Shown here: positions 1 to 64,000 of the stretch, in pieces
Position numbering within the stretch: the first letter of the stretch is position 1
Layout of the letters: the number at the start of each line of letters is the position of its first letter
Assembly (NCBI RefSeq): GCF_022601685.1
Contig: NZ_JAKUML010000009.1
Span: 1-64,000 of the forward strand
Reading direction: 5' to 3'
Source of the DNA: Acinetobacter sedimenti
GTDB taxonomy: Bacteria > Pseudomonadota > Gammaproteobacteria > Pseudomonadales > Moraxellaceae
Length of the DNA stretch: 64,000 bases
Program-made: the position numbers and the translations under genes
Notes under the pieces: generated by a model
Told to the model about the DNA's origin: nothing
The model's input: the letters and a program-made list of their open reading frames with translations, nothing else
Databases searched by the model: none

Positions 1-77
1 ATGGGATGAGTCCAGAAGCATTCGAGGCAGCTTCAAAATGAGGCTACTTCAATGTCTAGGATACTGGGAGCAGTCCA
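1..77 (+). mobile_element. Right end of an IS3-family insertion sequence (truncated by window edge)
   Basis: The first 77 bases hold the last codons of a transposase followed by a terminal inverted repeat. The presumed right repeat is at 53-77 and ends in CAGTCCA, with the CA-3' end typical of IS3-family elements such as IS1236 of Acinetobacter. The left end and the target duplication lie outside the window, so element length and intactness cannot be judged. Confidence 0.65.
3..41 (+). CDS. IS3-family transposase OrfB, C-terminal 12 residues only
   Basis: Frame 3 reads GMSPEAFEAASK and then TGA at 39-41. The GMSP-x-x-F/Y pattern is the usual C-terminus of the DDE transposase (OrfB) of IS3-family elements. 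It is followed after 11 bases by the terminal inverted repeat, the normal geometry for such elements. Everything upstream, including the catalytic domain, is outside the window. Function is inferred from this short tail and its position beside the repeat. Confidence 0.6.
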   Translation, partial: GMSPEAFEAASK

Positions 78-292
78 CATCACAATTAAATGACGCACTC
101 TATGAGTTGATCACTACTCTCTATAAACTTGTAAAAAAATGTGTAAAAAACACCCATCATTTATGTGATCAACATCAATAAAATTCAATAAACTTGTTTA
201 ATTACAACAACTTGACCATTGATAAATTGGTGTTGAATTTTTACAAAAGAGGCGTATAGTGCGCACTATCTGTTTCAAAAGAACCAAACTGT
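78..292. other. AT-rich spacer after the IS end
   Basis: No gene or RNA is apparent between the IS end and the small gene that follows. A TGATCAC near 109 and a GTGATCA near 165 form a widely spaced inverted repeat. This may just be local promoter-region structure. Confidence 0.3.
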
Positions 293-520
293 ATGAGTTT
301 ATTGCATCGTTTTGTGTTGTCGAATCAACATCAAAATACACAGCGCAACCATATCGCATGCATTGAAAATGACTACGCAGGCAAATCTTGCGAGCAACTT
401 TTTCAAATATTGGGTAATACACAAGACCAAGACCTGATCTTTGGACTCAAAAAACTACTCCTCTCTCGTGGCTATACACGCAAAGAGATTCAGCAAGTGA
501 TTCAGCCAAATCCACATTAA
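293..520 (+). CDS. Small hypothetical protein, 75 aa
   Basis: A 75-residue protein with no family I recognise, no signal peptide and no membrane segment. The C-terminal half (GLKKLLLSRGYTRKEIQQVI) is predicted helical and basic, so a small regulatory or nucleic-acid-binding role is possible but unproven. It stands alone, with the IS end upstream and an intrinsic terminator 25 bases after its stop. That terminator supports it as a real transcription unit. No strong Shine-Dalgarno sequence precedes the ATG. Confidence 0.55.
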   Translation: MSLLHRFVLSNQHQNTQRNHIACIENDYAGKSCEQLFQILGNTQDQDLIFGLKKLLLSRGYTRKEIQQVIQPNPH

Positions 521-544
521 TCTCAACGATTCATGTGCTAAAAA

Positions 545-570
545 ATGACGCTTATTGCGTCTTTTTTATT
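545..570 (+). terminator. Intrinsic terminator after the 75-aa gene
   Basis: A five-base stem GACGC / GCGTC around a TTATT loop is followed by a run of T. Confidence 0.75.
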
Positions 571-590
571 TTTGGTAAATACAGACAATA

Positions 591-625
591 AAAAAGACTG
601 ATCAGCATAGCTCATCAGTCTTTTT
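591..625 (-). terminator. Terminator downstream of tRNA-Val
   Basis: The inverted repeat GACTGAT / ATCAGTC is flanked by A5 and T5, so it can terminate in both directions. On the minus strand it lies directly after the tRNA-Val gene. Confidence 0.7.
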
Positions 626-631
626 GAAACT

Positions 632-709
632 TGGTAGGCATATCCAGACTCGAACTGGAGACCTCTACGATGTCAACGTAGCGCTCTAACCAACTGAGCT
701 ATACGCCTA
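632..709 (-). tRNA. tRNA-Val (anticodon GAC)
   Basis: The reverse complement folds as a cloverleaf. Acceptor TAGGCGT pairs with ATGCCTA, followed by encoded CCA. The anticodon stem CTACG/CGTAG encloses loop TTGACAT, giving anticodon GAC. The T-loop carries GTTCGAGTC. A bidirectional terminator follows. Confidence 0.93.
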
Positions 710-755
710 AGTGATGCGAATAATAGCACTATTGCCTAGATAGACAAGTGTTTTT

Positions 756-2945
756 TTAGCTTTTTGGTGTGATTGTATATTTCGCCAACAACTGTATCAG
801 TTCGTTCAACTCATCTTCATTGAGCCTAGCAATATATAGATGTTGCGTATATCGCTGAATCATTTCATTAAGCTGTTGCTGTTCTGATAAGCGTTGATTG
901 GTTTGATTATCAAGTTGTATTCGCTTTAACCACGACAGCACTGGTTCATTCGGCTGACGATTCAATCCATTTTTTTGCAATCGCTTAGATAAATTATCAA
1001 GTGCTTGATCGAGCTTGGAACGCTTTACTTTTTGCTGACGTGATAGCCACCATACCACCAACCCAATTGCTGTGATCAATGCAACAATGAGTACAATCAG
1101 CTGCTCAGACAGATTATCAATTGAAAATTTCTTCAACCAATCTCGTTGTGTGCCTTGGTCGAAGCCCACCACTTTGCTTTGCCATTGATAACTGGCATAG
1201 TCCATCCAAATCCGTACTTGCATCAGGAAGTTACTTGAACCCGACCAATTACCCAGTGCGGTATCACCAAATACAGTGTCATTTTGATTGGCATAGTCTT
1301 GCATGCCGAGATTGACACGATCAGGTGCAATCGCAGCAGTCGGATCGATACGCACCCAACCCTCACCCGCAAACCACACTTCCGTCCACGCATGGGCATC
1401 GAGCTGACGCACTTCCCACGATGCACCATCAGGCGCAGACTTTCCGCCTTGATAGCCCACCACGACACGAGCAGGAATACCGACCATACGCATCATATTG
1501 GTGTAAGCTGAAGCATAATGCTCACAAAATCCTGCTCGAGTACGAAACAGAAAATCATCAATACGTTCATCACCAAGCAACGGTGGCGATAAGGTATAGC
1601 TGAAATGATTCGTGCGAATCCAGCTCAATACCGCATTAGCATAACGCTTCTGATCATTGCCTTGTTGTTGGAATAATTGCCGTGCAAAAGCCAAAGTTTG
1701 GGTATTCCGCCCTTCTGGCAACGCCAAACTATGCTGACGAGTCAAAACATCTAATTCAAGATTGGCACGTGGTTTTGGCAGAATATAGGCTAGATCAAAC
1801 CGCTCACGACGAGCAATTTCTCCAAAAGACTGAATGCTTAAATCAGGCTTCATGCGCAGTGGAAACTGCGACACACTATGATCAAGGCTATACACCCAAC
1901 GCTGAAATGTCGGCTCTAAAATGAGTTGATAAATGGCAAGTTGTGCAATTTGACCATTAGGGATTTGATACCAATTGGGGATTTCCCAAGTGGACTGACC
2001 ACGCTCAGGCAACACACCATAGTTGTAGCGCGTCATGCGACTGGGTGTCCACGTGGTGCCATCATAGTCATCCAACACCATCGCACGCCAATACAGATTG
2101 CTTGGTGTTGGCATTTGATTTGAATCATCAAAAACCACTCGAAACGCCAAAGCATTGGACTGACTGAGATTGGCAATATCACCTGGTGACATACTGTCGC
2201 TGACCCCAGTCGTCGCCTGTTTATTATTGGTTGGCATACTCCACAGCGGTGGAAAACGTGGAAAAAATAAAAATAACATCACCATGATCGGCGCAGCAAA
2301 CACTAATAATTTTAAAACGGTTTTAAAGGCATGTTGCCTGAGATGCTTGACCGACACGTCTTGTACCAACACTTCTTCATAAGCACTGTGATAGCTTTGC
2401 AACTGATACATGCCATAAAAACATTGGAAAATCGCAATCAATACCGCAATGGTGGTAAAAATCCCCTGTCCATATAAAAATGCCGCCGCCGCCACAAACA
2501 AGGCAAAATTAAACTGAATAATGCCATCACGATAATTTTTTAGCTCAAAACCTTTACCCAATAAAATCAAAGCCAACGCTGCACAACCTGCATCGACGCC
2601 AACAAAGGTGCGATACTGGGCAAAGATAATCACTAAACCTGCGATCACCACAGCATATTGCAGTAGCTTTGCACTTAAGCCTTTTTGTGCCTGAACTATC
2701 GTCCCCTTTTTTAAAATTTGCCATTGCCAAAGCGCCAATACCAATAGCATTAAAACCGTCTGGGCAATCGGTAAATAATAGAAATGCGGAAATAACACCA
2801 AAAAGGTGGCGAGTAGCAAAGATTGATAATTTTTTTGGCTGAGTGGGCTGTAGGTAATCGCTTGGCGTACATTTTCGCTAGACTGATTTTCAACTGATGT
2901 TTCTAATTGATCAACATTGCTTTCCTTCGCCTTGAAAACTCTCAT
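756..2945 (-). CDS. tgpA: TgpA-type membrane transglutaminase-like protein
   Basis: A membrane-anchored transglutaminase-like protein of the TgpA family (DUF3488 / transglutaminase core / DUF4129). The N-terminal ~230 residues hold several hydrophobic helices, then comes a large extracytoplasmic region. Its papain-like triad is visible as Cys474 (AGFCEHY), His518 (DAHAWTEVW) and Asp534 (RIDPTA). One more TM helix near 610-635 leads to a cytoplasmic DUF4129-like tail. The start chosen is the ATG at 2945, with AGGAG eight bases upstream; a TTG two codons earlier is less likely. It closes the moxR-DUF58-tgpA operon, two bases after the DUF58 stop. In Pseudomonas aeruginosa the orthologue is essential, but its substrate is unknown. 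Confidence 0.9.
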   Translation of the reverse strand: MRVFKAKESNVDQLETSVENQSSENVRQAITYSPLSQKNYQSLLLATFLVLFPHFYYLPIAQTVLMLLVLALWQWQILKKGTIVQAQKGLSAKLLQYAVVIAGLVIIFAQYRTFVGVDAGCAALALILLGKGFELKNYRDGIIQFNFALFVAAAAFLYGQGIFTTIAVLIAIFQCFYGMYQLQSYHSAYEEVLVQDVSVKHLRQHAFKTVLKLLVFAAPIMVMLFLFFPRFPPLWSMPTNNKQATTGVSDSMSPGDIANLSQSNALAFRVVFDDSNQMPTPSNLYWRAMVLDDYDGTTWTPSRMTRYNYGVLPERGQSTWEIPNWYQIPNGQIAQLAIYQLILEPTFQRWVYSLDHSVSQFPLRMKPDLSIQSFGEIARRERFDLAYILPKPRANLELDVLTRQHSLALPEGRNTQTLAFARQLFQQQGNDQKRYANAVLSWIRTNHFSYTLSPPLLGDERIDDFLFRTRAGFCEHYASAYTNMMRMVGIPARVVVGYQGGKSAPDGASWEVRQLDAHAWTEVWFAGEGWVRIDPTAAIAPDRVNLGMQDYANQNDTVFGDTALGNWSGSSNFLMQVRIWMDYASYQWQSKVVGFDQGTQRDWLKKFSIDNLSEQLIVLIVALITAIGLVVWWLSRQQKVKRSKLDQALDNLSKRLQKNGLNRQPNEPVLSWLKRIQLDNQTNQRLSEQQQLNEMIQRYTQHLYIARLNEDELNELIQLLAKYTITPKS

Positions 2946-2947
2946 GA

Positions 2948-3868
2948 TCAAGGCTCCTGTGCAAGCATCAATTTGGCTTGATGAAAATGCTGTTCACCCA
3001 TTCCGATTGGAAGCTGAACTGATGGTAGTTGGAGCGAAAAAGCCATATGTTGGTCAAAAGCCTGTTGTACCAAGTACATCAATTGACCTAATTTCTCTTC
3101 ATGTAATGACAGTGTCATTTGAGCGTAATTAAAATCCAGTTGCTGATGTTGATGCTGTTCAAAGGTTTTCACCAACAAACCTCGTCCTTTGGCGTATTGT
3201 TGCCAAGCAATCCGATTTAACGCATCACCTGATTGAAACTCTCGCAGATGACTAAAGTCCTCATTACCCACCTGTTCACGTTCATTTTGCTGACGCAATC
3301 CATAATGCTGTAAATCAACTTCGATCGGTGCAGGTGCAATCCAAATCTCCTGCTGCGGAAAGACATAACTCCACGCTTTGATGATGCCAAACGGATAAAC
3401 ACTAAAGAAATTAAAGCGCTCTAAACGATGCAAACCACGTTGTAGCGGTATGTCGGTAAATTGCACCACCATTGGTGATTTGAGTACGGTAATTTTCTTG
3501 GCTGTATTTTGAAACTGACAACGTAAATGCAGATGAATTTGATTTTTTGCAGGTTGGAATTGAAATTTTAAAGTCAACGGCTGTGCAACTTGACCAAGCT
3601 GTTCCACTTCCAAATCAATCGTTAAGCCATAAAGTTGACGAAATGCCAAATAAAAACTCAGCACCAAAATCCCTGTGAGCAAAAAGCACAACGCCAAAAT
3701 TAAGTTGTTGGCGTAATTCACCCCTGCAATAAAGGTAATGATCAACAATACTAAAAACAGATAACCTTCCCGATTGAAAAACACAAACACGTCATTTTGT
3801 TTGAGCGTACGTTGCTCGGTCAGCTTGAAGCGTCTGCCAATCCATTTTTGCCATCGTTTTTTAATCAT
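2948..3868 (-). CDS. DUF58 domain protein
   Basis: A 306-residue protein with two hydrophobic helices near residues 30-75 (LFLVLLIITF and LALCFLLTGILV). A C-terminal DUF58 region follows, with the family signature around FQSGDALNRIAW-x-Q-YAKGRGLLVK. DUF58 proteins have a vWA-like fold and are almost always encoded beside MoxR ATPases and TgpA transglutaminases, as here. They are thought to be substrates or partners of the MoxR chaperone. It is the middle gene of the three-gene operon, 38 bases after moxR. Biochemical role unknown. Confidence 0.88.
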   Translation of the reverse strand: MIKKRWQKWIGRRFKLTEQRTLKQNDVFVFFNREGYLFLVLLIITFIAGVNYANNLILALCFLLTGILVLSFYLAFRQLYGLTIDLEVEQLGQVAQPLTLKFQFQPAKNQIHLHLRCQFQNTAKKITVLKSPMVVQFTDIPLQRGLHRLERFNFFSVYPFGIIKAWSYVFPQQEIWIAPAPIEVDLQHYGLRQQNEREQVGNEDFSHLREFQSGDALNRIAWQQYAKGRGLLVKTFEQHQHQQLDFNYAQMTLSLHEEKLGQLMYLVQQAFDQHMAFSLQLPSVQLPIGMGEQHFHQAKLMLAQEP

Positions 3869-3906
3869 ATTTAGTCATCGTCAATCAGGATTTGCGTTAA
3901 TTTTTT

Positions 3907-4902
3907 TTAAAGTTCAATCGTCTGCACAGCCTGTTTTAAATCTTGCTCCGACAGGTGAATACGATGCGCCACCACCGAAGCAAACACCGCTTGCACATCT
4001 TCATGAATCACATAGCCTCGCCCCTGTATCAGCGCATAAGCTTGCGTGGCACGTTTCAATGCCAATAAACCACGAGTCGATAAACCTGTGACTTTACTGC
4101 GAGTCCATGCTGTGAGTCGTTGTAAATAATCCAAAATGGCATCCGATAAAATCACTTGCTCACGTAAAGCCTGTAAACGTAGCACATCCTCTTGAGAGAG
4201 CACCGAGTCAATTTGATCCAACAATTTACGGCGATCTTCACCACGTAATAATGCCCGCTCCGCCTCTGCTGAAGGATACCCCATCGACAGTCGCATCAAG
4301 AAGCGATCAAGTTGTGACTCAGGCAAAGGATACGTCCCCGATTGTTGCAGAGGATTCTGCGTGGCAATCACCCAAAATGGTTGTGGTAACTGATGACGCA
4401 CACCTTCAATCGACACCATACCTTCTTCCATTGCCTCAAGTAGCGCACTTTGCGTTTTTGGACTACTACGGTTGATCTCATCGGCAAGCAAAATCTGACT
4501 AAAAATTGCACCTTGATTAAATTCAAATTGAGATTTTTCAGGATGGAAAATATTTGAGCCTAAAATATCACTTGGCAATAAATCATTGGTAAATTGAACC
4601 CGTTGATAATGCAATCCTGACAAGTTCGCCAAAGCCTGTGCCAGTGTAGTTTTACCGAGTCCAGGAATATCCTCAAACAGCAAATGTCCTTCAGCGATGA
4701 GGCAACATACCGCCAACTTGATTTGTTCAGGTTTATCCAAAACCACTTGGTTGAGTTGATCAAGATATTGCTCAAGTTTAGGGAAAATCTCGATAAGCTG
4801 TGCTTGGAGTTCAGCCAAATTTTCTGTGGTCTGCGCTGAATCTAACTGATGATTTGTATCTACAGATTGCATATTATCCAATTTATTTTTTGACCACAGC
4901 AT
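3907..4902 (-). CDS. MoxR-family AAA+ ATPase
   Basis: A 331-residue AAA+ ATPase. Visible motifs are Walker A (IPGLGKTTLA, Lys84), Walker B (LLADEIN), sensor 1 (VIATQNP) and the arginine-finger region (PLPESQLDRF). This is the ordinary length and motif set of the MoxR family, which acts as a chaperone maturing vWA-domain partners. Here the likely partner is the DUF58 protein encoded immediately downstream. The ATG at 4902 has AGGGAT just upstream; a second Met at residue 11 is possible. First gene of the operon; about 150 bases of AT-rich DNA precede it. Confidence 0.92.
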   Translation of the reverse strand: MLWSKNKLDNMQSVDTNHQLDSAQTTENLAELQAQLIEIFPKLEQYLDQLNQVVLDKPEQIKLAVCCLIAEGHLLFEDIPGLGKTTLAQALANLSGLHYQRVQFTNDLLPSDILGSNIFHPEKSQFEFNQGAIFSQILLADEINRSSPKTQSALLEAMEEGMVSIEGVRHQLPQPFWVIATQNPLQQSGTYPLPESQLDRFLMRLSMGYPSAEAERALLRGEDRRKLLDQIDSVLSQEDVLRLQALREQVILSDAILDYLQRLTAWTRSKVTGLSTRGLLALKRATQAYALIQGRGYVIHEDVQAVFASVVAHRIHLSEQDLKQAVQTIEL

Positions 4903-5056
4903 AGCTATCCCTGAATATTTTTAAATAATAAAAAAATCGTGCCTCTCAACACAGTGCAATACAACACACTTGATATTAAGAGTACACGATTTAGTGATTG
5001 CAATGTGATTTTTACCGTGAAAAATCGTTGCAAATTTTGATCTTACACAACACGTC

Positions 5057-5377
5057 TTAGCACGGACATTTCTTCATATTGCCAGCTTTAGATGGATAAC
5101 GCGCATCAACACAGTAACGAAAGAATGTTTTCTCATCCATAGCTTCAAGATCGGGATGATGCTCACGCATATGCGCAACATACGCCTGATAATCAGGCAC
5201 GCCAACCATTAGCCGAAAACTCTGCTGAAGTCGTTGCCACATCTCTGCGATTCTCGACCAATTTTTAGGTGAAAGTAGCAGGCGCTTTTGCGACAAGATG
5301 GTAAATTTAATAATGCGTACCATGACACCTTTACCGTTTCGAAACAGTTTTAAATTGAATGGTTTGATTTGCATCAT
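5057..5377 (-). CDS. ybdD: YbdD/YjiX-family (DUF466) small protein
   Basis: A small protein encoded with CstA. The C-terminal ~60 residues match the family pattern: MVGVPDYQAYVAHMREHHPD, then the FFRYCVDARYPSK motif, and a Cys-containing end. The family is usually about 65 residues; this frame has a 40-residue basic extension, so translation may begin at a downstream Met. The upstream ATG overlaps the cstA stop by one base (TGATG), which implies translational coupling. YbdD-type proteins are needed for CstA/BtsT-family pyruvate transport in enterobacteria. The exact role is unknown. Confidence 0.8.
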   Translation of the reverse strand: MMQIKPFNLKLFRNGKGVMVRIIKFTILSQKRLLLSPKNWSRIAEMWQRLQQSFRLMVGVPDYQAYVAHMREHHPDLEAMDEKTFFRYCVDARYPSKAGNMKKCPC

Positions 5378-7482
5378 CAGTGTCCTTTAAACTCATCAGC
5401 AGTCATTGGTTGTTCGGTATAAATCGCCTCAGCTTCATTGACTGTTGGTGTTGGACTCGCCAAAGCACGGCGGATAATGCCGATCGATGCAAAGATCATC
5501 ACAATCGCCACGATCATAAAGAATGCACACAATGCTGCATTGATTTGATTGGAGAAAATCACAGTTTGCATCTCTGCAACTGTTTTCGCTGGTGCAAGGA
5601 TTTCATCACGTGCTAATGCATCTTTGAAACGATTCGCCTGTGCAAGGAAGCCAATTTTTGGATTTTCATGAAAAATCTTTTGCCAACCCGCAGTCATACA
5701 GGTGATGAACAAGAAAATCGTTGGGACAATGGTCACCCAAACATATTTTTCTTTTTTCATCTTAAACAAAATCACCGTACCCAAAATCAATGCCATCGCA
5801 GCAAGCATCTGGTTACCGACACCAAATAATGGCCACAAGGAGTTAATCCCACCCAGTGGATCGACTACGCCTTGATAGACGAAGAACCCCCACGCAGATA
5901 CTGCGACACCTGTACCGATCAAATTCCCGACAAATGAGCTTGAGTTTTTGATCGCTGGAATCACGATTCCCGCAGTGTCTTGCACCATGAAACGACAAGC
6001 ACGTGTGCCTGCATCGACCGCAGTCAAGATAAATAAGGCTTCAAACAAAATCGCAAAATGATACCAAAATGACATCATGGCACGGCTATTGAAAATCTCA
6101 GAAATAATATGCGCCATACCGATCGCAAAGGTCGGTGCACCACCAGTACGAGATAGAATCGTGCTTTCCCCCACTTCTTTTGCCAAAGTAGATAGCATCT
6201 CAGGACTGACCACAAAACCAAGCTGACGCACTGCTTCAGATGCACTTTCCACCGTAGTACCGATTACCGCAGCAGGCGCATTAATCGCAAAGTAAACACC
6301 CGGATCAAGCACAGTGGCACAGATCATCGCCATGATCGCCACGAAAGACTCCATCAACATACCGCCGTAGCCGATCATACGAATATTGACTTCGTTATCG
6401 ACCAGTTTTGGCGTGGTCCCACTTGATACTAGAGCATGGAAGCCTGAAATCGCACCACAAGCAATGGTGATGAATAGGAATGGAAATAATGAACCAGAGA
6501 ATACAGGGCCTGTGCCATCGACGAACTGCGTCACTGCAGGCATTTTCATCTCAGGTAATGCAATCACGATACCGATAGCAAGCCCTGCAATCACACCTAT
6601 TTTCAAGAATGTTGATAAATAATCACGTGGTGCAAGCAGTAACCAGACAGGCAATACCGATGCAATAAAGCCGTAAATTACCAATGCCCAAGTCAACTGT
6701 GTACCAGTCAAGGTAAATAGCGGCCCCCAATATGGGTCAGCGGCAATATGACCACCATAGACAATGCCAAGCATCATCAGTACAAAACCGATAATTGATA
6801 CTTCAGCAATTTTCCCGGGACGTAGATAACGCATATAGATGCCCATAAACAAGGCAATCGGAATCGTTGCTGCAATACTAAATACGCCCCACGGACTTTC
6901 AGCAAGGGCTTTTACCACCACCAAAGCCAGTACCGCAAGAATGATGACCATCACCCCAAGCGCACCGAGCATCACGATCACACCTGCAAAAGAACCAAGC
7001 TCCTGCTTTGCAATCTCACCCAGTGAACGACCGTCACGTCGTGTCGAAATGAACAGTACCAAGAAATCTTGTACCGCACCTGCCATAACCACGCCGACCA
7101 AGAGCCAAATCGTACCGGGCAAATAACCCATTTGCGCAGCGAGAATTGGTCCAACCAATGGTCCTGCACCTGCAATCGCAGCAAAGTGATGCCCAAACAA
7201 GACATACTTATTGGTTGGTACATAGTCCAAGCCATCTTTGAGCCGATGCGCAGGCGTCAATCGCCGATCATTCAGTTCGAATACTTTTTGGGCGATGAAT
7301 AAACTATAGAAACGATAAGCGATGCTATAAATACACACCGCTGCAAGTACAAGCCATACAGCATTAACATGCTCACCCCGACTGAGTGCCAAGATCCCAA
7401 AAGAAATTGCACCGACAATCGCAATTAAAATCCAAATGATTTTCGATTTTGCAGTGAATTGCTTATTATTTGTCACATCCAT
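5377..7482 (-). CDS. cstA: Carbon starvation protein A (CstA/BtsT family, pyruvate/peptide transporter)
   Basis: A 701-residue inner-membrane protein with many hydrophobic helices. It carries the family hallmark HHFAAIAGAGPLVGPILAAQ near residues 98-117 and LVSSGTTPK in the middle. CstA-family proteins import pyruvate and perhaps peptides under carbon limitation; length fits the family (about 690-720). The ATG at 7482 has GAGGTATC upstream. It forms a two-gene operon with the small YbdD-like gene, overlapping it by one base. Which family substrate it uses cannot be read from sequence. Confidence 0.93.
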   Translation of the reverse strand: MDVTNNKQFTAKSKIIWILIAIVGAISFGILALSRGEHVNAVWLVLAAVCIYSIAYRFYSLFIAQKVFELNDRRLTPAHRLKDGLDYVPTNKYVLFGHHFAAIAGAGPLVGPILAAQMGYLPGTIWLLVGVVMAGAVQDFLVLFISTRRDGRSLGEIAKQELGSFAGVIVMLGALGVMVIILAVLALVVVKALAESPWGVFSIAATIPIALFMGIYMRYLRPGKIAEVSIIGFVLMMLGIVYGGHIAADPYWGPLFTLTGTQLTWALVIYGFIASVLPVWLLLAPRDYLSTFLKIGVIAGLAIGIVIALPEMKMPAVTQFVDGTGPVFSGSLFPFLFITIACGAISGFHALVSSGTTPKLVDNEVNIRMIGYGGMLMESFVAIMAMICATVLDPGVYFAINAPAAVIGTTVESASEAVRQLGFVVSPEMLSTLAKEVGESTILSRTGGAPTFAIGMAHIISEIFNSRAMMSFWYHFAILFEALFILTAVDAGTRACRFMVQDTAGIVIPAIKNSSSFVGNLIGTGVAVSAWGFFVYQGVVDPLGGINSLWPLFGVGNQMLAAMALILGTVILFKMKKEKYVWVTIVPTIFLFITCMTAGWQKIFHENPKIGFLAQANRFKDALARDEILAPAKTVAEMQTVIFSNQINAALCAFFMIVAIVMIFASIGIIRRALASPTPTVNEAEAIYTEQPMTADEFKGH

Positions 7483-7624
7483 GTTGATACCTCATCAGTT
7501 GTTGTTGCTTAGCATTTCAATGATTCAGTGAAGTGACTCTGTGAATTATTAAGCAACAATTTTGTTTCAACTGTACTGCATCTCTACGGCTTTGGAACTA
7601 CGACTTTGGCATAAAATTGGCATT

Positions 7625-7660
7625 AAAAAAAGGAGATGAATTGATCATCTCCTTTTCAAT
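7625..7660 (-). terminator. Bidirectional terminator downstream of efp
   Basis: A 12-base stem (AAAAGGAGATGA with its complement) around a short loop, with A/T tracts on both sides. On the minus strand it follows efp, about 48 bases after the stop. Confidence 0.75.
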
Positions 7661-7707
7661 TTTTAAATATGGCTTAGAAATTAAGCACGTGATTACGCAC
7701 GATCTAA

Positions 7708-8277
7708 TTATGCACGCTCTAGATAGTCACCTGTACGTGTATCAACACGGATGCTTTCTTCTTGCTGAACGAATAACGGTACACGTACTACAGCGCCCGT
7801 TTCTAGCGTCGCAGGCTTACCGCCTGTACCCGCTGTATCACCTTTCACACCTGGATCAGTTTCAACAATTTTTAAGATCACGAAGTTTGGTGCGCTTACG
7901 TTTAAAGGCACACCATTAAATAGCATGATGGTGCATTTTTCATTGGAATCGTCTTTTAACCATTTTGCTGCATCGCCCATTGCTGTTTTGTCAGCAGCGA
8001 TTTGCTCAAAGTTTTCAGGATTCATGAAGTGCCACATTTCACCATCGTTGTAGAGATATTCCATCTCAACTTCCATGATGTCAGCAGCTTCTAGGCTCTC
8101 ACCAGAGCGAAAGGTTTTTTCTAATACTTTACCTGATTTAAGATTACGCAATTTCACGCGGTTAAAGGCTTGCCCTTTACCTGGTTTGACATATTCATTT
8201 TCCATGATTGAACATGGGTTACCGTCAAGCATTACCTTAAGACCTGACTTGAATTCATTTGTAGAATAATTGGCCAT
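7708..8277 (-). CDS. efp: Elongation factor P
   Basis: Translation factor that enters the ribosomal E site and relieves stalling at consecutive prolines. The 189-residue protein starting MANYSTNEF has the three EF-P domains: KOW-like N-terminus, OB-fold, and the C-terminal [16 protein letters not shown] signature. Lys34 in the PGKGQ loop is where EpmA attaches beta-lysine. A longer start three codons upstream is possible, but the MANY start fits the family. It is divergent from epmB, whose product makes the (R)-beta-lysine, so one intergenic region serves both steps of the modification pathway. Confidence 0.97.
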
Positions 8278-8359
8278 GATCGGCACACTCCAACTTTATA
8301 AATAAAATAAACGGTTCAACTATACTATAATGCCACTTTGCATTATCAATTCGTGTCGC
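8278..8359 (+). promoter_or_regulatory. Divergent efp/epmB intergenic region with candidate epmB promoter
   Basis: This short region contains TATACTATAAT at about 8321-8331, a strong-looking -10 for the plus strand. Transcription from it would begin just downstream of the first ATG at 8330, which favours the ATG at 8360 as the epmB start. Promoter assignment is by eye. Confidence 0.45.
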
Positions 8360-9391
8360 ATGATAAACTATTTATACCAAGAGAAAAACTGGCAATCGCA
8401 ACTGAATGATTTAATTTCTGATCCAGACGAACTTTTGGCACTGCTAAACTTATCTGCAAGCGAGCTCAAATCACAACAACTGCTGTCACAACATGCGCAT
8501 CAGCAATTTAAATTGCGTGTACCTCGTCAGTTCGTTACCAAGATGCAAACTGGCAATGCTTACGATCCGTTATTTTTGCAAGTCTTTCCACATCACTTGG
8601 AAATGCAGGATATGGACAAACAAATTAAAGCAGGATTCAGTGCCGATCCTTTAGGCGAGCTTGAAGCGAATACGTTGCCAGGTATGCTGCATAAATATCA
8701 ATCTCGTATTTTGATGACGATCACTGGCGCATGTGCGATTCATTGTCGCTATTGTTTTAGACGGCATTTCCCTTATCAAGAGAACTTACCCAAATCAAAA
8801 GATTGGCAAGCTATTGCACAATATATTCTCGACCACCCGAAGATTAACGAAATCATCTTAAGTGGTGGAGACCCACTGTCAGTTTCCAATGAGAAATTGG
8901 CACTGTGGATTAATCGTTTTGAGGAACTTCCTCAAATCAAAACCATCCGTCTGCATACACGCTTACCCGTAGTGATTCCACAGCGTATTGATGAGGATTT
9001 AATCAAAATTTTATCAACGACACGGTGCAAGATCATCATGGTGGTGCATAGCAATCATGGTAATGAGTTAGATGCAAATTTTGATGTGGCAATGCGCAAG
9101 CTATCCGAGATCAATGTGATACTATTCAACCAATCTGTACTTTTAAAAGGAATTAATGACAATTTTCAAACTTTAACGCAGTTAAGCTATCGACTGTTTG
9201 ATGCACGTGTGCTACCTTACTATTTGCACGTCTTAGATAAAGTGCAAGGTGCGTCACACTTTCTAATAACAGACGCAGAAGCACAAACAATTTATCAAGC
9301 GCTTTTAAAAGAATTATCAGGGTATTTGGTGCCAAAACTCGTACGTGAGTCTTCAGGAGAGCTACATAAAACGCCACTGAATATCTTTTGA
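8360..9391 (+). CDS. epmB: EF-P beta-lysylation protein EpmB (lysine 2,3-aminomutase family)
   Basis: Radical-SAM, PLP-dependent enzyme converting (S)-alpha-lysine to (R)-beta-lysine for EF-P modification. The [4Fe-4S] motif CAIHCRYC (Cys125, 129, 132) is followed by FRRHFPY, typical of EpmB. SGGDPL and the C-terminal YYLHVLDKVQGA-x-HF segment also match; 343 residues is the usual length. I start at 8360 rather than the in-frame ATG at 8330 because a promoter -10 overlaps the latter and the homologous region begins near NWQSQL. Encoded back to back with efp. No epmA is seen in this window. Confidence 0.93.
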   Translation: MINYLYQEKNWQSQLNDLISDPDELLALLNLSASELKSQQLLSQHAHQQFKLRVPRQFVTKMQTGNAYDPLFLQVFPHHLEMQDMDKQIKAGFSADPLGELEANTLPGMLHKYQSRILMTITGACAIHCRYCFRRHFPYQENLPKSKDWQAIAQYILDHPKINEIILSGGDPLSVSNEKLALWINRFEELPQIKTIRLHTRLPVVIPQRIDEDLIKILSTTRCKIIMVVHSNHGNELDANFDVAMRKLSEINVILFNQSVLLKGINDNFQTLTQLSYRLFDARVLPYYLHVLDKVQGASHFLITDAEAQTIYQALLKELSGYLVPKLVRESSGELHKTPLNIF

Positions 9392-9415
9392 TGAGGAATG
9401 GTTAGGGGATAGAGT

Positions 9416-11170
9416 ATGACAGTGAAACTGGAAAAGTTGTTCCAAGAGTCGGTTGACTTAAACATCAAGCAGCTAACTTATATTGCTAATTATAAAACGG
9501 ACACTCAAAGTTGGGCGAATCAACTCTTGCAACTTGATCTCGGTGAAGCTGCGAAGCAAGTATTCGTCACACTGCTTGAGCTACGTAGTCTGAATTGTAG
9601 TGACCTCTCTCGTTGGAAGATTTTGCAAAACATCGAACCTGATTTGCAACATTTGCTACTTTCCTTGGAGCATCATTATCTTAATAATGCAATGATCGAT
9701 ACCCTACGCGATCAACAAATCGCAGATTTAGTACTTGAGATTAAATGTCAGCACGCATTGCTCTATCGGGATATGGCAAAACGTGTGCAACATCAATTGG
9801 AAAATCAGAAATTTTCAATCTTTGAACTATCTAGAAAGAAAAAATTAACAATATTAAGAACCTATTGTGCATATGCAGTAATAAAACTATTAACCGATTT
9901 ACTTTACTCACTGCAACTTATCTATTTTGATGAACCTAAATACTTTTGGCATACAGCATATGATATTATTTGGATGGCTCGAGGATTTCGATTTGATAAA
10001 GACAAAATTGATGTCAATCTAGAAAAATACCAAATTCAACAAGAACATATTGAAAATGCATTTATCGAACTTTCATTATTAAGCTTACTCAATAATCACA
10101 AATTACGTCAGGAAGACTTAAAAAATCTTAAGAACTGCCTTCCTTACTGGTTACATTTAGTGAAGTTAACGAGTGACCCTAAACCTGAAGCAAAATTTTC
10201 TTGTAATTTGTTTGGAGATCGTCCGCCAACAACGATCATGAACAAGAATACAGACCAAAAAGACAGTCTATATATAGATACAACAGACTTATTGTCCTAC
10301 ATCGAATCAACGATGAATCCTGAGGCAAACTATTTTTCAAATGAAGAGCAACAGCATCTTAATATCATTATTAAAAGCCACTTACTTACAACACTGAATA
10401 ACGATGGTGTACGTAAGAATACACGTTTTGCTGAAGAGGGGTATGTTGATATTACTCTTGGTATAAGTGCTGCTCATTACTTTTTATCTGGTGCAAAACA
10501 TTTTAAAGAAACATTATTACGCGATAGTGATCTTACGATACAAAGTAGTTCGTTGAGTTTTTCCGAATTGGCAAATGATCAAGAATGGAAACTCTCAAGT
10601 AAAACCTTTGAACAACGCTACAATGCTGAAATTACGAAAATATATGCTACAAAAGTCGTCAATAAAAGTAGTACTGGCTATTGCTTAAACTGGGAGTCTG
10701 AACTGCCTAAAAATCTGCGAACTGGAGATTTTATTCTTGTACGCGAAGGGGCTGATCAACCTTGGATTGGCGCTCTCATTCGCTGGCTTAAAAATACTAA
10801 TCAACAAAATGTCGAATTTGGTGTTGAATGTATTGTCGAGAAAATGGTTCCGATTGCAGTATCATTATCAAATGCAAAAAGAGTAGCTGATACTATCTAT
10901 CACCCTGCACTATTATGTATGGATTCTCAGCAAAATTTGTCGTTATTACTACCAAGCCCTCAAATTTTTCATGAGAACCAAAACCTAACTTTACGATTTG
11001 GAACAGATGAGTTAAGGATATTCTTAAAGCAGTGCTTTAGTTTAGTACAGAGTTGCGCTCAATTTAACTTTGACTTATTGGAACAGTCAAAAATAAGCCA
11101 ACTTAATGAATATTTTGAATCGCAATCAAATAATATAGACACACAGGATTTGTGGGAAGCCCTTAAATGA
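9416..11170 (+). CDS. Hypothetical protein with C-terminal PilZ-like domain, next to fimX-like gene
   Basis: A 584-residue predicted soluble protein. The first ~400 residues are helical and I do not recognise them. Around residues 430-490 there is a beta-rich segment: LRTGDFILVREG, then WIGALIRWL, then VEFGVECIVEKMVPIAV. It resembles the divergent PilZ-like domain of proteins encoded beside fimX in pseudomonads. The strict RxxxR and D/NxSxxG c-di-GMP-binding motifs are not evident. The stop overlaps the next gene's ATG by four bases, so the two are translationally coupled. A role with FimX in type IV pilus or surface regulation is inferred from context. Confidence 0.6.
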   Translation: MTVKLEKLFQESVDLNIKQLTYIANYKTDTQSWANQLLQLDLGEAAKQVFVTLLELRSLNCSDLSRWKILQNIEPDLQHLLLSLEHHYLNNAMIDTLRDQQIADLVLEIKCQHALLYRDMAKRVQHQLENQKFSIFELSRKKKLTILRTYCAYAVIKLLTDLLYSLQLIYFDEPKYFWHTAYDIIWMARGFRFDKDKIDVNLEKYQIQQEHIENAFIELSLLSLLNNHKLRQEDLKNLKNCLPYWLHLVKLTSDPKPEAKFSCNLFGDRPPTTIMNKNTDQKDSLYIDTTDLLSYIESTMNPEANYFSNEEQQHLNIIIKSHLLTTLNNDGVRKNTRFAEEGYVDITLGISAAHYFLSGAKHFKETLLRDSDLTIQSSSLSFSELANDQEWKLSSKTFEQRYNAEITKIYATKVVNKSSTGYCLNWESELPKNLRTGDFILVREGADQPWIGALIRWLKNTNQQNVEFGVECIVEKMVPIAVSLSNAKRVADTIYHPALLCMDSQQNLSLLLPSPQIFHENQNLTLRFGTDELRIFLKQCFSLVQSCAQFNFDLLEQSKISQLNEYFESQSNNIDTQDLWEALK

Positions 11171-13302
11171 AGCAACTTTTAAATGACAAAAAATCTCAAG
11201 CACAATTAGTACGCTTTTTAATGATTGACAGTCAACAAAATACGCTAAATACGATTCAACAAGGCTTAAAAAGCAAGTTTAATGTTAATGGAAAGTTACT
11301 TGATGATTTATCAAGTTTTGAAAAATTATTGAATTTACATTGGGATGTGATTTTATTTAAAAATGCTTATGATTTTGATTATACAAAAGCACTTGAACTA
11401 ATCGAATCAAAAAATAAAGCGATTCCGATTATATTACTCACAGAAAAATCAGATGAAAATATTAATATCAACAAAGCATATCAAAATGGAATTTTCGATA
11501 TCGCTGACACGAATGATTTAAACCACCTTGCGATAAGTCTAGCTAGAGCCACTACATTCTCGAGATTGACGCGTAAAGAGGCTCAACTTAGTCAAGAAAT
11601 TGATAAGCTTCAACAGCAAACACAAACCTTAGTTGAGACTACTGAATATGCTGTCGCAACCTTTCAAGAAGGTGTGCATGTTTCTGCAAATCCACAATAT
11701 GCTGAACTATTTGGATTTAGTGATATTGAAGAGTTAATTGGCTTGCCTTTAATGGATGTACTACAACCAGAGGATGTACAATCCTTTAAGCAAAGTTATA
11801 AAAAATTAAGCCGTGGTGACTTTGGACAAGCAGCTTTCAATATTCAAAGTCGCAATGCAAAGGCAAAATATCAGAATTTAAACCTACAATTTTCTGAAAC
11901 AGAATATGATGATGAAACCGCTCTACAGCTCGTAATTGCTTCAGAAACGACTACCACAGTATCAAGTGGAGCGTTTGCTCCGCTAACAGATGTTCAGTTG
12001 CAATGTCAGCAAGCCCTCGATTCACAACCATTTTCAGCTTTGTTGCTTTTTAAAATCAAGCAATTCGCAGCTGATAAAGCATCAAAACAATGGGATACTT
12101 CAACGCATTTCTTTCAAGCGATTCAACATCATTTGGAACAAATCAGTAGTGCTCGGGTTTTACGTATCTCAGAGCATGTATTCACGAGTACTTTAGGCGT
12201 TGCAGATAAAGCAACGCTCAAACAAAAACTCAATACCATATCTGAATCCTTAGCCAAACAGATTCAGGTGGCTGATCAGAGTATTCCTGTAACGCTTCAA
12301 CTCTGCTATCGTCATCTCGATCAAAACACAGTTAATGATCAAGTTGCCCTGCTTCTTACTGACACCTATCAGCATCATTATGATCCTGCATCAGAAGTCG
12401 ATTTGAGCGGTGCAACTGATTTATCCCTTACTAGTAGTCAAACCCCTTCATTTTCGCTTTCAGAGAGTGCGCCTACAATTCAATTTGAGAGCTCGCCTGC
12501 AAGCCAGCCGGCACTTGCTTCAATCGTTGATACAACCAATGACGCAAGCCTAGATGAATCAGAAAAATCACTTGTTGCTCAGCTAGATAACAACACCATT
12601 CAGCTACAATTCCAACAGCTATACGACAAAGAAGATATTGATGGTTCAATCTTTGAGGTAACTGGCAGCTTTGAGTTTGAACAGCAACAGATTCCTTTCT
12701 CACAATATGATGCTTTGCGACGCAACGCAGAGCTTGCAGCACGTGTAGATCGTTGGATTTTGGTTGAAGCATCTAAACGCCTACATCAATTCTTGCAAAA
12801 AGCACCTAAAGCTCGCATTTTGGTGAATATCCATGCTGCTAGCTTGCATGATGCACCCATTCAAGGTTTATTAAATAAGCTGGTTGGTTTAATCAATTCA
12901 AAATATGCAAAACCATTGATTTTACAAATCAATGAAGCAGATATTTTGATGAATAAAGATCAAAATACTCAAGCAATTAAATCTATCCAAGAGCAAGGTG
13001 TTGATGTCGCAATTGCTGAATTCGGCGACTCAATCTATAGCGTACATCTGCTACAACAATTGAATCTTGCCTTTGCCAAACTCACCAAAAACTTCACTTT
13101 GCAACTGCAAAATGATGAGAGTATGGTCGAACTTCAAGAGAAAATTGATCAATTCCGTGAGCATAACTCAGCGATTCGATTCTTGATCAGTCACTTGGAT
13201 GATATGACTTCATTTGCCAATGCGTGGAATGTCGATGTACGTTATCTACAAGGTGACTACTATCAACCGAAACAAAAAGAGTTTGTGAATAGTGCGGGCT
13301 AA
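11167..13302 (+). CDS. fimX: FimX-like degenerate GGDEF/EAL c-di-GMP effector
   Basis: 711 residues in four apparent parts. A receiver-like domain (about 1-130) is followed by a PAS domain (about 150-260), a GGDEF-like region (about 280-400) with no GGDEF loop, and an EAL-like domain (about 470-705). In the EAL domain, EAL is replaced by EVT, and the end reads LQGDYYQPK instead of the usual QGYYFSKP-like motif. This architecture matches Pseudomonas FimX, a catalytically inactive c-di-GMP receptor that promotes type IV pilus assembly with PilB/PilZ. It overlaps the upstream PilZ-like gene by four bases. Enzyme inactivity is inferred from the missing catalytic motifs. Confidence 0.75.
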   Translation: MKQLLNDKKSQAQLVRFLMIDSQQNTLNTIQQGLKSKFNVNGKLLDDLSSFEKLLNLHWDVILFKNAYDFDYTKALELIESKNKAIPIILLTEKSDENININKAYQNGIFDIADTNDLNHLAISLARATTFSRLTRKEAQLSQEIDKLQQQTQTLVETTEYAVATFQEGVHVSANPQYAELFGFSDIEELIGLPLMDVLQPEDVQSFKQSYKKLSRGDFGQAAFNIQSRNAKAKYQNLNLQFSETEYDDETALQLVIASETTTTVSSGAFAPLTDVQLQCQQALDSQPFSALLLFKIKQFAADKASKQWDTSTHFFQAIQHHLEQISSARVLRISEHVFTSTLGVADKATLKQKLNTISESLAKQIQVADQSIPVTLQLCYRHLDQNTVNDQVALLLTDTYQHHYDPASEVDLSGATDLSLTSSQTPSFSLSESAPTIQFESSPASQPALASIVDTTNDASLDESEKSLVAQLDNNTIQLQFQQLYDKEDIDGSIFEVTGSFEFEQQQIPFSQYDALRRNAELAARVDRWILVEASKRLHQFLQKAPKARILVNIHAASLHDAPIQGLLNKLVGLINSKYAKPLILQINEADILMNKDQNTQAIKSIQEQGVDVAIAEFGDSIYSVHLLQQLNLAFAKLTKNFTLQLQNDESMVELQEKIDQFREHNSAIRFLISHLDDMTSFANAWNVDVRYLQGDYYQPKQKEFVNSAG

Positions 13303-13358
13303 TGTGACGCACTCACACCCTACTTCTATGCTTTCATAGCAAGCTTTTAAAGATAATA

Positions 13359-13396
13359 AAAAATGGGCAGTGAATTCACTGCCCATTTTCTTTTTA
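13359..13396. terminator. Bidirectional terminator between fimX-like gene and rpmE
   Basis: A perfect palindromic stem (AAAATGGGCAGTGAA and its complement) with T-rich flanks serves the converging fimX-like and rpmE genes. Confidence 0.85.
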
Positions 13397-13434
13397 CAAT
13401 TTGGTATTTGCTATCGCAGAAGCGATATAAAAGC

Positions 13435-13659
13435 TTAACGCTTGATCGTACGTGACATACCAGCGAAACGTTGCTTGAACTTATCAATACGACCGCCAGT
13501 GTCTACAGATTTTTGCTTACCTGTATAGAATGGGTGGCACGCAGAACATACGTCAAGATAAAGTGATTCTTTACCTAATGCAGAACGTGTTTCGATGACG
13601 TTACCGCAAGAGCAAGTTGCTGTTAATGTTTCATATTTTGGGTGAATATCGGCACGCAT
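13435..13659 (-). CDS. rpmE: 50S ribosomal protein L31
   Basis: Large-subunit ribosomal protein at the central protuberance, helping to bridge the subunits. The 74 residues carry four cysteines, Cys16, Cys18, Cys38 and Cys41 (CSC ... CSAC). This makes it the zinc-binding C+ type. The conserved HPFYTGKQ and RIDKFKQRF segments are present. Length is normal. It stands alone, with about 250 bases of untranslated DNA upstream in which I see no further gene. Confidence 0.97.
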
Positions 13660-13916
13660 GGTCGATGACTCCTAAGTTAGAAAGGTTTTGCTACCTTCGC
13701 TATCAACCACTCTCAAATCACCAAGATCAATTGACCATTTGAGGAAAAGGCAAACTTAGAATTTTGAAAAATTAAAAGTTGGCAGATTGACACGAAAATA
13801 GACCATTTCTTTTGGCCCACCGAAACCTACAAGGTTAGAGCTAAGCGCAACAAGTGGGCAATATTATACAGCACTTTTCTCGATATTGCTATATCGATCA
13901 TATCAGCTCAAAAATA

Positions 13917-14915
13917 CTAATCATCAGACTTTGGTAAGTTTTGCTTTGACCATTTTGCAGCAATGACACCGCACACCATCAGTTGAATTTGATGAAAAAT
14001 CATAATCGGCAAAACCAGCATCCCCATCGGTTGACCTGCAAATAAAATTTGCGCCATCGGCACACCACTTGCCAATGTCTTTTTTGAACCACAGAAAAAG
14101 ATCGTGATCTGATCTTGACGGTTAAAGCCGAGCCATTTAGGAATATAAAAGGCAAGCAACATAATAATCGTAAGCAACACTGAACAGGCAAGAATTAAAT
14201 AAAACAATGTCAACGCATCCAACTGTTGCCATAAGCCTGCAATCACCGCACTACTGAATGCGCCATACACCACCATCAAAATACTGCCCTGATCAAAAGC
14301 TTTGACGAGCTTAGGTACTTTGACCATATAGGGATAAATCCATGTACGAAGCAATTGCCCTAAAATAAATGGTACAAGCAGTAAAGCGACAATTTTGATA
14401 ATGGCACTTGTCGGATCATAGGCGTGTTCGGACTGACCCAAAATAAAAAAACTGACCATGATCGGCGTAATAAACATGCCGATAATATTAGAAAAAGATG
14501 CGCTACATACCGCACCCGCAACATTACCTCCTGCAACTGAGGTAAATGCAATTGAGGACTGTACCGTTGACGGTAAGAAGCATAAAAACAAAAAACCCAA
14601 ATACAGTGCGTCACCTAAGAGTGGTTGCAAAATTGGTTTTGATAGCAAGCCCAACAATGGAAATGCAATAAATGTGAAAGCAAAAACTAAGCTATGTAAA
14701 CGCCAGTGCAAAATACCTTGAATCACAGCCTCACGAGAAAGCTTTGCACCATGTAGGAAAAATAAAATAGCGATGGCAATTGTTGTAAGTGTATTAAATC
14801 TGTCTGCCCACTGCCCTGAGATCGGTAAAATACTGGCAAGGAGTACCATTACAACCAGTAATATCGTAAAGCGATCAACCGCCAAATACTTCAACACAAT
14901 GTACACCCCAAACAA
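13917..14915 (-). CDS. yfeH: YfeH-type bile acid:sodium symporter-like transporter
   Basis: A 332-residue, very hydrophobic protein with about ten TM helices. It belongs to the SBF-like family (DUF4137) of the bile acid:sodium symporter superfamily, as E. coli YfeH. Recognisable segments are FFLHGAKLSREA in the first helix pair, FLPSTVQSSIAFTSVAGGN in the middle, and FFCGSKKTLASGVPMA near the end. Substrate unknown; a sodium-coupled organic anion is expected for the family. Single gene. The gloA terminator lies just upstream of its start. Confidence 0.85.
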   Translation of the reverse strand: MFGVYIVLKYLAVDRFTILLVVMVLLASILPISGQWADRFNTLTTIAIAILFFLHGAKLSREAVIQGILHWRLHSLVFAFTFIAFPLLGLLSKPILQPLLGDALYLGFLFLCFLPSTVQSSIAFTSVAGGNVAGAVCSASFSNIIGMFITPIMVSFFILGQSEHAYDPTSAIIKIVALLLVPFILGQLLRTWIYPYMVKVPKLVKAFDQGSILMVVYGAFSSAVIAGLWQQLDALTLFYLILACSVLLTIIMLLAFYIPKWLGFNRQDQITIFFCGSKKTLASGVPMAQILFAGQPMGMLVLPIMIFHQIQLMVCGVIAAKWSKQNLPKSDD

Positions 14916-14930
14916 AAACTAGAAGTCAAT

Positions 14931-14970
14931 AAAAAACTCGGCATTGATCATAAACGCCGAGTTTAAAAAA
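14931..14970 (-). terminator. Terminator downstream of gloA
   Basis: The nine-base stem AAACTCGGC / GCCGAGTTT is followed on the minus strand by a T-run (complement of A6). Confidence 0.75.
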
Positions 14971-15039
14971 TCAAGTTAATTCTTAAGCTGATGATTAATC
15001 AAATCAATGTCTTATAAAAAAAATGAATTTAGTCAATCA

Positions 15040-15444
15040 TTAGTTGTTTCGAGCATTATGATCTTGTTGGATCAACTCTACTTTATAACCATCTGGATCT
15101 TCCACAAATGCAATCACAGTTACACCACCTTTCATCGGTCCTGCTTCACGTATTACATTACCGCCACGTGCTTTGATTTCTTCACAGGCTTGATAAGCAT
15201 CCTCAACGCCAATGGCAATATGTCCATAGCCATCACCCAAATCATAACTCGACGTGTCCCAGTTATATGTCAGCTCAAGTACGGTATGATCAGATTCATC
15301 ACCATAACCAACAAAAGCCAAGGTAAATCGCCCTTCCTCATAGTCTCGTTGACGCAACAATTTCATGCCGAGCACTTCGGTATAAAACTGCAATGATTTG
15401 TCCAAATTACCGACTCGTAACATGGTATGCAACATGCGCATCAT
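15040..15444 (-). CDS. gloA: Lactoylglutathione lyase (glyoxalase I)
   Basis: Converts the hemithioacetal of methylglyoxal and glutathione to S-lactoylglutathione. The sequence has the glyoxalase/VOC fold, with metal-ligand segments HTMLRV near the N-terminus, [17 protein letters not shown], and the C-terminal [12 protein letters not shown]. At 134 residues it has the length of the short Ni-dependent bacterial type. The ATG at 15444 has GAGGA eight bases upstream, so a longer frame beginning at 15501 is unlikely. It lies 25 bases after ampG on the same strand and probably shares its transcript. Confidence 0.95.
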
Positions 15445-15469
15445 ATTTTCCTCACGATTAGGTGGTTGG

Positions 15470-17674
15470 TTAATAGGAATTTTCAATCTGTTGGCGTTCA
15501 TGCGATTTTAGCAATTTTGCCACCCAGACCACAAGAATTAAAATTGGAATACCAATCAAGGTGGTCATCAAAAAGAAGTTTGGATAACCAATATTAGTTA
15601 CAATTGTACCCGAGTATCCACCGATAAGTTTTGGTGTCAACGTCATCAAAGAACTAAAGATCGCATATTGAACAGCAGTAAAAGACACACTAGTCAAACT
15701 TGATAGGAATGCAATAAACGCTGCACCTGCAAGACCTGAGGCTAAGTTATCCATGACGATCGCCATATATAACCAAAATTTGCTGTACTCTTTCACCACT
15801 TTGCCCGAGATCGTATATTGACTTTGTGTCAAGTCAATCATTGGCATAGGGTCAATTAAATTATTGAACTGATTCGATTGAATTGTAGGTGCGGTTTCAT
15901 CAATTTCATAACCTGTCAAAGTCATAAATTCATAATCATTGAGAATATAGCTTGCTTTTAATGATTTAAGCTCTGCTTGAATAAATTTTTCCGCTGGAAT
16001 CGCTACAGTAAATGTACCCTGCCCATCTATTTTTGCATCATATGATGTATCAGCCGTTTCCTCACCAAGCAAAACTTGAACCGTATTCTTGGAGTTTTTC
16101 TCAGCTTCTGTAAGACCAAGAATCTGCCCCTCAACCACTATACTTTGCTCAAGCTCATTTGGTTGTAATACACCATCACGAGTAAGTGGCAAAAAATGAA
16201 TTTGTACACGACCAATCGCCTTATCAGCTTTGGCATTCCCAACCACGTAAGGCAAATCATGCTCAACTTGATAGGACTGATCTTCATAGGAAACCGATGT
16301 GACTATCCGTCGGTCTTGCTCAAGCACTTTAGTCGGAACTGCAACTTTCCAAAATCCTACCTCGTCTGTATCAACACGATATTGCTGACCTGCTACAGAT
16401 ACAGTGACTTGAGATGTTGGTGCGCCTGACTTCACTAAAGCAATAAAAATCAAATTGGTACTGCTCGCCAATATCGCTCCGATAAACATCACTTTCATGA
16501 TATTAAATCGCTGTGAAAGTAAGCCACCCAAAAAGCCACCAATCAAGGTGAAAATTACACCGTAAATTTTCACAGCTTCGGCGATTTGCTCTTTGCTAAA
16601 GTTCATGTCTTGATAAAAGACATTAGAAATCACTCCAGCGACAATATCTGAAATACGGAAAAAACCAATCAACAATAATAAAACTAGGGCGAGCTTTACA
16701 CCATAACGCTTAAAAAAATCAGCGATCGGCGAAACCCAAGTTTCTTTTGCCATATCACGATTGACCGCACCGAGTTTGACCAATGAAAATCCGACGACAA
16801 AAGCAATCAATGCAGAGCCAACAAAGCGCACTGCAGCAAGCATAAATGATAAAAATGGGTCATCCACAGTGATCATCGTTAAAGCTTTACCAATATAAAT
16901 AAAACCTAAAACAAAGCTCACCACAGCACAGAAAAAGACAAAAACTAAGCGTAAATAATCTGATTTTTTATAACTTTTATAAATTCGCTCAACCTTTGGC
17001 TCAGCAACGATCAAAGTCGTGATCACGCCAATGATCATCACCGCAGCCATGATCCAGTAGGTTTTTTGCCACGCCTCGTAGATATAATTGCCCTTCGCTG
17101 TGCCATAAGCTGCTGCGACAAATAGCGCACCTGCACCTGCAATGATCATTCCGATGCGATAGCCTGCGTTATAGGTTGAAGCAAGTACTGTCTGCATCTC
17201 AGTCGGCGCAAGCTCAATACGATAGGCATCAATCACAATATCTTGTGTTGCAGATGCGAAACCAAGCAATACCGCACCAACAGCCATTTGGATCAGTTGC
17301 GACTGACCCATTGCAGGGTTCGACATCGCCATGATACAGATCGCCACCATAATCAAACACTGCGCAATCAGTAACCACGCACGTCGACGCCCTAATGTTT
17401 TGGTCAAGAACGGTACTGGAATTTCATCAATCAGTGGCGCCCAAACAAACTTAAAGGAATAACCAAGTGCCGCCCAGCTAAACATAGTAACGGCACTTTT
17501 TTCAATGCCTGCTTCACCGAGCCACAAGGACAAACTAGAAAAAATCAGTAGAATCGGTATCCCCGCCGAGAAACCCAAAAACAGCATAATGATCGCACGA
17601 CGATCCAAAAATGAGTTAAATGCACTGCCCCAATTTTTTGCAGTCTTTACTTCAGCCTGATTTGCATTTGCCAT
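15470..17674 (-). CDS. ampG: AmpG-family muropeptide permease with an inserted Ig-like extracytoplasmic region
   Basis: Major-facilitator permease importing anhydro-muropeptides for cell-wall recycling and beta-lactamase signalling. MFS/AmpG signatures are visible: [30 protein letters not shown] and [15 protein letters not shown]. Unusually, residues ~417-627 are not membrane-like. They form a hydrophilic, beta-rich block ([12 protein letters not shown], then [12 protein letters not shown], and a second [14 protein letters not shown] repeat) resembling tandem bacterial Ig-like domains inserted between late TM helices. With it the protein is 734 residues, against about 490 for E. coli AmpG. 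Start set at MANANQ; the frame extends 30 codons further upstream. Operon with gloA. Confidence 0.85.
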
Positions 17675-17989
17675 ATTGCGAGGTGTTCCTAAAGTGTTTC
17701 TGAAATATTTGCCCAGAGTGATTGGAATCGTTAAAAGTCCATTTATATCACTCAAAATACGCACTTAACCACAGATTAAGCGAACCGTAGAATGTACAAT
17801 TTGACACAATTCCACATTCATCGTTGTACTTTGATTTTAAATGATAAATCTACGCTAAAGAGTGACAATCTGTTATGTTTTATCCAAGTCATCTCTACTT
17901 GCCGATTTATCTTAGATTTTCACTTGAATTAAAGCAATAAAACTGTCACTTTAATAGTGAACGCAATACTCTTTTTTATGGATTAAATT
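17675..17989. other. Divergent intergenic region ampG / lon-like
   Basis: About 315 AT-rich bases between two divergent genes. It must hold both promoters, but I cannot single out a convincing -35/-10 pair and see no RNA gene. Confidence 0.4.
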
Positions 17990-20656
17990 GTGATTAACAA
18001 TCAAAAATCAGCGCATAATACTCTCATTGATTCTCAACCTTTATCACAAGACTACACCATCACCAACCAAACTCTGAAAAACAGTCCATTGAAAACCAAT
18101 CAAGTCAGCGCCCTGACAAACAAAGAAATCTTGCATACCATTCAGCACACCAAACTCAATGTTGCACAGCTCACGCATTTTGCCGATTTAGATAAGATTC
18201 CTGCATCGACACGACGTATCAAAGCACTGAATGACTTCCTTGGTCAAGATCGTGCCAAAGCGTCCGTTGAAGCAGGTCTAAGCTTACCTTATTCAGGCTA
18301 CAACATTTTTGCCGTAGGTACCGCAGGACTCGGTAAACGTACGATGATTAAGCGTTTACTCGCACAACATGCCAAAACGCTACCAACACCATCTGATTGG
18401 GTCTATGTCAACAACTTCCACGATGCACGTCAGCCATCAGCACTTGAGCTTGAAGCAGGTCAAGCGCCGAAGTTTCAAAAAGCCATGCATGACATGTGGG
18501 GCGCAATTCTACAACAATTAGAACGCCGTTTTAGTGCGGATACATATCACAAACAAATCGAAATGATTCGTGGTCAAGTCAGTCAACTTCAGCAAGAAGC
18601 ACTCCTTGAACTGACCCAAGAGGGTGAAGCACTGTCTTTAAAATTGGTGTCGAAAAACGAAGAACACATCTTTGTTCCAGTACACGATAGCAGCTCAGAA
18701 AAAGCTCAACCTCAAGAAATGAGCCAATCTGACATCGACGCATTGAATCCCAAAGATCGTATGAAAATTGCATCGAATATCAGCTATATGGATAAGAAGT
18801 TGCAACGTCTTGGCTCAACACTTGGCGGTATGGAAGATGTCGCACGAGATAAAGTCATTGACCTCAATCATGATATTGCTAAACAAGTGGTCGAACCCAA
18901 AGTTCAAAATATTTATAAACGCTTTGAAAATGTTGAACATTTGGCAAATTATCTTAAAGCCTATGCCAAGGATATTATTGAGCATGTCGAGCTGATTTTG
19001 GATCGTGAGGAAGAAGATTTTAGCCCAACCACATTCAACCGTGTCCCTGCTCGCTATCAAGTCAATGTTATAACAACGCACAAAGCCAACTCGGGCGCAC
19101 CTGTGATTTTTGAAGACTTCCCAACGCATTACAATCTGCTTGGACACGTCGAACAACTTACCCAAATGGGCACCATTACCACAGACTTTACTTTGATTCG
19201 CTCAGGTGCTTTGCATCGAGCTAATGGTGGCTTTCTGATTCTCGAAGCCGAACAAATGCTTGAGCAAGCTTACGCATGGCAAGGGCTAAAACGTGCGCTA
19301 AAATCTGGAAAATTAAAACTATCCTCGCTGGAACATATGTTGACCTTAACAGGCAGTATTTCTATTGAGCCACAATCAATTCCCCTGACAGTCAAAGTGA
19401 TTCTACTCGCAGAACCACAGATTTATTATGAAATCTTAGACTATGAGCCTGAACTCGGTAGCGTATTTAAAATTCGTGCTGATTTCACTGACACCTTACC
19501 CCGTACCGAAGCCAATGAACAGGCTTATATGCAACTAATTGCAGACTATGTACAGCGTGATAAATTGCGTCCATTTGATCGTTCTGCGCTTGCTGCATTA
19601 CTCACTGACTCCAGTCGTCAGGCGGAAGATCAAAAATCACTGTCCCTGCATGCTTCGACACTTGGTGATTTGATTCGTGAAGCGCATCATCATGCCCTAT
19701 TGCAAGATGCCAATACCGTGACCGCAGAACACATCAATATGGCATTACAACATCGTCAATATCGTCTTGGATATTTGCGAGAGCTCTATTGGCAAGACCT
19801 GTCACGTGGTACGCAACTCATTGAAACTTCAGGCTATCGCTTGGGTCAGATCAATGCACTTTCGGTTATCCATTATGCCGATGTGGAGTTTGGCTTACCA
19901 TCACGTTTAACCGCTTCGGTATACCAAGGTGGCGGCGATATTCTCGATATTGAGCGCAGTGTCGAGCTTGGTGGCTCACTGCATGCCAAAGGCGTTCTAC
20001 TCATGTCCAGCTTTTTAAAAGCACACTTCGGACGCACGCAAACCCTACACTTCTCTGCTGCATTGGCTTTTGAACAAAGCTACGGCGAGGTCGATGGCGA
20101 TAGTGCCACAGTGGCGGAGCTTTCTGCGCTCATTTCCGCAATTAGCCAAATTCCAATTGATCAATCTTGGGCAATCACAGGTTCAATGAATCAACTTGGA
20201 CAAGTACAACCAATTGGTGGCGTCAATGCCAAAATCGAAGGCTTCTTCGATGCCTGTAAACTACAAGGCTTCTCAGGTTCTCAAGGTGTGATTATCCCAC
20301 GTCAGAACATGCAACATCTAATGCTTCGCCAAGAAGTCATTGATGCGGTGAATGAAGATAAATTCCATATTCACGCCATTGATACCATTGACCAAGCCTT
20401 AGAAATCCTCATGTCACGCCCTGTTGGCACATTAGATAAAGATGGACAGTACAGTAAAGATTCGATCTTTGCAGCCGTAATGGAACAACTAAACTACTGG
20501 CAAGCAGTCGAAGATGGCGAGATCGAAGAGCCTAAAAAAGCCAAAAAGAAAAAACCAAAAGATGATAAAGCGAAAAAAGAGAAAGTCGCAGAAACGAAAG
20601 TGACTAAAAATAAGATGATCTCACGCAAACAAAAATCAAAGATGAAAAAGAAATAA
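17990..20656 (+). CDS. Lon-like ATP-dependent protease with long lysine-rich tail
   Basis: An 888-residue AAA+ protease of the LonB/YcbZ-like group (AAA_32 domain plus Lon proteolytic domain). Walker A is GTAGLGKRT (Lys116). The Lon serine-lysine dyad is visible as Ser705 (DGDSATVAEL) and Lys748 (GGVNAKIEGF), 43 residues apart as in Lon. It is much longer than E. coli YcbZ (about 586). The last ~45 residues are nearly all Lys, Asp and Glu, with KKAKKKKPK-type runs, suggesting a nucleic-acid or ribosome contact. The GTG at 17990 is the best start available; no upstream in-frame ATG survives. Single gene with its own terminator. Confidence 0.88.
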   Translation: MINNQKSAHNTLIDSQPLSQDYTITNQTLKNSPLKTNQVSALTNKEILHTIQHTKLNVAQLTHFADLDKIPASTRRIKALNDFLGQDRAKASVEAGLSLPYSGYNIFAVGTAGLGKRTMIKRLLAQHAKTLPTPSDWVYVNNFHDARQPSALELEAGQAPKFQKAMHDMWGAILQQLERRFSADTYHKQIEMIRGQVSQLQQEALLELTQEGEALSLKLVSKNEEHIFVPVHDSSSEKAQPQEMSQSDIDALNPKDRMKIASNISYMDKKLQRLGSTLGGMEDVARDKVIDLNHDIAKQVVEPKVQNIYKRFENVEHLANYLKAYAKDIIEHVELILDREEEDFSPTTFNRVPARYQVNVITTHKANSGAPVIFEDFPTHYNLLGHVEQLTQMGTITTDFTLIRSGALHRANGGFLILEAEQMLEQAYAWQGLKRALKSGKLKLSSLEHMLTLTGSISIEPQSIPLTVKVILLAEPQIYYEILDYEPELGSVFKIRADFTDTLPRTEANEQAYMQLIADYVQRDKLRPFDRSALAALLTDSSRQAEDQKSLSLHASTLGDLIREAHHHALLQDANTVTAEHINMALQHRQYRLGYLRELYWQDLSRGTQLIETSGYRLGQINALSVIHYADVEFGLPSRLTASVYQGGGDILDIERSVELGGSLHAKGVLLMSSFLKAHFGRTQTLHFSAALAFEQSYGEVDGDSATVAELSALISAISQIPIDQSWAITGSMNQLGQVQPIGGVNAKIEGFFDACKLQGFSGSQGVIIPRQNMQHLMLRQEVIDAVNEDKFHIHAIDTIDQALEILMSRPVGTLDKDGQYSKDSIFAAVMEQLNYWQAVEDGEIEEPKKAKKKKPKDDKAKKEKVAETKVTKNKMISRKQKSKMKKK

Positions 20657-20679
20657 TGATTTTAAGGAATTAAACTAAG

Positions 20680-20705
20680 CCAGTAATTCGTTACTGGTTT
20701 TTTAT
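20680..20705 (+). terminator. Terminator after the Lon-like gene
   Basis: The seven-base stem CCAGTAA / TTACTGG closes a TTCG tetraloop and is followed by T-rich DNA. Confidence 0.9.
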
Positions 20706-20932
20706 TGAAAAAATAACTAGATGAAAAGTTTACAGACTTATCGCAATTTCTAAAATCTAAGAAAAAACAAAAAAAAATGTTTGAAATGACATATATATAG
20801 ATCAAAAATTAAAGAAATGATAAAGCTAGAAAATTTAATGCATTTTGTGGTTTAAACAAAAATATAAAGGCAATTAAATTGAAAACTTATTTTTATACTA
20901 CAGGCACAGTCTCATTAAAATAATGAACACTA

Positions 20933-20957
20933 TGGTGGGACGGAGAGAATCGAAGTC
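20933..20957 (-). repeat. attL: imperfect copy of the tRNA-Leu 3' end
   Basis: TGGTGGGACGGAGAGA is followed by ATCGAAGTCT. This repeats the end of the tRNA-Leu gene at 32754 onward, with one missing G and three mismatches. The longest identical core is about GGGACGGAGAGA. Same orientation as the tRNA end, so the two copies bracket the 20.9-32.8 kb element. It has no cloverleaf of its own. Confidence 0.75.
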
Positions 20958-21107
20958 TATCGCAATATATTGTTTTTATTATTATAAAAAATATTTACCC
21001 TCATCCTTACCCTCTAGCTTATCCTTATTATTGATTTTAACCCCCATTACGAAAAGGTCACTCTATGACTAAACATTAGCTAGTTATAGCTAGATTACAG
21101 CTAGTTT
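20958..21107. repeat. Left end of the element: integrase arm-type repeat and AGCTAG triplet
   Basis: The 22-base sequence at 21011-21032 (CCTCTAGCTTATCCTTATTA plus two T) recurs exactly at 32625-32646 near the other end, in direct orientation. It is a candidate integrase arm-binding site. At 21078, 21088 and 21099 the palindrome AGCTAG occurs three times at 10-11 base spacing. No gene in this stretch. Confidence 0.55.
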
Positions 21108-21791
21108 TTATTTCACCTCCATGTCTGTACCCAACTCATTAAAAAACTCCGTCAAGTTTTCCAATCGTCCCAAGTTTGATTTCTTCGGCTTGGTAGCTTC
21201 TTCCATCAGGTCATCGACAAATAATTTCTCGTTGGTCATTTCAGGGTCACGCTCAATGAGTGAATCTAGGTACTGGTAATTTTTCACATTTTGCTGAGCA
21301 ATGTATTTTTCACAAAGTTGTACCCTGTGCATCATTTCCTTAATGACTGGATTCACTGCACCCTGATCTAAACAATGTTGAATCAGTTTTTTATTAAAGT
21401 CGATCAGCTCCAAGACACTGTTGTCATTAAAATGTGTTAGATGCGCTATGCTAGCTTCGGATAAGCGTTCAATGTAATTACTCACCATCGTTACCGACCG
21501 TTCGGCAATAGCATTGTATAAAATCGCCACTTGTGACAATTTCGGGTCAATATCAGGCTCACCAGTAAAGCCAAGTACCCAATCTGCGGACACACCATAA
21601 AACAAACATAATCTAAGTAAAATAGCTGAGTTTGGTAGCCTACCATTCTCAATTTCACTGATACGGTTTTTGATCGGTTCGCCCCAAATATGCACGCCTA
21701 CGTCCTCCTGTCGCACCTTTGCCATTGTGCGAGCAATTTTCAAACGCTTGCCTACTGATTTCGCTGTCTTTTCTTCAATAAAAGCGGTCAT
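21108..21791 (-). CDS. XRE-family helix-turn-helix regulator
   Basis: A 227-residue protein with an N-terminal Cro/C1-type HTH (about residues 12-75: GKRLKIARTMAKVRQEDVGV, then NRISEIENGRLPN, then YGVSADWVLGF). The C-terminal half is helical and hydrophilic and I do not recognise it. There is no visible LexA-like peptidase motif. It is the leftmost gene of the integrated element and probably controls element genes. A 12-base inverted repeat (21868-21908) lies upstream and may be its operator. Its targets are unknown. Confidence 0.75.
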   Translation of the reverse strand: MTAFIEEKTAKSVGKRLKIARTMAKVRQEDVGVHIWGEPIKNRISEIENGRLPNSAILLRLCLFYGVSADWVLGFTGEPDIDPKLSQVAILYNAIAERSVTMVSNYIERLSEASIAHLTHFNDNSVLELIDFNKKLIQHCLDQGAVNPVIKEMMHRVQLCEKYIAQQNVKNYQYLDSLIERDPEMTNEKLFVDDLMEEATKPKKSNLGRLENLTEFFNELGTDMEVK

Positions 21792-21867
21792 TTGGAATAC
21801 CTTAGATTAGGGAGTATTTGACTTGTTATACTGATTTCGCACCCAACGCCTTAATGGTGTGCTACCA

Positions 21868-21915
21868 CATGGCGCATGACTGAATCCACAATACAATCAT
21901 GCGCCATGCTCTTTT
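21868..21915 (+). repeat. Twelve-base perfect inverted repeat upstream of the XRE gene
   Basis: CATGGCGCATGA and its exact complement TCATGCGCCATG are separated by 17 bases and followed by CTCT7 on the plus strand. It looks like a terminator for plus-strand transcription. It sits 77 bases upstream of the minus-strand XRE start, so it could also be an operator. Confidence 0.55.
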
Positions 21916-21916
21916 T

Positions 21917-22474
21917 TTAAATACCTACAATTACGTTCAACTGCACTGCTTTGGCTTCGCTGTAAATATCATCAATACGTGCCTGAAGCTGTGGCATAGT
22001 GATGCGTTTAGCTTGGTAAACTTCCTGTTCAGCCTTGTCAAAATCAAACGGCGCTTTCATTTCAATAACAGCCTTGATCTGCTCATTTGAAAGGTCTGCT
22101 CGTCTTAACTCCCAATAGATACCATCTCGTGCATTTTTGGCATTTTTGATTTGATTGCTTACAGTCGTTGCAATCGAACGTGCTTCACTTAATTGCTTAT
22201 GAAGTTGCGCCAGTTCATCGGCATGATTACTGATATGGATGTCGTAGGCTTCAAGTGCCTGCTGGGTAGTCGCCTTGTAATTGGCTTCCTGTTGATCAAG
22301 TTCAGCATTCATCTGTAAATACGCATCATCTACGCTGATATTTTGCTGTTCTGCTCGATGAATAATTTCTTGTGCTGTCGCAGTATATGCACCACGCTCG
22401 ATGAGTTTTGCAAGGCGCATTGTAAGCGGATAACTAAGGCGCACGGCTTTGGCTCGATCATCTAAATTAATCAT
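21917..22474 (-). CDS. Hypothetical coiled-coil protein of the element
   Basis: 185 residues, unrecognised. The middle (about 55-115) is long-helical and rich in Ala, Gln, Glu and Lys, consistent with a coiled coil. No signal peptide or TM segment. It is the last of three small unknown genes on the same strand (23151 to 21917). Its stop lies just beyond the 21868-21908 inverted repeat. Accessory gene of the integrated element; function unknown. Confidence 0.6.
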   Translation of the reverse strand: MINLDDRAKAVRLSYPLTMRLAKLIERGAYTATAQEIIHRAEQQNISVDDAYLQMNAELDQQEANYKATTQQALEAYDIHISNHADELAQLHKQLSEARSIATTVSNQIKNAKNARDGIYWELRRADLSNEQIKAVIEMKAPFDFDKAEQEVYQAKRITMPQLQARIDDIYSEAKAVQLNVIVGI

Positions 22475-22533
22475 GAAAAAAATCCCACTGGTTAAAATGA
22501 GATTTCATTATTCATTAGTTCGTTTAAGCCAAT

Positions 22534-22887
22534 TTAGCCAGTTCCAAAAACCTTATCATCAGTGCATTTACGAATATATTCTTTAGTTTGCTTATAGCTC
22601 TCCTCAATCATTGTTTTAAGCCGTTCCTGTTGTTCAGGCGTATCAGCTTGTCGGTATGCTTGCTCTAGTTTGCTCGATTGGAATTGCATTGAGATAACAC
22701 GGTCTAGCTGTCTAGGTGTCAATAGTGCAAGTCGTTTCACTCTATTTTTGGAGGTAATCCGCTTGCCCTCTATGGTCTTAGCGCCTGTAGATTTTTCCCA
22801 CGGCTTAGATGCTAGGATTCGTTCACGCTGTTGTCGTCTGCGCTCATCAGTCCATGCTAGTGCGTGTTTATTGGATTTACCTCCCAT
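22534..22887 (-). CDS. Hypothetical small basic protein
   Basis: 117 residues, strongly basic. The N-terminal half has the pattern KPW-x-KSTGAKT-x-EGK-x-x-x-x-KN, seen in many small mobile-element proteins of unknown function. The C-terminal half is helical and charged. It begins three bases after the stop of the 86-residue gene upstream, so the two are probably one transcript. Nucleic-acid binding is plausible from charge alone. Confidence 0.6.
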   Translation of the reverse strand: MGGKSNKHALAWTDERRRQQRERILASKPWEKSTGAKTIEGKRITSKNRVKRLALLTPRQLDRVISMQFQSSKLEQAYRQADTPEQQERLKTMIEESYKQTKEYIRKCTDDKVFGTG

Positions 22888-22890
22888 TGG

Positions 22891-23151
22891 TCAATCCTCC
22901 TCAATGAGTTGCATGTGGGCTTGGTGCTGTGCTTCTTTCACAATTGCCGATAGCGTACCAACGGACATGACAATCACACCTTTTACACCTTGTTTGCGTA
23001 GCATGTGCGCCCTTGTGCCGAATAGATTGCCGTCATCAACTAGCTTGACCTCAACAACTTTAGATGACTTATCATTGACGGCTAATTTTGGGTAAACTCT
23101 GTTAGGGTCAAGCGCATAAGATACGATTACAAATTTCTTGATTTCAGTCAT
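22891..23151 (-). CDS. Hypothetical 86-aa protein
   Basis: A short protein with alternating beta and helix predictions (KFVIVSYALDP, VVEVKLVDDGNLFGTRAHMLRKQGVKGVIVMSVGTL). It is unrecognised, with no signal or TM segment. First of three same-strand small genes, three bases before the next. It follows the long non-coding gap downstream of umuC. A start with AAGGAGC seven bases upstream supports translation. Confidence 0.6.
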   Translation of the reverse strand: MTEIKKFVIVSYALDPNRVYPKLAVNDKSSKVVEVKLVDDGNLFGTRAHMLRKQGVKGVIVMSVGTLSAIVKEAQHQAHMQLIEED

Positions 23152-23629
23152 TTTTTTAGCTCCTTAAAATGTCAAAAATGAAAAATCACAAGTTCAATCA
23201 AACTAAAGAATAATGTAAAAAAATGACGGCAATTTCTGACATTCCAAGTTGCGTATATTAATGATTATTAAAAGATTACTGATTAAAAAATGACAAAAGG
23301 TAAAAATGTAAAAAACTAGTGCAAAAAGGGTATGTAAAAATGTCAAAATCTAAAAAGTGACTTATGATTGATTTTTCTGCACCCCCAAGTATCAGAAATG
23401 CAGAATTTTACTTGTATTGAAAATGCAATCAATCTATTGCTGTGTAAGGCGTTTAATAGGTTCGGTACGGTCTTGAATTGGTGTGCTGTCTATGTGAAAT
23501 TACCTTGATGTACCTTGATGACTGCGCAATTTTGATCATACCTTTAGCTATTGGGATATAAGGCTTTGGGCGGACAATGATGTTGTTTTTGATCACACCT
23601 TATCATATTTACACTTAAGTTGCTCACTT
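23152..23629. other. Gene-free gap between umuC and the small-gene cluster
   Basis: About 480 bases with no convincing gene. It contains scattered TGTMAAAA motifs at 23170, 23214, 23307, 23333 and 23341. A 10-base tandem duplication (TACCTTGATG twice) lies at 23501-23520. It probably holds the promoter of the three small genes to the left; an operator cluster or transfer/replication site cannot be excluded. Confidence 0.4.
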
Positions 23630-24916
23630 CTAACGAACCTTCAAAAAGCTCCCTACACGAAATGGATTAGCACTTAACTTTTCACGGCTCATTTGCCAGT
23701 TATTATTTTTATTATGCACCGCACCCAATGACAATTTCGCTTTGCCAAATTTATCATGCACATTTTCAAAAGTTGCCATCAGCCGTTCAATTTCTTGAAC
23801 CTGTTGCATATCTGTGAGTAAGTCATAAGTATGTTTTGCTTTCGGTTCAAGGCACGTTAAAACCACACCACACTTTTTAAATCGAATCCCTTTTTCATAG
23901 AGAGTTGCAATCATCTTTGAGGCATATCTAGTCATCAAAAGTAAATCATCAGTCGGTTCGGGAAAACTAAAAGATACTGACTTGTTATAAAACGGCATAC
24001 TTTCATCGAAAGGATTTGATTGTACAAAAACCATCATACAACCACACAAGAGCGCATCATCTCGCAACCGCTTAAACGCATCTTGTACATACGCACGGAT
24101 TGCCGACTTTAAATCGACTAATTCAGTCACACGCTGTCCGAAAGAGCGACTAGAAATGATTTGTTGCTTTGCATCGGGTGTATGTTCAATCTCGATACAT
24201 GACGTACCTTGTAGCTCAAGTACGGTTCTTTGCATGACTACTGAAAACTGCTTCCGTATAAAACTATCATTTGCACTAGCCAAGTCCAATACATTAGTAA
24301 TACTGATATTTTGCAGTTTCTTACTGTGCTTACGTCCTACTCCCCACACTTCGCTTACATCAATTTGTGAAAATATATCTTCTTTTGAGGTTAGACTCAT
24401 TTCATAAAGATTACAAATTCCGTCATATTGCTGATTTTTCTTTGCAATGTGATTGGCTATTTTCGCTTCGGTTTTAGTCGCACCGATGCCAATGCACACA
24501 GGTAGGCTTAACCATTGCCAAAGTCTTGCTTTGATCTTCTGCGCCATTTGATCGAGGTCAAAGTTACGATGCCGTGTTAAGTCTAAAAAACATTCGTCAA
24601 TTGAATAAATTTCTTGCTCGCCTAGACCGACAAAATCAAAAAGGACGCTGTGAAATCGACGTGACATTTCACCATACAAGGCATAGTTACTTGATAGGAC
24701 TTGGATTTGATGCTGTTTGATCATGTCTTGCATCTTAAACAATGGTGTACCCATCTTTATGCCTAAGTCTTTGACTTCCTGACTCCGTGCGATTGCACAA
24801 CCATCATTATTAGACAGCACAAGAACAGGCACATTATTCAGCTTAGGATTAAACGCACGTTCGCAACTGACATAACAATTGTTGATGTCTACCAGTGCAA
24901 ATATTCGATTTTGCAT
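23630..24916 (-). CDS. umuC: DNA polymerase V catalytic subunit UmuC
   Basis: Y-family error-prone polymerase for SOS translesion synthesis with RecA and UmuD'2. The N-terminal palm motif ALVDINNCYVSCERAFNP and the YSIDECFLDL catalytic motif are both intact. GIGATKTEAKIANHIAKK and the VWGVGRK HhH region follow. 428 residues is full length for UmuC. It starts 13 bases after umuD on the same strand, the standard umuDC operon. It is carried on the integrated element, so it is probably an accessory copy. Regulation is expected to be SOS-linked. Confidence 0.95.
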   Translation of the reverse strand: MQNRIFALVDINNCYVSCERAFNPKLNNVPVLVLSNNDGCAIARSQEVKDLGIKMGTPLFKMQDMIKQHQIQVLSSNYALYGEMSRRFHSVLFDFVGLGEQEIYSIDECFLDLTRHRNFDLDQMAQKIKARLWQWLSLPVCIGIGATKTEAKIANHIAKKNQQYDGICNLYEMSLTSKEDIFSQIDVSEVWGVGRKHSKKLQNISITNVLDLASANDSFIRKQFSVVMQRTVLELQGTSCIEIEHTPDAKQQIISSRSFGQRVTELVDLKSAIRAYVQDAFKRLRDDALLCGCMMVFVQSNPFDESMPFYNKSVSFSFPEPTDDLLLMTRYASKMIATLYEKGIRFKKCGVVLTCLEPKAKHTYDLLTDMQQVQEIERLMATFENVHDKFGKAKLSLGAVHNKNNNWQMSREKLSANPFRVGSFLKVR

Positions 24917-24929
24917 GATACTGACTCAA

Positions 24930-25478
24930 CTATTTACGCTTACGCAGGGGCTTGATAATACTGGTGACAACTCCCCATATTTGCAGTTCTTGACCATCAA
25001 GAAAGTGTATGTCTGAGTATTCAGGATTTTCGGCTTTGAGGTAAGTTTCTTGCGGAGTAATGATGAGTCGTTTAACGGTAAACTCATTATCTACAAGCGC
25101 AATAACAATCTCACCATCGTGCGCATTTAAGCTCCGATCAACAATTAATTGATCGCCCACATCTATACCAGCATTGAACATAGATAATGAATTGACTTCA
25201 ACAATGAATGTTGCCGATTGGTTATCAATCAAAAACTCATTTAAATCAATAGAGCGGTCGATATAGTCATTCGCAGGGGACGGAAAGCCTGCCGATACTC
25301 GATCAAGTACAAAGGGTATGCTCACAGTAGTTCTTGCAACTACAGGGCGAATATCGTGCGAAGAAACACTTTCAAGTAAGGCGTTTAAAGTCGGGCTTGG
25401 ACTGCCATTTTCACCCATCAGATTTTGCAATGAACGCCATGCACCATCTGAGAAATAGACTTGCAATTTCTTAGTCAT
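24930..25478 (-). CDS. umuD: UmuD, long Acinetobacter-type, self-cleaving S24 peptidase
   Basis: 182 residues from the ATG at 25478, which has AGGAG seven bases upstream. The peptidase domain is complete. The cleavage site is Ala63-Gly64 in SAGFPSPA, the nucleophile Ser99 and the general base Lys136 (FTVKRL). The 36- and 37-residue spacings equal those of E. coli UmuD. The N-terminus before the cleavage site is about 40 residues longer than in E. coli. It reads KKLQVYFSDGAWRSLQNL, as in Acinetobacter UmuDAb, which also acts as a LexA-like repressor of DNA-damage genes. Operon with umuC. Confidence 0.92.
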   Translation of the reverse strand: MTKKLQVYFSDGAWRSLQNLMGENGSPSPTLNALLESVSSHDIRPVVARTTVSIPFVLDRVSAGFPSPANDYIDRSIDLNEFLIDNQSATFIVEVNSLSMFNAGIDVGDQLIVDRSLNAHDGEIVIALVDNEFTVKRLIITPQETYLKAENPEYSDIHFLDGQELQIWGVVTSIIKPLRKRK

Positions 25479-25588
25479 ATTAGAACTCCTATGCAACTTG
25501 GCATGTTTGAAGTTATCTGTAATGAATAGGATACGGCGATTTGCAAAAATGATGCAACGACTATAAACCCAATAAAATCAACTGAGCG
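25479..25588 (-). promoter_or_regulatory. umuD upstream region with AACTT-N10-AAGTT inverted repeat
   Basis: Bases 25495-25514 contain AACTT and AAGTT as an inverted pair spaced by ten bases, 16-36 bases upstream of the umuD ATG. The position suits an operator, possibly for UmuD itself or a related damage repressor. It is not a clear match to a consensus I can quote. Confidence 0.4.
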
Positions 25589-26248
25589 TCAAAATAAGTC
25601 GTGCTGTGGTGAGATTTTTTGAGGGCGAGGCATGTGTTTAGCCGTAAATTCGTCTGACATGTCGAGGAAAAAATCAGGTGCAATTCTATGATTTGTATTC
25701 AGCCAGTCTTTACGGTGTTGTTCAGGGATGATAATTATTGAGCGTTTTTCATCGTTAGGCTGGTGAAATTGGGACATGAAAGGATGCTGGTCTGCATTGA
25801 TCGTGAGCATGGTCATTGAGCGCACTTGCTGACCGTCTATCGTGGTGTTTTCAAACAGCCCAGCTACGGTAAAAGGCTTGCCATCTTTTCGGAATATTCC
25901 CCATCGCTGTGCTTTACCATCTATGTATCGAGGTTCATAGATAATTTCTACAGGAATCAAAGCAAATTGATTGTTTTGCCAAGCGTGGCTAAAGCTCGGC
26001 TTCTCATGAACAGTTTCCGTGCGAGCATTGTAGGTATAACGGCAAATATCTAAACTCTTTGCCCACTTTGGTATTAATCCGAATTTTACATTGCGCCATT
26101 CAATGTTTGCAGTATTTGGGTTATGAAAGAGTAAAGCACTGTCATGACTCGGATAAATGTCATCACCAAGTTCAAAGTTTGGCGTTTGCAAGTCAAGCCC
26201 AAGTTGTAGAATCTTGGGCTTGCTGATCGGCTTAAAGTTGGCGCACAT
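25589..26248 (-). CDS. yedK: SOS response-associated peptidase (SRAP; YedK/HMCES family)
   Basis: SRAP proteins crosslink to abasic sites in single-stranded DNA through Cys2 and shield them. Cys2 is present (MCANF). The active-site Asn is in YNARTET, the Glu lies in the LIPVEIIYEP strand, and the histidine region reads INADQHPFMSQFH. That last segment differs somewhat from the common IHxRMP form. At 219 residues it has family length. It lies directly upstream of umuDC on the same strand, making a three-gene DNA-damage module within the mobile element. The GCTAA iteron array is immediately upstream. Confidence 0.9.
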   Translation of the reverse strand: MCANFKPISKPKILQLGLDLQTPNFELGDDIYPSHDSALLFHNPNTANIEWRNVKFGLIPKWAKSLDICRYTYNARTETVHEKPSFSHAWQNNQFALIPVEIIYEPRYIDGKAQRWGIFRKDGKPFTVAGLFENTTIDGQQVRSMTMLTINADQHPFMSQFHQPNDEKRSIIIIPEQHRKDWLNTNHRIAPDFFLDMSDEFTAKHMPRPQKISPQHDLF

Positions 26249-26338
26249 TGATACTTAATTTAATGATCCAGTTTAATTAAAGAAACCATATTACATTGAG
26301 AAAGTCGAGCATTCCCCTAAAAGTACAATACAAAAAAA

Positions 26339-26545
26339 CCTGCTAATTCTGCTAATTTCAGCTATAAGTCTTATGTACCAATAGTTATAGCTTAGCAATA
26401 CCCATGCTAACTCTTTGCTAATTCTGCTAAATCCCTGCTAATTAGCAATGAATTAGCAACTTTTAGCAACCGATTAGCAAGCCGTATGCTATTACCAAAG
26501 CTATACACTTCAATTGATACAGCCATTTTTAGCAGAATTAGCAAG
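26339..26545. repeat. Symmetric iteron array: six GCTAA then seven TTAGC repeats
   Basis: Thirteen GCTAA pentamers occur in about 200 bases. Plus-orientation copies are at 26342, 26351, 26406, 26417, 26426 and 26437. Reverse copies are at 26392, 26442, 26453, 26463, 26474, 26529 and 26538. Neighbouring copies are mostly 9-11 bases apart. The palindrome GCTAATTAGC at 26437-26446 is the centre. A 17-mer (TTGCTAATTCTGCTAAA, from 26416) returns inverted at about 26527-26543. The array overlaps the last codons of the DUF3987 gene and fills the space before yedK. Confidence 0.8.
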
Positions 26546-28784
26546 TTTTTCGGCAATATGGATTAAAAATAATGTAATCCTTGTTATTGATTTGCTCGAT
26601 TTGGATGTAATTTGCATCAATCAAGTGTGTAAGGATTTCGTTATAAATTACGCCATTTCTAAATTTAGATGGTGCATATTGTCGGATGGATGATTTTAAA
26701 ATCTTCTCCTCATTTTGTTTAAGCAACCAGTCCAATAATTCTTGTGCATCAGATTTCTTGAGCGTTTCAACCTCTGCATAACGCAACCATTCACTAAGCG
26801 AATGCCTTAGCACTTCACAAGCACTTTGCATGATCTCGCCAGTGATTATGCTCTGTACCTCAAAATACGCCAGTACCGTAGCTAAGCGTCTAGCGAGCTG
26901 TGGCGCTCGGCTTGCGAAAGGTTGAATATATTCATATCGTTTGCCTTTAGCCTGCAAACGCTCACACTCGTTGTAGAAATCAAGCTCTACGGTGTTGGCT
27001 TCATCACTCATGGGGATAATTGGGCGTGCTGGCGTGTCGCTGTCTATCTGCTGTGATTTGCGCTCATAGTCAAATAGTGGCAATAACTCGGTGCATCGTT
27101 GCCAGTAGGCGATTAGTCTAGGGTCTTTATTGGTGTGCCTTGTTTTATTTCTGAATGCGCTGTCCTGCGTGCGTTGCCCTGCGAGATTTTCAGGTACGGT
27201 TAAAATGAAGCGTGGTAAAAAGCCTTGTTCACGTAGCAATGGGTCTTTGAGCGCATCAGATAGCACCTCATGCTGTCCCTGTAAGTTGAATGCAAGGCGC
27301 ACGTCATCAGCTCTGCCACTACCATTGATATTAGATTTTCCACGTGTGCGCTGTGTAGAACCATCATCAAATAGCTTGGTAAATCCGCCTAGTGCATTTC
27401 TTGCCGTGTCACCTTTCATAGTGTGACCGCCAAAAAATTGCCCTGCTTCATCACTGCTGATTGACGCATTAACAATATTGCCATCAATATAAAGTGCTGA
27501 TAGTGACTCAAAAGTGACATCGTTAAATATGCTCGATGGGTCGCACGGCTTTGGATTGTCCGCAAGGAAAGCACCTTGTTCTTTTTTACTGGGTAGTGCA
27601 TTGAGTTCACTTTCCCATGCTTCAAGCTCAGCCTTATAGTCGTTGTATGCTTTGCGTTCATGCTCTGTTATAACTTTATTTGCAAGTGACATACTGCTAC
27701 TTTTACGGCTTCCACTTTTGCCCTCAGTTAATAGGAATAAACTGCACGGCTCACCGATACCGCAAACATCATTCGGCTTCGGTGCGTTTACTGAACGCTG
27801 AGCGAGGTGCGTAGCTGTGGCTAGAACACACTGCACCGTCATGGCGATAGGTGCTTGCACATATTCAGATATGGCAATGCTGGCATCCTTAATCAGTGTA
27901 GGCAAAGCGTCTATAGGGTATGGATTAGGCTTTAGCTCGATGTTTTGCGAAAGTGGTAGCAGTGCGTCCCATGTCGGGCTATAATTATTCTGCTGTGTAA
28001 TCTGCTTGCGTACAGATTTAAGGGCTTGAATATCTGTCGTGGTGTTCAAGCCTTTTTCATTTCTAGCCGATTCATCTTTCTGTAACGCTTCATCAATCAA
28101 TTCTTGCACCTCTGCATTATCCATAAACACAATATCTAAATCACTATCAATAAATCGCACCTTGTAGCTCGCTACGGCGTTTTTCAGTGCGTCATGTAGC
28201 TTCGGGTACACTTGCGAATAGGACACCATATACAAGCGGTTAAAACCAGCTTTTGATAGCTGACTGCACACCGATTTAATTAATCTGCATTCGTGGTTTG
28301 AAAACTCGTTTTTCACTTCATTACTGAGTTCTTCACTCGACACACAGAACGCCACACTATAGCCGTTGTCCGCCAGTTTTAAGGCGGTATGTAGGTCGTA
28401 AGCAATAAATATCGGCTTTGATTGCTCAAAACTCCCAAAGCGTGCAAACGCTCTAGGCTTGTGTTCAGGGTGTATCTGCGTGCGCTTGCCAAGCTCCATA
28501 ATGGCAACTTGTTTTAACTCTCCCTTGCCGTTGCACAGTGGCAAAAGCAAAGGCTCGTGATACTTCGTACCGTTGATTTCAGGATTGCTAAAGTCGAAGT
28601 GCAGTGCTTGCACGATGTTGGGATTATTCCCAGTAGCAAACAACGCATGATTTAAGCGTCTTTCATCATTTGACTGTACCAATTCCGCAAGTTCTAACCA
28701 TTGTTCAGGTGTGGTAACTTCGGCTTGTAGTGGTTCGAATAGGTCGGGCGTAGTGTCCCAGTCGGTTTTAACATTGGCTGTCAT
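26538..28784 (-). CDS. DUF3987 (YfjI-like) P-loop replication/primase-helicase-type protein
   Basis: A 748-residue protein. The first ~230 residues include a region (IFIAYDLHTALKLADNGYSV) reminiscent of a degenerate Toprim primase domain. The rest is DUF3987, as in YfjI of the E. coli CP4-57 prophage. Its P-loop is GKSGSRKS at 355-362 and a downstream acidic motif is SISSDEAGQFF. Such proteins act as replication ATPases of P4-like elements, an inference from family and context. Its start overlaps the upstream 93-aa gene by four bases. Its end runs into the GCTAA iteron array, a typical rep-origin arrangement. Confidence 0.8.
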   Translation of the reverse strand: MTANVKTDWDTTPDLFEPLQAEVTTPEQWLELAELVQSNDERRLNHALFATGNNPNIVQALHFDFSNPEINGTKYHEPLLLPLCNGKGELKQVAIMELGKRTQIHPEHKPRAFARFGSFEQSKPIFIAYDLHTALKLADNGYSVAFCVSSEELSNEVKNEFSNHECRLIKSVCSQLSKAGFNRLYMVSYSQVYPKLHDALKNAVASYKVRFIDSDLDIVFMDNAEVQELIDEALQKDESARNEKGLNTTTDIQALKSVRKQITQQNNYSPTWDALLPLSQNIELKPNPYPIDALPTLIKDASIAISEYVQAPIAMTVQCVLATATHLAQRSVNAPKPNDVCGIGEPCSLFLLTEGKSGSRKSSSMSLANKVITEHERKAYNDYKAELEAWESELNALPSKKEQGAFLADNPKPCDPSSIFNDVTFESLSALYIDGNIVNASISSDEAGQFFGGHTMKGDTARNALGGFTKLFDDGSTQRTRGKSNINGSGRADDVRLAFNLQGQHEVLSDALKDPLLREQGFLPRFILTVPENLAGQRTQDSAFRNKTRHTNKDPRLIAYWQRCTELLPLFDYERKSQQIDSDTPARPIIPMSDEANTVELDFYNECERLQAKGKRYEYIQPFASRAPQLARRLATVLAYFEVQSIITGEIMQSACEVLRHSLSEWLRYAEVETLKKSDAQELLDWLLKQNEEKILKSSIRQYAPSKFRNGVIYNEILTHLIDANYIQIEQINNKDYIIFNPYCRKTC

Positions 28785-29062
28785 ACTTCACCACCATCAG
28801 AAAATGCCATTGGTAACAGTTTTTCGATAAGCTCTAGTCGGGTCTGTATGTCGTGGATAAGGTTCGCCACAATGTCATCTCTGACCGCAAGTTCTGCACC
28901 CTCATCAAAGCAATTAAATGTAGCTGTTGCGAGGTTCTTTGTACTTTCAACCAATTGGTGAATAACGTCTTGTGCATGATGTGCATCTGCGTCTTTATGT
29001 GGGACAAAAAATTGGCTTGCACAGTTTAATGACACAGTGATGTTTTGATTTGAATTAGGCAT
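28781..29062 (-). CDS. Hypothetical 93-aa protein
   Basis: A short acidic protein (DADAHHAQDVIHQLVESTKN, with C-terminal LIHDIQTRLELIEKLLP). Predicted all-helical and unrecognised. It overlaps the DUF3987 gene by four bases and the ash-like ORF by eight, so it is embedded in the same polycistronic unit starting at alpA. A small modulator of replication is possible, but only from position. Confidence 0.6.
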   Translation of the reverse strand: MPNSNQNITVSLNCASQFFVPHKDADAHHAQDVIHQLVESTKNLATATFNCFDEGAELAVRDDIVANLIHDIQTRLELIEKLLPMAFSDGGEV

Positions 29063-29411
29063 GAGTATGCGCTCCTATGGTCTTGATAGAAGCCTTGCCG
29101 TTTACTGCTAAATAAAGGTGGCAAAGCTGAAAAGGGTTAGCAGACTGGTGACATAGGAAACCAGCACATCCGTAGATGTCCCTCTCCAGCTTCGCCATAG
29201 AGATATGCGAACGCATAGAGATATTACGCACAAAAAAACCACTGGTTATAGTGGGCTGTGCGCCTATGTTGTCTTGATAGCCTGCTAAAGCTAGCCCAAC
29301 TGCTTTATGTTGGACGGTATTAGCATAACTTTCATAAGTACACGATGCAACTAGAATCACCGCCATAAACCACAAAATAACTGCTATTAGAAAACCACGA
29401 AGAAGCATCAT
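29055..29411 (-). CDS. Ash-like ORF with N-terminal hydrophobic segment
   Basis: 118 residues. An N-terminal hydrophobic helix (LIAVILWFMAVILVASC) precedes a soluble part whose SMAKLERDIYGCAGFLC and SANPFQLCHLYLAV segments recall the Ash family (Phage_ASH) of P4-like elements. Ash-type ORFs sit ahead of the primase gene, in the zone where P4 encodes its CI immunity RNA. The DNA here (about 29140-29260) is unusually rich in small hairpins, so the RNA may matter as much as the protein. Overlaps both neighbours slightly. The family assignment is from memory and tentative. Confidence 0.5.
   Translation of the reverse strand: MMLLRGFLIAVILWFMAVILVASCTYESYANTVQHKAVGLALAGYQDNIGAQPTITSGFFVRNISMRSHISMAKLERDIYGCAGFLCHQSANPFQLCHLYLAVNGKASIKTIGAHTHA
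29140..29260 (-). ncRNA. Candidate structured RNA inside the ash-like ORF (P4 CI-RNA analogue?)
   Basis: Four hairpins lie within 120 bases: CTGGT/ACCAG (29145-29164), ACATC/GATGT (29166-29179), TATGCG/CGCATA with a two-base loop (29204-29217), and CCACT/AGTGG (about 29240-29254). An 11-base direct repeat, CATAGAGATAT, flanks the third hairpin. This density exceeds that of neighbouring genes. A functional RNA is inferred only from structure and from the P4-like gene order. Confidence 0.3.
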
Positions 29412-29635
29412 GCTTGCATCTCCTCAATCAATTCATATCGTGCGTGATAACCGCTATTGTGTGTGTTGGGTTCATCGTGCTTAATGATTTCATGACCACT
29501 TTGGCGCAAGCGAAAAATCACATCACTAAGGCGGAAACAACCAAATTTATTGAGTGCTTCAATCGGGGTGATGGTGTTGCCTGCTTGCATATAGGCTAGG
29601 ACTAGAGCCTTTTGCGATTGCTGTGTAATCTTCAT
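29408..29635 (-). CDS. Small helix-turn-helix protein
   Basis: 75 residues from the ATG at 29635; a longer reading would overlap alpA. The sequence QKALVLAYMQAGNTITPIEA, then FGCFRLSDVIFRLRQSGHEI, fits a winged HTH (HTH_39-like) found in phage and satellite genes near replication functions. It follows alpA by two bases and overlaps the ash-like ORF by four. It is therefore within the alpA-led operon and probably regulates element genes. Confidence 0.65.
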   Translation of the reverse strand: MKITQQSQKALVLAYMQAGNTITPIEALNKFGCFRLSDVIFRLRQSGHEIIKHDEPNTHNSGYHARYELIEEMQA

Positions 29636-29637
29636 GG

Positions 29638-29847
29638 TTATGCTCCCTGCGCTTCGGCTTTCTTGCTGTTGTGCCATGCAACGAGGTCGGCATAGTCAAA
29701 GTACACGGCTGATTGTCGTTTCGTGCCTTGCTTGATTGACTTAGGAAAATCAGGGTCGTTGTTTTGCAGATTGCGCAGGGTGTCACGTGAAATGCTTAAA
29801 AGTTCACATGCTTGCTTGTAGGTCACTCGGATTGGTGTAGGGTGCAT
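29638..29847 (-). CDS. alpA: AlpA-family excisionase/transcription regulator
   Basis: 69 residues with the MerR-like HTH of AlpA (VTYKQACELLSISRDTLRNLQ, then DFPKSIKQG, and YFDYADLVAWHNSKK). In CP4-57, AlpA activates the integrase and drives excision; Vis of P4 is related. It is the first gene of the replication operon. Its Shine-Dalgarno GGAG is inside a hairpin (29853-29880) that could hide it. Length and motif order match the family. Confidence 0.88.
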   Translation of the reverse strand: MHPTPIRVTYKQACELLSISRDTLRNLQNNDPDFPKSIKQGTKRQSAVYFDYADLVAWHNSKKAEAQGA

Positions 29848-29852
29848 TGAAA

Positions 29853-29880
29853 TAGCTCCATTTGCTGATTTATGGAGCTA
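29853..29880 (-). promoter_or_regulatory. Hairpin sequestering the alpA ribosome-binding site
   Basis: On the minus strand TAGCTCCAT and ATGGAGCTA form a nine-base inverted repeat with a ten-base loop. The second arm contains the GGAG Shine-Dalgarno, eight bases before the alpA ATG. It can act as an RNA hairpin blocking translation or as a dimeric operator. Confidence 0.5.
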
Positions 29881-29966
29881 GTATGTGTATGTTTTTATTA
29901 TTAAAAAATATCTTTGACTTATGCTAAATATATTTAACGGTTTAAACTATCTGTGTTCACTATATT

Positions 29967-31226
29967 TTAAGTATTTGATTTTTTTCTTCCTTTTCTTTGA
30001 GATTCAGGCGGTGCAATTGGTCTAAGCCACGTCTTTAATGAGCTAGTTTCTTGTGGTAAATCATCTTTACAAAAGTCAACCATGATTGCATAAACCCTGT
30101 TTGCCATATCTCCAATTAATATATTTTGATCATCATTCCATAAATTCAGTGCAATTATGCGTGCCATTCCCTGCCTGTCTTTTGCAAGTAAATTTCTTCT
30201 ATATATACCAGTAATTTGAGCGTCACTATCAGAATCTTGAATATTACTCATCGCTTCCAATTCTTGAATAAGTTGCTGTGCTTGGGCTAGTTGGTCTTTT
30301 AGTTGTGTAATTTCGGTATTCAGATTATCAAAATTTGGCTCATTTTGCTGAACAGATGGAGTACCAAAGGTTGATTGGTCTTGTGATGAAAATTTATCGT
30401 TAAAACCATCAATAATATGATTTTTATCAAATAGAAATTTTTGCAAAGAAGCTCTAGGAATATCTCCATCTGCATCTTGTATCAATTTCTTGGCTTTTAT
30501 TCCTTTTTTTATAGTTTCAACTGCTTGCGTATGATCTCCATAATTCCAACTGTCATACCGTAAATCTCCAGAATCAATTAAAGCCTGTATTTGCCCAGCT
30601 TCGTCATTAGAAATAAGGCACGCCGCCTGAACAACTGTAAAGAAGTCACTCAGTGATAATTTTCTGATATGGTCGGGTGGTGACATGCTGTTACTTTCAT
30701 TTTGTGTATTATTATCCAGCTCGGCTATTGGTTTAAAACCAAGAAAATCAGACCTTAGAACATAACTACGCTCATATTTCAACTGGAGCTCATTAATTGC
30801 TGATTCGACTTCGTTATCACTTGCAAAAACATTGATACTCATTAGGTTATTAACTAAATCTTGTAATCGAGTCTCTGAATAAAGCATAGATTTTTCGCTT
30901 ATTCTTAGAGAACGATCAGACTCATACTGCTTTAACTTCCCAGCTATCTCAATATTTTCTAAATATTGACCAATCTCGCAAGGCTTGTCATTAGGCGACT
31001 GATTTCTTAGAAATGAAATGATCTCAAAAAAACTTATATATTGCTGTTTGATCGCACTTCTTGTTTGGTCTAATAGTGCCATTAATGCCCCCAAGCACAC
31101 CCAATAGAAAAATAGAATAAGCGTTAAGCCAATGCGATTGGGATACGCACTTTCGGGAGCTAACCTAGACTTAACGATTAAATTATATTCGATACTACGC
31201 CATATAACAGCATAAAAGGTAATCAT
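29967..31226 (-). CDS. Hypothetical membrane-anchored protein between integrase and alpA
   Basis: 419 residues, no known family. One hydrophobic helix near residues 32-54 (IGLTLILFFYWVCLGALMAL) is followed by a long soluble part. That part has a coiled coil near 295-325 (LNTEITQLKDQLAQAQQLIQ). A helical C-terminal domain (YRRNLLAKDRQGMARIIALN ... LKTWLRPI) resembles the tail seen in many unassigned proteins of gamma-proteobacterial islands. The last residues are basic. Its position between integrase and alpA is a common cargo slot in P4-like elements, where defence genes often sit. No catalytic motif seen. Confidence 0.6.
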   Translation of the reverse strand: MITFYAVIWRSIEYNLIVKSRLAPESAYPNRIGLTLILFFYWVCLGALMALLDQTRSAIKQQYISFFEIISFLRNQSPNDKPCEIGQYLENIEIAGKLKQYESDRSLRISEKSMLYSETRLQDLVNNLMSINVFASDNEVESAINELQLKYERSYVLRSDFLGFKPIAELDNNTQNESNSMSPPDHIRKLSLSDFFTVVQAACLISNDEAGQIQALIDSGDLRYDSWNYGDHTQAVETIKKGIKAKKLIQDADGDIPRASLQKFLFDKNHIIDGFNDKFSSQDQSTFGTPSVQQNEPNFDNLNTEITQLKDQLAQAQQLIQELEAMSNIQDSDSDAQITGIYRRNLLAKDRQGMARIIALNLWNDDQNILIGDMANRVYAIMVDFCKDDLPQETSSLKTWLRPIAPPESQRKGRKKSNT

Positions 31227-31244
31227 TTAATACACATATTGACG

Positions 31245-32579
31245 CTATGCTTTTCTAAATTGGATAACTTCGCTTTGATCAAGTGCTAGCTTGGTTTGAA
31301 CGCCATAATCGTGCGGACTGATATAGCCTTTTTTATTTTGCTCAAGGTAGTTACTCCACCAGTACATCATATCTTTACGTTCTTCTAAAAACTCCGCCAT
31401 GTGCGTGTAAGCCAATCGGGTCTTGTCACGTTCCTTATGGCTCATTTGCCGTTCTACTGCGTCCTCACTGAACAAAGTGGATTGAATCAGCGCACCACAT
31501 GCCATAGTACGGATTCCATGACCGTCAATCTCGGTTTGCGTGTCATAGCCTAAAGCTCTAAGTAACTTCGTCACGGTGTTTTCACTGATAAATTTTTCAG
31601 GGTCGTCACGGCTCGGGAATACGTTTGCACAATGTCCGCTATAAATCTTAATCTCCTTGAGAATCTCAATCGCCTGTGGTGATAGTGGGACAAGATGATT
31701 TTCACTCATCTTTGCACCTCGATCAGAATAACGCACCCCATCGACATACTCCCTTGATGCAGGGATTACCAATTGCTTTTTATCAAGATCAAATTCACTC
31801 CATCGAGCAAAGCGCACCTCTGACGAACGTATGAATAGATGCAAGGTCAATGAAAGGCAAAGTTTAGAAAGTGGCAAGCAACGATTATGTTGTTCAATAC
31901 GGTTTAACAACTCATTCAAGCGGTGATGCGGTAATGCAGGGTGGTGTTTGACTTTTCGAGCTGTGATTAATCCGTCTAACTCACGTGCAGGATTGTGCCT
32001 AATGTAGTCATGCTGAATGGCAAAGGTGAATATCCGCACTAGGTTTGCCCTTAAATCTCGTGCGACACGATTAACGCCTTTATTGTCGATAATGGTTAAT
32101 GCTTTGGTCAGGTCGTGCGTTCTGATTTCTTCAATAGGCAATTCACCAATCAAAGGGAATAGATGATTTTCAAATTTACGTAACGTCTTATGACCTGTAT
32201 CACCGCCCCACTTTCCTTTAGCAGTTTGTTCGGTATGCCATAGCCGTGTGACTTTTTCTAATGATGTGGCATTGTCGAGCTTATCCTGTTCTATTTGCAA
32301 TTGCTCTCTAGGGTCGAGCTTATCGGCAAGCATTGCTAAATATTCTGAACGCTTCGCACGTGCATTTTTTAAGGATAAGGCAGGATATTCGCCTAGTGTC
32401 AAAAGAATATCTTTTTTAGTAATTGGGTGCGGATATTTAAAACGCCATACTTTCTTTTTAGAGGGTAATGCACGAATTTCTAAAATAAGCCCATTGCCGT
32501 CATACATACGAACAAGCTTATCCTTATTCTTTAAGGAATCAAGTAAGGTCGGGGATAATGGTGTAGTTTGCTTAGCCAT
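31245..32579 (-). CDS. int: P4-type tyrosine recombinase (integrase)
   Basis: Site-specific recombinase for integration at the adjacent tRNA-Leu. The N-terminal ~90 residues form the DUF4102 arm-binding domain (LTLGEYPALSLKNARAKRSE). The SAM-like core-binding domain follows, and then the catalytic domain. Arg is in FIRSSEVRFARW, His-x-x-Arg in DGHGIRTMA, His in MSHKERD, and the Tyr nucleophile in AYTHMAEF. At 444 residues it is full length and looks active. It is oriented with its 5' end toward the tRNA, about 175 bases from attR. Repeats resembling TTATCCTTA lie at its start and between it and the tRNA. Confidence 0.95.
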   Translation of the reverse strand: MAKQTTPLSPTLLDSLKNKDKLVRMYDGNGLILEIRALPSKKKVWRFKYPHPITKKDILLTLGEYPALSLKNARAKRSEYLAMLADKLDPREQLQIEQDKLDNATSLEKVTRLWHTEQTAKGKWGGDTGHKTLRKFENHLFPLIGELPIEEIRTHDLTKALTIIDNKGVNRVARDLRANLVRIFTFAIQHDYIRHNPARELDGLITARKVKHHPALPHHRLNELLNRIEQHNRCLPLSKLCLSLTLHLFIRSSEVRFARWSEFDLDKKQLVIPASREYVDGVRYSDRGAKMSENHLVPLSPQAIEILKEIKIYSGHCANVFPSRDDPEKFISENTVTKLLRALGYDTQTEIDGHGIRTMACGALIQSTLFSEDAVERQMSHKERDKTRLAYTHMAEFLEERKDMMYWWSNYLEQNKKGYISPHDYGVQTKLALDQSEVIQFRKA

Positions 32580-32598
32580 CTGCTCAGGCTCGAAAAGA

Positions 32599-32649
32599 TT
32601 TTAAGGATAAAGTATATCGCTTATCCTCTAGCTTATCCTTATTATTTGA
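32599..32649. repeat. Right-end arm-type repeats
   Basis: Contains the second exact copy (32625-32646) of the 22-base CCTCTAGCTTATCC... repeat found at 21011, plus an inverted AAGGATAA at 32603. GCTTATCCTTATT occurs again near 32516, inside the integrase gene. These are plausible integrase arm sites. Confidence 0.5.
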
Positions 32650-32753
32650 TCTAATAGCCAGTTAAGCATCTGCATAGAAAGTTAAGATTTGGAGCTAAGT
32701 GTATTGAATTATAATGATATTTCTGTATATTTCGGCATGTAACTTTATGTAAT

Positions 32754-32838
32754 TGGTGGGGACGGAGAGACTCGAACTCTCACACCTTGCGGCGCTGGAA
32801 CCTAAATCCAGTGCGTCTACCAATTTCGCCACGTCCCC
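32754..32838 (-). tRNA. tRNA-Leu (anticodon TAG), integration target of the element
   Basis: The reverse complement starts GGGGACGTGGCGAAATTGG and ends GTCCCCACCA. The anticodon stem CTGGA/TCCAG encloses TTTAGGT, giving anticodon UAG. A long variable arm fits tRNA-Leu. CCA is encoded. Its 3' 25-27 bases (32754-32780) are attR of the 20.9-32.8 kb element. The gene remains intact after integration. Confidence 0.93.
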
Positions 32839-32913
32839 GATGTGTTGCGTATATTAGCAATGAGTTTTTCAATTGCCAAGTACTTTTTTTAAAAAACCAT
32901 GACAAGCGTGTAT

Positions 32914-33768
32914 TTAATCATCAATTTTATAATTTTCGTTTATTTTTAAACCACTTATCACACTTTTTATCGCTGAAGCTCGATTTTTTTGCTGTTTTGC
33001 GAGCATAAAGTCCAAACATTCTTGATACTTTTGCAAACCTTTTGGAAGCAGTGGGATCTCTTGTTGGCAGTGTGCTGTCGCCCATTGTTGATAGCTATTC
33101 TGCTGACCACGAACCGTATAAGGCTTCTCCCCGACTAATATTTCATAAAAGATAATTCCCAAAGCATATAGATCACTTTGCACAGACTTCGCTTGTCCAT
33201 GAAAAAGCTCAGGTGCCATATAGGCAGGTGTGGCTGTCATTTCACTTACAGTTTTTAAATGAGAAGAATGCACAGAATTGATTGGTTGCAATTGCGCAAA
33301 ATCAATGAGTTGAATGGGTGAATCAAGGTTTTGTTCAACTCGGAGAAAATGGCGACGCTTTAAATCACCATGAATAAAACCGACTCCATGTAAATCATCA
33401 ACACATTTTAATAGATTAATAAATATCGCTATTCGCTCAGCTATTGAATACTTTTGAAAATCAATGGTATTAGCATATGGAAGGACTAAAGTTTTGACGT
33501 TATTATCACTTTGATGCCGAAATTCAGCGGATTCCAGTAATAAAAATGGCAAAGCCAAATCAATATTTTGTAATTGCAAATACATTGCTATTTCATTCTG
33601 AAAAGCACTTTTTAGCTGTAAATCAGCAACGTCATCGAGATACTTAAAAACAAAATATTGGTTGTTTTGTTCAACCAGATCAACGCACTGCCCTAACTTT
33701 CGACTAAAATCCGCATTGAGCGATTTGATCTTTTGATAAGGCAGTTGTGGATCAAAGTTGATGTTCAT
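32914..33768 (-). CDS. Serine/threonine protein kinase-like protein
   Basis: A 284-residue single kinase-fold protein. A VAIK-like lysine lies in YFVFKYL, the catalytic loop is HGDLKRRHF, the metal-binding Asp is in LIDFAQL (DFA in place of DFG), and the APE motif is in YMAPELF. DLYALGIIFYEILVGEKPY is the usual helix F segment. The catalytic loop has His where kinases usually have Asn, so activity is uncertain. No TM or PASTA domain. Its first 17 bases overlap the end of the patatin-like gene, so the two are co-expressed. The lipase may be a partner or substrate. Confidence 0.8.
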   Translation of the reverse strand: MNINFDPQLPYQKIKSLNADFSRKLGQCVDLVEQNNQYFVFKYLDDVADLQLKSAFQNEIAMYLQLQNIDLALPFLLLESAEFRHQSDNNVKTLVLPYANTIDFQKYSIAERIAIFINLLKCVDDLHGVGFIHGDLKRRHFLRVEQNLDSPIQLIDFAQLQPINSVHSSHLKTVSEMTATPAYMAPELFHGQAKSVQSDLYALGIIFYEILVGEKPYTVRGQQNSYQQWATAHCQQEIPLLPKGLQKYQECLDFMLAKQQKNRASAIKSVISGLKINENYKIDD

Positions 33769-35260
33769 GCGCTGAGGCTTGATGTTGTTGCTGTCCAGAT
33801 TTCAAAACTGTCAGACAATGCTCAATGGTTTTGCCGATTCGAGCGTGCATTTCAATACTACTAATCTTCGGCCAAATCGCTCGCTCACCTTCTTTTTGCA
33901 ATTGTTTAAAGATTTTTTTATCAGGATTTTTCACCATCCATAGATAATGATTCAGGTTATATTTCGCAGCGATGTTGATATCACCATAATAGCGCTGTCC
34001 AACGATACCGTAGCCATGATCAACCACACGCTGAATCAACGGAAAACTGGATAAATTGTTGCGCGTAAAATCTAAACCTTGCATGGATAAAGTCTTGGCT
34101 TGATGACGAATAAAACGACTTGGCCAGCTGAGCAAATCTCGACGATAACGCTGAAAATCCGATTGCATGAACGGCACCACATGCGGATTGACCTGACAAG
34201 CAATGCTGTAATTAATATTATAAAGTCGAGCCATACGAATTTGTGGAAAATCACTGCGCACACTGCCGTCCACCCAATGCGTATTTGCCATATAGGGTGT
34301 GTACACGCCATCATGGCGTTTAGTTTTGAGGCGGACAGGTGGAAAGAAAAATGGAATCGCACAGGATGCCAATGTCGCACTCCACACCAACAACTCTGGC
34401 GACATGATTTCATTCATAATCCGAGGGTTATAACCTGTGCTATAAGGCGCTACCACAATCGAACAATGTCGACCCGACTTGGCAAAGGCTTCCTCAAAAG
34501 TATAATCCCCAAGATTGGCAATCAAAAATTTTTTTAAGGTGCCGATATCCGCTAAACCACCTTGATCTGCCAAAATTTGGTAAATACTGCGATATTTAAA
34601 GGCGTGATCAATAAAACCGTCACTCTGGATAAAATCCATCAACTCTTGATCATTATGCGTTGCCAACATCGCCGCCATGATCGCTCCTGCACTTGATCCT
34701 GAAAATACTTTTGGCAATAAATCTTGCTCGTACAGTACCTTACACACACCAAGATGAAAAATACCCAGTGTTGCACCGCCAGAGAACATCAGTGCAGGCT
34801 GACCATAAGCTTTTAGAGCGCCTTCCAAATATTCGATTTTTTCGGCTCGATTAAATGCAGTGAACTCATCGGAAGCGACGTAAGCAAATGCTTTACTCAT
34901 GCTATCGACGTAATCTTCAATTAGCTTCTTTGTTCCTGTAAAGGTTTGATTATAAAGTAAAGGATGCGCAATATTGGCAATATCAAAGTTTAAACCTTCA
35001 CGTAAATATTCTGACAAATCTAGCTGTTGATCAGTTTCGATCAATCGCTTAATACGGATCAAACGCTGTGCTAAGAACGGATAACCATAATGCGGTGAAG
35101 TATTATCAAACTTCCACGCCTCAAGCCCTGTCACTTCATCGAGTTGCTGTGCAATGGTTTTCCATTCATTATAATTTTCAGCATGTTGTAAACTGCGCTT
35201 GAGTGAGGCGATCTTATAGCGCTGGTGACCATTGAGGTGAGCATCATTGTATATCGGCAT
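33752..35260 (-). CDS. Patatin-like phospholipase with DUF3336 domain
   Basis: About 502 residues from the ATG at 35260; the frame opens four codons earlier with TTG. The N-terminal DUF3336 region (YNEWKTIAQQLDEVTGLEAW ... FLAQRLIRIKRL) precedes a patatin domain. That has an oxyanion-hole GGATLGIFHLGV, nucleophile Ser190 in GSSAG, and catalytic Asp in HWVDGSVRSDFP. The same combination occurs in yeast Tgl3/4/5 triacylglycerol lipases. It probably hydrolyses acyl esters of membrane or storage lipids. Upstream gene of a two-gene unit with the kinase-like protein. Confidence 0.88.
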   Translation of the reverse strand: MPIYNDAHLNGHQRYKIASLKRSLQHAENYNEWKTIAQQLDEVTGLEAWKFDNTSPHYGYPFLAQRLIRIKRLIETDQQLDLSEYLREGLNFDIANIAHPLLYNQTFTGTKKLIEDYVDSMSKAFAYVASDEFTAFNRAEKIEYLEGALKAYGQPALMFSGGATLGIFHLGVCKVLYEQDLLPKVFSGSSAGAIMAAMLATHNDQELMDFIQSDGFIDHAFKYRSIYQILADQGGLADIGTLKKFLIANLGDYTFEEAFAKSGRHCSIVVAPYSTGYNPRIMNEIMSPELLVWSATLASCAIPFFFPPVRLKTKRHDGVYTPYMANTHWVDGSVRSDFPQIRMARLYNINYSIACQVNPHVVPFMQSDFQRYRRDLLSWPSRFIRHQAKTLSMQGLDFTRNNLSSFPLIQRVVDHGYGIVGQRYYGDINIAAKYNLNHYLWMVKNPDKKIFKQLQKEGERAIWPKISSIEMHARIGKTIEHCLTVLKSGQQQHQASAHEHQL

Positions 35261-35388
35261 AGAAAGCACCAAATTGATTTTTATTGCATTTATTTACCCA
35301 CTGAAATCATAGCATGCCACGAAGCCATCTGTTGACTGTAGCGTTTTGTAGTTGTCTAACAAGTTTTTAAAATCTAATTTTGCCACAT

Positions 35389-35430
35389 TAAAAAAGCCCT
35401 AAACCGTAGTTTAGAGCTTTTATTTTTTAA
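35389..35430 (-). terminator. Terminator downstream of cysN
   Basis: An imperfect stem AAAGCCCTAAAC / GTTTAGAGCTTT with CGTA loop and A/T tracts on both sides, 32 bases after the cysN stop. Confidence 0.7.
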
Positions 35431-35460
35431 GTTTACTTTTGGACTAAAGAAGCTGTCGTA

Positions 35461-37089
35461 TTAAAGCTGAACAATTGCCTTAATCTGAGCCACAGCTTCA
35501 TCGACTGATTTTGCCGTGATTTCAGTATCTGCAAACTCTGCTTGATCGACAAGTACAGTGATCCCTGTTTCACGAAGTAAGTTGATGCTGCCTGCATTCA
35601 AGTTCGCCTGTGCAATCACCACAATGCCGTCAGAAAGCAAGGCACGTTCAAGTTGTTGCGACTGTGCAAATAGCTCAGCAGTCACCGCCAATACCGCAGG
35701 CTTTTGACCAAGTCGAGCCGCACGATCTTCTGCGGTGACAGGTTGTGCGCTATTAGATACTTGCGCCAAATCTTCGATCATCGCTGCGCCAATGGTGACA
35801 TTGCTCAAACGATCAATAAAGATAAATGCACCTGTATGACGGCTATCTTGATAATGATCAAACACGATTGGACGGTCAAATTCAACGGTAATATCGGCAA
35901 TACCATTGAGCTCTAACTGCTCAACCTGACCATGCTCTAGCGTATTGACATCAATACGATAGTTGATACGGGTCACTTTGGCAGGAACACTTTGTACACC
36001 AACTTTGACATTGTACAGCTTACCTACCACCAGCGGATGATCGCTCATCCACACCACAGTTGAACGCACCGCACGAGATACAGACGGTAATGCGCTTGGA
36101 TGCGTGATCAAATCACCACGGCTAATGTCGATTTCATCATTTAAAGTCAATGTCACCGCTTGACCGACTTGAGCCTGATCAAGATTGCCATCATAAGTCA
36201 CGATTTCTTTGACTGTACTGCGCTTACCTGATGGTAGCGCTACGATCTCATCGCCAACTTTCACTGCACCAAGTGCAATCGTGCCTGCAAAACCACGGAA
36301 GTCGAGGTTTGGACGGTTGACATATTGCACAGGTAGACGAAAATCTTGCTTCTTGGCATCACGAGTGATTTCAACGGTTTCCAAGATATTCATCAAGGTC
36401 TGTGCCTGATAACCATTCTCGTAGTACCACGGGGTACTTTCCGATGGATTGACCACGTTATCACCGTTCAATGCAGAAATCGGCACAAAACGAATGTCTT
36501 TTGGCTGGCGGTCACCAAGTTGCTCAACAAAGGCATAATAATCTTGGCGAATTTGATCGAATTTATCTTGAGAAAATTCCACCAAATCCATCTTGTTAAT
36601 TGCCACTACGATATTACGAATACCGAGTAATGCAGCGATAAAAGTATGACGACGAGTCTGTGTCTGTACGCCATAACGTGCATCAATCAAGATGATCGCA
36701 AGATCACAGGTCGATGCGCCTGTTGCCATATTGCGGGTATATTGCTCATGCCCTGGAGTATCAGCGATGATGAATTTACGCTTTTCCGTGGAAAAATAAC
36801 GATACGCCACATCAATGGTAATGCCCTGCTCACGCTCTGCTTGCAGACCATCAACTAAGAGTGCAAGGTCAATTTTCTCACCTTGTGTACCGACCTTTTT
36901 ACTGTCACGTTGTACCGCTTCGAGTTGATCTTCATAGATCATTTTCGAGTCATGCAACAAGCGACCAATCAAGGTACTTTTACCATCATCGACATTACCG
37001 CAAGTCAGAAAACGCAATAAGTCTTTTTGTTCGTGCTGTTTGAGATATGCCAAAATGTCTTGGCTAATCAGTTCGGATTGATGCGACAT
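35461..37089 (-). CDS. cysN: Sulfate adenylyltransferase subunit 1 (GTPase), with degenerate APS-kinase-like tail
   Basis: GTPase subunit of ATP sulfurylase, driving formation of adenosine 5'-phosphosulfate with CysD. EF-Tu-type G motifs are intact: [21 protein letters not shown] and NKMDLV. Two beta-barrel domains follow. E. coli CysN ends near 475; this one is 542. Residues 453-542 align by eye with the start of an APS kinase (RLGQKPAVL..., then [11 protein letters not shown]). The P-loop GLSGSGKST is lost, so this looks like a dead CysC remnant. It lies 116 bases after the cysD stop; a stand-alone cysC must exist elsewhere if sulfate is assimilated via PAPS. Confidence 0.92.
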
Positions 37090-37204
37090 TAGTATTCCGC
37101 CTAATATTCTTTAAAAACTTTACCAGTTAAAAACTTAAATCAGTTATTGCAGTGAAAAACCAAACCACACGCATTCAACAATGAAATGCAGTGAGAAAAA
37201 ACGA

Positions 37205-38113
37205 TTAGAAGTAACCTTCTTGCTTTTTCTTTTCCATTGAACCTGCTTCATCATGGTCAATCATTCGACCTTGACGTTCAGAACTGGTGGTTAGGAGCAT
37301 TTCTTGAATAATGTCAGGCAAGGTATCTGCTTTTGACTCGACCGCACCTGTCAGTGGATAACAGCCCAGTGTACGGAAACGTACCGATTTCATTTCAGGC
37401 ACTTCATTTTCACGCAGCGGGAAACGCTCGTCATCAATCATGATCAAGGTGCCATCACGTTCAACCACAGGGCGTTCAGCAGCGTAATACAGCGGGACAA
37501 TTGGAATCTGCTCAAGGTAGATATATTGCCAAATGTCGAGCTCCGTCCAATTTGACAATGGGAATACACGGATACTTTCGCCTTGATTGACTTTACCGTT
37601 GTAGATATTCCACAGCTCAGGACGTTGGTTTTTTGGATCCCAGCGATGCTTGCTGTCACGGAAAGAATAAACACGTTCTTTGGCACGTGATTTTTCTTCA
37701 TCACGACGTGCGCCACCAAATGCCGCATCGAATTTATATTTATCCAATGCTTGCTTTAGGGCTTGGGTTTTCATGATATCAGTATATTTCGAGCTACCAT
37801 GATCAAATGGGTTAATACCCTGCGCCATACCTTCGAGATTTTTATGTTCGATCAATTCCAGACCATTTTTCTTCACCATCTCATCACGGAAGGTGATCAT
37901 GTCTTTGAATTTCCAACCCGTATTGACGTGCATCAATGGAAATGGGAGCTTTGCAGGATAGAATGCCTTCATCGCAAGATGCAGCATCACCGCCGAATCT
38001 TTACCGATAGAATACAGCATCACAGGGTTGTCAAACTCTGCCGCAACCTCTCGAATAATATGAATACTTTCAGCTTCAAGCTGTTTTAGGTGGGTTAATC
38101 TTTCGTCAGACAT
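37205..38113 (-). CDS. cysD: Sulfate adenylyltransferase subunit 2
   Basis: Catalytic subunit of ATP sulfurylase (ATP + sulfate to APS), first step of assimilatory sulfate reduction. The PP-loop [14 protein letters not shown] is present, with [12 protein letters not shown] and the C-terminal RQGRMIDHD. From the ATG at 38113 (MSDERLTHL) it has 302 residues, exactly the family length, so the 25-codon upstream extension is not used. Partner of the cysN gene downstream on the same strand. Expected to be controlled by CysB, but I did not identify a site. Confidence 0.95.
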
Positions 38114-38493
38114 TAAGGAGACCCTACTACGATTCCAATCAAATATTCCAATCAACACGTTTTCAAAAACGCATGACGCATACAACAAGGTGTTAAATTT
38201 CAGGTGGGTAGTCTAGCATACAACTGGCTAACTTTCTGAATGTTATGCCGATATTCTGCCGTACACATGGATTTTCAAGTCGATGATATGAATTTTTGCG
38301 ATATATTGATGAAATTACAACATATATGTTTTTTGCATGTTGTTATGAATAAATGTGATAAAGAAAAGACTCTGATCTCCATGCCTTGACTGAGAATATT
38401 AAAACAAACCACTCAATTGCGCTATACGAATAACATAGCCATTTCCGACAAAATTTCGTATCATATGCACCTCAATTTTGAGGGCTTGTACAG
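38114..38493. other. cysD / nudJ divergent intergenic region
   Basis: About 380 AT-rich bases containing both divergent promoters. I see no gene. ACATATATGTTTTTTGCATG near 38322 is a weak AT-rich palindrome. No assignable regulator site. Confidence 0.4.
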
Positions 38494-39015
38494 ATGGCGA
38501 ATACTTCAAATTTAGTATCATCACCCGCAACCTCAGCGTGGACTGCACATGTCACCGTAGCGACTGTGGTACAGCGTGATGATCGCTTCTTGTTGGTTGA
38601 AGAACATAGCGAGGGTTTTAGTCATACTGTATTTAACCAACCTGCGGGACATGTGGAAGCAGGTGAAACCGTGATCCAAGCTGCCATCCGTGAAACATTA
38701 GAGGAAACAGCTTGGCGAGTGGAAATTACCGATTTGCTTGGCATCTATAGTTATACCCCGCCGATGTTTCCTGATCGTACTTATTATCGTTTTTGTTTCT
38801 TAGCGAATGCGCTTGAGCATACACAGCAGGATTTAGATGATGGCATCGTGCAAGCGCACTGGATGACATTTGAGGAATTGCAACTGACTGCACGTGCACG
38901 GAGTCCATTGGTGATTCGAGCGATTGAAGATGCTTTGGCTGGGAAGAAATATCCTATCGATTTGATTTATGAGCATCCGTTTGCCCAAGTTTCAACCTCA
39001 CCATTTAGCGCTTGA
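38494..39015 (+). CDS. nudJ: NudJ-type NUDIX phosphatase
   Basis: A 173-residue NUDIX hydrolase. The Nudix box reads GHVEAGETVIQAAIRETLEE followed by TAW. The surrounding PAGHVEAGE and YSYTPPMFPDRTYYRFCF segments match NudJ (YmfB). NudJ hydrolyses nucleoside tri- and diphosphates and the thiamine precursor HMP-PP. It is encoded just before mnmA, the same neighbourhood as in E. coli (nudJ-mnmA-hflD-purB), which supports the assignment. The first ~15 residues are a variable extension. Confidence 0.9.
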   Translation: MANTSNLVSSPATSAWTAHVTVATVVQRDDRFLLVEEHSEGFSHTVFNQPAGHVEAGETVIQAAIRETLEETAWRVEITDLLGIYSYTPPMFPDRTYYRFCFLANALEHTQQDLDDGIVQAHWMTFEELQLTARARSPLVIRAIEDALAGKKYPIDLIYEHPFAQVSTSPFSA

Positions 39016-39102
39016 GTTGATTTAAACACTTTAAACGCCATATAGGCTTTTAAACTGCCTTGTTAATTTTAGTCTCTAATTTTTTTGGAACATCTTTCTC
39101 CT

Positions 39103-40266
39103 ATGACTGACACAATTACTCCGACTCCACAAAACACACGTGTCATCGTCGGCATGTCTGGCGGTGTGGATTCTTCAGTTTCTGCGGCACTTTTACTTGA
39201 GCAAGGTTATCAAGTCGAAGGCTTATTTATGAAGAACTGGGAGGAAGATGACGGCACGGAATATTGCACTGCATTGGAAGATTTAGCCGATGCGCAAGCG
39301 GTTGCCGATCGTCTAGGCATTGTGCTTCATACCGCAAATTTTGCCTCAGAATATTGGGATCGTGTGTTTGAGCATTTCTTGGCGGAATATTCCGCAGGAC
39401 GCACGCCAAACCCAGATATTCTCTGTAATAAAGAAATTAAATTCCGTGCATTTTTGGACTATGCCATGACTTTGGGTGCAGATTATATTGCCACAGGTCA
39501 TTACGCACGCCGTGGACAAACCATGCAAAATAGTCAAGGCGAAAGCTATGCGCCACTGCTTCGCGGTGTAGACAATAATAAAGATCAAACTTATTTCTTA
39601 CATGCGGTGCATGGGCGTGAGATCAATAAAACCCTATTCCCAGTTGGTGAGTTAGAAAAACCGCAAGTCCGTGAAATTGCCAAGAAATATGATCTTGCCA
39701 CAGCGACTAAAAAGGACTCAACAGGCATTTGCTTTATCGGTGAACGTCGCTTTAGTGATTTCCTCAAGCAATATCTGCCTGCACAAGCAGGGGAAATTGT
39801 TTTGGAAGATGGTAAAGTCATCGGTGAACATCATGGCTTGATGTATTACACCCTTGGTCAACGTGGCGGTATTGGCATTGGCGGACTCAAAGATGTGGCT
39901 GAAGGTGCATGGTTTGTCCTGCACAAAGACATTGCTAATAATCGACTTGTGGTCGGTCAAGGACATGAACATCCGTTAATGCTCAGTCACAGCCTAGACA
40001 GTGAAAATATTGACTGGATCGCAGGTGAGCAAAACATTCCGACGACTGGACTACGCTGTACTGCAAAAACACGCTATCGCCAACCCGATCAAGACTGTAC
40101 AATATTTCCACATCCTGATTTTGTACAGGGTGTACGTGTGGTGTTTGATCAAGCGCAACGTGCCGCAACGCCTGGGCAATCTGTGGTGTTTTATCAAGAT
40201 CAAATGTGTTTGGGTGGTGGTGTGATTCGCAGTATTGACGCACCGTTACCGCAATACTTAGTTTGA
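39103..40266 (+). CDS. mnmA: tRNA-specific 2-thiouridylase MnmA
   Basis: Installs the 2-thio group at wobble U34 of tRNA-Lys, Glu and Gln. The PP-loop [12 protein letters not shown] is near residue 17. The two catalytic cysteines lie in [13 protein letters not shown] and [10 protein letters not shown], and the C-terminal PGQSVVFY motif is present. The ATG at 39103 is used; an in-frame TTG six codons upstream is less likely. 387 residues is normal. Second gene of the conserved nudJ-mnmA-hflD-purB string. Confidence 0.96.
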
Positions 40267-40378
40267 ATTATTTAGTTTGAGTTCTTTAGCTTGATGGATT
40301 TAACGTGATCAGTTGAAGTTAAAATTTCCATCTTAGCTAACCTAACAAGGCAACTTAACTGTAACAAGGCAATAGTAC

Positions 40379-41143
40379 ATGACCGATCTTAGCCCTTTTC
40401 AGCCAAGCATGACGCTAAGCCGTGAACAGCATCAAGTTCTGGCGCTGGCTGCAGTGTTTCAAGCGGCGCAGATTGTGCATCTGATTGCGCTACGTGGCAG
40501 TCAGGCGGTGCATGATGTGGGCGATCAATATAGTCAAACACTATTGCAAGCTGCCCTAAATATTCGTGCGACAGACAACCCAAATCAACACAGTTTATTA
40601 TTTTTTGGCTCACTTGAGCATTTGGGTTTGGGCTTACGCACACTCGAACAAAGTTTAATTGCGCCTTACGATCCACAGCCAAAGCATCGTTTTCCACGCT
40701 TTAAATTGCCTGCGAGCAAACAGACTTTGGCTTATGCGATGGCGATGCTACAGCTCTCTAGTAAAGTCTATAGTAATAAAGATTTTCAGCATAAAATCCT
40801 CAATACACAGCAACAGATCATTCGTCAATTGACTTTTTTTGAGCATAATTTTCAGCATCAAAGTATCATTCAAAGCCTAGCGACCTTATATACCGACACC
40901 GCAAGTACCATGAAGCCTCGGATTATGGTTAAAGGTACAGCTCGCACCTTTAAAAACCCGCATGATGTGGCGCTGATCCGAGCAACTTTATTTACTGGTT
41001 TACAAGCAGCACATTATTGGCGACAGCTTGGCGGTAGTCCGTGGAAAATGATTTTCACGAAGTCCAAAACGCTCAAACAGATTCGTTACTTTGCTTCGAT
41101 ACAACATCAGCAAAGTCAAAAAGAGATGGTTCATGATCATTAA
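40379..41143 (+). CDS. hflD: High frequency lysogenization protein HflD homologue
   Basis: A 254-residue helical protein, longer than E. coli HflD (213). The conserved start (QVLALAAVFQAAQIVHLIA) and the C-terminal VKGTARTFKNPHDVALIRAT segment, then LLFTG-type and W-x-Q-LGG motifs, are recognisable. E. coli HflD associates with the inner membrane and binds lambda CII. Its cellular role here is unknown. Its place between mnmA and purB is conserved across gamma-proteobacteria. Confidence 0.92.
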   Translation: MTDLSPFQPSMTLSREQHQVLALAAVFQAAQIVHLIALRGSQAVHDVGDQYSQTLLQAALNIRATDNPNQHSLLFFGSLEHLGLGLRTLEQSLIAPYDPQPKHRFPRFKLPASKQTLAYAMAMLQLSSKVYSNKDFQHKILNTQQQIIRQLTFFEHNFQHQSIIQSLATLYTDTASTMKPRIMVKGTARTFKNPHDVALIRATLFTGLQAAHYWRQLGGSPWKMIFTKSKTLKQIRYFASIQHQQSQKEMVHDH

Positions 41144-41198
41144 TCCTCTCACTAAACATACGATTTTAATTTCCCTCAATTTTCCCTTTAATGTCTAA

Positions 41199-42590
<1,392 letters not shown>

Positions 42591-42698
42591 TTTCTCAGAA
42601 AATTCAATTGTTCTGAGTCAAACAAATCGCTAGTATGTCTTTGTACAGGTATTTACAGAAATACTAAATATAGTTACAAGGACATGCTAGGGATAATA

Positions 42699-43802
42699 AT
42701 GACAAATCATCTTCACAATTTCCAACTTTATAAATATTCAGCACTTATATCCTCAATTTTACTTAGTGCGTGTGGTGGCAGCAGTGACTCCTCTTCTTCA
42801 AATACTGCAAAAGATCAAGACGCATTGTATCAAGTCTATTTTCAAGAACGCTCAATGTCTTACCAGATTTATGAGGATTTTTTTGGTTTATCTCAATATC
42901 CAATCTATGACGGAAAGATTAGTTTCAAGAACTCCAATCAAGTTTTAAATCAATACGTAGTGAATGCAGAAAAGCTTTATCAACCCACAGAAAAGCAAGA
43001 ATCTTACCTCACCATAGACGCTGATGATACTTGGACATATCACTATCTTCCAAATGTCGATCTCAAGATGACTGTTAAAAAAATCGACTTATCAGGTGAA
43101 AATATCTATGACCGTGTGCTTCCTGGTTATCGTACTTATATAGATTTTGATTCGACGATTAATGAATCCGATGAACATAAATCTACGCCCTACCTACTAT
43201 ACAAATATCATGGCAATAAAACTTTCCCGCAAGGAAGCAGTTGTTATAAAGTGGTTGAAACACAATGGTCACAAGACTTTATCGAGTTTGATGAGCTAGA
43301 TGAGTACGAAAGTAGTTATCCTAATAAAGACTCTTTCAATGCTGAAAAAGTTGCATTTCGCTCAGAACTTGAAGAAATGTATGGCATTGAAAAGGTTGAG
43401 CAATTATTTAAAACAGGAACTTGGCAAGGTATAAATTGGTATTCAAATCTAGATACTTATTCTGAATTTTTTGATTTTGAAAGTGCACAGCTTGACTACT
43501 TACAATATTATTTAAATGGTCGTTATTATCCAACGAGGCTCTTGACTTTAGCTGAACAGCTTGCTAACTCATCATATTTAGAGCTTGACCCAACTACTCC
43601 ATATTACCATATTTTTCTGCAATTTAATTTAGACACTGCACTGTTAGAACATGGTTGCTTTGCCTATAATCAAACTGCTTACAACAGTATTTCCAAGCTA
43701 AGTAAAATTAACTATAAGCGTTTTAATAAACCAAAATCTTCGTTTTTCTTTGGCAGAAGAAGCTATACCACGTCAAATGATAGCGAAACAGTAATTGAGT
43801 AA
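42699..43802 (+). CDS. Hypothetical lipoprotein
   Basis: 367 residues from the ATG at 42699, which has AGGG six bases upstream; an in-frame ATG five codons earlier lacks a site. The N-terminus is a lipoprotein signal (SALISSILLSACGGSS, lipid-anchored Cys in LSAC) followed by a Ser-rich linker. The mature part is rich in Tyr, Asp and Asn, and unrecognised. It is a single gene with its own terminator. Composition (more AT and Tyr/Asn) differs from neighbouring housekeeping genes, which may reflect a lineage-specific surface protein. Confidence 0.75.
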   Translation: MTNHLHNFQLYKYSALISSILLSACGGSSDSSSSNTAKDQDALYQVYFQERSMSYQIYEDFFGLSQYPIYDGKISFKNSNQVLNQYVVNAEKLYQPTEKQESYLTIDADDTWTYHYLPNVDLKMTVKKIDLSGENIYDRVLPGYRTYIDFDSTINESDEHKSTPYLLYKYHGNKTFPQGSSCYKVVETQWSQDFIEFDELDEYESSYPNKDSFNAEKVAFRSELEEMYGIEKVEQLFKTGTWQGINWYSNLDTYSEFFDFESAQLDYLQYYLNGRYYPTRLLTLAEQLANSSYLELDPTTPYYHIFLQFNLDTALLEHGCFAYNQTAYNSISKLSKINYKRFNKPKSSFFFGRRSYTTSNDSETVIE

Positions 43803-43849
43803 AGTCTTAGAATCTATTTAAGCATCTTTACAAACGTAGCTCATTGAGG

Positions 43850-43877
43850 TCACCAGTTTTCAAACTGGTGATTTTTT
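43850..43877 (+). terminator. Terminator after the hypothetical lipoprotein gene
   Basis: The stem CACCAGTTT / AAACTGGTG with a TC loop is followed by T6. Confidence 0.9.
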
Positions 43878-43928
43878 ATTTATAAGCACACCTGCACCAC
43901 AACAATTCATTTCAAAATCAACACGCAA

Positions 43929-43989
43929 TAAAAAACACCTTATTCCATTCAGCCTATTTAAAATAGGCTGAGAAATAAGGTGTCTTTTT
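43929..43989 (-). terminator. Terminator downstream of the cold-shock gene
   Basis: A long interrupted hairpin: AACACCTTATT pairs with AATAAGGTGT, and inside it CAGCCTATTT pairs with AAATAGGCTG. A-run and T-run flanks make it usable in both directions. Confidence 0.85.
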
Positions 43990-44033
43990 GGCTTTAGGTT
44001 TTGAGCAAACCTAAAACTATCGTGATCTAGAAA

Positions 44034-44246
44034 TTAGTCAACTGGACGAACTTCTTCAGCTTGCAAGCCTTTTTGACCTTGAGCAACTGTAAATTCAACT
44101 TTTTGACCATCACGTAGTGAACGGTGACCTTCTGCTTGAATCGCACGGAAATGTACGAATACATCTTCACCACTATTACGTTGGATAAAACCGAAACCTT
44201 TAGTATCGTTAAACCACTTTACAACACCTTGTTCACGTGCCGTCAT
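44034..44246 (-). CDS. Cold-shock-domain protein
   Basis: A 70-residue single cold-shock domain, a nucleic-acid chaperone binding single-stranded RNA and DNA. RNP1 (KGFGFIQ) and RNP2 (DVFVHF) are intact, and WFNDTKGFG is typical. The middle ([19 protein letters not shown]) matches CspA-family proteins of Acinetobacter. A leader of up to 300 bases without a gene lies upstream, as for cold-regulated csp genes. Which Csp paralogue it is cannot be decided from sequence alone. Confidence 0.95.
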
Positions 44247-44564
44247 AACTATTCCTCATCGTTTTTTGGAAAAAAATAAGGACGCACAGGTGCTGCTAAC
44301 AGTAGAGAAACACGATTGAAAAAACATCTTAGTTATTTTACTCTCGTTATCATTCTGAAGAACTTTCAACATCAACCCATTCACATCCATTTGTATTTTG
44401 TCAGTGGATCGTGCATTTCCAGCAACGAACTCTATTCAAAATTACGCCACGAGCTTAGCACGACTACAAGGATATTGGTACTTATTTTTTAAGATATTGA
44501 TATGAATCAGATGAATAGTTTTTATACAATTATTCATCTATTGATCAAATTTATTGATTCTGCT
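44247..44564 (-). promoter_or_regulatory. Gene-free leader region of the cold-shock gene
   Basis: About 318 bases between the csp start and the AceI-like stop. An inverted pair GATGAATA / TATTCATC lies at 44510-44538. The length fits a long, possibly temperature-responsive 5' leader, but I could not define a promoter. Confidence 0.35.
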
Positions 44565-45020
44565 CTATCGTGGTGCGCTAGAACGTCCAATACCAAAATA
44601 TTTTGCCATAATAGCGTCGTAGCACCATTGGAAAATAAAGGTATACACTACGATACACATTGCTAAGGCAATATCGAGGATTAATGCTTGCCAAAAGCTA
44701 ATATCCATCATCCACGCAATGATCGGTACGGTAAAAATAATCAAGCCACCTTCGAAGCCAATCGCATGTAAAATCCGCACTGACAAAGTACGCTCCCACT
44801 GCATTTTATATTCAATCTTTTCAAAGCCAAAGTTAAAGGCCATATTCCACAGCATCGCAATCACGCTCATGATCACCCACAGTACACCAGTATGTGCCAA
44901 ATCTTTATTCAGCACCCAACTGAGAATAGGCGTACCAAGAATGAGTAATATCGCCTCATAACTTAATGCATGGATAATACGATGTTTTAACTGAACTTGA
45001 TTTGATGTAGCGTGTTTCAT
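44565..45020 (-). CDS. PACE-family efflux transporter (AceI-like)
   Basis: 151 residues, four TM helices arranged as two bacterial transmembrane pair (BTP) repeats. Repeat 1 has RIIHALSYEAILL and repeat 2 has RILHAIGFEGGLIIF. The Glu in the first helix (SYEA) matches the essential Glu15 of A. baumannii AceI, a proton-coupled exporter of chlorhexidine and short diamines. The C-terminal FIFQWCYD motif is also shared. Single gene. Substrate is inferred from the family. Confidence 0.92.
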   Translation of the reverse strand: MKHATSNQVQLKHRIIHALSYEAILLILGTPILSWVLNKDLAHTGVLWVIMSVIAMLWNMAFNFGFEKIEYKMQWERTLSVRILHAIGFEGGLIIFTVPIIAWMMDISFWQALILDIALAMCIVVYTFIFQWCYDAIMAKYFGIGRSSAPR

Positions 45021-45255
45021 GGGAGTGATCGAAAAATTAAAACATAATCAAGCTCATTCTAGCTGATTCTGCGTTATTTTGGTGCGCAAATTGCCATTAT
45101 ATTTTTATCAAGCCTAACTCATTTAAGGCTGACATCAGCATATGTTTTGCTTTATGATCCACCATACAATGTAATGAACGATCTTCGCTTAGTTCACCGT
45201 TTTATTATTTATCGTCTATTGTCGACCTTTTTGTTTCTTATTTCAGAGTCATCTT

Positions 45256-46299
45256 ATGTCTAGCGCTCAATCCAGCTCTCAACCTACATCGCAAAAACGC
45301 AATATCTACGCTTTAGAGGAGCACCCTTTTGCGCAGTATGTTCGTATTTTGGGAAAAGGGAAAACAGGGAGCCGCTCGCTGAGCTATGACGAAGCGTACG
45401 AAGCTTTTCACATGATTTTAAATGGTGAGGCATTGGATTTGCAGATCGGCGCTTTTTTAATGTTGCTTCGAGTGAAAGAAGAATCCGTTGATGAATTGAC
45501 AGGTTTTGTTCAGGCGACCAAAGATTCATTAAATCTACCGAAACTAAGCTGTGAAGTGGATCTGGATTGGTCGAGCTATGCAGGTAAGCGGAAACATTAT
45601 CCGTGGTTTTTACTTGCTGCACTGACCTTAGCGCAACATGGTTATAAGATCGTCATGCACGGCGTTGCAGGTCAGAGCGTCAATCGACTCTATACGGAAG
45701 ATGCTGTTCAAGCACTGGGTTTTCTAAGCTGTGAGTCACTTGAGCAGGTTGATGCACATTTGCAAGCACAAAATTTTGCCTTTATTCCTTTAGATTTACT
45801 CAGTCCCAAATTTGCAGAAATGATTCAATTTCGTCAAATGCTCGGCTTACGCTCTCCTGTGCATACGCTCTCTCGTTTGATTAATCCATTTGATGCCAAA
45901 GCGACTTTACAAGCCATCTTCCACCCTGCATATCGTGCATCGCACCAACAAGCAGCATTTCAACTGGGTTATAAAAATAGTGCGGTGATTAAAGGTGAAG
46001 GTGGTGAGTTTGAGCGTAATCCTGATGCCAAGACATTGATTTGTGGCATCAAAGATGGTGAATGTTTTGAACTCGAATTACCTAAAATCAATCCCGACCG
46101 CTCACAAGCGGAAGTAGCCTTTGATTTAGATGTGTATAAAGCGGTGTGGTTGGGTGATGCGACGCATGACTATGGTGAGCAAGCGATCATCGAAACTTTA
46201 GCGATTGCTTTAATGACCATGAACATTGAGCTAACTTATACCTCTGCCCAAGAAAAGGCGAAAACGCTTTGGCACACTCGATTTACATCAGCCAATTAA
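45256..46299 (+). CDS. ybiB: YbiB-type TrpD2 protein (anthranilate phosphoribosyltransferase fold)
   Basis: 347 residues related to TrpD but of the TrpD2/YbiB branch, which binds nucleic acid and does not make tryptophan. The N-terminal helices (AYEAFHMILNGEALDLQIGA) and the GHNSMHG-equivalent MHGVAGQSVNRL support the fold. The glycine-rich KGEGGEFERNPD loop differs from true TrpD. Single gene, divergent from the AceI-like gene, with a terminator downstream. Confidence 0.88.
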   Translation: MSSAQSSSQPTSQKRNIYALEEHPFAQYVRILGKGKTGSRSLSYDEAYEAFHMILNGEALDLQIGAFLMLLRVKEESVDELTGFVQATKDSLNLPKLSCEVDLDWSSYAGKRKHYPWFLLAALTLAQHGYKIVMHGVAGQSVNRLYTEDAVQALGFLSCESLEQVDAHLQAQNFAFIPLDLLSPKFAEMIQFRQMLGLRSPVHTLSRLINPFDAKATLQAIFHPAYRASHQQAAFQLGYKNSAVIKGEGGEFERNPDAKTLICGIKDGECFELELPKINPDRSQAEVAFDLDVYKAVWLGDATHDYGEQAIIETLAIALMTMNIELTYTSAQEKAKTLWHTRFTSAN

Positions 46300-46320
46300 A
46301 TTTTAGAAATTTACAGCAAT

Positions 46321-46351
46321 AAAAAAGCACTTCGATTGAAGTGCTTTTTTT
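46321..46351. terminator. Bidirectional terminator between ybiB and yeaC
   Basis: A perfect 13-base stem (AAAAAAGCACTTC and its complement) with a GATT loop between converging genes. Confidence 0.9.
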
Positions 46352-46380
46352 AAATGCTTTTTTAAGCTCTTGGCGCAACA

Positions 46381-46653
46381 TCAAGTAAAGCGAATCGGTT
46401 GAAACTCGTCGTCATCTTTCGGATCATGTGAGTCGCAATGTTCATCTTCTTCTTTTGTGCCACGATCAATATATCCCGTACGCTCAGCTTCTGGCAGATG
46501 CTTATGTTCCCACACCAAAACCGCCTGCATACACGTTTGACGTTGCTCTTTTGTGAGTGCGACACCATTTGGCCATTTACCAATTTCGACCGCAGTTTTC
46601 AATTTTTCTACGATCTCTGGGGTGAGCGTATTTAACATTTGTTCAATATTCAT
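46381..46653 (-). CDS. yeaC: YeaC-type DUF1315 protein
   Basis: A 90-residue small protein. TPEIVEKLKTAVEIGKWPNG, then VALTKEQRQTCMQAVLVWE, matches DUF1315/YeaC. The C-terminus is acidic (KEEDEHCDSHDPKDDDE). No known biochemical role. It lies on the same strand as nadK, about 97 bases after the nadK start. Confidence 0.88.
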   Translation of the reverse strand: MNIEQMLNTLTPEIVEKLKTAVEIGKWPNGVALTKEQRQTCMQAVLVWEHKHLPEAERTGYIDRGTKEEDEHCDSHDPKDDDEFQPIRFT

Positions 46654-46750
46654 TAGACGATACTCTATCTATTTTCAATCTGTAACTCGTTTCAATCTTT
46701 AACTCAGGTATTGAGTCATTATGGCTCAAGCCACTATTTACGCATGTTTA

Positions 46751-47686
46751 TCAATCGTCATTCGGTTCAAAGTCACGATTCCAACCTAACTTAGTACGAC
46801 ACGCTGCATAAAAGTCATAACCTGGTGGATGCAATAAGGTGAGTTTGAACGGATGTTTACGAATCAACAAATGATCACCAACTTGTAAAGTCACGCTGTT
46901 CTGACCATCAGGACTGACCATTGGCAAGATTTGATTATCTCGGATAAAAATTTTGATTTCGCTCTGTCCGCCGACCACGATGGGGCGAGAGGACAAAGTA
47001 TGCGGATGCATCGGCACGACCACGATCGCATCCATATTGGGATGAACAATCGGACCACCGCCTGAGAGTGCATACGCTGTCGAACCTGTTGGTGAAGAAA
47101 TAATCAGACCATCACTATGTTGGCGATAGACATACATCCCATCAATATTCATCTCAAAGTCGATCATATGTACCGACTTTCCAGAGTGCAGTACGATATC
47201 GTTTAAGGCAATATCTTCGTAGACCGTCTGCCCTTTGGAGCGAATTTCAGTTTCTAATAAAAAGCGCTGATCATAAACAAAATCTCCATCTAGCACTTGT
47301 CCAAGCTTATGTAGGACATCAGCAGGTGAAATATCCGTTAAGAAACCTAAACGACCTCGGTTCACACCCACTACAGGGACATTGTATTTGGCAAGCGCAC
47401 GAGCAGCATGCAGTAGCGAACCATCACCGCCTACTACGACCACCAAGTCTGTCACTTGCCCAAGATGCGATCGGCTACTGGTTTGCACATTTTCAAATGG
47501 ACCAAGTTCAGCAGTTTCTTGGTCAAAAATAGTGCGTAGCCCACGTTCAATGAGATATTGATGAATGATCTTTAATGTATCGACAACCGAAGACTTTCCT
47601 GGACGTCCGATCAGACCAATATTCCGAAAAGATTTCGAGAAATTTTGTTGCACCCAATTCACTCCAGCGAAATTCGCCTTTATCAT
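46751..47686 (-). CDS. nadK: NAD kinase
   Basis: Phosphorylates NAD to NADP with ATP or polyphosphate. The GGDGSLLHAAR catalytic motif, the VNRGRLGFLTD segment and the SPTGSTAYALSGGGPI loop are intact. 311 residues from the ATG at 47686. An alternative GTG at 47653 with GGAG eight bases upstream would give 300 residues, close to typical NadK length, and may be the true start. Confidence 0.95.
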   Translation of the reverse strand: MIKANFAGVNWVQQNFSKSFRNIGLIGRPGKSSVVDTLKIIHQYLIERGLRTIFDQETAELGPFENVQTSSRSHLGQVTDLVVVVGGDGSLLHAARALAKYNVPVVGVNRGRLGFLTDISPADVLHKLGQVLDGDFVYDQRFLLETEIRSKGQTVYEDIALNDIVLHSGKSVHMIDFEMNIDGMYVYRQHSDGLIISSPTGSTAYALSGGGPIVHPNMDAIVVVPMHPHTLSSRPIVVGGQSEIKIFIRDNQILPMVSPDGQNSVTLQVGDHLLIRKHPFKLTLLHPPGYDFYAACRTKLGWNRDFEPNDD

Positions 47687-47868
47687 AGCATTTCACAAGG
47701 GCTTGACCAATCAGACATTTACACTTTCTACATGAGTTTGCAGGTTGTTTAATGTTTTTTATGTGAAGTTGATAAATTTTAGCAATTTACAACATAGTTT
47801 TTATTGCATATCCCTGCTTGCTATCGCATTATTTAGCCACCTAGGTAGCTGTAATGAATTTTTAATCA

Positions 47869-50454
47869 ATGCAAAAAGCAATACAAAATCAACGTGGTCT
47901 TGGGTTAATTTCCCTGATTATTCTTATTATTTTTCTCATATTTTTTATTGGCTTGGGGATTTATCTCGTACGTTTGGACAATATTGTCCGTGACCGTTTT
48001 GATGGTCAGCGTTGGGATATTCCTGCCAAAGTTTTTGCTCGTCCTTTAGAACTTTATAGTCAAGCAGACACTAGCAAATCAGACATTTTGGAAGAACTGC
48101 GCTTACTCGGCTACAAGTCTGCCAATAATTATAATAATCCAGGTACCTATACCAACAAAGACTCACAGCTTTTTATTCATACTCGTGGTTTTGATTTTGG
48201 CGATAGTAAAGAGCCTGAACGTGTCATTGAGTTGAATTTTACAGGCGATACCATCGCAACGATTCGCACGACTAAGCCATCTACTTCAGGCATTCTTCGC
48301 CTTGAGCCAATGGTGATTGGTGGGATTTACCCACAGCACAATGAAGACCGTGTCTTGATCAAATTGCAAAATGTACCAGCGCCTTTGGTTGATGCACTGC
48401 TTGCAACTGAAGATCGTAACTTCTATGAACATCATGGCGTGTCGATTCGTGGTACTGCACGTGCTTTACTTTCCAATATCACAGGTGGAAAGCGTCAAGG
48501 TGGTTCAACATTGACGCAACAATTGGTGAAAAACTTTTACCTGACACCTGAGCGCACGTATAAACGTAAAGCCAATGAAGCGCTGATGGCGCTTTTGGTG
48601 GAGTTTCATTACAACAAAAATGACATCCTCGAAGCCTATCTCAATGAGGTCAATCTTGGGCAAAATGGCAATTATTCAATTAACGGCTATGGCCTAGCCG
48701 CACAATATTATTTTGGTCAACCATTACGTGAGTTGAATACCGCAAAGCTTGCTTTCTTAGTCGGCTTGGTCAATGGACCTTCTTACTACAATCCGTGGCG
48801 CAATCCTGAACGTGCTCGAGCTCGTCGTGATGTGGTGCTCAATAATATGTTAGTTACGGGGAAACTGACGCAAGCAGAATTCGATGAAGAAGTCGCTCGT
48901 CCGCTCGGTGTCTTGGATAAACCCGGCTATACCGCTGTGAAATATCCTGACTTCATGGATATCGTACGTCGCCAACTCAAAGAAGAATATCAAGAGCAAG
49001 ACTTGACCAATCAAGGCTTGCGCATCTTTACGACGCTTGACCCATTGGCACAATCTCGTATTGAAAATACTTTCCAAAAAACTGTCGATCGACTTGCAAA
49101 AGGTAACCCTGCTCGATTAAAAGATTTGCAAGGTGCGGTCGTGGTTTCACATCCTGAAAATGGTGAAATCGTCGCTGCCGTCGGTAGTACAGGTGAGTTT
49201 ACTGGCTTTAACCGTGTCCTTGATGCCAAACGTCAGGTAGGCTCATTACTAAAACCTGTGATCTACATGCAAGCGTTACAATCTGGACGCTACACGTGGG
49301 CAAGTCCGATTCAAGATACTGAGATCGTGATTCGTGGTGCAGGGGTCAAAGATTGGAAGCCGAAAAACTATTCAGGTGGTGAAAAAGGCATCGTAACGAT
49401 GCAATCGGCACTAGCAAACTCATACAACCTCTCTGCTGTGCGTCTTGGTTGGGAGGCAGGTTTACCGACCTTTATTAACAACTTGCACCGTCTTGGCGTA
49501 CAAGGCGAGATTCCACGCTATCCATCGATTTTACTTGGTGCTGTGACCATGTCACCAATGGACATAATGGGTATTTATCAAAACTTCGCCACAGGTGGTT
49601 ATTCTTATCCAACACGGAGTATTCGCTCTGTGGTTAATGCAGATGGTGAGCTATTAGAGCGTTATAGCTTGAAGGTACAAAACACTATCGACCCTGCCAC
49701 AGCGTATCTTGTCAATTATGGTTTACAACAAGTCATGACCAGTGGTACAGGTCGAGCAGCCTATAATACCTTCCCACGTGAAATGGGACTTGCAGGAAAG
49801 TCTGGTACAACCAATGACGCACGTGACTCATGGTTTGCAGGCTATAGTGGTAACTATCTTGCCGTGGTATGGCTCGGTGAAGACAATAACAAACCGATCG
49901 GTTTAACTGGTTCATCAGGTGCATTGCCTGTGTGGATCAACGTCATGAAACAGCTGAAAAATACGCCAAATGACATGCCTCAACCTGATGATGTATCTTG
50001 GCAGTGGATTGATGGTTTTGAAGGATTACTTTCTGCGCAAGGTTGTGCTGGTGCGGTATATGTTCCACTACTTCGCAACACGATTCCACGTCAGGCAACG
50101 ACCTGTGGGCTACCACACTATCAAGTAGAACCACAATATCATCAAGATACCTACGTGGATGAGTTTGGCAATCCAATTCCAGATGCAGGCTTTAGTGGTG
50201 AACATCCACTCAATCCTCAGCCAAACACTCGCCCTGCTCCAATGCAAAATCCAAATGCACAAGGACAAGTAGCACAACCAAATCAACGAGGTGTCCAACC
50301 TCCTCGCAACACACAGAATCTAAATAATCCTTTGAGCCAAAACCCAGAACGCGCTTCACAAAACTATCTCCGTGAAAGCGACATGGATCGAGCACCACAA
50401 CAACGTAGTGCGACAGTGATCTCTGAGGGTGAATACACGATTGGGAGTCGATAA
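47869..50454 (+). CDS. mrcB: Penicillin-binding protein 1B (bifunctional class A PBP)
   Basis: Makes and crosslinks peptidoglycan. A short cytoplasmic tail and one TM helix (residues 13-35) precede a UB2H-like region. The GT51 glycosyltransferase follows, with catalytic Glu181 in TEDRNFYEHHG and GGSTLTQQLVKN. The transpeptidase has Ser459/Lys462 (SLLK), SYN and KSGTT. The last ~120 residues are a flexible Pro/Gln/Asn-rich tail. 861 residues. The stop shares one base with the next gene's ATG, so it is coupled to the LpoP-like lipoprotein. Confidence 0.96.
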   Translation: MQKAIQNQRGLGLISLIILIIFLIFFIGLGIYLVRLDNIVRDRFDGQRWDIPAKVFARPLELYSQADTSKSDILEELRLLGYKSANNYNNPGTYTNKDSQLFIHTRGFDFGDSKEPERVIELNFTGDTIATIRTTKPSTSGILRLEPMVIGGIYPQHNEDRVLIKLQNVPAPLVDALLATEDRNFYEHHGVSIRGTARALLSNITGGKRQGGSTLTQQLVKNFYLTPERTYKRKANEALMALLVEFHYNKNDILEAYLNEVNLGQNGNYSINGYGLAAQYYFGQPLRELNTAKLAFLVGLVNGPSYYNPWRNPERARARRDVVLNNMLVTGKLTQAEFDEEVARPLGVLDKPGYTAVKYPDFMDIVRRQLKEEYQEQDLTNQGLRIFTTLDPLAQSRIENTFQKTVDRLAKGNPARLKDLQGAVVVSHPENGEIVAAVGSTGEFTGFNRVLDAKRQVGSLLKPVIYMQALQSGRYTWASPIQDTEIVIRGAGVKDWKPKNYSGGEKGIVTMQSALANSYNLSAVRLGWEAGLPTFINNLHRLGVQGEIPRYPSILLGAVTMSPMDIMGIYQNFATGGYSYPTRSIRSVVNADGELLERYSLKVQNTIDPATAYLVNYGLQQVMTSGTGRAAYNTFPREMGLAGKSGTTNDARDSWFAGYSGNYLAVVWLGEDNNKPIGLTGSSGALPVWINVMKQLKNTPNDMPQPDDVSWQWIDGFEGLLSAQGCAGAVYVPLLRNTIPRQATTCGLPHYQVEPQYHQDTYVDEFGNPIPDAGFSGEHPLNPQPNTRPAPMQNPNAQGQVAQPNQRGVQPPRNTQNLNNPLSQNPERASQNYLRESDMDRAPQQRSATVISEGEYTIGSR

Positions 50455-51026
50455 TGAATCAGTTTAAGCTAAGTCTAGTCGGTGCAATGGCTATTGTATT
50501 TGTGGGTTGTCAAAGTACACCGATGAGTAATAATCCCACTGCACCCAAAGCAGAAAAAAAAGCTGAGGAAAAGTCGGAGAAATCTGATTCCAAAGTGGTC
50601 GTTACACCATTTCCTGATGATGGGATTCGTCGAGAATCTCAACCTCTGCCACCTCGCCTAATCTTGCCTGAAAATCAAAATAACCATAAAAAGTTAAAAG
50701 ATGGTAAAGGTGTCCCTGCCTATCAAAAGTTGATGCAATCCTACCTTAAGAATCTACGTCAGAATAATTTGAGTGATGCCGAAAGCAATCTATTGCAAGC
50801 ACAGCGAATGGCGCCGCAATCCGCGGAAGTCTATCGAGAGCTTGCAAGACTTGCCAATCTACGTAAACAAGGCAGTAACTCAGAAGCATTGGCTCGCAAA
50901 GGACTGAGCTTTGCGCAAAACAACACCATGCGCAAGCAATTGTGGGAGCAAATTCTACAATCGGCTAAGCTACGTAACAATGCAAACCTGACACGTCAAG
51001 CTACACAAATGATGCAACGCTACTAA
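50454..51026 (+). CDS. lpoP: LpoP-type TPR lipoprotein, PBP1b activator
   Basis: 190 residues with a lipoprotein signal (AMAIVFVGCQS). A Lys/Glu/Ser-rich and Pro-rich linker follows, and then TPR-like helices (NNLSDAESNLLQAQRMAPQS, then YRELARLANLRKQG). LpoP of Pseudomonas aeruginosa and its Acinetobacter counterpart are outer-membrane TPR lipoproteins that activate PBP1b and are encoded just after mrcB. Architecture and the TAATG overlap with mrcB match. Function is assigned by this context. Confidence 0.85.
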   Translation: MNQFKLSLVGAMAIVFVGCQSTPMSNNPTAPKAEKKAEEKSEKSDSKVVVTPFPDDGIRRESQPLPPRLILPENQNNHKKLKDGKGVPAYQKLMQSYLKNLRQNNLSDAESNLLQAQRMAPQSAEVYRELARLANLRKQGSNSEALARKGLSFAQNNTMRKQLWEQILQSAKLRNNANLTRQATQMMQRY

Positions 51027-51051
51027 GTAACTTAGCATATAAGCTGTCATC

Positions 51052-51092
51052 AAAAAATGCCTAGAAAATCTAATTTCTAGGCATTTTGTTTT
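51052..51092 (+). terminator. Terminator of the mrcB-lpoP operon
   Basis: The 14-base stem AAAATGCCTAGAAA with its complement and a six-base loop, followed by T-rich DNA. Confidence 0.9.
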
Positions 51093-51163
51093 CATGGTAC
51101 TTACGTTTTAAATGATTTAGATTGTAAGTAGCTTAGATGTTAAGTAGTTGGGATTTTAAGTCT

Positions 51164-52123
51164 TTAGTGAGATTTTCTTAGAAAATCTCGAATCCCTGCA
51201 ACACCATAAGCACCATGTGCTTTCGCTACATCCAAATCATCTCGCCCTACACCACCAAGCGCATACACTGGCATCTCCGCCATTGCTGTCAATTTTGAAA
51301 AACTTTCCCAACCCAAGCCACTTTGCTCAGGGTGTGTTGGCGTCGCCTGTACAGGACTGATAAATATCGCATCGCAAGCGATCAAGTTTGCGCATTCAAT
51401 TTCGTTTTCATTATGACACGCACCGATTAAATTTTTATTTTGTAATGACAATGGAAGTTCATTATTTTGAGGTACAGACTCAGCAAGGTCTACAAGTTGC
51501 TGACTATTCAAATGAATTGCAAAGACTTTTTCCTGTAAATCATCATTCAATTGTTGATAATCCTGCCAACGTACAATGACCTTTTTTTCTACAAACAATT
51601 GCGGATTATCGATGAGTAAGGATTTTAAATTCTCATCACTTTGGCGCAAATAGATTGTATCTACATCATGATGTACTTGTTGTTTTGCGGTGTGATCGCC
51701 GTTCAATATCGCAATTCTACGTGACCAAGAAAGGCGCTGAATAATCGCTTGATTGGCTTTGGGAAATTCAAACTGTTGCACGTCGTCCAAATCTATCCAA
51801 CGCCAATGCTGATCTATCGACTGCAATTCACGTGGATCTTTTAATTTGCATAAGATAAAAAATAAGGACAGTAAGCGATCAGGATAATCAAACTGAAATG
51901 ATGCAAAGCGCTTTATTGGCGTCACATCAATACCAACTTCTTCCTGCACTTCACGAACCACCGCTTGTTCAGGCGTTTCTCCAAGTTCGATTTTGCCACC
52001 TGCGAATTCATAGCACCCACCCTGCGCCAATTTTTCATCTCGCCAACCCAGTAACACTTGGTTTTTATATCGAATAATGGCAATAGATACTTGTATTAAT
52101 TTTTTAGTTTCAGACTGATTCAT
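51164..52123 (-). CDS. mutT: MutT-type NUDIX hydrolase fused to ThiE/TenI-like domain
   Basis: The N-terminal ~130 residues are a MutT NUDIX domain (Nudix box GGKIELGETPEQAVVREVQE). This removes 8-oxo-dGTP from the nucleotide pool. The C-terminal half (about 150-319) is a thiamine-phosphate-synthase-like barrel ending in YALGGVGRDDLDVAKAHGA, then GVAGIRDF. This fusion is known in pseudomonads and relatives. The role of the ThiE-like half is not established. 319 residues. Single gene, divergent from hemP. Confidence 0.92.
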   Translation of the reverse strand: MNQSETKKLIQVSIAIIRYKNQVLLGWRDEKLAQGGCYEFAGGKIELGETPEQAVVREVQEEVGIDVTPIKRFASFQFDYPDRLLSLFFILCKLKDPRELQSIDQHWRWIDLDDVQQFEFPKANQAIIQRLSWSRRIAILNGDHTAKQQVHHDVDTIYLRQSDENLKSLLIDNPQLFVEKKVIVRWQDYQQLNDDLQEKVFAIHLNSQQLVDLAESVPQNNELPLSLQNKNLIGACHNENEIECANLIACDAIFISPVQATPTHPEQSGLGWESFSKLTAMAEMPVYALGGVGRDDLDVAKAHGAYGVAGIRDFLRKSH

Positions 52124-52169
52124 AACGAATTTACAAATAACTTAGTAAAAATAACAATTATTTCATGAA

Positions 52170-52239
52170 AACCATTGACAGATGATTTCGATAATTATTA
52201 TCATTTAAACCGTTAAAACAAACCACGGATTAAACAACA
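52170..52239 (+). promoter_or_regulatory. hemP promoter with Fur box
   Basis: TTGACA at 52175-52180 is a consensus -35. A Fur-box-like GATAATTATTATCATTT (52190-52206) covers the -10 position. This predicts iron-repressed expression of hemP. Confidence 0.65.
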
Positions 52240-52410
52240 ATGAACGCACCTTTCACGATTTTCACACGTAGCAACGACACTCAACACAATTTACCAATGC
52301 TTCATTCTAGCAACCTTTTTGCACTCGGTCGTGAGATTCGTATTTTACACGCAGGTGAAGAATATCGCCTACGTTTGACGCGTAACAACCGTTTAATTCT
52401 CACAAAATAA
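52240..52410 (+). CDS. hemP: Hemin uptake protein HemP
   Basis: A 56-residue protein. The C-terminal half LGREIRILHAGEEYRLRLTR, then LILTK, is the HemP/HmuP signature. HemP is a small regulator needed for expression of haem receptors in several proteobacteria. A Fur box precedes it and a terminator follows, so it is an iron-regulated single gene. No haem receptor gene is next to it. It is short enough to be missed by length-filtered gene finding. Confidence 0.85.
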   Translation: MNAPFTIFTRSNDTQHNLPMLHSSNLFALGREIRILHAGEEYRLRLTRNNRLILTK

Positions 52411-52452
52411 TACGATAAATAGTTCGATAAGAAAATAACACGTGGGAATGAG

Positions 52453-52488
52453 AGCGAATCTAAGCTTCGGTTTAGGTTCGCTTTTTTA
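52453..52488 (+). terminator. Terminator after hemP
   Basis: The stem AGCGAATCTAA / TTTAGGTTCGCT (one mismatch) is followed by T6. Confidence 0.8.
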
Positions 52489-52621
52489 TCAGTAGCATAT
52501 TCAGATTCACTTTTTTAACACCGAATCATCTAAGATGAAATCCGCCTCTTTGGCGCAATATTTGCATTTTCTACATGGTACTTATTTGTCAAATGTCGTC
52601 TACGTCAAAGGAGAATTGATA

Positions 52622-53071
52622 ATGATTAGTAGCCGTGAACAAGTCACCCAACTTATCGTATCAGCAAAAGTTGCTAAAGGCATCAAATGGGCTGAAGTCG
52701 CAGAAGCTGTTGGTTTATCTAAAGAATGGGTAACCGCCGCTTGCTTAGGGCAAATGACATTTAATAAACAACAAGCCGAAATCATTGGCAAGCTCTTTGA
52801 CCTGAGTGACGAAGCAGTGGCTTGGTTACAAATCGTGCCCTACAAAGGCACATTGCCAACGGCTATTCCGACTGATCCTTTGATCTATCGCTGGTACGAA
52901 GTCGTCAGTGTGTATGGTTCGACGATTAAAGAGTTAACCCATGAAGAGTTCGGTGATGGGATTATGAGTGCGATTGATTTTAGTATGGATATTCAAAGAG
53001 AAAACAATCCGAATGGTGATCGTGTCCGTGTGGTGCTCTCAGGGAAATTTTTGCCTTATAAAAGCTATTAA
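52622..53071 (+). CDS. cynS: Cyanate hydratase (cyanase)
   Basis: Converts cyanate and bicarbonate to ammonia and carbon dioxide. The 149-residue protein starts at ATG 52622 with GGAGA upstream. An N-terminal helical POU-like domain precedes the catalytic dimer domain, whose Arg90, Glu93 and Ser116 (YRWYEV, DGIMSAIDF) have the spacing of E. coli R96/E99/S122. The ending GKFLPYK also matches. No cynT or cynX is adjacent; it is a single gene followed by a stem-loop. Confidence 0.95.
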   Translation: MISSREQVTQLIVSAKVAKGIKWAEVAEAVGLSKEWVTAACLGQMTFNKQQAEIIGKLFDLSDEAVAWLQIVPYKGTLPTAIPTDPLIYRWYEVVSVYGSTIKELTHEEFGDGIMSAIDFSMDIQRENNPNGDRVRVVLSGKFLPYKSY

Positions 53072-53099
53072 CTTACTAGTTTAGCATCTCGTATAAAGT

Positions 53100-53125
53100 C
53101 TTGAGGCTCTACACAGAGCCTCAAG
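53100..53125. terminator. Stem-loop between cynS and gspE
   Basis: A perfect 11-base stem CTTGAGGCTCT with its complement and an ACAC loop, between converging genes. No T-run is seen, so termination is less certain. Confidence 0.5.
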
Positions 53126-53132
53126 GTGATCG

Positions 53133-54896
53133 TTATAGCGGAACGACTCGCATCACTTCTTCAAAGCTTGTGACGCCTTCGGCAATACGCTTCGCCCCTG
53201 CAAGTCTTAGCGGTTGTAAGCCTTCCTGATATGCAGTCTGTCTAATTTGATCTAAAGTTGCACCCTGCCCAACCAGTCGTTTTAAATCATGACTAAGTGG
53301 CATCATTTCATAAAGTCCAACACGACCTTTATAACCTGTGTGACGACATTGATCACAACCCACTGCTTCATAGACTTGTTCAGGTGGTGTACCATTCCAC
53401 GGCTGAGTGAGCTGTTGCCAAAGTTGTTGATCTGTATTCACACGTTTTTTGCAATGTGGGCAAAGGGTTCTCACCAAACGCTGTGCCAATACACCTAATA
53501 TCGTTGCTGCTGATAAAAAAGGTTGCACACCCAAATCATTGAGTCGAGTAAGGCTTGAAGGTGCATCATTGGTGTGCAATGTGGACAATACCAAATGCCC
53601 TGTCAATGCCGCTTGGATCGCCATATTTGCAGTATCTTGATCTCGAATCTCACCCACCATGATGATGTCTGGATCTTGACGCATCAGCGCCTTAATTCCT
53701 TCAGCAAAACCAAGCTCAATTGCAGGATTAATCTGCATTTGGTTAAAACTTGACTCTAACATCTCGATCGGATCTTCAACGGTACAGACATTGACTTGAT
53801 CAGTAGCAAGTTGCTTCAAGGTCGAATACAACGTTGTGGTTTTACCCGAACCTGTAGGACCTGTGACCAAGATAATACCGTGGGTATGACTAGTTAAATC
53901 TTTCCACGTGTCGAGTAATTGTCCTGTAAAACCCAGCTTTTCAAATGAACGCACGAGGACTTCAGGATCAAAAATACGCATCACCATCTTCTCACCAAAT
54001 GCTGTTGGCAAGGTCGATAGACGAAGCTCGGTTTCAATGCCTTTTGGCGTACGTGTTTTTAGTCGTCCATCTTGTGGCTTACGTTTTTCAGCGACATTGA
54101 GCCGTCCTAAAATCTTAATCCGTGCAATGACAGCGATCAAAATATTACTCGGCATATCATAAATATTGTGAAGTACACCATCGATACGGAAGCGAACTCG
54201 ACCATTATCTTTTCGAGGTTCGAGATGGATATCGCTTGCACCTTGCTCAAAGGCAAATTGTAAAACCCAATCCACGATACGCACGATATGCTGATCATTC
54301 GCATCGGGATTATTACTCACATCGCCAAGCTGTAATAATGCCTCGACACCTTTTTCAGACTTAAATGCTCCCAAACCTTGCGCAGAAGCAACCGCACGAC
54401 TGACTTGATAATATTCTTGTAAATATCGAGTGAGCTGTTCAGGATTTAGTAGCACCACATCAATGCTTTTATTCTTAATGGTATTGCCAAGTCCTGACTT
54501 CCATTCAGTGAAAAATGGCTGATCTGTTCCGATCACCACCCGGTCTGCAAAGATCTCTACTGCAAGAATCCGATTACGCACTGCAAACTCTTGCGACATC
54601 ACTTGAGTCAATTTGCCAACGTCAGCTTTTAGAGGATCAATGACAAAGTAAGGAACATTTGAGCCTTGCGATAACCATTGGCAAAGACGGTTTAATGTCA
54701 ATTTCGACTCAGGATGCGTTTGATCCACCACATTAAAATACGCAATCCACTGTAATGGATGCCAATTCAATTGTTCTTTGGAACGTGAGGTGGTTTGGAT
54801 GAGATTAACGTCTTTTTCACTGATTTTTTTTGCTTTTTTCAGTTGGCTTAAACACCATTGCAAATCAATTTTAAAAGGATGTGGGTACAAGTCCAT
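53133..54896 (-). CDS. gspE: Type II secretion ATPase GspE (GspE/PilB superfamily)
   Basis: A 587-residue cytoplasmic hexameric ATPase. The N1E-like region (about 1-190) precedes the catalytic part. This has Walker A GPTGSGKTTT, the Asp box VCTVEDPIE, Walker B RQDPDIIMVGEIRD and the His box LSTLHTNDA. A four-Cys zinc site (CPHC ... CDQC) is typical of GspE/PilB. PilB is normally beside pilC/pilD, absent here. In Acinetobacter T2SS genes are scattered, so an isolated gene favours GspE. PilB cannot be ruled out without alignment. Confidence 0.82.
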   Translation of the reverse strand: MDLYPHPFKIDLQWCLSQLKKAKKISEKDVNLIQTTSRSKEQLNWHPLQWIAYFNVVDQTHPESKLTLNRLCQWLSQGSNVPYFVIDPLKADVGKLTQVMSQEFAVRNRILAVEIFADRVVIGTDQPFFTEWKSGLGNTIKNKSIDVVLLNPEQLTRYLQEYYQVSRAVASAQGLGAFKSEKGVEALLQLGDVSNNPDANDQHIVRIVDWVLQFAFEQGASDIHLEPRKDNGRVRFRIDGVLHNIYDMPSNILIAVIARIKILGRLNVAEKRKPQDGRLKTRTPKGIETELRLSTLPTAFGEKMVMRIFDPEVLVRSFEKLGFTGQLLDTWKDLTSHTHGIILVTGPTGSGKTTTLYSTLKQLATDQVNVCTVEDPIEMLESSFNQMQINPAIELGFAEGIKALMRQDPDIIMVGEIRDQDTANMAIQAALTGHLVLSTLHTNDAPSSLTRLNDLGVQPFLSAATILGVLAQRLVRTLCPHCKKRVNTDQQLWQQLTQPWNGTPPEQVYEAVGCDQCRHTGYKGRVGLYEMMPLSHDLKRLVGQGATLDQIRQTAYQEGLQPLRLAGAKRIAEGVTSFEEVMRVVPL

Positions 54897-55021
54897 ATGT
54901 TTTCATCTATTTCAATATCATCATTTCTACACATGATCTTAGCATTGATCGACTTTAGACAACACAACAATCAGCTCGATTTACATTCAAAAGACTGAAT
55001 TCTTAAAGTTATTTAGACAAT

Positions 55022-55048
55022 AAAAAAGAGTGCCGAAGCACTCTTTTA
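55022..55048 (-). terminator. Terminator downstream of the OmpA-like lipoprotein gene
   Basis: The ten-base stem AAAAGAGTGC / GCACTCTTTT with a CGAA loop and flanking A/T tracts. Confidence 0.85.
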
Positions 55049-55094
55049 ACGACTTAATACATTCTGTATATCAGTCATTTTTGCGAATCAAATA

Positions 55095-55739
55095 TTATGA
55101 TGTTGCATAAACATTGATTTCTACACGACGGTTTTGTTCACGACCAGCAGCTGTGTCGTTAGATGCGATTGGATTGCTTGCACCATAACCTTCTGAGCTA
55201 ATACGGCTTGAAGATACGCCTTTGTTGATCAAGTATTGTTTCACAGCAGCTGCACGGTTTTTAGACAATGGAATGTTAATACCATCATTACCTGTGCTGT
55301 CTGTATAACCAGATACAACCACTGCAACAGAACCGTCATTCAAAGTTTGCGCAACTTTGTCTAAAGTCGCATAAAATGAAGGACTGATTGAGTATGAGTT
55401 AGTTGGGAAAGTAATGTTACCAGGCATGACCAAACCAATTGAACCATCTGCATTACGACCTACGTCAACGCCAGAACCTGCCAATTGCTCTTTCAATTTT
55501 TTCTCTTTTTGGTCTAGAACATAACCACCTGCACCACCAAGTACTGCACCAATTGCTGCTGCACGATTATTTTGGCGACTTGAATTCGCATTACCTTTTG
55601 ATACACCATAACCAGCGGCTGCACCTAGTACTGCGCCGATTGCTGCTTTGTTATAGTCACGTTGACCAGTCGTAGGATCAGTAGTACATCCTGTTAATGC
55701 TACTGCCCCGATAAGTGTTGAAATCGCTAATGCACGCAT
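55095..55739 (-). CDS. OmpA-family lipoprotein (YiaD-like)
   Basis: 214 residues. The lipoprotein signal ends in GAVALTGCTT. Two glycine-zipper segments follow (AAIGAVLGAAAGYG and AAAIGAVLGGAGGYV), and then a C-terminal OmpA domain. The peptidoglycan-binding residues lie in VSGYTDSTG and LSKNRAAAVKQYL, with SEGYGASNPIASN and NRRVEI. It anchors the outer membrane to peptidoglycan. GGAGG-type ribosome site upstream. Single gene. Confidence 0.92.
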   Translation of the reverse strand: MRALAISTLIGAVALTGCTTDPTTGQRDYNKAAIGAVLGAAAGYGVSKGNANSSRQNNRAAAIGAVLGGAGGYVLDQKEKKLKEQLAGSGVDVGRNADGSIGLVMPGNITFPTNSYSISPSFYATLDKVAQTLNDGSVAVVVSGYTDSTGNDGINIPLSKNRAAAVKQYLINKGVSSSRISSEGYGASNPIASNDTAAGREQNRRVEINVYATS

Positions 55740-56022
55740 GGCATGCCTCCTTTAACGTTATGTTTAATATGTCATTCATTATGATATATAGTTTTTAATA
55801 AACCATTGAAGTAATGTAAAAAAACGTCCGTTTTGTTACAAATTGCAATCTTTCTGCATTTGCTTCGTGAGATTCTCATCATAATTTATTCACAATACAT
55901 ACTTTTTCAATGTGCTTAAATTATTATACAATTGCACATTAAATATTTTTGTGATTTCTTGGTTTTATTTCTCATCTCTGCTATGTTTTGCAAAAGCAGA
56001 AAGTACTTCATTTAGGTCAAAT

Positions 56023-56940
56023 ATGTCCAAAGTAAAATCCAATAATGTCTTTAAAAAAATTGCCAAAGGCTTATCCGTATCTTCCACCATTACCGCCAGT
56101 ACTTTTTTACATGGGCCACCTGTGCTTGCTTTGGGATTAACCAAGCTGTTTGGACAATCAAAAAAAGTCGATGAAACCAATATTAAGCTGACCAACAGCT
56201 GGCTTGGCATCAATAACTGGCTGATTGAAAATGTGCTGCCCGAAACCGAATGGGATATCTATGTCGATGAGCAACTTGACTTAAATATGGATGGACGCTA
56301 TTTGATGATGTGTAACCATCAAAGCTGGGTCGACACCACAGTCAATCAATACTTTGGCGTTTCACGGATGCCGTTGACACGGTTTTTCACCAAGTGGGAA
56401 TTGATCTTTATTCCCTTCGTTGGGCAGGCATTTAAAATTCTCGGCTTTCCAATGATGAAACGTCATACTAAAGAACAAATTGCCAAAAATCCTGAACTCA
56501 AAAAGCGTGACCTCGAAGAAGCACGTAAGTCTTGTCAGCAATTACTCAGTCAACCTTTTACGCTGCTCAATTATTTGGAAGGCACTCGCTTTACCCAAGA
56601 AAAGCATGAACAACAGCAATCCCCTTTTCAAAATCTACTTAAACCTAAAGCTGGCGGTTTGGCATTAGCATTAAATATTCTAGGTGATCAAATTGATGCA
56701 TTAGTTGATATGACCATTGTTTATCCTGACGGCGTGCCAGGTTATGGTGAATTTTGGTTAGGTGATGTCCCTCGAATCGTTGTACAGCTAGACAAAGTCC
56801 CATTACCTGAATGGATTTTGCAAGGAAATTACGAGGAAGACGACGCATTTCGTGCCAAGTTTCAGCAATGGGTTGAGCAAATTTGGCATGAAAAAGATCA
56901 ACGTATTTCTGCGATCAAAGCCAAATACGCCAGCGAATAA
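56023..56940 (+). CDS. PlsC-type 1-acylglycerol-3-phosphate acyltransferase family protein (YihG-like)
   Basis: 305 residues from the ATG at 56023. An open frame continues 37 codons upstream, but that segment looks like non-coding DNA. The acyltransferase motifs NHQSWVD (HX4D), FFTKWELIFIPFVG and YLEGTRF (EGTR) are in order. The overall pattern matches YihG/YihG-like enzymes, which remodel lysophosphatidic acid with specific chains. One hydrophobic segment (FLHGPPVLALGLTKLFG) near the start suggests inner-membrane association. Confidence 0.85.
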   Translation: MSKVKSNNVFKKIAKGLSVSSTITASTFLHGPPVLALGLTKLFGQSKKVDETNIKLTNSWLGINNWLIENVLPETEWDIYVDEQLDLNMDGRYLMMCNHQSWVDTTVNQYFGVSRMPLTRFFTKWELIFIPFVGQAFKILGFPMMKRHTKEQIAKNPELKKRDLEEARKSCQQLLSQPFTLLNYLEGTRFTQEKHEQQQSPFQNLLKPKAGGLALALNILGDQIDALVDMTIVYPDGVPGYGEFWLGDVPRIVVQLDKVPLPEWILQGNYEEDDAFRAKFQQWVEQIWHEKDQRISAIKAKYASE

Positions 56941-56990
56941 TTAGCCTCCACACATTTTATTTTGATCTGATGGCTTTTGTGTTATTTTGC

Positions 56991-57026
56991 CTGAAAGAGA
57001 TCTTCGGATAACTTTCAGTTTTTTTT
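56991..57026 (+). terminator. Probable terminator after the acyltransferase gene
   Basis: The stem CTGAAAG / CTTTCAG with a 14-base loop is followed by T8. Confidence 0.6.
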
Positions 57027-57091
57027 AGAATTTATAAACGAATACATTCAACCAAATATAGATTCAGTAAAGTCATCATTAGGACGATGTT

Positions 57092-58150
57092 ATGACCGAT
57101 CGCAACACGCCAGATCACGACAACTCAAATCAAAACCAACATCATATCGATCACACTTCTACACAATGGAAAGTGTTTTTAATCTATGACGTGATTATGA
57201 TGGCATTGATCGTGCTCAATTTGATCATGCTCGGTTTGCAGGCCTTAATCTTAAGTGATTTTGGTGCGTGGATTGCTGAAGTATTGAATATCACCACACA
57301 GCGAAGCGAATATATTCAGCAATGGGATCCAATCATTCGACATATTGATCAATACTTTACGATTTATCTTATTGTCGAGTTGGCACTGCGATGGATGATT
57401 GCTATCATTGGTCAACATCACAAACGCTGGTGGTTCTTCCCATTTATTCATTGGTATGAAGTGATTGCAATTATTCCGCAATTACGTTTTTTCCGCCTAC
57501 TGCGAGCAGGTGTCATTGCCTATCGTTTGCACGAACTTGGCTATAAAGTCATTCCACAAAATATGCTGAAACGAGCTAAGTTTTATTATGATTTGGTCAT
57601 GGAAGAGCTGACCAGCCGTATTGTCCTCACGGTACTTAGGCAAGTGGAAAAAGAGTTGAACGATAGTGACGATCATAATCATCGCATTCATCAGTTGATT
57701 GATCGCCATCGAGATCAATTCGCCAATGTGCTCGCCATGATCTTACAAAAATCACTTGCGACGGCATTGAGCCAACACCAGCAAAACATCAGTCAAAATA
57801 TTGGTCAAATCGTGCACCAAGCCATTGATGATACACCCGAATTAGTTCAGCTTTTAAAATTAATGCCGATCGTCGGCTCACGTATCGAAAGCCTGATTCA
57901 AACCATTGGGCAACGACTGGGCGAAAATATTACCCAAGGCATCATTGCCGAATTGTCTGCTGTTCAGTCGCCAAATCAACGCGCCAACCCGCTATTGACC
58001 GAAGTTGCCCATGAGATCAGCCAAGTACAATTGAATTATCAACAAGTCGATGATCTTGTGGATTCGGTTGTAAAAGGCAGTTTGGAATTGATTCGTGAAC
58101 AAGTCAAAGTGAAACAGTGGCAGCAGATCATTGATGAAACTCAGCAGTAA
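57092..58150 (+). CDS. Voltage-sensor-like membrane protein without a pore domain
   Basis: 352 residues. Residues ~25-160 contain about four hydrophobic helices. One of them (TIYLIVELALRWMIAIIG) is followed by WYEVIAIIPQLRFFRLLRAG. This Arg-spaced pattern resembles S3-S4 of voltage-gated channel sensors. No selectivity filter or pore helix follows. Residues ~180-350 form a soluble helical domain rich in Gln and His. I do not recognise the family with certainty. Single gene upstream of minC. Confidence 0.65.
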   Translation: MTDRNTPDHDNSNQNQHHIDHTSTQWKVFLIYDVIMMALIVLNLIMLGLQALILSDFGAWIAEVLNITTQRSEYIQQWDPIIRHIDQYFTIYLIVELALRWMIAIIGQHHKRWWFFPFIHWYEVIAIIPQLRFFRLLRAGVIAYRLHELGYKVIPQNMLKRAKFYYDLVMEELTSRIVLTVLRQVEKELNDSDDHNHRIHQLIDRHRDQFANVLAMILQKSLATALSQHQQNISQNIGQIVHQAIDDTPELVQLLKLMPIVGSRIESLIQTIGQRLGENITQGIIAELSAVQSPNQRANPLLTEVAHEISQVQLNYQQVDDLVDSVVKGSLELIREQVKVKQWQQIIDETQQ

Positions 58151-58336
58151 ACTTGGCATTTTCGGTATTTTGCCAAATCAGCTGATGGAAAAAATATTCA
58201 ACGAATCATTAAATCGTTAAATATTACGCAAATGCGACTAGATCAATTCACTATTTTGCTCTAGCATGTTGCCTCATATGTAATGAAATCTGTATTAGCG
58301 AATGAATGCTAATATGACAATAGCAAAGGACAACAC

Positions 58337-59071
58337 ATGACAGACATACGCATCACTGGGCGCATGGTCAATTTTTCTCGTCTTACCTTTAGTAATAATG
58401 ATTTAGATCAAATTCGTCAGCAACTCAAAGCACTGACTGAAGAGCAAAATTATAATGGCACATTAATCATTATTGACAGCACAGTGAAACAAGAGCTGAT
58501 TGAACTGATTCAACTACTGATTGAGTTTGGGCTGCAGCCGATGGCTGTGGTTGATGGTTTACTTGGTGACGATGCACGCTCCATTCAGTTCCCTGTCCTT
58601 CCAAAAGATCAGCCAGTACAGCGCATCACTGCAAGCTCACAAACCAATACTTCACCAGAGGCAGAAGTAAGCACACCTGTTGCCAATGAGCCTGTTGTTG
58701 AATCTGCACCAGTAGTACCAACACCTCAAGCAAGTCCCGCAACGGTATATCACGACGAAATCTTGCGCACAGGTCAAAGCCTTGTTGAAGATCATGGCAA
58801 TATCGTCCTGACAGCAAGTATGAATAATGGCTCGGAGCTAATAGCTGCCGGCAATATATTCATCTATGGTACTGGGCGTGGGCGCATCATTGCAGGTGCG
58901 AGTGGTGATCCAAACGCACGTATTTTCTGTCAGAGCTTAGAAGCACAGCTGATCTCAATCGCAGGGACATTCTGCGTCTATGATGACATCCCTGCGCATT
59001 ACTTGAATAAATCGGTACAAATTTACCTAAATAACAATCAAGAACTTGAATTTGAACTGCTATCCATTTAA
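58337..59071 (+). CDS. minC: Septum site-determining protein MinC
   Basis: Inhibitor of FtsZ polymerisation. The 244-residue protein has the N-terminal MinC_N domain (about 1-105), a Pro/Thr/Glu-rich linker, and a C-terminal beta-helix domain (about 145-244) with the conserved [20 protein letters not shown] and [15 protein letters not shown] turns. First gene of minCDE. An AAAGGA site precedes the ATG. Confidence 0.96.
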
Positions 59072-59137
59072 GGTTAGTGAGGAAAATTTGAAAGCCCTCT
59101 AAACATAGAGGATATAAGACAAACAGGAGTATTTTCG

Positions 59138-59950
59138 GTGGCCAAAATTGTTGTCGTAACATCCGGAAAAGGCGGCGTCGGTAAAACAACCACGAGCGCA
59201 TCATTTGCAACCGGTCTGGCAAAACGTGGTTATAAAACTGTCGTCATCGATTTTGATGTAGGTTTACGTAATTTAGATTTGATTATGGGCTGTGAACGTC
59301 GTGTCGTTTATGACTTCGTGAATGTCATCAATAATGAAGCACGCTTACAACAAGCTTTGATTCGTGATAAAGAATTAGAAAATTTATATATCCTACCTGC
59401 ATCACAAACACGTGATAAAGATGCCCTCACAGACGAAGGCGTAGAACGTGTTATGGATGAATTGGCTGAAGAATTTGACTACATCATCTGCGACTCTCCT
59501 GCGGGGATTGAGCGTGGTGCTATGCTTGCAATGTATTATGCAGATGAAGCCATCATTGTGACGAACCCTGAAATTTCATCAGTTCGTGACTCAGATCGTA
59601 TTATTGGTATGCTCGACAGCAAAACCAAAAAAGTAGAACAAAAAGAAGGACGTATTCGCAAGCATTTGTGCATTACTCGTTTCAATCCAGAACGTGCTGC
59701 ACGTGAAGAAATGCTGAGCATTGAAGATATTTCTCAAGATATTCTACGTGTTCCAACTCTGGGGGTAATTCCTGAATGTCCAACGGTACTTCAAGCATCG
59801 AACGAAGGTAAGCCTGTGATTCTGTATGAAGACACCAAAGCTGGTCACGCTTACGATGACTTGGTGGCACGCTTCCTCGGCGAAGAGCGTCCTTTCCGAT
59901 ACATCACCGCTCAACCTAAAGGCTGGTTGGCTCGACTATTTGGAGGTTGA
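59138..59950 (+). CDS. minD: Septum site-determining protein MinD (ATPase)
   Basis: Membrane-cycling ParA-family ATPase that recruits MinC. The deviant Walker A GKGGVGKTT starts at about residue 10, Walker B is CDSPAGIE, and a C-terminal amphipathic membrane-targeting helix (GWLARLFGG) closes the protein. The start is a GTG with AGGAGT upstream. 270 residues. Its stop is followed by minE within three bases. Confidence 0.97.
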   Translation: MAKIVVVTSGKGGVGKTTTSASFATGLAKRGYKTVVIDFDVGLRNLDLIMGCERRVVYDFVNVINNEARLQQALIRDKELENLYILPASQTRDKDALTDEGVERVMDELAEEFDYIICDSPAGIERGAMLAMYYADEAIIVTNPEISSVRDSDRIIGMLDSKTKKVEQKEGRIRKHLCITRFNPERAAREEMLSIEDISQDILRVPTLGVIPECPTVLQASNEGKPVILYEDTKAGHAYDDLVARFLGEERPFRYITAQPKGWLARLFGG

Positions 59951-59952
59951 TC

Positions 59953-60225
59953 ATGGCAGGATTTTGGAATAAATTATTCGGTAATGATGAAAAGCCGACC
60001 AGTGCACAAACAGCAAAGGATCGCTTAAAAGTCATCGTAGCATCTGAGCAAGGTCTAGGTCGTCGCTTAAGCCAAGACAAGATCAATCAAATGAAAAAAG
60101 AAATCTTGCAAGTGGTAAGTCGTTACGTACGTGGTGTGGATGAAGAGCACATTCAAATGAATGTACGTTCTGAAGCCAATATCGAAATGTTAGAAATGAA
60201 TATCAATTTACCTGATGACCATTAA
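59953..60225 (+). CDS. minE: Cell division topological specificity factor MinE
   Basis: Stimulates MinD ATPase and drives the pole-to-pole oscillation. 90 residues, starting MAGFWNKLFG, an N-terminal membrane-binding segment. The MinD-interacting region (TAKDRLKVIVASEQ) and the dimerisation domain follow. GGAGG six bases before the ATG at 59953 fixes the start and lies within the end of minD. Confidence 0.96.
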   Translation: MAGFWNKLFGNDEKPTSAQTAKDRLKVIVASEQGLGRRLSQDKINQMKKEILQVVSRYVRGVDEEHIQMNVRSEANIEMLEMNINLPDDH

Positions 60226-60260
60226 AGTCAGAATTGACTAGTCAAGTCAGGTAAATCAAG

Positions 60261-60320
60261 GCAAAATAACGCCAGTTATTTTGCTTTTTTAATGCCTATT
60301 TATATACAGGCATTTTTTGA
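60261..60320 (+). terminator. Tandem terminators after minCDE
   Basis: Two hairpins follow each other. GCAAAATAAC / GTTATTTTGC with T6 ends at about 60290. AATGCCT / AGGCATT with T6 ends at about 60318. Confidence 0.85.
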
Positions 60321-60338
60321 TATTTTAAGGAATTTAGC

Positions 60339-60626
60339 ATGGCGTTATCCCAACCAGCGACGTTTAATGAAGAATGGTCTGACGAACGTGTATTTGCTTA
60401 TCTGAACCAATTACCTCCGCAAGATGTGAGTGCGGATTACCATGTGCTGTATCATGCGTTCAAACATATGCGCCCTTTTGACTATGAACGTCTTTTGACT
60501 CAATTTGTCGCTGATGGCCGTGATGTCAATGCAACGAATCCTGAAGGTGAGCGTATTCACGACGTCATTGCAAAATATCCACGTCAAAAAGATGAGTTCC
60601 TTGCCGTACTTGCAAAATTCGCTTAA
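60339..60626 (+). CDS. PA4642-like small protein
   Basis: 95 residues with the helical pattern of the PA4642 family: DYHVLYHAFKHMRPFDYERL, then FVADGRDVNATNPEGERIHD, then a short hydrophobic end. Cytoplasmic, with no known function. Single gene between two terminators, after minCDE. Confidence 0.75.
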   Translation: MALSQPATFNEEWSDERVFAYLNQLPPQDVSADYHVLYHAFKHMRPFDYERLLTQFVADGRDVNATNPEGERIHDVIAKYPRQKDEFLAVLAKFA

Positions 60627-60644
60627 GTGATTTGAATGATTTAA

Positions 60645-60676
60645 TAAAAATGGCATCCAATTGGATGCCATTTTTA
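60645..60676. terminator. Bidirectional terminator between PA4642-like and ypfJ-like genes
   Basis: A perfect 15-base palindromic stem (AAAAATGGCATCCAA and its complement) between converging genes. Confidence 0.9.
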
Positions 60677-60699
60677 TGGATATACTAAAAAACTGAAAG

Positions 60700-61602
60700 T
60701 TACAAACTATTAGTATTGAAGGTATCACACTGATTAATATCACCACTGGTGAAACCACGATCAAACCAACGCTGACGTTGTTCACTGGTACCATGTGTAA
60801 AGCTATCTGGTACAACACTACCACGAGATTTGCGTTGTAAATAATCATCACCAATCTTCTCAGCCGCATCCATTGCTTCAGCAATATCGCCTTGATCTAA
60901 GAATTGATGGCGTTGATTGGTCTGCTTCGCCCAAAGCCCTGCCAAGCAGTCTGCTTGCAATTCTTGACGTACAGAGAGTTGATTACCTTCCGCTTGACCA
61001 ACTTGTTGGCGTGCCTTATTCACTTGCTGAGAAATGCCCAATAAGGTCTGCACATGATGTCCGACCTCATGCGCAATCACATAAGCTTGCGCAAAATCAC
61101 CTGCTTGATCCTGACGACTAAGCTCAGACTGATTCTGCTCACCTGAGATGTCCATCTGTGTACGCATTTCTTTGAAGAATGTGGTATCAATGTAGACCGT
61201 CTGATCAGCAGGACAATAAAAAGGCCCCATCGCAGATTGCCCTGTACCACAAGCCGTCGAGGTGGCACCGCTATACATCACCAAAGTTGGCTCTTGGTAG
61301 TCACGACCGATCTGCTGAAAAATCGGTACCCACGTATCTTCTGTATCCGCCAAAACGGTCGAAACAAAAAGCCTTGCTTCTTGCTGTTCTGCAGTTTCAT
61401 TCTCAGGTGCAGATTGTTGTGCACTACTCGATTGGGTCACTTGACTGGACATCTGATAGGCTTGCATCGGATTGACTCCGAAAAACTTCCAAGCGACAAA
61501 AGCAATAATCACTCCAATAATACTAATTCCACCAGTCTTTACCGCACCGCCACCACGGCGGTCTTGCACATTACTACTTGTACGACGACCTTTCCAGCGC
61601 AT
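60700..61602 (-). CDS. ypfJ: YpfJ-type putative zinc metalloprotease
   Basis: 300 residues from the ATG at 61602, which has GAGGAG nine bases upstream. One TM helix (ISIIGVIIAFVAWKFFG) near residue 30 is followed by an extracytoplasmic domain with the zincin motif HEVGHHVQ. Conserved CGTGQSAMGPFYCP and GDINQCDTF segments match the KPN_02809/YpfJ family. Probably periplasmic; substrates unknown. Confidence 0.9.
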   Translation of the reverse strand: MRWKGRRTSSNVQDRRGGGAVKTGGISIIGVIIAFVAWKFFGVNPMQAYQMSSQVTQSSSAQQSAPENETAEQQEARLFVSTVLADTEDTWVPIFQQIGRDYQEPTLVMYSGATSTACGTGQSAMGPFYCPADQTVYIDTTFFKEMRTQMDISGEQNQSELSRQDQAGDFAQAYVIAHEVGHHVQTLLGISQQVNKARQQVGQAEGNQLSVRQELQADCLAGLWAKQTNQRHQFLDQGDIAEAMDAAEKIGDDYLQRKSRGSVVPDSFTHGTSEQRQRWFDRGFTSGDINQCDTFNTNSL

Positions 61603-61701
61603 GGTCTTACTCCTCGATGATTCCAAAAATCCTTTTTGCAACTATGCCATTTTCATACTAGGTTTTTCGAACTTAGCTCTTTTAAACTTAGCGCTTTTAA
61701 A

Positions 61702-62637
61702 TTAGGCTTTTTTCGAAAATAGCTTTTTCCCTAATGTCACGACTAAAACGACGATAATCCCTGCAATTGCACCAATGACAAAATTAATCAAAGTCGGTGT
61801 CAACGCACCAAAAATGCTACCAAACGCAGGAAGATGATTCGTTACTTCGGTCGCATCTTCGGTAAAGTGATGCAGGAATGGTAATGCGTGATTGATAATC
61901 CCACCACCAACTAAGAACATTGCAGCCGTACCAACGATAGATAATATTTTCATTAAAATCGGTGAAAAACTAAGTAAACCTTGTCCAAAACTTGCCGCCA
62001 TACCGTCTTTATTTTCAACCAAGTATAGCCCCATATCATCAAGCTTGACGATCAATGCCACCAAGCCATACACACCAACTGTCATGGCAATTGCGATAAA
62101 CGATAAAACACTCACTTTGGTAATAAATGGCGTAGCCAATGAAATCGTCCCTAATGTAATGACGACAATTTCAGCAGATAAAATAAAATCGGTACGAATC
62201 GCACCTTTCACCTTGTCATCTTCAAAGGCTTTCATATCCGAAACATCTTTTTCTAATTGTGCTTTGGCGGCATTAACATCATCCTCTGCATGCGGATTTC
62301 TTTTATGTTGAATGGTATGCCAGACTTTTTCCACACCTTCATAACATAAAAATAAACCACCAATCACCAATAATGGATTGATCAACGCAGGTGCAAGCCA
62401 ACTGATCAATAACGCCAATGGCACAAGGATCAATTTATTAACAAATGAACCCTTTGCAACACGCCATACGATTGGCAATTCACGTTCGGTACGCACACCG
62501 CTGACTTGCTGTGCATTCAATGCCAAATCATCGCCCAATACACCCGCAGTTTTTTTGGCTGCCACCTTACTCATTACCGCAACATCGTCCATTATTGTCG
62601 CAATATCATCTAAAAGGAGTAATAAACTACTGGCCAT
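61702..62637 (-). CDS. yedI: DUF808 membrane protein (YedI-like)
   Basis: 311 residues. LLLLLDDIATIMDDVAVMSK followed by AAKKTAGVLGDDLALNA is the DUF808/YedI signature. Five to six TM helices follow (LILVPLALLISWLAP, PLLVIGGLFLCYEG, FILSAEIVVITLGTIS and others). Inner-membrane protein of unknown function, normal family length. Lies 100 bases upstream of the ypfJ-like gene on the same strand. Confidence 0.92.
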   Translation of the reverse strand: MASSLLLLLDDIATIMDDVAVMSKVAAKKTAGVLGDDLALNAQQVSGVRTERELPIVWRVAKGSFVNKLILVPLALLISWLAPALINPLLVIGGLFLCYEGVEKVWHTIQHKRNPHAEDDVNAAKAQLEKDVSDMKAFEDDKVKGAIRTDFILSAEIVVITLGTISLATPFITKVSVLSFIAIAMTVGVYGLVALIVKLDDMGLYLVENKDGMAASFGQGLLSFSPILMKILSIVGTAAMFLVGGGIINHALPFLHHFTEDATEVTNHLPAFGSIFGALTPTLINFVIGAIAGIIVVLVVTLGKKLFSKKA

Positions 62638-62805
62638 GCGTTCTTTCCTAAATTTTGTTTGACTCTAAATTTTATAAAATAACTTTATAAAAACATTAAT
62701 TCAGTCACAATAATTAAACTCTTGCGCTTGTGCAACATAATTCATGCTAAAAACTGTAGCACCAAACATTTTCTCTTACTTTGCTTTTCACGCTTCTTAC
62801 TTTTT

Positions 62806-63450
62806 TTAATTGCCTTGATATTTGCCTTGTTGTATCACTTTGCCATAAGTCCGTTTGTTTTTATCTGAGTTGCCATAAGGATAGCCATAGTTCGGTGTAT
62901 GGTTATGCGGATAAGTGTATTGTGGATAGACTGGATACTGCCCTGTTGATTCTGTGGTTTTTCGATAAGTGCCACCATAAGGCAGATAAACTTCTTCGGT
63001 ACTTTGGTAATGGGTCTGTGTTTCAGGTTGCACCTGTATCTGAACATGCGGTGTGCCGATATAGACCTGTGTGCCATGATTTGCATGATCATTTGGAAAG
63101 TCATGTGGATAGCCATTTGGGTAATGAGGATAATGGTTTGGGTAATAGTCTGGATAATTCGGATAACGGTTATAAGGATTATTTCGAGGCTGTGCGTATG
63201 GATCAGGACGAGTTTGACCCAGTACACGATCTCGGATTTGAGCCTGTTTATTTTGATAGGTGCTATTCCCACGTGTAAAGCTTTCACCAGTGTAGACTGA
63301 TTTATACACGCTCTTTGTTGCAGAATACGTCGCACTACTCAATACAAAGATCGTACTCGCAAACAATGCCTTCACGGCAACAGCATGAATACTCAATTTT
63401 TTTTGCTGATTTAAAACCGCTTGACCGTTTGACCTTCTCATTAAAACCAT
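62806..63450 (-). CDS. Secreted Tyr/Pro/Asn/His-rich low-complexity protein
   Basis: 214 residues from the ATG at 63450, with AAGGAGCC just upstream. An N-terminal signal peptide (FASTIFVLSSATYSA) precedes a basic segment. Low-complexity repeats follow at about 85-125 (NYPDYYPNHYPHYPNGYP) and about 175-195 (YPVYPQYTYPHNHTPNYGYP). I do not recognise a family. Likely periplasmic or surface-exposed. The His/Tyr-rich repeats could bind metal or crosslink, which is speculation. Confidence 0.65.
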   Translation of the reverse strand: MVLMRRSNGQAVLNQQKKLSIHAVAVKALFASTIFVLSSATYSATKSVYKSVYTGESFTRGNSTYQNKQAQIRDRVLGQTRPDPYAQPRNNPYNRYPNYPDYYPNHYPHYPNGYPHDFPNDHANHGTQVYIGTPHVQIQVQPETQTHYQSTEEVYLPYGGTYRKTTESTGQYPVYPQYTYPHNHTPNYGYPYGNSDKNKRTYGKVIQQGKYQGN

Positions 63451-63682
63451 CAAAGGCTCCTTATCTTTATATCTTTCAATTTGCTTAATGAATATATTTT
63501 AACCGATTTTAAATCATATCTTTTTTATATTTGTATCCATACTTTCTGACTCAATGTCTGTTCTGTACAAATTTAGACGCTTAAAAACCAAGCACTTAAA
63601 AGCAACCATTTAAAGCTAGGAAATTAGGGCGAGCTTCTTTACAATACAGCCTTTCAAGATCACTTCAATATATCGTCACTAA

Positions 63683-64000
<318 letters not shown>

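Follow-up and report, generated by a model that had tools for sequence, protein, structure and literature searches.

A mirror-symmetric TGCTAA iteron array behind a DUF3987 gene as the probable replication origin of an integrative element in Acinetobacter

The Rep protein of SaPI reads iterons downstream of its gene with a C-terminal domain, and the C-terminal domain of SCCmec Cch2 was shown to bind repeats located just downstream of the cch2 gene (PMC7581432). In EcCICFT073 the tested origin is located directly after the primase-helicase gene, and its pri-ori region replicates a plasmid, with a loss or strong reduction of replication when either pri or ori is missing (PMC6092414). Deletion of prim, which encodes a DUF3987/DUF5906-class primase according to the search model of that paper, lowers the copy number of PICMI115 (PMC10803314). 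In PLE, the DNA-binding domain of the RepA_N initiator and the ori covary and are swapped as a module (PMC8263062, PMC7145576). No description of an iteron origin for DUF3987 proteins was found in the open-access literature searched.

The window analysed here, a 64-kb stretch of DNA from an Acinetobacter, contains a mirror-symmetric array of 13 TGCTAA/TTAGCA words at the 3' end of a DUF3987 gene. Judged from its sequence and by analogy with tested origins, the array, situated in an integrative, satellite-like element of ~11.8 kb, is probably an iteron origin like that of the SaPI/PICI rep-ori modules, with the DUF3987 protein as initiator; the probability of this reading is put at roughly 0.86. 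The genes of the element are all on the minus strand, with the tyrosine integrase by tRNA-Leu(TAG) marking one end, and are arranged in the order integrase, AlpA-type protein, DUF3987, array, yedK, umuD, umuC, three small ORFs and XRE regulator:

32754..32838, minus strand: tRNA-Leu(TAG), proposed integration site
31245..32579, minus strand: tyrosine integrase of the element
29638..29847, minus strand: AlpA-type helix-turn-helix protein
26538..28784, minus strand: DUF3987 (PF13148) protein of 748 aa, proposed initiator helicase
26781..27857, minus strand: its AAA+ ATPase domain (residues 310-668), with MCM helicases as the closest solved folds
26541..26750, minus strand: its predicted C-terminal winged-helix domain (residues 679-748), proposed iteron reader
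26341..26543: mirror-symmetric iteron array, proposed replication origin, dyad at ~26442
25589..26248, minus strand: yedK (SRAP), apparent cargo beyond the array
24930..25496, minus strand: umuD-like gene (Peptidase_S24), apparent cargo
23630..24916, minus strand: umuC-like Y-family polymerase gene, apparent cargo
21108..21791, minus strand: XRE-type regulator near the far end of the element
21011..21032, plus strand: CCTCTAGCTTATCCTTATTATT, exact 22-base repeat near both element ends (other copy at 32625-32646)
20933..20958: imperfect copy of the tRNA-Leu 3' end (27-nt match, 89%), proposed other border, weak

The degenerate tRNA copy suggests, as a weak border, that the element extends over ~20.9-32.8 kb. 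An empty integration site was not found among the loci fetched, where the Lon-like neighbour gene was present in relatives with no tRNA or kinase gene beside it. The two CCTCTAGCTTATCCTTATTATT repeats are possibly arm-binding sites of the integrase. Searches of PHROGs and NCBIfam gave no explanation for the small ORFs of the element, and those of its ORFs that were scanned against Pfam and PHROGs produced no match to terS or capsid-morphogenesis genes. A second DUF3987 element is present in the same genome (L020, contig C7, about 14231-19403, array word GGCTAA). Three of its genes, orf86, orf117 and orf185, are in common with the window element (93, 96 and 79% identity, respectively), while yedK-umuDC are not in the stretch of it that was read.

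An earlier note on this DNA had described thirteen GCTAA/TTAGC pentamers in about 200 bases, and this was confirmed by counting: 13 words are present at 26342-26542, whereas 2000 dinucleotide shuffles of 26249-26560 contained 2.4 on average and never more than 8. Over the whole window GCTAA is not in excess (116 seen vs 132 expected). The pentamers proved to be part of a longer unit, TGCTAA, whose cluster at the array is the strongest of any 6-mer in the 64 kb. The array is composed as follows:

Pentamer starts, left part: 26342(+), 26351(+), 26392(-), 26406(+), 26417(+), 26426(+), 26437(+)
Pentamer starts, right part: 26442(-), 26453(-), 26463(-), 26474(-), 26529(-), 26538(-)
26341..26355, plus strand: left outer iteron pair, 9 bp apart
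26392..26397, minus strand: reversed iteron copy, outside the inner comb
26405..26441, plus strand: left inner comb of four iterons, 9-11 bp apart
26437..26446: dyad GCTAATTAGC
26442..26479, minus strand: right inner comb of four iterons, 10-11 bp apart
26529..26543, minus strand: right outer iteron pair, the last copy over the DUF3987 stop codon

The perfect palindrome claimed for the centre is thus found at the dyad, the spacing of mostly 9-11 bases holds for 8 of the 12 start-to-start distances, and the 17-mer said to return inverted about 110 bases away does so exactly (26415-26431 and 26528-26544, 113 bases start to start). The opposite orientation of the pentamers on the two sides of the centre stands overall, except for the minus copy at 26392, which points against its half; such reversed copies also occur in several relatives, ~44-54 bp from the dyad. 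Apart from the 17-mer, a 22-nt arm pair (26334-26355 and 26529-26550) is 95% complementary, and the last iteron supplies the end of the DUF3987 gene, with TGC TAA read as Cys-stop. In the 2.5 Mb genome, TGCTAATT-N(0-4)-TGCTAA was found in the array and nowhere else. The single-strand folding of the array is strong (z -7.8), which is explained by the mirrored words, and a cruciform or single-strand hairpin reading was therefore dropped.

Relatives of the DUF3987 protein in genome contigs were found with an alignment query, while a single-sequence query with the window protein gave none. The survey sample included 127 distinct complete DUF3987 genes, of which 126 were scored downstream and 121 upstream. 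A significant word cluster (above all shuffles) was present directly 3' of the stop codon in 79 of 126 genes, compared to 5' of the start in only 2 of 121, and clusters with seven or more copies numbered 60 downstream vs 0 upstream. Control ORFs from the same loci were followed by clusters in 14 of 250 cases, and several of these were additional copies of the word of the element itself. No significant downstream cluster was present in the remaining 47 of the 126 genes, several phage-type ones among them. The yfjI gene of E. coli K-12, examined as the YfjI namesake, had no array, and in a class-wide sample 8 of 30 DUF3987 genes had one, so that the array marks a large subset of the DUF3987 family. 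Beside close homologues, where its absence or scrambling had been named as refutation, the array was found in the same place and with the same layout, and with a different word. By this distribution, the array belongs to the DUF3987 gene and not to yedK-umuDC.

The words varied by element and included TGCTAA, TGACTAA, TTGCGATT, GGCTTAA, GGGAAAGT and others. In viral contigs, exact 15-mers matched by chance only. Two Psychrobacter plasmids, pA52P5 and pA37P2 (L029 and L030), are small circles on which RepM is accompanied by an integrase and by a DUF3987 gene whose array has the word GCTTAA, i.e., two apparent replication systems per element. At another locus (L008/L014; G011 contig C1, 2533127-2535188) the DUF3987 gene is split in two frames, with the GCTTAA cluster kept after the second part.

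AlphaFold2 predicted a confident C-terminal winged helix at residues 679-747 of the window protein, and the isolated C-terminal domain matched winged-helix folds with high probability at weak E-values (E>=0.03). Profile searches of PDB sequences were uninformative. Across the relatives, word similarity correlated with C-terminal identity when the ATPase domain was controlled for (partial r 0.25, Mantel p 0.001, not fully phylogeny-corrected), and did not correlate with ATPase identity when the C-terminus was controlled for (r -0.003). All 33 pairs with a C-terminal identity of at least 65% had the same word and none a different one, compared to 839 of 886 pairs with different words below 40% (47 pairs with the same word). 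In sister genes with different words the DNA was mostly 75-99% identical until ~150-230 bp before the stop codon and dropped past this breakpoint to ~30-65% through the winged helix and the array, compared to 83-96% through the array in a same-word sister pair. The closest C-terminus to that of the window protein in the set belonged to the paralogue from its own genome (44%, although the ATPase domains share 29%), whose word GGCTAA is one base from TGCTAA. In these comparisons the word tracks the winged-helix domain, not the ATPase domain, albeit the word, winged helix and array adjoin in the DNA and co-inheritance could therefore explain part of the correlation. The winged helix and the word are proposed to form an exchangeable specificity cassette.

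The geometry was compared in 46 dyad loci with 24 word cores, aligned on the dyad, which was located 46-170 bp past the stop codon. Their common plan consisted of an inner comb at ~10-40 bp and outer pairs at ~80-110 bp from the dyad, with marks at ±14/24/34 and about ±90/98, respectively; the words faced inward and mostly started with TG or GG, and the outer pairs were spaced 8-9 bp. Same-direction gaps peaked at 8-9, 10-11, 55 and 66 bp, the last two being about one helical turn apart. The AT content of the interior was not raised, with a mild rise only ~105-135 bp from the dyad (0.65-0.69 vs ~0.58). Tested one by one, 32 of 69 loci were significantly mirror-symmetric at 0.05, showing that the symmetry is strong in many loci and not in all. 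In several halomonad or viral loci, half-arrays of the same word in opposite orientation faced apart at kilobase distances and bracketed the replication genes (L151, 4609-4839 and 9575-9646; L149, 1234-1306 and 6450-6521; L131, 2983-3057, 7608-7682 and 11004-11077), which recalls the separate ori and crr of P4; a tight dyad is thus not universal. The sequence of EcCICFT073, read here, contains 11 GGTAGA words after the pri stop codon in the layout of the DUF3987 arrays: the match was 0.63 compared to 0.40 for random mirrored arrays (p 0.008), with 10 of 11 words matched in L055 and 8 of 11 in the window array. The EcCICFT073 helicase belongs to D5_N/DUF5906, not to PF13148, and its support is therefore by analogy.

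According to the proposed mechanism, the DUF3987 protein of the element would act as the initiator and its C-terminal winged helix would bind the inward-facing TGCTAA words. Through the mirror halves, the MCM-like AAA+ ring would be placed at both sides of the dyad, presumably one ring per half, and the DNA would open and be replicated after excision, presumably with a bidirectional start and with the origin active in its host. The comparative support for an origin comes from the DUF3987-specific occurrence of the array, its constant geometry and polarity, the correspondence between word and winged helix, and the similar tested satellite origin, all of which point in this direction. A broader reading, which we regard as tentative and slightly less probable than its opposite, is that satellite-like elements would use a fixed spatial code (±14/24/34, ±90/98) common to at least two helicase families, DUF3987 and D5_N/DUF5906, with DUF3987 proteins as self-loading initiator helicases and the word exchanged as a winged-helix-plus-array cassette, which would permit many mutually compatible replicons.

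The proposal of the earlier note that the array couples element replication to the yedK-umuDC damage module was not borne out. In its regulatory form, an operator or promoter at which the XRE regulator or the DUF3987 protein would bind and control yedK-umuDC, this explanation would fit the position of the array in the 289-bp gap that precedes yedK on the same strand, and initiators often autoregulate. It is nevertheless very improbable: tblastn detected yedK and umuDC at no other DUF3987 locus, the genes past the array varied (91 families in 46 loci, the largest of which, ssb-like, occurred in 5), no sigma-70-like promoter was present at 26240-26600, and the word follows the DUF3987 C-terminus. 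By the same comparison, yedK-umuDC look like cargo. The ssb-like gene follows the array at L063, L073, L081, L143 and L144, and an ssb gene is also present after the array of EcCICFT073.

The remaining explanations concern replication and maintenance of the element itself. A non-functional remnant of the origin of a degraded element, to which the imperfect att copy at the left border and the failure to find an empty site could point, is unlikely in view of 13 exact words out of 13, a nearly perfect mirror and the open reading frames of the 748-aa helicase and the integrase. Slightly less likely still is a function as a second cis element or as a copy-control/incompatibility locus, with the melting origin elsewhere in the element: crr of P4 is also placed 3' of alpha, apart from ori, in some halomonad loci the same word forms another array at a distance, and the array interior is not AT-rich, but the TGCTAATT-containing motif is without another copy in the genome, and the layout is that of the tested EcCICFT073 origin, where replication is supported by the stretch 3' of pri. 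Iteron arrays are bound by winged-helix proteins such as TubR, which was one of the weak fold matches to the C-terminal domain (E 0.046); a centromere-like partition site is, however, the least credible of these alternatives, since the winged helix forms part of a helicase protein and none of the element ORFs compared with Pfam and PHROGs was named as ParA/ParB or as a TubZ partner.

With the array taken as a probable iteron origin, PF13148, which is still named a protein of unknown function, would gain a concrete role in its array-bearing subset, and each array-bearing member now has a candidate DNA target. What stands out from these sequences is this likely function together with a geometry that is conserved while the word changes. 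The origins of many integrated Gram-negative elements may become findable by sequence alone, and dozens of winged helices, each with its own short word in a constant frame, represent a natural experiment in protein-DNA recognition. If the geometry reflects the need of the helicase, the placement of an AAA+ ring at a bacterial mobile origin becomes testable. The idea of repeats coupling replication to mutagenesis genes is corrected.

The earlier note had also placed the array where P4-like elements carry their origin; the connection of an iteron-type origin with the DUF3987 gene is supported, while "P4-like" was too loose. The likeness to P4 includes a primase-helicase with iterons next to the 3' end of its gene (crr 3' of alpha) and oppositely oriented copies. 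However, crr consists of a 120-bp direct repeat in two copies, at a distance of 4.5 kb from ori, and no match to psu, sid or delta was detected among the element ORFs scanned with Pfam and PHROGs; with both the genes and the crr/ori layout unlike, membership among P4-like elements was rejected. The window element shares int, alpA and a DUF3987 primase-class gene with PICMI, in whose description the words "iteron" and "helicase" are absent from the main text (PMC10803314). In contrast to PICMI, which are found beside fis in Vibrionaceae with minimal genes, it is situated beside tRNA-Leu in Acinetobacter and is larger, with cargo genes. SCCmec is similar in having an MCM-like (Cch) or D5-like (Cch2) helicase, and differs in its DUF927/D5 families, its staphylococcal hosts and the three iterons of Cch2 without a long mirror array (PMC7581432). 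The PLE initiator belongs to the RepA_N family and is not a DUF3987 helicase, and its iterons are semi-palindromes of ~30 bp. The AT-rich core of PICI origins was not seen between the mirrored sets of the window. The window element resembles PICI in the presence of int, an AlpA-type regulator, rep, a putative ori and an imperfect attachment site, and it shares with the SaPI/PICI rep-ori the iterons directly 3' of the initiator helicase gene, where they probably have the same role. The likeness to EcCICFT073 and PICI extends to mirrored iteron sets with an element-specific word and int and alpA in the same element, and in EcCICFT073 the outer pairs, reversed copies and inner comb are positioned at nearly equal distances.
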